Below are positions 1 through 20,227 of a DNA stretch of 20,227 nucleotides, piece by piece. The stretch comes from a virus, in the IMG/VR virus record IMGVR_UViG_3300000115_000273, positions 94 through 20,320 of that record; one strand, given 5' to 3'. Within the stretch, counting starts at the first letter, position 1. Each line of letters opens with the position of its first letter. Position numbers and translations under genes: made by a program. The notes under the pieces are model-generated. The model searched no databases, was not told the origin of the DNA, and worked only from the letters and a program-made list of their open reading frames with translations.

Positions 1-2040
1 ACCACCACCTGCGTAAGCCTGTGTAATTTTTCCATCAATGTCTACCACGTCTAAGTTAGTTGTACCATCAACGTCTAAATCACCAGAAACATTTAATGCA
101 CTTAAAGTGCCTAGAGAAGTTACATTTCCTTGAGCCGCAGTTTGTAATGTACCTGTTAAATTACCATTAACATTCCCAGTAACATCACCAGTAAGTGTCC
201 CAACGAAACCTGTAGCTGTAACTTTACCTGTAGATGGATTGTATGTTAATGTTCCATCAGACTCTAGCCCAATGTTACCACCATCAACATCACCACCTGC
301 TGTAAATATAAGAGCATTATTTTCATTAGTGCTTTCATTGTCAGTAATTGTAACTGTAGTAGCAACTGCGGCAGTCCCACTAGTGTTTTGATTCCCTGCT
401 GTGTTAACCCCTGGCAAATCTATATTTGCACTACCATTAAATGATACACCACCAATATTTCTAGCAGTTGCTAAAGTTACTGCTGTTGTTGATGTACTTG
501 CATTACCAGTTAAACCACCAGTAAAATTAGATGCTGTTACTGTTCCATTTGAAGGGTTATAATGTAACCCTGTATCTGTTTCAATCCCTTGACTTCCTGT
601 TGCTCCATCTACAAAAGTTAAATATACAGTTTCATTTGCTGAGTTATTTGCTGTAGTTGTAACCGCTGTAGCTACTGCGGCAGTAGTTGCGTCTACTGAA
701 ACATAAGAATTTAGTTGGCTTGCAGTAATATATTTTGTTGTTCCACCATCATCAATTAAAAATTTGTCTGCATCGGCAACAGTAATTCCTGTCCCATCTG
801 TTGCGCCATCAACTTGAATTGAAGCCCCAGAAACTTTATCAGCTGTAGTTATTGTATTTAACTTACTATCTGCAATAGAGCCAGCTAACATAGAATTTTC
901 TACAGAACCGCTTGCTATAGTAACTGCACCACTTGATGCCATTGTAACATCACCAGAAACAGCTACTTCTTCGTAACTTGTGCCATCACCAACTAAAATT
1001 TTACCTGCTGTAACATCTGGCATAATTAATTTACCAAGAAAAGTAACATCAGTTCCAACAATTCTAACTGCAACAACTTCAGAATTATTAGCCATACCTC
1101 TAAGTTCTAATCCACCATCAACACTACTGTCAGTATTGTCTGTTTGATAACCTGAGACTTTACCAAAATTTATATAACTGCCACTAGCATTTTTCCCATG
1201 AAAAGCTACAGTTCCAGATCCTGAACGTGGCAAAGAACCAGTATCCGTATCATAAAAAGAAAAGAAAGGATTAGTCCCTACAGCATAAATATCATCACCA
1301 CCCCCAGCTGAAGGTGAAATAGTAACAGTATTTGCTGTTGAAAGATCATTGCCTTCAACTTCTAAAGGCCCATCAAAATGAACAAGCCCATCTCCATTTG
1401 GAGTAACAATTAAATTCCCATTAGTATTTGTTGTACTAATTGTATTACCATCAATAGTAATATTGTCAGCGACTAATGATCCACCAGTAATTGCACCAGT
1501 GAGAGTTAAAGCATTATCACCTATAGCATTAAAAATTGTAGTGACTGTTGCACTATTCCCAACTGCTTCTACTGCTCCTGTTGTAGAATGAAACCCAAGT
1601 ATTTTCCCTAGCCTACTTGCTTTGGCTGGTACAGTCATAGTTGCCGCATCATCAGTATCAAGCAGTCTAATTGATCTATTTATTTTATCTTGTTGGTCAT
1701 CAAACAATGCAGTGTTTCTATCTAACTCTGTGTTTAATGTTGCTATAGGAAACGCACCAGAAGTAGGGAAATCAGTAGTACGTTTAAAAGCTATCTCTCT
1801 ATAGATAATAACTGTACTGCCACCAGATGCACCGGTAACAGACATTGCTACCGCACCAGTAGACCCACTTCCACCACTTACTGTGTAATGAGTTGATATA
1901 GATTTTGTTGTCCCATCAAGAACAACCTTTAAATCAGCAGAATCAAAGAACTCAAAAGGTACAGAGAAGCTAGTAGTGGTAGCTCCTTCACTAACACTAT
2001 AAGATACTCTTGGGGATTGGTCTGTTAAATCTATGGTCAT
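1..2040 (-). CDS. Tail fibre protein, T7 gp17-type N-terminus (3' end outside window)
   Basis: This is a receptor-binding tail fibre. The minus-strand frame is open from the ATG at 2038-2040 to base 1, giving 680 codons and no stop, so the C-terminal tip is missing from the window. Residues 1 to about 120 match the T7 gp17 N-terminal, tail-attaching domain: an opening like MTIDLTDQSPRVSYSVSEG, then PFEFFDSADLKVVLDG, a Gly/Ser-rich stretch, YREIAFKRTTDFPTSGAFP and IATLNTELDR at about residues 88-105. The rest is a Thr/Gly/Asn-rich, beta-type shaft with repeats such as ADNITIDGNTIS and VTPNGDGLVHFDGPLEVEG, plus a 60-63 aa repeat described separately. It follows the 1111-aa internal virion protein after 41 bases. 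The ribosome site is weak: AAAGGG lies about 12 bases before the ATG. No chaperone or enzymatic domain is visible in the part present. The family call for the N-terminus is firm; host specificity cannot be read. Confidence 0.9.
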   Translation of the reverse strand, partial: MTIDLTDQSPRVSYSVSEGATTTSFSVPFEFFDSADLKVVLDGTTKSISTHYTVSGGSGSTGAVAMSVTGASGGSTVIIYREIAFKRTTDFPTSGAFPIATLNTELDRNTALFDDQQDKINRSIRLLDTDDAATMTVPAKASRLGKILGFHSTTGAVEAVGNSATVTTIFNAIGDNALTLTGAITGGSLVADNITIDGNTISTTNTNGNLIVTPNGDGLVHFDGPLEVEGNDLSTANTVTISPSAGGGDDIYAVGTNPFFSFYDTDTGSLPRSGSGTVAFHGKNASGSYINFGKVSGYQTDNTDSSVDGGLELRGMANNSEVVAVRIVGTDVTFLGKLIMPDVTAGKILVGDGTSYEEVAVSGDVTMASSGAVTIASGSVENSMLAGSIADSKLNTITTADKVSGASIQVDGATDGTGITVADADKFLIDDGGTTKYITASQLNSYVSVDATTAAVATAVTTTANNSANETVYLTFVDGATGSQGIETDTGLHYNPSNGTVTASNFTGGLTGNASTSTTAVTLATARNIGGVSFNGSANIDLPGVNTAGNQNTSGTAAVATTVTITDNESTNENNALIFTAGGDVDGGNIGLESDGTLTYNPSTGKVTATGFVGTLTGDVTGNVNGNLTGTLQTAAQGNVTSLGTLSALNVSGDLDVDGTTNLDVVDIDGKITQAYAGGG
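187..375 (-). repeat. Fibre shaft repeat, copy 2 (63 codons)
   Basis: This stretch encodes TAAVATTVTITDNESTNENN at its start, GLESDGTLTYNPSTGKVTA in the middle and GFVGTLTG at the end. It repeats the block at 505-684 at protein level with a 3-codon length difference. The shared frame is TAAVAT-VT, then G-E-D-G-L-YNPS-G-VTA, then F-G-LTG. It lies in the distal part of the fibre shaft seen here. Confidence 0.75.
505..684 (-). repeat. Fibre shaft repeat, copy 1 (60 codons)
   Basis: This stretch encodes TAAVATAVTTTANNSANETV, then GIETDTGLHYNPSNGTVTA, then NFTGGLTG. It is the upstream copy of the 187-375 repeat. The two copies are separated by a 43-codon linker containing TAVTLATARNIGGVSFNGSA. 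The strongest conservation is around YNPS-G-VTA, which fits a beta-strand-turn unit repeated along a trimeric shaft. Confidence 0.75.
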
Positions 2041-2081
2041 AGCGGCACTATACCCTTTCTTGTTTTTTTATCAATTAAAAC

Positions 2082-5000
2082 TTACCATCTTCCTATTACT
2101 TTATTTAGTTCTCTCATTTCATTTTCTAAAAACCAAATTTTCATAAAAGGTAAATTTCTTGCAAATCTTTCAGTACCTTCAGAATTACGTCCATTTATAA
2201 AATCATTCATGCCTCTACCATATTCAGTTACTAAAGAAGCTGGAGCGCCTAATACTTCTAAAGCCGCATCAAAAGGTCTTTCTTCTTCATCTCTTGATAT
2301 AAACTTTGGTTTAATCCCAGTACGATTTTCGTATCCAAGATTAACAGAAGTAGATAATCCTCTATAAAATAAATCTGAATACATAGAAGCTAAACCAGAA
2401 TAGTCAAACACTCTCATAAATTTATCTTGGTTAGACATGTTTTCTAAAACCCAAGGTCTATTTCTATATCTAAATTGTAACCCCATATAAGCTAAACCCA
2501 TTGCGGCTGTAATGCCTATAGCTTTACTTTTAAGAGTATCTTGAGCTAAAGATGCAGTTATTTTATTTGCCGCCCCAAAAGAATATGACATAAAAGCAAA
2601 AGGCAAAGACATTAAACCATTTTCTATTCTTGAATAACCTCTAACTCTTTTATCCTCTTTAAACCCAGGTACAAATTTAGCTATTTTCCAAGGGACATAC
2701 ATTACTCCATCCATTGCAATAGGTTTATCAGAAGGAGAAGCCATAATAACTGTATTGAAAATGCCAGCGTGCATAGAGTTTTTAAATTTATCTACTGTTT
2801 GCAATGAAACACCAGCCTCTACCCATTTACCACTGTTAGCTAAATATAAACCTTTATCTGCATTTCTTTCCCAAGGAGCTTTAGTAGCAATTTCAGTTAT
2901 TTCATTTTGTCCTAGTCCCATTTTAGCCATCATAGCTTTTGTTTTTTTTGTTGCTTTTCCACTATGAATAAGAATTGCATCTTCTACAATTTGATGCGCT
3001 CTTAATATAGACTCTAATCTTTTAGCTAATGCTGTTGCTGGACCTAAAAGATTTAAAGCATAAAAACCTTTTTTAACTTTACCAGATACTTTGTTATACA
3101 TTCCTCTATCAATTCCACGACTAGACATATCATCTATTAATCTCATAGATTCTAATTGTTGTAAAATATCTATTGCTTGCCCAGCGTATCTTCCCTCTAA
3201 AGCATTTAATGATAATTTTTGACCATCTAATATAGAAAATCCAGCTTTAAAAAAAGCACCTGTTTCTCTTTGCATTACTATTGCCGCATAATCTGTTAAA
3301 GTAGCAAACCCAGCAGAACCTAAATAAGTTAAACCAGTTAAATCATTTAACACAGCTCTTATTTTTTGATTTAATTTCGTAGGATCATGTGTTACTGAAG
3401 TTACAACACGTTCATACATGTGTGTAAAATCTCTTACTGTAGCTTGAGCTGTTTTTTTACCAGCAGATTTAACAACATCATTGTAAACAATGTCTAATAC
3501 TTCATCAATAGAACGCCCTTTAAATGTATTTTTAAAATGATACTCAGGTGCAACTCTAGCTGTATAAGATTTCATAACATTAATAGGATTTTGTTCAATA
3601 AAATCCCAAACAAGTTTATTTGGAATATCTAAATTTCTATGTCTAGTATGCTTAGAAGATGTACCGCTATAAGAAACATCAAAATTACCTTCTGTTTCAT
3701 TTAATATTTTAGCTACTGTATCTTGCGCTCTTTTATTAACACTTGCATCATCATATGGTAGTAAAACTTTTTTTCCTCTTTCATAAATAAAAGGATTATC
3801 AGAATAATATTTAGCAATAATTTGTGTAAACTCTTCTCTTCTTGCTCTTATTTCATCATGATTATAGTAACGAGCAAAGAAAGATGTTTCATTAGAAGGC
3901 ATAGAACTAACACCAATATTGTTGTCTATATCATCTTGAAGGTTTTTTATTTCTGTTTCATATTCTTTTATTTTCTTTTTGTTAAAATTTATATCTCCTT
4001 TAGTTGGGCCTCTTTTTTTTAAATCTGCAATATGATTTGTTAATCTTTGTATTTCAAGTTTCATACCTTTTGTAGTGCCAATCATATTTACAGAAATTAA
4101 TCTTTCTTCCCAATCTTTCCAAAATTTTTCTAGTATTCTTATTCCTTCTAACTCTAAATCTGTTGCTCCATTAAAATCTTTTTGAACTAATCTTCTATTT
4201 ATATTAGTCATCCAAGCATCAAGTGGCTTTCTACCGCTAACATTATAATCTAAAACACTAACAAATTTTTTTGATGGCATATCTTTTGAATATAAACCTA
4301 TTAAATCATCATGAACTTTTACCCATAAACCATGATCTGTATTTGCTTTAATGTTTACAGAAAAATCACTAGCAATTCCTAAATTATTTTTATTTAATTT
4401 AAAAGCATGAGAACTACCTAAATTATTAAACATTTCTTTTACATTGTCGTTTATTTTTTCATTTAGTAATGTTCTTTTTTCTGGAGTTGTTATTCCTTTA
4501 AATAACCAACTATTAATAAAAGCCCCACCTCCAGATGTATCTATTGAATTAGGATTTTTTATAATAGGAATACTTTCAAAATCTATATCTACTCTTTTGC
4601 CACCTCTTACAACAGAATATTGTGTTACTTTTTCTCCTGTTGAATCAGTTATTGTTTTTGCACCTATTCTCCCACGAATTTCTCCTTCTATTGTCCTCCA
4701 AACAGGAGCGTCTGCAAATTCATTAGCATGAGAAGACATATGTTTCATATCTTCTATAATAGATTTTGCCATTTTTGCTTTAACACCATTACTAATTCCT
4801 TTGCCAAGTCCAGCAAAAACACTACTAAACAACATAGCTGAACCAGTAGTAACAACTGCCTCTGTAGGTTCAACAAGAGGATCATTTATTGTTCTAGCTG
4901 TTTCTAATGGGGCAATAGTAGCTCCTGTTGTTGAAGCAGATCTAACTATAGCTCCGTAAATAGATTTACTTTTTAAAATAGGAACAAAAACAGTTGCAAT

Positions 5001-5417
5001 ATTTATAGGATCTAAAGCAACAGCTAAGAGCCAAGTACCTACAGAGCTATTTTCAACAGTTGAACGTTGTTTAATTCTTTGTTCTGCACCACCTACAATT
5101 TCAAAAAAATGTTGTTCATCTCTACTTTGAACTAAACTAGGTTTTAAATGTATTAAATTTGGATTATTTAAAATTTCTATAACTTTTGGATTATCAGAAT
5201 TTGAAGCACTCCAAGCATCATTTGGATTTTCATTTGGATCAAAACCTAACCTCATAGAAGTTTTTGCTTCTGTAGCAGTAGACCCATAATAAATTCCTAT
5301 ATTAGATCTCCAAACTTCTGAAACAGATGATTTAGATTTTTCAGATAAATCTATTGCGTCTGGCTTTATTGGTATAGATGGTCTATTAAAAATTTTAATA
5401 GTTGAATTATTATCCAT
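2082..5417 (-). CDS. Large internal virion protein, gp16-like position (1111 aa)
   Basis: This is probably an ejection protein stored inside the capsid and released with the DNA. The evidence is its position (third of three internal-protein genes, directly before the fibre), its size and its layout, not a catalytic motif. The N-terminal part has hydrophobic segments at about residues 127-147 (WLLAVALDPINIATVFVPIL) and 190-208 (TTGSAMLFSSVFAGLGKGI), separated by a Ser/Thr/Ala-rich stretch, which could insert in the host membrane. A Lys/Glu-rich coiled-coil-like region lies at about 450-520. Two more hydrophobic stretches sit near residues 945-985. T7 gp16 carries an N-terminal lytic transglycosylase; I see no such motif here. 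The start ATG overlaps the stop of the 1301-aa gene in a TAATG junction, so translation is probably coupled. The DNA is very AT-rich. Confidence 0.72.
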   Translation of the reverse strand: MDNNSTIKIFNRPSIPIKPDAIDLSEKSKSSVSEVWRSNIGIYYGSTATEAKTSMRLGFDPNENPNDAWSASNSDNPKVIEILNNPNLIHLKPSLVQSRDEQHFFEIVGGAEQRIKQRSTVENSSVGTWLLAVALDPINIATVFVPILKSKSIYGAIVRSASTTGATIAPLETARTINDPLVEPTEAVVTTGSAMLFSSVFAGLGKGISNGVKAKMAKSIIEDMKHMSSHANEFADAPVWRTIEGEIRGRIGAKTITDSTGEKVTQYSVVRGGKRVDIDFESIPIIKNPNSIDTSGGGAFINSWLFKGITTPEKRTLLNEKINDNVKEMFNNLGSSHAFKLNKNNLGIASDFSVNIKANTDHGLWVKVHDDLIGLYSKDMPSKKFVSVLDYNVSGRKPLDAWMTNINRRLVQKDFNGATDLELEGIRILEKFWKDWEERLISVNMIGTTKGMKLEIQRLTNHIADLKKRGPTKGDINFNKKKIKEYETEIKNLQDDIDNNIGVSSMPSNETSFFARYYNHDEIRARREEFTQIIAKYYSDNPFIYERGKKVLLPYDDASVNKRAQDTVAKILNETEGNFDVSYSGTSSKHTRHRNLDIPNKLVWDFIEQNPINVMKSYTARVAPEYHFKNTFKGRSIDEVLDIVYNDVVKSAGKKTAQATVRDFTHMYERVVTSVTHDPTKLNQKIRAVLNDLTGLTYLGSAGFATLTDYAAIVMQRETGAFFKAGFSILDGQKLSLNALEGRYAGQAIDILQQLESMRLIDDMSSRGIDRGMYNKVSGKVKKGFYALNLLGPATALAKRLESILRAHQIVEDAILIHSGKATKKTKAMMAKMGLGQNEITEIATKAPWERNADKGLYLANSGKWVEAGVSLQTVDKFKNSMHAGIFNTVIMASPSDKPIAMDGVMYVPWKIAKFVPGFKEDKRVRGYSRIENGLMSLPFAFMSYSFGAANKITASLAQDTLKSKAIGITAAMGLAYMGLQFRYRNRPWVLENMSNQDKFMRVFDYSGLASMYSDLFYRGLSTSVNLGYENRTGIKPKFISRDEEERPFDAALEVLGAPASLVTEYGRGMNDFINGRNSEGTERFARNLPFMKIWFLENEMRELNKVIGRW

Positions 5418-8400
5418 TAATTATTTCCATCAAGTGAAATAAGAGGAGAGTCAGATGGAAAAGCATTTGTAGGAGGCGGTCCTCTAAAATTATTTCCACT
5501 ATAAAAATTAATAAACCAATTTCTTTTAGCTTTACTTATTGAATCACCTTCTCTTTCTATTTTTCTTAGTGATTGTTCTTTAGCTTTTTCAAAATCGTTT
5601 ATTGCTTTTTCTTCTTGATGTGGTTGTGCTAATTCAGATAAGTTTATTGTTACACCATTAATTTTCCCCATATAAGAATCAGTTAATATTTCATTAGCTT
5701 TATCTGAATTAGATCCTATATCTTTCCATGTTTCTTTAATTTTTCTATACGCTAATAGTGCGGCTCTTTCACTTACATAAATTGGAAAGCTATATATAGA
5801 TTTATCTTTTTCTATTCGTTTAAATAATTTTTCTATATCTTCTGGAGTGTCAGTTGGCATTATTTTACCATCATATACAGTAGGAAGCATTACATAAACA
5901 GGCGTTTCTCCTAAAGACATTTCAAAAGTTGCAGAATAAACAGTGCTTAAATTATTGCCTTCTTTAACAAATGTATTTTCTGCAATACTTTTATAATGAT
6001 GTTCTGTTAAAGGGTCTAAATCATATTCATCTTTTGTGCTTCCTAAAGGAAAAAATGAATCATCATTTGGACCTCTAATATATATTTGCATATCAGGAGA
6101 ACCTACTGTTTTTTGAAAATTTAAAGGAACAGATCCTCCTACATCTATTTCTCCTGTATCTAAATAAGATATTTCATTACTTACTGGTTGTAACCTTACT
6201 TCGTAAACAGGATTATCAGAAGATTTATTATATGATGTAAAAGGTATTCCTCCTACAAAAGACGCAATAAAAACATTTGAATCTGATGCTTCTAAAGAAG
6301 AATCAAAAATTTTATCTCCTACTTTAATATTAATATTTGAGCCTATGGGTAAACTAAGATATTCTCTAACTTTATTATGTATATCATTTTGAATTTCTAA
6401 TTTAATTTCTTTAGAATATTTAGCTAAAGAATGAGAAGTAAAATTTGTTTGGCTTAGACTATTAGGGTTTTCAAATATTAAATTGCTTTCAGGATTTTGT
6501 TTAATATATTTTTCTTTTACAAAATTAATTATATCATCTTCAGTTTCCAAAGCTCCTAAAGCAAAACCTATGTTTATGTCATTATTTATTTCTTTAAAAA
6601 ATACAGAATTAAATGTTGGGTTAAATTGATTAGATTTTTTACCAAGAGATTCAGCTATTATTTTATTCAATCCTTTACTAACATTATTGTCTTGTTGTAT
6701 ATTAGAAACAGATCCTCCCAATACAACATTAGCTAAATTAGCTTTACCATTTTCCATATTTTCATTAACATTATTAAGAACATTTTTTAAATTTATACCA
6801 AAATCAATTTCTCCAGCAAAATCAAGTATAGATAAAAATCTTGCAATATCTTTATCTTCTTTTAAAGATTCTGGGAAAATATCTATAGCAACTCCATCAA
6901 CAGTATAATTTTTTAAACCAAGTATAAATTTAAAAATACCTTTATCTTTATCATAAACATTAATGTCAGCTTTGCCTGAGGCAATTTCTTTAAAAACTTC
7001 AAGAAACCCTTCTGAAAAATTTCCTTGTTCAAGTAACCTCAATGTTGTAGCTTGATCATTTTCAAATTTATTTGACAAATAATAATTTTTTCCTAAACTA
7101 GGAAACAATTCAGTTATTGTTTCCCTATCAAAAACCTTACCATTTAAAGCATCAGATTTTATTATTTCTTTTTTTGTTTCATTTTCTATAACAGTTGCTC
7201 GTTTTACTAATTCAGTAAATATACCAGTATATACATCTTTAGCTTCTTTTTCATCTAGTTTAAATTTACTTAAAGATTCTTTATAATAATTTTTAAAATC
7301 TTCACTTACATCTTTGTTTGGTAAAGTTGGATCAGTAATATAACTTTTTAAAGAATTCATTTGATCTACAGTAAGATTATCAACAAGTTCAAACATATCA
7401 TTAGCAACTCTAAATTTAGCTTCTAAAACTAATATTTCACTTCTTGCTTCTAATGCTTCTGATCCTTCTATTAAAGGATCACTTATTGAATTTTCCCCTA
7501 AACCAATTCCAATGTGAATTTCAAGGTTTTTGCGGGCTTTATCAACAAGAGTTTCAGATCCACTATTTCCTGATTCAGAAAGTGCTTCTGTAAATTCATT
7601 AAGTCTTACGTCATATATTCTTTGCCAATTATTTTGAGCATTAACCTTACGTTTTGCTGTTTGTATTTTATTTACTTTTTTTACTTTATCATAATAATTT
7701 TTATAATTTCTTTCAATTTCTTTTATTTTATTATCTACACTAATTAAAGCATTTTCTGATGGAATGTTTAATTTAGAAACATTAAAATTAGGAGGAGGGT
7801 TGTCTATATTAAATTCTGGTGCAAAATTTTTAAAATCTTCACTGTTTAAAAAATTTTCTGTTTTATAAATACTTTTTATAATAGTTTTTAAGTTATTTAT
7901 ATATGAATTAATTTTTTCTTTATTTTCTTTTGTTGTTCTTTCTTCAGATCCAAGGCCTGATAAACCTGTTTCATAAAGATCAATTTCTTTAATATTCATT
8001 AATTCTGAAACAACAGAACTAGCAAAAAATTGATTTATTAAATTTTCCGTATATCTATTAGTATATGATATTTGTAAATTTTTTGTTGCTGTAGTTATAG
8101 AACTAATAAGTTTATTGTAATCTGGTTTTGAAAAACTTTTAGAACCATCATTTAAACTGTCTTTATAACGTTGTTCAATTTGATTTGTTACATTTTCTAA
8201 TTTGTCTAAATTATTAGACATTTCAGACAAAGAAGATGTATTATTTTGTAGTTCATCTATTAATTCTTCTTGTTCTAATACAAATTCAAACTGATTAACT
8301 TGTAAACTTTTTGTTTTTTCGCTTTGTAATTTTTCTTGTTTTTGTTGCTCTTCTTTTTCTTGTGCCTCTCTAGTTTCATTTCTTGTTGATACATCGCTTG

Positions 8401-9322
8401 TATAAATTTGTTGTAATTTTTTTGTTTCTTCTTCATTAAGATCTAATTTTATTACTAAATTAAGTAACCTATTACCTTCTTCTCCTAGTTCTACATTTGT
8501 TTGTTTAAGCTTAATAGCGTTTATAAGAGCTTCACCTTTTACTGGATCATTTGATATTTCTTCACTATCTAATACCTTTAAAAGAAATCCTCTTGCATAA
8601 GCAAAAGCTCCTTGTCTTTGTATATTATCAACACTATCTTTAGGTATAATATTTGCGTTTACAGCAGATTGTAAACTTTTTGCTTGAGCGCCTACAGTGT
8701 CAAAAACAACTTTTTCATTTCCTCCAATTAACCCCATATTGTGCATAGTTCGTATAAATTCAATATTATTTAAACTAGCAGAAATTTTTGTTTGGTTAAC
8801 ATTATTATTATAAATATTTTGACTAATAGCTAAAGAGTATGCTTTTAATTGATTTTGCCCTTGATTAGATGCAAACTCTTTAAACTTTCCAGTAGCGTTT
8901 TTTGTAACTTCACTAGTGTAAGATAGAAATGCATTTTGAAATGCTTTTAAATTTAAAGGATATTTTTGACTTAATTCTTGAGCTTTTATTTTGTAATCAG
9001 ATTCAATGCCACTAAAAAATCTTTGATCTACTGTTTGCCTAAATGCATCAATAGTTATTGATCCAAAATTTTCTGGCAAATTGTAAGCTACTGGATTTCC
9101 TGTATCTGGATCAATAGCTAGAATATTTTCTAGCTTTGCACTCATCCCTAATTCTTTACCTTTTTTAAGTGCTTTTTCTCCAGCTTCTTGAAAAAATTGT
9201 TGAGACCCTGACGCAAATTCATTTGAAATTCTATCTAAAGATGAAGCAACTGTATTTGCTCCAGCAACATTAATACCAATATTAGGAACACCAACTTTGT
9301 TTTTATATACTTTAATTGCCAT
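5417..9322 (-). CDS. Very large internal virion protein, gp15-like position (1301 aa)
   Basis: This is a putative internal core or ejection protein, the largest product in the window. Most of it is polar, Lys/Glu/Asn-rich and predicted helical, with a Gln/Glu/Lys stretch at about residues 310-340 that looks coiled-coil. There are no obvious membrane segments. Near residues 1125-1210 is NLSTVYSATFEM, then PVYVMLPTVYDGKIMP, then a helix ending AALLAYRKIKETW. This resembles a module I remember from other large phage virion proteins, with a core like IPT-v-dGk followed by A--YA---H. Its role is not known. The start ATG is 11 bases after the stop of the 147-aa gene. The DNA is extremely AT-rich; bases 7681-7740 contain 8 G or C in 60. 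The assignment rests on order (gp14-like, this gene, gp16-like, fibre) and size. Confidence 0.68.
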   Translation of the reverse strand: MAIKVYKNKVGVPNIGINVAGANTVASSLDRISNEFASGSQQFFQEAGEKALKKGKELGMSAKLENILAIDPDTGNPVAYNLPENFGSITIDAFRQTVDQRFFSGIESDYKIKAQELSQKYPLNLKAFQNAFLSYTSEVTKNATGKFKEFASNQGQNQLKAYSLAISQNIYNNNVNQTKISASLNNIEFIRTMHNMGLIGGNEKVVFDTVGAQAKSLQSAVNANIIPKDSVDNIQRQGAFAYARGFLLKVLDSEEISNDPVKGEALINAIKLKQTNVELGEEGNRLLNLVIKLDLNEEETKKLQQIYTSDVSTRNETREAQEKEEQQKQEKLQSEKTKSLQVNQFEFVLEQEELIDELQNNTSSLSEMSNNLDKLENVTNQIEQRYKDSLNDGSKSFSKPDYNKLISSITTATKNLQISYTNRYTENLINQFFASSVVSELMNIKEIDLYETGLSGLGSEERTTKENKEKINSYINNLKTIIKSIYKTENFLNSEDFKNFAPEFNIDNPPPNFNVSKLNIPSENALISVDNKIKEIERNYKNYYDKVKKVNKIQTAKRKVNAQNNWQRIYDVRLNEFTEALSESGNSGSETLVDKARKNLEIHIGIGLGENSISDPLIEGSEALEARSEILVLEAKFRVANDMFELVDNLTVDQMNSLKSYITDPTLPNKDVSEDFKNYYKESLSKFKLDEKEAKDVYTGIFTELVKRATVIENETKKEIIKSDALNGKVFDRETITELFPSLGKNYYLSNKFENDQATTLRLLEQGNFSEGFLEVFKEIASGKADINVYDKDKGIFKFILGLKNYTVDGVAIDIFPESLKEDKDIARFLSILDFAGEIDFGINLKNVLNNVNENMENGKANLANVVLGGSVSNIQQDNNVSKGLNKIIAESLGKKSNQFNPTFNSVFFKEINNDINIGFALGALETEDDIINFVKEKYIKQNPESNLIFENPNSLSQTNFTSHSLAKYSKEIKLEIQNDIHNKVREYLSLPIGSNINIKVGDKIFDSSLEASDSNVFIASFVGGIPFTSYNKSSDNPVYEVRLQPVSNEISYLDTGEIDVGGSVPLNFQKTVGSPDMQIYIRGPNDDSFFPLGSTKDEYDLDPLTEHHYKSIAENTFVKEGNNLSTVYSATFEMSLGETPVYVMLPTVYDGKIMPTDTPEDIEKLFKRIEKDKSIYSFPIYVSERAALLAYRKIKETWKDIGSNSDKANEILTDSYMGKINGVTINLSELAQPHQEEKAINDFEKAKEQSLRKIEREGDSISKAKRNWFINFYSGNNFRGPPPTNAFPSDSPLISLDGNN

Positions 9323-9332
9323 TAACTAGCTC

Positions 9333-9776
9333 TCATCTTGTTTTTGTATAAGCATAAGCAGAATTAAGTAATGTACTAAATCCTGTTGTATAACCAGCAA
9401 GCTCTGCATAACGACCTGATCTTTTATACTCTGATTCTTTTGCTTTAAATCTATAATCACGAATTAAAGAAGCAGAAGAAATATTACTTGTATCTCTAAG
9501 CAATGCTTTTTTAGATCTTTTTGTTGCCGCCTTAAAAGATTGATCTTCAATTCTCCCTGCATAAGAAAGCCAACTAAGAGATATAGATTCAATTTCATTA
9601 TAGTCTCTTAATCTATTGTTATGCTCTTGTAACGCTTGAATACTAGCTTGCTCTCTTTCTATTTTAGTATCATAAGCGGCTTGATTAGCTTGACGTTTTC
9701 TTTCTTGACCAGCTTGCACAGCCCCAACAGCACTAAATGCTCCAGCTATTAATCCTAATATTGCAAATTGTGGCAT
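9333..9776 (-). CDS. Small internal virion protein, gp14-like (147 aa)
   Basis: This is probably the small internal virion protein that, in T7-like phages, forms the outer-membrane part of the ejection channel. The sequence begins MPQFAILGLIAGAFSAVGAV, a hydrophobic Gly/Ala-rich helix at about residues 4-22. A long charged helical region rich in Gln, Arg and Glu follows (QERKRQANQAAYDTKIEREQ), then an Arg/Lys-rich C-terminal half. A hydrophobic N-terminus followed by a helical tail is typical of this family. The gene lies directly after the nozzle gene, with its ATG sharing a base with the nozzle stop (TAATG at 9774-9778), and directly before the two large internal proteins, the same order as T7 genes 12-14-15-16 without gene 13. 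Length is close to the usual 150-200 aa. Confidence 0.75.
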   Translation of the reverse strand: MPQFAILGLIAGAFSAVGAVQAGQERKRQANQAAYDTKIEREQASIQALQEHNNRLRDYNEIESISLSWLSYAGRIEDQSFKAATKRSKKALLRDTSNISSASLIRDYRFKAKESEYKRSGRYAELAGYTTGFSTLLNSAYAYTKTR

Positions 9777-12580
9777 TAAATTTGAACCTCCGCTATAATG
9801 CTATTAATCTGAGCCGACAAAGGAGCAGATTGAGTTATTTCAATTTGTGGATCTCTACTATAACCTAGCAATCTAAATTCTTTTTTGCCTGTTATAGCTA
9901 TTCTAGGTATAGAGAAATCATCTGTTACGTTTCTAATTTCTAGTTTCTTTGAATTAATTGATACAGACAAAGTATTATTTAAGTCAAGAATAACTCTGCC
10001 TAACCCTCTAAGCATACCAGTAGTAGGTCCATTAGATGTTACAATATCTAATGGATTTGTTTTTAAATTAATGTCAAATCCAAAACCTATCTCAGCAGAT
10101 GTTAAAGAACTATCTACAGCAGAAACATCTATTTCATTACTTGCAACAGTAAACTTACCAAGGTAATCGCTACCACTTACTACATCTAACTCAGCACCAG
10201 TTGCAAACTCACTACCTACAGTAAACACACCAGCAGTACCACTATATGTTTTTGCCATATCTAGGTTTAAATCATTATCTAATTCCATTAACACATATTT
10301 CTGAGTGGCACTTCCTTTATTAAATTTACCTACAACAAACACACGCTCGTCTACTGTGCAAACAGAATGGAATTGACCTTTGTTAGTTGGAGCAAACTGT
10401 GTCCACCCAGCTCTCTTCTCTGCTCTATTAGAATTAAACACAGCCATAGTGCCATCAGAATTTAATAAGAATATATAAGACTCAGGACGTTCTATTGCCG
10501 CTTGCAGTGTAGTCATTTGTACTGGTGAAGTTATAAGATGCGAAGAAATAGAAGATACAGCATTTGCTATATAAGCCGCTTCTTGATCTGAAAAGATAAA
10601 CTCTCTTACTACAGTACCAGATCTTTGCACATAGATTGTTGCTCCATCAAAAACATATGGCCTTACACTACTAGCTCCATAAGGTGTTTGCCTTCTTATC
10701 ATTGCGTTTGTAGGTGTGATAGGTGTGTTCTCAAAAGAAGGGACAATAAACTCAGAACTCTCAGTAAACACTTGCAAGTCTCTATTAGACACTAGATGTT
10801 TTATACTGTCTAACTGCCCAACACTTGAGGTTAATTGTATGGATTGATTATCTAAAGCTGTGCCAGCATTAAAGTTAAAAAACTCTCCTGATTGAGAACT
10901 CCATAATCCATCTGGTTGAGATAAAGTTCCTCCAAACCACAACCTACCTTCATGGAAACAAACTGCCGCAGGGAAACCTCTTACATCAGAATAAGACTGT
11001 TCTTCAAAATCTGCTGATTCTGCATTGCAAGTTATCTTAGGCGCACCACCTCCATCTACAGAAGCATTTGCAGATCCACCAGCGGCAAATGTAAATCTAT
11101 TATCGTCAACAATAGTTGCTACTGTTCTACTACCATTTAAATTGCCAGTAGAAATATTACCTACTGCATCTGCTTCAGCTATTGTTATAGCATCACTAAC
11201 ACTTAAATTATGCAAAGGCATAGTTACTTCTACTGAGGTACTTCCATTTATAGTTCTAAATGCATTTACACCTAACTTTACAAATAAAGTATCTGCTATT
11301 GTTCCTGTAGCTTGAGAGCCAGATTGCACAGAAGTAATTATTATTTCTTGTCCTCTATATCTAAATGTAGTGTTTATATGTTTAGAGCTAGTGTAATTAC
11401 CACTTCCATCTGCACTTCCTGTCAGATCGTAATAATTAAATGCTGTCCAATTAGCTACATGAGTATTAGTTGATATAGGTTCTGATCCACTAGAAGTATG
11501 TGCAGTATTACATCTATATACTTGTTTAGCGTTTGTATCTGTTACTAATGCTCCAATAGCATATGATGTACTTGCCGCCCAATTTGCTAAAGTTCCAGAA
11601 GGTCTAATAATAAATGTCTTGCCAGACCCACTTGATGCCTGTGGAGTCATAGTTATTGATGGGCCTTGAAAAGAATAATAAGGTTGATAAATTTGTTTTG
11701 AATCTGCTCTTTGGTCAAATGAGTAAGGAGATAACTCAAACGTAAGTAAAGAAGAACGCACTAATTTATATGGCATAAATGTAGTGTGGCAAAGAAACAA
11801 CACATCTCCAGACTGAGCATAAGTTATTTCTTTTAACTTTGCTATAGTAAAGGCTGTAGACAAAGAAGTGCCATCTACATCCGCAGTTAATGATTGTATA
11901 TGTGTTACTGCACCAGAGGACGCTGTACCATTAGCTAAAAAATCTAAGATAAATACTTCTACTTTCCCAGCAGACAAAGCAATAACATATCTCTCATCAT
12001 CACTAAATATAAAAGGTAGTATTCTTATCTCTTGATCTGCTCCACCAGTAAAATTAGTAACAGCTAATCTAGTAGAGTCAGTTGTACTTACACTTAAATT
12101 TGATGTGCCATTAGGATCAGTTCTTTGTACTGTTACTACAGCCGCACTTGGATTAGTTACAGTTAAGCCATCTACTGCATTTAGTGCAGTAAATATATTA
12201 TCTGCTGTAACATTATTAGATGTATTTGGTTTAAAGTAATGTATATTATTTGCTGTTGCTGTAGGGCTTCCGCTTCCCACCGCTTCAGAAACTAAACTTA
12301 TTTTAGTGCCATCAGAAGTATGAAGAACTATTGTAGTGCCTACTGCAATATTTGCATAATCAGAAACAGTTATTGTAAATGTTGTTGGTGTTACTGTTTG
12401 TGTAAACTCATAGTTATGTTTCATTCCTGATCTTTTGATTACACCCCCTTCTGCTCTTATATAAAAATTTTTAATTCTTTGTGCAGAGTTGGTGTAAACA
12501 GCTATATCAGTTCTACCAATTAAAGATGGACTAATTTCTCCATATTGAAAATTAGTAAATGGTATTCTAATTGTTTGCAT
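9776..12580 (-). CDS. Tail tubular protein B / tail nozzle protein (934 aa)
   Basis: This protein forms the nozzle at the tip of the short tail tube, below the adaptor. The N-terminus (FTNFQYGEISPSLIGRTDI, then NFYIRAEGGVIKRSGM) is the characteristic opening of podophage nozzle proteins. Around residues 535-560 is the family signature RGFPAAVCFHEGRLWFGGT, followed by a QPDGLWSSQSGEFFNF stretch. Two stretches look like inserts: a Thr/Ser-rich beta region at about residues 60-180, and about residues 333-380, where WAASTSYAIGALV and YRCNTAHTSSG resemble a family 5/12 carbohydrate-binding module. Compared with T7 gp12 (794 aa) the protein is longer, which the inserts could explain. Its ATG overlaps the tail tubular A stop (TAATG at 12578-12582). 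The nozzle call is firm; the insert assignments are inference. Confidence 0.88.
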   Translation of the reverse strand: MQTIRIPFTNFQYGEISPSLIGRTDIAVYTNSAQRIKNFYIRAEGGVIKRSGMKHNYEFTQTVTPTTFTITVSDYANIAVGTTIVLHTSDGTKISLVSEAVGSGSPTATANNIHYFKPNTSNNVTADNIFTALNAVDGLTVTNPSAAVVTVQRTDPNGTSNLSVSTTDSTRLAVTNFTGGADQEIRILPFIFSDDERYVIALSAGKVEVFILDFLANGTASSGAVTHIQSLTADVDGTSLSTAFTIAKLKEITYAQSGDVLFLCHTTFMPYKLVRSSLLTFELSPYSFDQRADSKQIYQPYYSFQGPSITMTPQASSGSGKTFIIRPSGTLANWAASTSYAIGALVTDTNAKQVYRCNTAHTSSGSEPISTNTHVANWTAFNYYDLTGSADGSGNYTSSKHINTTFRYRGQEIIITSVQSGSQATGTIADTLFVKLGVNAFRTINGSTSVEVTMPLHNLSVSDAITIAEADAVGNISTGNLNGSRTVATIVDDNRFTFAAGGSANASVDGGGAPKITCNAESADFEEQSYSDVRGFPAAVCFHEGRLWFGGTLSQPDGLWSSQSGEFFNFNAGTALDNQSIQLTSSVGQLDSIKHLVSNRDLQVFTESSEFIVPSFENTPITPTNAMIRRQTPYGASSVRPYVFDGATIYVQRSGTVVREFIFSDQEAAYIANAVSSISSHLITSPVQMTTLQAAIERPESYIFLLNSDGTMAVFNSNRAEKRAGWTQFAPTNKGQFHSVCTVDERVFVVGKFNKGSATQKYVLMELDNDLNLDMAKTYSGTAGVFTVGSEFATGAELDVVSGSDYLGKFTVASNEIDVSAVDSSLTSAEIGFGFDINLKTNPLDIVTSNGPTTGMLRGLGRVILDLNNTLSVSINSKKLEIRNVTDDFSIPRIAITGKKEFRLLGYSRDPQIEITQSAPLSAQINSIIAEVQI

Positions 12581-13173
12581 TAGCTTCGCCTTGCAGTTAA
12601 GAACCTAGACGTTTCAAGCTTTCTTGTTGTCTGTTGTTGTGAGTCAAGGCTTCTAGCTTTTGCCATTGCTCCATCTGCTCTTACTGTCATTAGTTGTGCT
12701 AAAGCTGAGTCTCTAGCTATAGACGTTGCTAGTATTACTGCTAATGAAAACTCAACAGCTAAAGTAAAATAAGAAGGCCATGTTTCTTCTGTAGCTCTAT
12801 AAGTATAATCAGCTATAACTGTGTCTGTAGAAGCACTATCAGCATATACTTTATCTCCATAAATTTGATACTCTAATAAATTATCATTTACAGTTACAGC
12901 ATGGAGCATAAGTGTATCATTAGGAAGTTGATACGCAAGATCATATCTTCCTGTTGGTGCATCTGTTAATTGGTTTAATGTTGCTTGATTTGTAGAGAAT
13001 CGCCATCTAGTATTTGTCAGTGATGATCTTGCTACATCTTCATAAAGATTAACACAAACTTGGGCTTCTGTTGTCCCATCGTCAAAAGAACTAATAGGTT
13101 CTGCACCTATTAATATTAAAGCTCTGCTTGATATATCTAAAGAAGTGTTCGCACTTGTAGGGACTAATGTCAT
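12580..13173 (-). CDS. Tail tubular protein A / head-tail adaptor (197 aa)
   Basis: This is the T7 gp11-type adaptor, a ring between the portal and the nozzle. The length (197 aa, T7 gp11 is 196) and motifs match. ISSRALILIGAEPISSFDDG and VCVNLYEDVARSSL form the helical N-terminus, with TRWRFST next. A central beta segment (AYQLPNDTLMLHAV, then EYQIYGDKVYAD) follows, then YTYRATEETWPSYFTLAVEF and a long C-terminal helix ending in RKLETSRFLTARRS. It is the first gene after the hairpin at 13200-13221, so it starts the tail block, and it is joined to the nozzle gene by TAATG. The start ATG at 13171-13173 has only a weak ribosome site in an A/T-rich leader. Confidence 0.9.
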   Translation of the reverse strand: MTLVPTSANTSLDISSRALILIGAEPISSFDDGTTEAQVCVNLYEDVARSSLTNTRWRFSTNQATLNQLTDAPTGRYDLAYQLPNDTLMLHAVTVNDNLLEYQIYGDKVYADSASTDTVIADYTYRATEETWPSYFTLAVEFSLAVILATSIARDSALAQLMTVRADGAMAKARSLDSQQQTTRKLETSRFLTARRS

Positions 13174-13199
13174 AATATACCATTTTTATTTTAAGAATA

Positions 13200-13221
13200 G
13201 GGAGGAGGCAAGCCCCCTCCC
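13200..13221 (-). terminator. GC-rich hairpin after the capsid genes, probable (partial) terminator
   Basis: On the minus strand GGGAGGGGG and CCTCCTCCC form a 9-bp stem (one G-T pair) around a CTTG loop. It begins 8 bases after the stop of the 89-aa gene. In the direction of the genes the hairpin is preceded by an A-run and followed by TATTCTT, a poor T-tract. On the plus strand it is followed by six T. It may be leaky, as T7 Tphi is, letting some transcripts pass into the tail genes. The stem is seen; termination is inferred. Confidence 0.55.
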
Positions 13222-13229
13222 CAAGTTTT

Positions 13230-13499
13230 TTAATCGCCATCAGTGTTGGTAATTACTACACCATTAGTGATGTCAACAGTAGAACCATTATTAGCATTAA
13301 CATATGCATGGGTAAGCACAGGCGTACCACCAGTAGATGTTATTGTAATAATAAGATCATTTACATTCAACATATTTGCAGCTGAATTAAAATATCCTGC
13401 TGTGTTTGCATCAGCTATGGTATCTTCCGAAATATAATACCAAAGGTTCTGACCAGAACCACCACCAATACGAACAAGTGAAGAAGCTGTATAAGCCAT
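13230..13499 (-). CDS. Small capsid-associated protein, putative decoration protein (89 aa)
   Basis: This 89-aa protein is encoded directly after the major capsid gene and before the hairpin that closes the capsid pair. The sequence starts MAYTASSLVRIGGGSGQNLW, has a middle part with ADANTAGYFNSAANMLNVND and ends in a Val/Thr-rich beta stretch (IITITSTGGTPVLTHAYVNA, then VDITNGVVITNTDGD). It has no Cys, no signal peptide and no membrane segment. I remember similar short proteins next to capsid genes in many tailed phages. A role on the outer capsid surface is inferred from position, size and beta-rich composition. An excellent ribosome site (AAGGAG, 8 bases before the ATG) suggests high expression, as expected for a protein needed in hundreds of copies. 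Confidence 0.75.
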   Translation of the reverse strand: MAYTASSLVRIGGGSGQNLWYYISEDTIADANTAGYFNSAANMLNVNDLIITITSTGGTPVLTHAYVNANNGSTVDITNGVVITNTDGD

Positions 13500-13514
13500 T
13501 TTTTTTGCTCCTTA

Positions 13515-14327
13515 CTAGTTGTTGTCTAAGACTTCGTAGATACCATTGTCATCAATAACAACAGCACCCATCGACATCATAGAGGTTGCAAGATGCGAAA
13601 CACGTTCAGCTACATAGTTAAGCTCAGTTGTGACATCAGCCCCAACACCTAACCCTACAGCAGAAGTATGATACGCCATATTTTTACCAGCAGTTACCGC
13701 AGATGTTGAAAAGATATTGAAGCCTAAGAATTGCTTCATTGTCATTCCACCAGCATAAGGTAGATTCTGCTCACCAACATAGTCAGAACTTGCAAATTCA
13801 TTTATAGCAAACAAATCAGCGAACCCTTTAGGGTGCATTGCAAGATAACGACCACCGTCCTCTGGCATATTTGCAGTACCTACTGTCTCAAAGAGAGAAA
13901 GTAAATCTGCTTTTTCCAAAGCACTACTGGTGTCATGGATCTGTGTGCTATTAGCACCAGCGTCCATTGCGGTAATTAGAATCTCATCAGTCTTACGACC
14001 TAGAGCCGCCGCCGCAGATTTGGCAACAGCTTGACGTTCATCTATATTTGTTTTGAGTTCATCCAACTTGTCAATATACTCAGCGGCATAGAAATCAGCC
14101 ATTGTAGCTTCAACAGTTGTATGAGCTAGTTCCATTGGAGTTACTAAACCATTTCTGGATTTAGTAGAAGCAGAGCCAGTACCAATCTTTTGGAAACGTA
14201 CTACGCTCCCAGCAACATTGGAAACAGTCCGAACCGTATTGCGAAGCTTAGAACCCATTCTTTGATAGGCAATATGCACTTCAGATTCAAACTGTTTTAT
14301 AAAGGCTGTAGATATAGTGTTTGCCAT
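13515..14327 (-). CDS. Major capsid protein, HK97-type fold (270 aa)
   Basis: This is the shell-forming protein. The start is the ATG at 14325-14327 (MANTISTAFIKQFESEVHIA). AGGAG lies 8 bases upstream, and the frame is also open 9 bases further, to a GTG that overlaps the ribosome site and is not a likely start. Motifs fit a phage coat protein of about 270-320 aa. There is an N-terminal helix-rich arm with EVHIAYQRMGSKLRNTVRTV, a segment with STKSRNGLVTPMELAHTTVE, a central helix NIDERQAVAKSAAAALGRKT followed by DEILITAMDAG, a loop GRYLAMHPKGFADLFAINEF, and a C-terminal domain with MTMKQFLGFNIFSTSAVTAG and VAERVSHLATSMMSMGAVVI. GC content is clearly above the internal-protein genes; bases 13981-14040 have 32 G or C in 60. 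This suits a highly expressed gene. It sits between a leader with near-palindromes and the decoration gene. Confidence 0.9.
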   Translation of the reverse strand: MANTISTAFIKQFESEVHIAYQRMGSKLRNTVRTVSNVAGSVVRFQKIGTGSASTKSRNGLVTPMELAHTTVEATMADFYAAEYIDKLDELKTNIDERQAVAKSAAAALGRKTDEILITAMDAGANSTQIHDTSSALEKADLLSLFETVGTANMPEDGGRYLAMHPKGFADLFAINEFASSDYVGEQNLPYAGGMTMKQFLGFNIFSTSAVTAGKNMAYHTSAVGLGVGADVTTELNYVAERVSHLATSMMSMGAVVIDDNGIYEVLDNN

Positions 14328-14335
14328 TAGCAACA

Positions 14336-14342
14336 CTCCTTT
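14336..14342 (-). promoter_or_regulatory. Ribosome binding site that sets the capsid start
   Basis: On the minus strand this reads AAAGGAG and ends 8 bases before the ATG at 14327. It favours that ATG over the in-frame GTG at 14334-14336 and TTG at 14331-14333, which lie on or too close to it. Confidence 0.75.
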
Positions 14343-14413
14343 ATAAAAGTTTCAACAATGTCTAAGCGGTTATCTGGTTAGATCACCTCAAAGCAATTAT
14401 CCTTTTATAAGGG
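14338..14413 (-). promoter_or_regulatory. Capsid leader with paired near-palindromes, possible promoter or control site
   Basis: This lies in the 81-base gap between the gp13-like gene and the capsid GTG/ATG. Two 13-base elements, CCTTTATAAAAGT (14338-14350) and CCTTTTATAAGGG (14401-14413), are inverted copies matching at 11 of 13 positions. Each is also nearly palindromic by itself. The promoter-proximal copy ends in the capsid ribosome site. The gap is one of only two in the window long enough to hold a promoter. A convincing -35/-10 pair was not found, so this may be a site for a phage RNA polymerase, an RNA processing hairpin or an operator. The repeats are seen; the role is inferred. Confidence 0.35.
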
Positions 14414-14417
14414 TCGC

Positions 14418-14957
14418 TCAGTGCATTACAGGCCGTGACTCTTCATTATAAATAATACTTTCTCTAAAATTGCAACGAAAAAATTCAACAAATCTTTTAC
14501 CTTTTAATTTGTAAGGTTCTGAGAAAGAAAACCCTGCTCTCATTAACCAGTTAATTGTAGCCTGATTCTTCAGAGGTATTATATTATATATAATAGTATA
14601 GTCTGATTGTAAAAGATTAATCATTTCTTCAGTGCCTTTGTGAATAGTAAGTTTATGATTTTTAAATTCATCTGATACTAACAACCAGACTCTTGCATTA
14701 ACCACAGTTTTATCTGGCACAGTCCCAAACATACCAATTATTTTTTTATCAAACATAAGAGAGTATGTATTAGATCCTTCTTGTGTAAATGGATAAGCTA
14801 AAGCATAGCGAGGAGTTATCCCTAGTATATCTAACTCTTCTACATCTTGTTTTCTTAGCTTTGTGCAAAGAGTTTCTATATGAGATAGATTAGATTTTAC
14901 AACAGAAAGTCTTCTGATTCGTTTAACTTCCATTATATAATTTATTAAATCCTTCAT
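14418..14957 (-). CDS. T7 gp13-like virion protein, GNAT-fold (DUF2833 type, 179 aa)
   Basis: This resembles the T7 gp13 family, a degenerate GNAT acetyltransferase fold found in podophage virion-assembly clusters. Seen features are an N-terminal helix with CTKLRKQDVEELDILG, a strand region with YSLMFDKKIIGMFGTV, the strand ARVWLLVSDEFKNHKLTIHK at about residues 87-106, and the C-terminal pattern NQATINWLMRAGFSF at about 130-145. The last two correspond to the W-L-t and N---I-WL---GF hallmarks of the family. No clear acetyl-CoA loop (Q/R-x-x-G-x-G/A) is seen, so enzyme activity is doubtful. It overlaps the scaffold gene by 35 bases. A second start, the ATG at 14931-14933 (MEVKRIRRLSVVKS), gives 171 aa and a more usual family N-terminus; neither start has a well-placed ribosome site. 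Its place between scaffold and capsid differs from T7, where gene 13 follows gene 12. Confidence 0.72.
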   Translation of the reverse strand: MKDLINYIMEVKRIRRLSVVKSNLSHIETLCTKLRKQDVEELDILGITPRYALAYPFTQEGSNTYSLMFDKKIIGMFGTVPDKTVVNARVWLLVSDEFKNHKLTIHKGTEEMINLLQSDYTIIYNIIPLKNQATINWLMRAGFSFSEPYKLKGKRFVEFFRCNFRESIIYNEESRPVMH

Positions 14958-15648
14958 TTACTTGTTGAATGTAAGCTTGATCTCTTTTAGATGGATTCCA
15001 CCAACGCTCATCTTTCATCATAGCTTCAAGAGAAGCTTGATCTATTCTATTTGCTGGCTCAGTTTGAATAGATGTAGATGTTTTTAATTGCTCCATAATG
15101 TGTTCTAAAGCTTTTATACCATCTGCTGTTTCTGCCATACGCTCTATTGCTGGCAATGTATCTTGAGGGAAAAACTGATTTGCAAATAGTCCTGCGGCTT
15201 GCAATCTTTCTTGAGCATTGTCACCTAGTTTGCCTATTTCATCTTCTCTTGCAGACTCAGAGTTAGCTGTAGTTTTTTCAAACTGTGCTATGCCTTGAGA
15301 AAACTCATCTTGGCTTAAACCATTTTCCCAAGCAAAAGTTGACCACCAATTAAGAAGATCATTATCAGGGGCTAATGTCTCATCAATATTTTCTGGTAAT
15401 TGATAATCACCCGACGATGCTGGTCTGTCAGCAAAAGCCGCTTCATGAATTTCTTTTTCCCAAGTCTCTCTAAGATCTGTCTCTTTTTGGCCCAGCTTTG
15501 ATTCAAGGCTTTCATATGATTTTAATAAATCCTGTTCTGTTTTAAACTTCTCTGGCAACCATTCTGGCCTAGATATACCTTCTTCTGCAACAACAAAATC
15601 TTGTTGCTCTGTAGTTTCTTCAGATACTTGTGCTTGTTCTTCAGACAT
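14923..15648 (-). CDS. Capsid scaffold / assembly protein (241 aa)
   Basis: This is the T7 gp9-type scaffold that guides procapsid assembly and then leaves. The protein is acidic and mostly helical. A Glu/Gln-rich N-terminus (MSEEQAQVSEETTEQQDFVV) leads to the conserved RPEWLPEKFKTEQDLLKSYE with a following LESKLGQ helix. Then come GDYQLPENIDE, a LLNWWSTFAWENGLSQDEF segment, a long charged helical stretch, and the C-terminal ERWWNPSKRDQAYIQQVNEG that usually contacts coat protein. Position between portal and capsid supports this. It overlaps the Bbp19-like gene by 8 bases at its 5' end and the gp13-like gene by 35 bases at its 3' end. Confidence 0.88.
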   Translation of the reverse strand: MSEEQAQVSEETTEQQDFVVAEEGISRPEWLPEKFKTEQDLLKSYESLESKLGQKETDLRETWEKEIHEAAFADRPASSGDYQLPENIDETLAPDNDLLNWWSTFAWENGLSQDEFSQGIAQFEKTTANSESAREDEIGKLGDNAQERLQAAGLFANQFFPQDTLPAIERMAETADGIKALEHIMEQLKTSTSIQTEPANRIDQASLEAMMKDERWWNPSKRDQAYIQQVNEGFNKLYNGS

Positions 15649-15904
15649 TTGATCTCACTTTCATTGCATGGTTGATTCTTCGTTCTATCAGGCCAACTAA
15701 ATATCGTTGCCCCTCATGATGACGCAGTTCATTATCTGTAACAACAGGACCATTGACTGACTCAATAGTTATACTGCGTAAATATTTTAAGATTTCTTTT
15801 CCAGAAGGGCTTGAGAATACAGATTGCATATTCTTACTTATCCTTTCATCGTCATCCCTTTTTCTTTCAATGCCATCAATTCCAATATATTTATTGGGGG
15901 ACAA
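15641..15904 (-). CDS. Bbp19-like small virion protein (87 aa)
   Basis: This small protein is wedged between portal and scaffold. FSSPSGKEILKYLRS at about residues 30-44 and HHEGQRYLVGLIERRI at about 62-77 follow the pattern of the Bbp19 family of podophages related to Bordetella phage BPP-1 (a phage structural protein of unclear role). The start is a TTG at 15902-15904. No in-frame ATG occurs before residue 26, and AAGGAG lies 6 bases upstream, so the TTG is well supported. The gene overlaps the portal end by 14 bases and the scaffold start by 8 bases, which implies coupled translation. The family match is by remembered motif and is moderate. Confidence 0.68.
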   Translation of the reverse strand: MSPNKYIGIDGIERKRDDDERISKNMQSVFSSPSGKEILKYLRSITIESVNGPVVTDNELRHHEGQRYLVGLIERRINHAMKVRSNV

Positions 15905-17444
15905 GCTCTTCTCCTTGTGGTTGTTGCTGTTGTTGCATCTGTTGCATTTGTTGTGCTTGTTGCATTAGCTGAATCATTTCTTGTCTTTGTGAAGCATCTC
16001 TAATTAAACTATCTGGGACATTAAACTTTTTAGCTAAATGTGCGGCAACATCTTCTCCGCTAATTAAAAGATTCATAACTTCTGGGCCAAAACTTTGCAA
16101 TACTAACTGCATCCAAGCGGCAGTATTATTAATATCTGCTTTTGCTTGGCCTTGGCTTAAAGGAGATACAGATCTTACCTTAACTTGTCTACCATTTACA
16201 GTAGGAATATCTATTCTTCCTTGCTTTCTTAGTATATATATTACTCTTTGAAGGACAGGCTGTACTAATTCAGACTGTAATCTGCCAAATGCAGAACCAA
16301 TTTGCCTTGAAAGATCGGCCATACGCTCTGCTATTTCAGTTGCGGTAGCTGGCGTTTTGTTTGGATCTCCTAACATTTCATTATATAAAGCTCTTTTAAT
16401 ATTTAAACGCATATCATTAAGAATAAACTGACTAACATCAAAGTTTCCTGCGGCTCTTATAGGTTGCAACCCAGCAGAATTGGGAGCTTTAGGTATAACA
16501 GTCCCAGGGACTAAGCTAATTGTATCTGGATTTACAATACCATCATCATCTAATTGATATATTCCTGATATAGCCATCTGTGCATTCTCAAGGACAAGTT
16601 GTACTGTAAGGTTAGTAGTTTTAATTGCACTCAATGCATTCATTAATGGGCCTCTGCCATAGATTTCTCCTGCACATTTAGACCAACGAAAGCAAATAAA
16701 AGGATTAGACCCTACACCTTTAAAGCTATCCATAGTAATTACTGACTTATCTGTCATCTCAATTACATAAGAAAGAAAAGCATCTTCATTTAACTTAGTG
16801 TAGTCTCTGCAAATTACTTCTAGTATATTTGTTTTAACATCAGGACTTTGTTGCATTAAGCGTGTAAGCTTTTCTGAAAACATTCCTTTAGGATATAGCA
16901 AAGGTAAATCTGAATACCTTAGTTTTCTCTCACGAAATATATGGTCTATCTTATCATCAGGCCCAGTATCTAAAACTACATGAGGCAAAGGAATTGCAGA
17001 GAAATTAATAGGATGTATAGCATCTCCTTCAGCTACATGAAGAACACCTGTACCTACAGCTAGGTCCATAAAAGATTCATGCACCTCTTGACCAAAGTTA
17101 GAGTTCTGAAGCACTTCAAATACATAATCAGTTACTTCATCTAGGTCGTTATTTACTGCATCTCTTTGCTCTTTAGGCACTTCAGAACCAGCAACAAAGT
17201 CAGCCCATCTAGCAAAGTTAGGAACTAACCCAGCTTGAAGCCTTGATGCAAACTCTTGCACACCAACAACTGCTGTCTCATCAAATATTTTCTCATCTCT
17301 TCTTTGCCCAATAGACTCAGTATAGAAAGATTCTCTTTGAGGCATAGAATATTCATAGCATTCTTCAAACAATGGGATGAATTGCTCACGAACTGTCTTA
17401 GCTCTTTGGTATCTTTCAAGATAATTTTTTGCTACATCATGCAT
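15891..17444 (-). CDS. Portal / head-tail connector protein (517 aa)
   Basis: The dodecameric portal through which DNA is packaged and ejected. It belongs to the T7-type head-tail connector family (517 aa; T7 gp8 is 536). Conserved stretches include YLERYQRAKTVREQFIPLFE followed by CYEYSMPQR at the N-terminus, then FDETAVVGVQEFASRLQAGL, LAVGTGVLHV, and GRGPLMNALSAIKTTNLTVQ at about residue 260. Next comes the helix motif PATATEIAERMADLSRQIGS at about 365-384, then GRLQSELVQPVLQRVIYILR. The C-terminus is a Gln/Met-rich tail (about residues 483-517, with five Gln in a row), read from CAA/CAG-type repeats. Its last codons also carry the ribosome site of the next gene. The start ATG is 2 bases after the stop of the 117-aa gene, with AGGA 7 bases before it. 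Confidence 0.93.
   Translation of the reverse strand: MHDVAKNYLERYQRAKTVREQFIPLFEECYEYSMPQRESFYTESIGQRRDEKIFDETAVVGVQEFASRLQAGLVPNFARWADFVAGSEVPKEQRDAVNNDLDEVTDYVFEVLQNSNFGQEVHESFMDLAVGTGVLHVAEGDAIHPINFSAIPLPHVVLDTGPDDKIDHIFRERKLRYSDLPLLYPKGMFSEKLTRLMQQSPDVKTNILEVICRDYTKLNEDAFLSYVIEMTDKSVITMDSFKGVGSNPFICFRWSKCAGEIYGRGPLMNALSAIKTTNLTVQLVLENAQMAISGIYQLDDDGIVNPDTISLVPGTVIPKAPNSAGLQPIRAAGNFDVSQFILNDMRLNIKRALYNEMLGDPNKTPATATEIAERMADLSRQIGSAFGRLQSELVQPVLQRVIYILRKQGRIDIPTVNGRQVKVRSVSPLSQGQAKADINNTAAWMQLVLQSFGPEVMNLLISGEDVAAHLAKKFNVPDSLIRDASQRQEMIQLMQQAQQMQQMQQQQQPQGEELVPQ
15911..15916 (-). promoter_or_regulatory. Ribosome binding site for the TTG start of the Bbp19-like gene
   Basis: The minus strand reads AAGGAG here, 6 bases before the TTG at 15902-15904. 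It lies inside the last codons of the portal gene and is the main reason to accept the rare TTG start. Confidence 0.65.
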
Positions 17445-17446
17445 AA

Positions 17447-17800
17447 TTAAGTCCTATACTTAGAGTAAAATCCTATTCCCCCACCAGAACCAGTAATCAA
17501 AGAACGCCTACCTCTTGAACCCCTACGCCTTCTAATAATAGTATCGGCAGATCTTTTTTCTAAAGCCGCGTCTACTCCAGCATTTAACTTAGGCTGATTA
17601 AAATAATTTTGAGGTATTTTTGAAGTAGAAGGCAATGATGGCTGATTAACTAAAGGAGTGCTTCTTGTCACAGCTTGGTTTAAAGATTGCCTTTTAAGCA
17701 TAGTAGCTTCAGCTTGCTCTTTTTCTTTCTGAGCTTTTTGTTGTGCTTCTAATTCTGGATCTACAGATCTAGATCCACCACCACCGCCACCATAACACAT
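17447..17800 (-). CDS. Small Gly/Arg-rich protein between terminase and portal (117 aa)
   Basis: Function is not recognised. The protein begins MCYGGGGGGSRSVDPELEAQ with six Gly in a row. A charged helical Gln/Lys/Glu segment at about residues 17-40 and a Pro/Ser-rich middle follow, and it ends in a basic patch (IIRRRRGSRGRRSLITGSGG) and GIGFYSKYRT. Small proteins with this layout, glycine-rich start and an RGRRSLLTG-like end, are remembered beside portal or terminase genes of many podophages, without known role. The basic patch could bind DNA, and the extended ends suggest a virion plug or connector peptide; both are inference. It starts 9 bases after the terminase stop and ends 2 bases before the portal ATG. 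Confidence 0.72.
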   Translation of the reverse strand: MCYGGGGGGSRSVDPELEAQQKAQKEKEQAEATMLKRQSLNQAVTRSTPLVNQPSLPSTSKIPQNYFNQPKLNAGVDAALEKRSADTIIRRRRGSRGRRSLITGSGGGIGFYSKYRT

Positions 17801-17809
17801 ATCAATCTC

Positions 17810-19345
17810 CTATAGCCTAGACCAAAAATTAAACCTCTTAGGTGTTGGTCGTTTTTTAAATACATCAAAGTCTCTTTTAGCATTAAACGAAGATAGGGGC
17901 TTTTGTCCAGAAATTAATTGCCTACCTTCCCCAGCACCTAACATTAAATACTGCAACGCATCATGAATATGAGAATACATATTCTTTTCTGGCTTATCAT
18001 CATAGCGTTCTCCAGATACTTGCATACGCCTATATGAATACCCACCTTGAAAACCTTTAATCAAAGAAGGGCAACGCCTATCTATTAAAAACGCAGACTT
18101 GCCTTCTGCCATTTTAGTTAGTTGAGCAGAAACAGATTCCAATCTAAGGTCTACACTATTAGATGGGGCTGGTGTTGCTCTAAGCCCAGCACCTCTTAAT
18201 ATTTGAAATGGTGTAGACTCATCAGTCTGCGCTCTAAAATCTCCTGCTGGATCTCCATATATATTTACATCTAAGCCTGTAAACCTAGTAGCTATCTCTT
18301 GTCTTAACAGTTCTGCAAATCTAACAATGCCCATATCAATAGCGACTATCTCACTTTGAATTAACCACCTACCTCTAACCTTTTGACCAAAAACTGCGGC
18401 TGGAGTAAGCCCAAAATCTATACCAACATACAATGGGACACCTATTGCTATAGGTATTTCTTCTTCTGCAATATGTGTCTCACTTACAAACTGTGGATAT
18501 ACTGGCTTGCCATCTTGTATAGACCCTAGCCTATTCATAACATACACATCTATCCAGCTTTTAGTCTTACCTCTTATTAAATTAGGATAGTATGTACCTA
18601 GAATATTAGATTTATTCTCTGCTTTGTCGTTCATTTCATAGGTATTAACATCCCCTTTCTCATCTAAAGTTTCTACCATAGCAGAAGGTTGTACATAAAA
18701 ACTCCAGTTATCAGGCTTAACTAGCATCTTAGCTTGTTCTCTAGGTATATGATCTGGGATAGGAACTTCCCCTGACATAATAGGCCACCAGTGATCTTCT
18801 TCTGGAGCATTAGTATCTGCAATAACTCCAGACCAGCTAGGCCCACCCTCTCGCATAGAAGGGAATCTACCTACACGCATGGTACACGCATCAATAATAC
18901 TCTTTGGAACTTCCCTTGCTTCATTCACCCATATGCCAGTCAACTCTAATGAGAGCAACTTCTTTACATCTTCGGGACGATCAAGGGCTAAGAAAAGAAT
19001 CTCTATATCTAAGTCACCCATTTTAATATGATGTGTGTAAGGCACTGACCAATGGAATCTTCCCCAAGTATTTTCAGGAAACCAATCAAGCCAAGTCTTT
19101 ATTGTAGTGGTTCTCAACTGTGGATTAGTGTTTCGGATGATAGCCCACCTACTTCTTCTAATCCCATCCTTGTTTTTCTGCTGTTCTAAAGCCCTTCTGA
19201 ATACTTCTACACAACAAGCAACAGACTTCCCAGACCCAACTGGACCTCTCACACCTCTAAAAAATGTAGAGTCCTTCATAAACGATTTAATAACACTACC
19301 ATCAGGCTTGTAACTAAACGTGGTCAATCCTTGTTTCCTTACCAA
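17810..19345 (-). CDS. terL: Terminase large subunit (packaging ATPase and nuclease, 511 aa)
   Basis: The motor that cuts and pumps DNA into the procapsid through the portal. Walker A is GPVGSGKS at residues 34-41. The Walker B-like strand with catalytic Glu is LTGIWVNEAREVP at about 134-146. The nuclease domain has its acidic triad in VGIDFGLTP (about residue 311), IYGDPAGDFRAQTDE (about 365) and HIHDALQYLMLG (about 462). Length is typical. The reported start is a TTG at 19343-19345; a second TTG at 19325-19327 (505 aa) has AAGGA 8 bases upstream and is as likely. There is no ATG before residue 23. Both starts lie inside the 60-aa gene. No small terminase subunit is recognisable. In T7 the terminase follows the fibre; here it precedes the portal. 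Confidence 0.95.
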   Translation of the reverse strand: MVRKQGLTTFSYKPDGSVIKSFMKDSTFFRGVRGPVGSGKSVACCVEVFRRALEQQKNKDGIRRSRWAIIRNTNPQLRTTTIKTWLDWFPENTWGRFHWSVPYTHHIKMGDLDIEILFLALDRPEDVKKLLSLELTGIWVNEAREVPKSIIDACTMRVGRFPSMREGGPSWSGVIADTNAPEEDHWWPIMSGEVPIPDHIPREQAKMLVKPDNWSFYVQPSAMVETLDEKGDVNTYEMNDKAENKSNILGTYYPNLIRGKTKSWIDVYVMNRLGSIQDGKPVYPQFVSETHIAEEEIPIAIGVPLYVGIDFGLTPAAVFGQKVRGRWLIQSEIVAIDMGIVRFAELLRQEIATRFTGLDVNIYGDPAGDFRAQTDESTPFQILRGAGLRATPAPSNSVDLRLESVSAQLTKMAEGKSAFLIDRRCPSLIKGFQGGYSYRRMQVSGERYDDKPEKNMYSHIHDALQYLMLGAGEGRQLISGQKPLSSFNAKRDFDVFKKRPTPKRFNFWSRL

Positions 19346-19496
19346 CCCTAATTAAATTCTCAATAGTTTGAGGAGCAATTACATCAATCATCTTATCAGC
19401 TTCATAGTCAGTGCAAAACTCTTTAGGGTAGTGTTGCATATGTGCTAACTTCACTACCCTTCGGAGTATTCTGCGATCTTCTAAACTAAGTTTCAT
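19314..19496 (-). CDS. Conserved-looking 60-aa protein of unknown function, overlapping terL
   Basis: Function is not recognised. The sequence (MKLSLEDRRILRRVVKLAHM, then YPKEFCTDYEADKMIDVIAP, then a C-terminal helix TIENLIRVGKETRIDHV) is mostly helical and charged, a plausible single small domain. The ATG has AGGA 6 bases upstream. The 3' end overlaps the start of terL by 32 bases (or 14 with the shorter terL), which points to translational coupling with the terminase. It lies directly downstream of the inverted heptamer repeat. A small terminase subunit would normally be at least twice this length, so that role is only a guess from position. Confidence 0.62.
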   Translation of the reverse strand: MKLSLEDRRILRRVVKLAHMQHYPKEFCTDYEADKMIDVIAPQTIENLIRVGKETRIDHV

Positions 19497-19508
19497 TTCT
19501 GATCCTAC

Positions 19509-19606
19509 AGTGGAGGTAACTGAGGTAACTAAGGTGACCGAAACGAATTAATATTAAGCATATATGTCGGCTCAGAGTTACCCTAGTTACCTCGGTTACC
19601 TCCACT
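19509..19606. repeat. Inverted repeat built of 3 + 3 AGGTAAC heptamers with 40-base centre
   Basis: Left arm 19509-19537 and right arm 19578-19606 are inverted copies matching at 26 of 29 positions. Within each arm a heptamer recurs at exactly 9-base spacing: AGGTAAC at 19514, AGGTAAC at 19523 and AGGTGAC at 19532; then GTTACCC at 19577, GTTACCT at 19586 and GTTACCT at 19595. The 40-base centre is AT-rich (AATTAATATTAA). The element fills the gap between the 39-aa gene, whose stop codon overlaps it, and the 60-aa gene before terL. It has no T-run, so it is not a standard terminator. Candidate roles are an operator or initiation site bound by a multimeric protein, a packaging (pac/cos-adjacent) site, or an mRNA hairpin that processes the late transcript. 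The structure is seen; the role is open. Confidence 0.85.
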
Positions 19607-19724
19607 ACTTAATAAGGCTTTTACCTTTAGTTGGTTTCTTAGCCTTCTTCTTGTCCATAACCTTCTTAGCCGCCATCATACCAGCTTTGGTATAAGGAAA
19701 CTTCTTTCCATTTACATTAGGCAT
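19605..19724 (-). CDS. Lys-rich 39-aa phage protein (MPNVNGKKFPYT type)
   Basis: This short ORF reads MPNVNGKKFPYTKAGMMAAK, then a Lys-rich helix ending KPTKGKSLIK. Thirteen of its 39 residues are Lys. The opening (MP-V-GKKFPYT--G) is one I remember from tiny proteins of many marine and T7-like phages, with no known function. The start has AAGGAAG a few bases upstream and overlaps the stop of the 45-aa Cys-rich gene by 8 bases. The stop falls in the right arm of the inverted heptamer repeat. The high charge suggests nucleic-acid contact, which is inference. Confidence 0.7.
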   Translation of the reverse strand: MPNVNGKKFPYTKAGMMAAKKVMDKKKAKKPTKGKSLIK

Positions 19725-19854
19725 CTTTCTTCCTTTCAGCTTTTTCACCTTGACAACAATCATCTACCACACATTTACAATAAGTACACTGATAATGTCC
19801 ATGCACATAAACAATATACCCTCCACCATTACATCTCTTGCATTCTGTATTCAT
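19717..19854 (-). CDS. Cys-rich 45-aa zinc-ribbon-like protein
   Basis: The short ORF reads MNTECKRCNGGGYIVYVHGH, then YQCTYCKCVVDDCC and a charged tail. Two CxxC pairs, Cys5/Cys8 and Cys23/Cys26, spaced by a Gly/Tyr/Val-rich beta-hairpin-like stretch, are the layout of a one-site zinc ribbon. Three further Cys (28, 33, 34) and His18/His20 are nearby. The first half resembles the knuckle of DnaJ-type or rubredoxin-like ribbons. The ATG has AGAGGA 7 bases upstream, inside the end of the 78-aa gene. It overlaps the next gene by 8 bases. Zinc binding is a motif-based inference; the target is unknown. Confidence 0.68.
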   Translation of the reverse strand: MNTECKRCNGGGYIVYVHGHYQCTYCKCVVDDCCQGEKAERKKDA

Positions 19855-19857
19855 GAC

Positions 19858-20094
19858 TTATTCCTCTTTACCCCCTAATACCCTTATCTGATGTTCTCTA
19901 AAAAGCTTTATTGTTTCAAAAGCATCTTTAATAGACAATCCTTCTCTTATAAGTCTTTTGTAACTATTGTAATCTACGTTAGTCTCAAAATCTTTTTTAG
20001 AATGTAAGTTAGCTAACTGCGTAGTAGTATCTTTTTTCTTTGATTTTTTAATTGCAGCAACCTTGCGTGGATCTCTTGCATATTTAGCCATCAT
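19858..20094 (-). CDS. Basic 78-aa protein of unknown function
   Basis: Function is not recognised. The N-terminal half is very basic (KYARDPRKVAAIKKSKKKDT). The C-terminal half is predicted helical with alternating charges (NSYKRLIREGLSIKDAFETI, then KLFREHQIRVLGG). There is no Cys, signal or membrane segment. The start ATG (the first of ATG ATG) overlaps the stop of the 43-aa gene in TAATG at 20092-20096. The stop is followed after 3 bases by the start of the 45-aa gene. It belongs to a tight cluster of small genes upstream of the terminase. Confidence 0.65.
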   Translation of the reverse strand: MMAKYARDPRKVAAIKKSKKKDTTTQLANLHSKKDFETNVDYNSYKRLIREGLSIKDAFETIKLFREHQIRVLGGKEE

Positions 20095-20225
20095 TACTTA
20101 CCTTTCTTTTTCTTAGGAAACCCAGCCTTCATATTAGAATAAGCTTTAGCTGTTATTGTACTCTTACTCTTTGGCCGACTAGTCCCAGCTTTCTTCCTAG
20201 CATTTATATTCTTATATAAACTCAT
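20094..20225 (-). CDS. Small basic 43-aa protein (MSLYKNINARKKAGTSRP type)
   Basis: The short ORF runs from an ATG at 20223-20225 to TAA at 20094-20096. It begins MSLYKNINARKKAGTSRPKS and ends in AYSNMKAGFPKKKKGK. This is a recognisable type of tiny phage protein, remembered from many T7-like and marine phages as L-Y-NI-A-rKkAG-s-, function unknown. It is strongly basic, with 12 Lys and 2 Arg in 43 residues. The gene starts 2 bases from the window edge, so its ribosome site cannot be seen, and an upstream in-frame start cannot be excluded. Confidence 0.68.
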   Translation of the reverse strand: MSLYKNINARKKAGTSRPKSKSTITAKAYSNMKAGFPKKKKGK

Positions 20226-20227
20226 GC

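Follow-up and report, generated by a model that had tools for sequence, protein, structure and literature searches.

The DNA analysed here, referred to as the window, is a stretch of 20,227 nucleotides that carries the structural half of the genome of a podovirus related to Pelagibacter phage Hodr (65% in terL) and to Methylophilales phage MEP301 (41%). Between two late genes of this marine bacterial virus lies a palindrome of 98 bases (19509-19606). This element occupies a 108-base gap between the stop codon of a gene for a small basic protein and a 60-aa gene ahead of terL, all on the minus strand. The small basic-protein gene (19605-19763) touches the element with its stop codon, and its translation more likely starts at an internal ATG (MPNVNGKKFPYTKAG...), because a homologue in G014 starts there. 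The 60-aa gene (19314-19496), which follows directly after the element and is kept ahead of terL in relatives, is succeeded by the gene for the terminase large subunit, terL (17810-19345). An earlier note on this DNA had placed the element before the 60-aa gene and terL; this order stands, with the correction that the genes lie on the minus strand, so that the mRNA carries, in sequence, the 52-aa gene, the element, the 60-aa gene and terL. A 39-codon GTG open reading frame (VEVTEVTRVT...; 19486-19605, minus strand) runs through the element and may be due to chance, since the 9-base step of the repeats keeps the reading frame. A small cysteine-rich open reading frame, MNTECKRCNGGGYIVYVHGHYQCTYCKCVVDDCCQGEKAERKKDA, was also seen on the minus strand at 19717-19854; a likely relative is located in L029, where it lies between the 60-aa gene and terL, and the surrounding genes are shuffled from one relative to another.

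The two arms of the palindrome, as delimited by an inverted-repeat search, are 30 bases long (left, 19509-19538, plus strand; right, 19577-19606, minus strand) and complementary at 27 of 30 positions (90%). The inverted match reported previously was thus upheld, while its dimensions, given then as 29 bases matching at 26, were revised. Each arm holds three heptamers, namely AGGTAAC (19514-19520), AGGTAAC (19523-19529) and AGGTGAC (19532-19538) on the plus strand, and GGGTAAC (19577-19583), AGGTAAC (19586-19592) and AGGTAAC (19595-19601) on the minus strand. Repeat and word searches confirmed the claimed three-versus-three inverted array, in which six RGGTRAC heptamers (four AGGTAAC, one AGGTGAC and one GGGTAAC) follow one another within each arm at an exact 9-base step, with GAGGTAACY as the iteron consensus. 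The arms enclose a 38-base centre (19539-19576) with an A+T-rich core; the A+T content of this centre is 0.64, against 0.66 for this A+T-rich phage. AGGTAAC-like words were not enriched over the whole window (54 found versus 52.8 expected), whereas the spaced word pair RGGTRACNNRGGTRAC occurred 2+2 times in the record, always within the element, and its reversed control did not occur at all. What is special about the heptamers is their clustering, not their overall frequency. The best inverted-repeat score in the window was 21, compared with a maximum of 16 among 60 dinucleotide shuffles, in keeping with the earlier view that such order exceeds chance.

Two further contigs allowed the window to be placed in its genome. 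The contig L323, of 12.6 kb, shares a 484-base overlap with the window end (100% identity) and contributes most of the remaining genome half, and a third contig, L324, is 99.7-99.8% identical over its main stretches and joins L323 to the other end of the window. L324 is a sibling contig from the same population; its positions 1-229 correspond to window positions 19756-20227 but do not have most of a 78-aa gene (window about 19868-20071). This loss, close to the array, appears to be a deletion bounded by short matches. The early half of the genome encodes an O-like (lambda-O-like) replication initiator of 214 aa (L323 7884-8525, minus strand), an Erf-like annealing protein, a RecE-like exonuclease, a RusA-like resolvase and small helix-turn-helix (HTH) proteins, including one of 74 aa, together with a weak SSB match in a PHROGs scan. 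That scan, which covered ten early proteins, showed no helicase or primase. Likewise, a search of the two contigs of the phage with three profiles, VapE, AAA_25 and D5_N, gave no match to any of them. No regularly spaced iteron array was found in or beside the O-like initiator gene. Inside that gene, a 36-base imperfect palindrome (L323 8229-8264) was observed, which is a possible initiator site.

Two contigs of this phage population, besides the one that holds the window, stop 138-150 bases short of the array. Together with the single occurrence of the array, these contig ends raise the possibility of an assembly oddity or chimera, or of an inert hitchhiker, i.e., a palindromic repeat that was inserted and has no function. 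We consider this quite improbable, as the three differences between the arms speak against a simple inverted-copy artefact, and the word and spacing match those of arrays found elsewhere (see below). Contig ends at a strong hairpin would, moreover, be expected if reads fail there.

When folded as RNA, the element gave z-scores of -7.3 and -7.8 on the two strands, the latter being that of the mRNA strand. This very stable mRNA-strand fold, inserted between genes that abut in several relatives, could suit an RNA element, in which a hairpin in the late mRNA would block read-through by ribosomes or exonucleases, or be cut by RNase III, and so uncouple expression of the small genes upstream of it from that of the 60-aa gene and terL. 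A hairpin, however, needs neither the 9-base step nor the GGTAAC word of origin-like DNA arrays, and two of the three arm differences are mismatched in the mRNA strand, compared with one in the other strand. An Rfam search of the element returned no family at the gathering cut-off, with scores far below it. An intrinsic terminator was rejected as well: none was found by the criterion of a G+C-rich stem and a T run, which bears out the remark in the earlier note that the element does not look like a terminator. That note had also suggested that the arms might sequester ribosome sites; this idea was not supported and was rejected, because the likely Shine-Dalgarno sequence of the 60-aa gene, an AGGA just before TCAGAAATG, lies outside the stem. 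Apart from the stability of the fold and its position, these results tell against an RNA element, and we judge it unlikely.

To see how widely the array is shared, we examined relatives of the phage. In 78 relatives, the stretch preceding terL (up to 900 bp, with little sequence available in some of them) contained no comparable inverted repeat. The word pair was absent from 28 TerL-relative records and from five records whose initiator is identical or related to that of the phage, of which L324, from the same population, ends before the site. The array was missing in relatives with a terS 65-78% identical to that of this phage and in relatives with O-like initiators, including 57% identical ones. 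A BLAST search of the element against phages and plasmids found no match. Where relatives were inspected, the gene upstream either adjoins the 60-aa gene directly or is separated from it by a short gap that differs from the one in the window. A conserved family element at the same place was consequently rejected, as no array was seen in the 78 loci, the 28 TerL-relative records or the five initiator-relative records. Since none of the relatives examined has the array, the element is a lineage-specific insert rather than a packaging or late-operon signal that is conserved among them. Absence from close relatives with the same gene order had been named beforehand as an outcome that would count against the original proposal; this absence was found, and a lineage-specific function is still compatible with it.

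The same comparisons bear on whether the element is an operator, at which a transcription regulator of the phage (e.g., the 74-aa HTH protein encoded in the early half) would control late expression. The phage does encode small HTH regulators, and inverted multi-site arrays are usual for operators. Nevertheless, relatives with such HTH proteins are without the array, the site is internal to a co-directional late operon, and no sigma-70-like promoter was found near the element. An operator is, in our estimation, very improbable.

Stem-loops of a different kind were found near terS. Among relatives for which sufficient sequence was available ahead of terS, most have the strongest stem-loop of the searched stretch within or close to the divergent gap that separates terS from the first early gene. 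Palindromes of about 1 kb, with an arm identity of 71-72%, are present in this phage (L323 10409-11405), in L047 (748-1834) and in L059 (1-1157), and shorter imperfect ones are found near the terS gap in L049, L061, L095, L091, L073 and L030, such that the overall range is about 0.1-1.2 kb. The gap in L323 resembles a decayed inverted copy of a 143-aa early gene. Although the sequence of these palindromes varies between relatives, pairing persists in each. When seven relatives were aligned, 26 of the 101 pairs predicted changed on both sides in at least one sequence; the covariation term of the fold was unfavourable (+3.4 kcal/mol) because the outer stem is different throughout in L091 and L103, and the individual fold was retained where shown (L091). 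The idea that the window element is one of these stem-loops was rejected, given that they have no comparable iterons and another location, and that the phage has its own besides. A CAAACATTTTTAGYYAAAAAGG motif just downstream of terS is conserved in L029, L030, L032, L042, L137 and others; it was not found in the window within three mismatches, and a similar stretch is present in the gap after terS of L321.

Similar arrays in other contigs were sought with a pattern taken from the window, i.e., GGTAAC, 3 N, GGTAAC, 42-72 N, GTTACC, 3 N, GTTACC. Matches were obtained in 17 viral and 30 bacterial contigs, while a reversed-word control matched one viral contig, itself another iteron array. Removal of near-duplicates left 38 non-redundant loci, with de-duplication and choice of the nearest gene decided after some loci had been seen. 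At 26 of the 38 loci, a fraction that is descriptive because of these later choices and because there was no matched neighbourhood control, the array overlaps a replication helicase or primase gene or lies within about 125 bp of one. The genes concerned encode VapE, D5/Pox_D5, DUF5906, DUF927, DUF3631 and AAA_25 proteins, several of them with a C-terminal winged helix. The phage contig L320 has a three-versus-three array together with a primase gene. The remaining 12 loci include bacterial ones without a replication gene found beside the array (none at L144, L146, L150, L151, L153, L160, L161 and L170). GGTAACC palindromes in bacterial contigs, several of them from Bacteroidales, were observed at L144, L150, L152, L157, L160 and L161, with no adjoining replication gene where checked; these are perhaps a separate class of intergenic hairpin. 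A second pattern, consisting of three tandem words, matched mostly coding repeats, which were discarded unless intergenic; of the 14 intergenic cases with a large gene at up to about 250 bp, 9 had VapE, D5, DUF927 or AAA_25 as the nearest gene. Over 48 inverted arrays, the A+T content of the centre was on average 0.11 higher than that of its own locus, and it was higher in 38 of them. This array architecture beside replication helicase and primase genes makes the window element look like an origin-type iteron site.

These arrays also bear on whether the element is a packaging site (pac or cos) recognized by the small terminase or the packaging complex. The element is near terL, many of the other arrays stand between replication and terminase genes, and in L005, L013, L016 and L018 similar phage arrays lie directly ahead of terS. 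The latter are non-coding, consist of GAGGTAACYGAGGTAAC words and adjoin small basic-protein genes, as in the window. They differ, however, in being dispersed pairs of direct words rather than a single three-versus-three palindrome, and the L013 record (L173) encodes an AEP-type primase and DNA polymerase A. Loci with no terminase in view (e.g., Amycolatopsis, Prim-Pol plus DUF3631, L165/L171) also carry the array, which favours replication over packaging. Given also the absence of the array where terS is 65-78% identical, we regard a packaging site as distinctly unlikely.

We are about evenly divided as to whether the element is an origin-type initiator-binding site, inserted in the late operon apart from the replication genes; this candidate function is read from the sequence comparisons, in which word, step and inversion are shared with arrays beside primase-helicase genes and so group the element with origin-type sites. 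The O-like initiator encoded by the phage, whose gene holds no regularly spaced array, also speaks for this reading. On the other side stand the negative VapE, AAA_25 and D5_N searches of the two contigs, the relatives that have O-like initiators but no array, and the bacterial arrays beside which no replication gene was found. The earlier note had offered a DNA site for a multimeric protein, with a replication start among the options; that part fits the array comparison, and a packaging site or late operator as a conserved signal does not. As a double-stranded origin-type site, the element would present two inverted sets of three iterons, spaced by 9 bases and flanking a short centre, to an oligomeric replication initiator, and it would have entered the late operon in this phage lineage after being acquired from elsewhere. 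We infer both that a protein binds the element and what that protein might be. One candidate binder would be the O-like initiator of the phage itself, making the element an accessory origin; the other would be the initiator of a satellite, plasmid or prophage residing in the same cell, in which case the element would be an orphan origin capturing or titrating a foreign replicase. These are probably the two likeliest binders, with about equal standing. A bolder version is possible but doubtful, namely that a phage apparently dependent on the host replisome carries the working origin of a satellite or plasmid with a VapE/D5/AAA_25 initiator, as a decoy titrating the initiator of a competitor or to borrow its replicase, and that one GGTAAC word with a 9-base step serves unrelated helicase folds across phyla.

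If the element does bind an initiator, it would be an origin lying apart from the enzyme it is usually paired with, amid packaging genes, in a group of marine phages in which no helicase or primase was found in the members examined. It would then provide a simple test case for phage decoy origins directed against rival elements. More broadly, the survey points to an origin word, GGTAAC repeated every 9 bases, that is common to sites next to helicases of different folds from Proteobacteria, Actinobacteria and others; a limited literature search found no prior description of such a word.

Several known systems can be compared with the element. In the lambda-type origin, iterons are bound by the O protein, and the likeness lies in the O-like initiator encoded by the window phage; the window array, however, is neither in nor near the initiator gene, and it is absent where homologous initiators occur. 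The origin of pRN1 is a stem-loop of about 100 bp with a 21-nt stem, which works when moved away from the replication gene (PMC4234260). The window element matches it in size, but the pRN1 stem-loop lies 3' of a Prim-Pol/SF3 gene and is without iterons, whereas the window element is not 3' of such a gene. No GGTAAC repeats were found in phage BIP-1 in the region near the stem-loop of that study (PMC4234260). A parallel is offered by the iteron origins of primase-helicase elements, to which phage P4 alpha also belongs. In SaPI/SCCmec-type systems, an oligomeric helicase opens the origin and binds iterons close to the gene that encodes it; the iterons bound by SCCmec Cch2 lie downstream of the Cch2 gene, and those recognized by SaPI Rep are likewise downstream (PMC7581432). 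In such origins the array adjoins or lies within the helicase gene, whereas a cognate helicase or primase, adjacent or elsewhere in the genome, was not found in either contig of the window phage as far as VapE, AAA_25 and D5_N are concerned. Short direct iterons are nonetheless common to the SaPI Rep and SCCmec Cch2 origins, regular iterons in inverted sets are present in the window element, and the arrays beside VapE, D5, DUF927, DUF3631 and AAA_25 genes have the same 9-base step and inversion.
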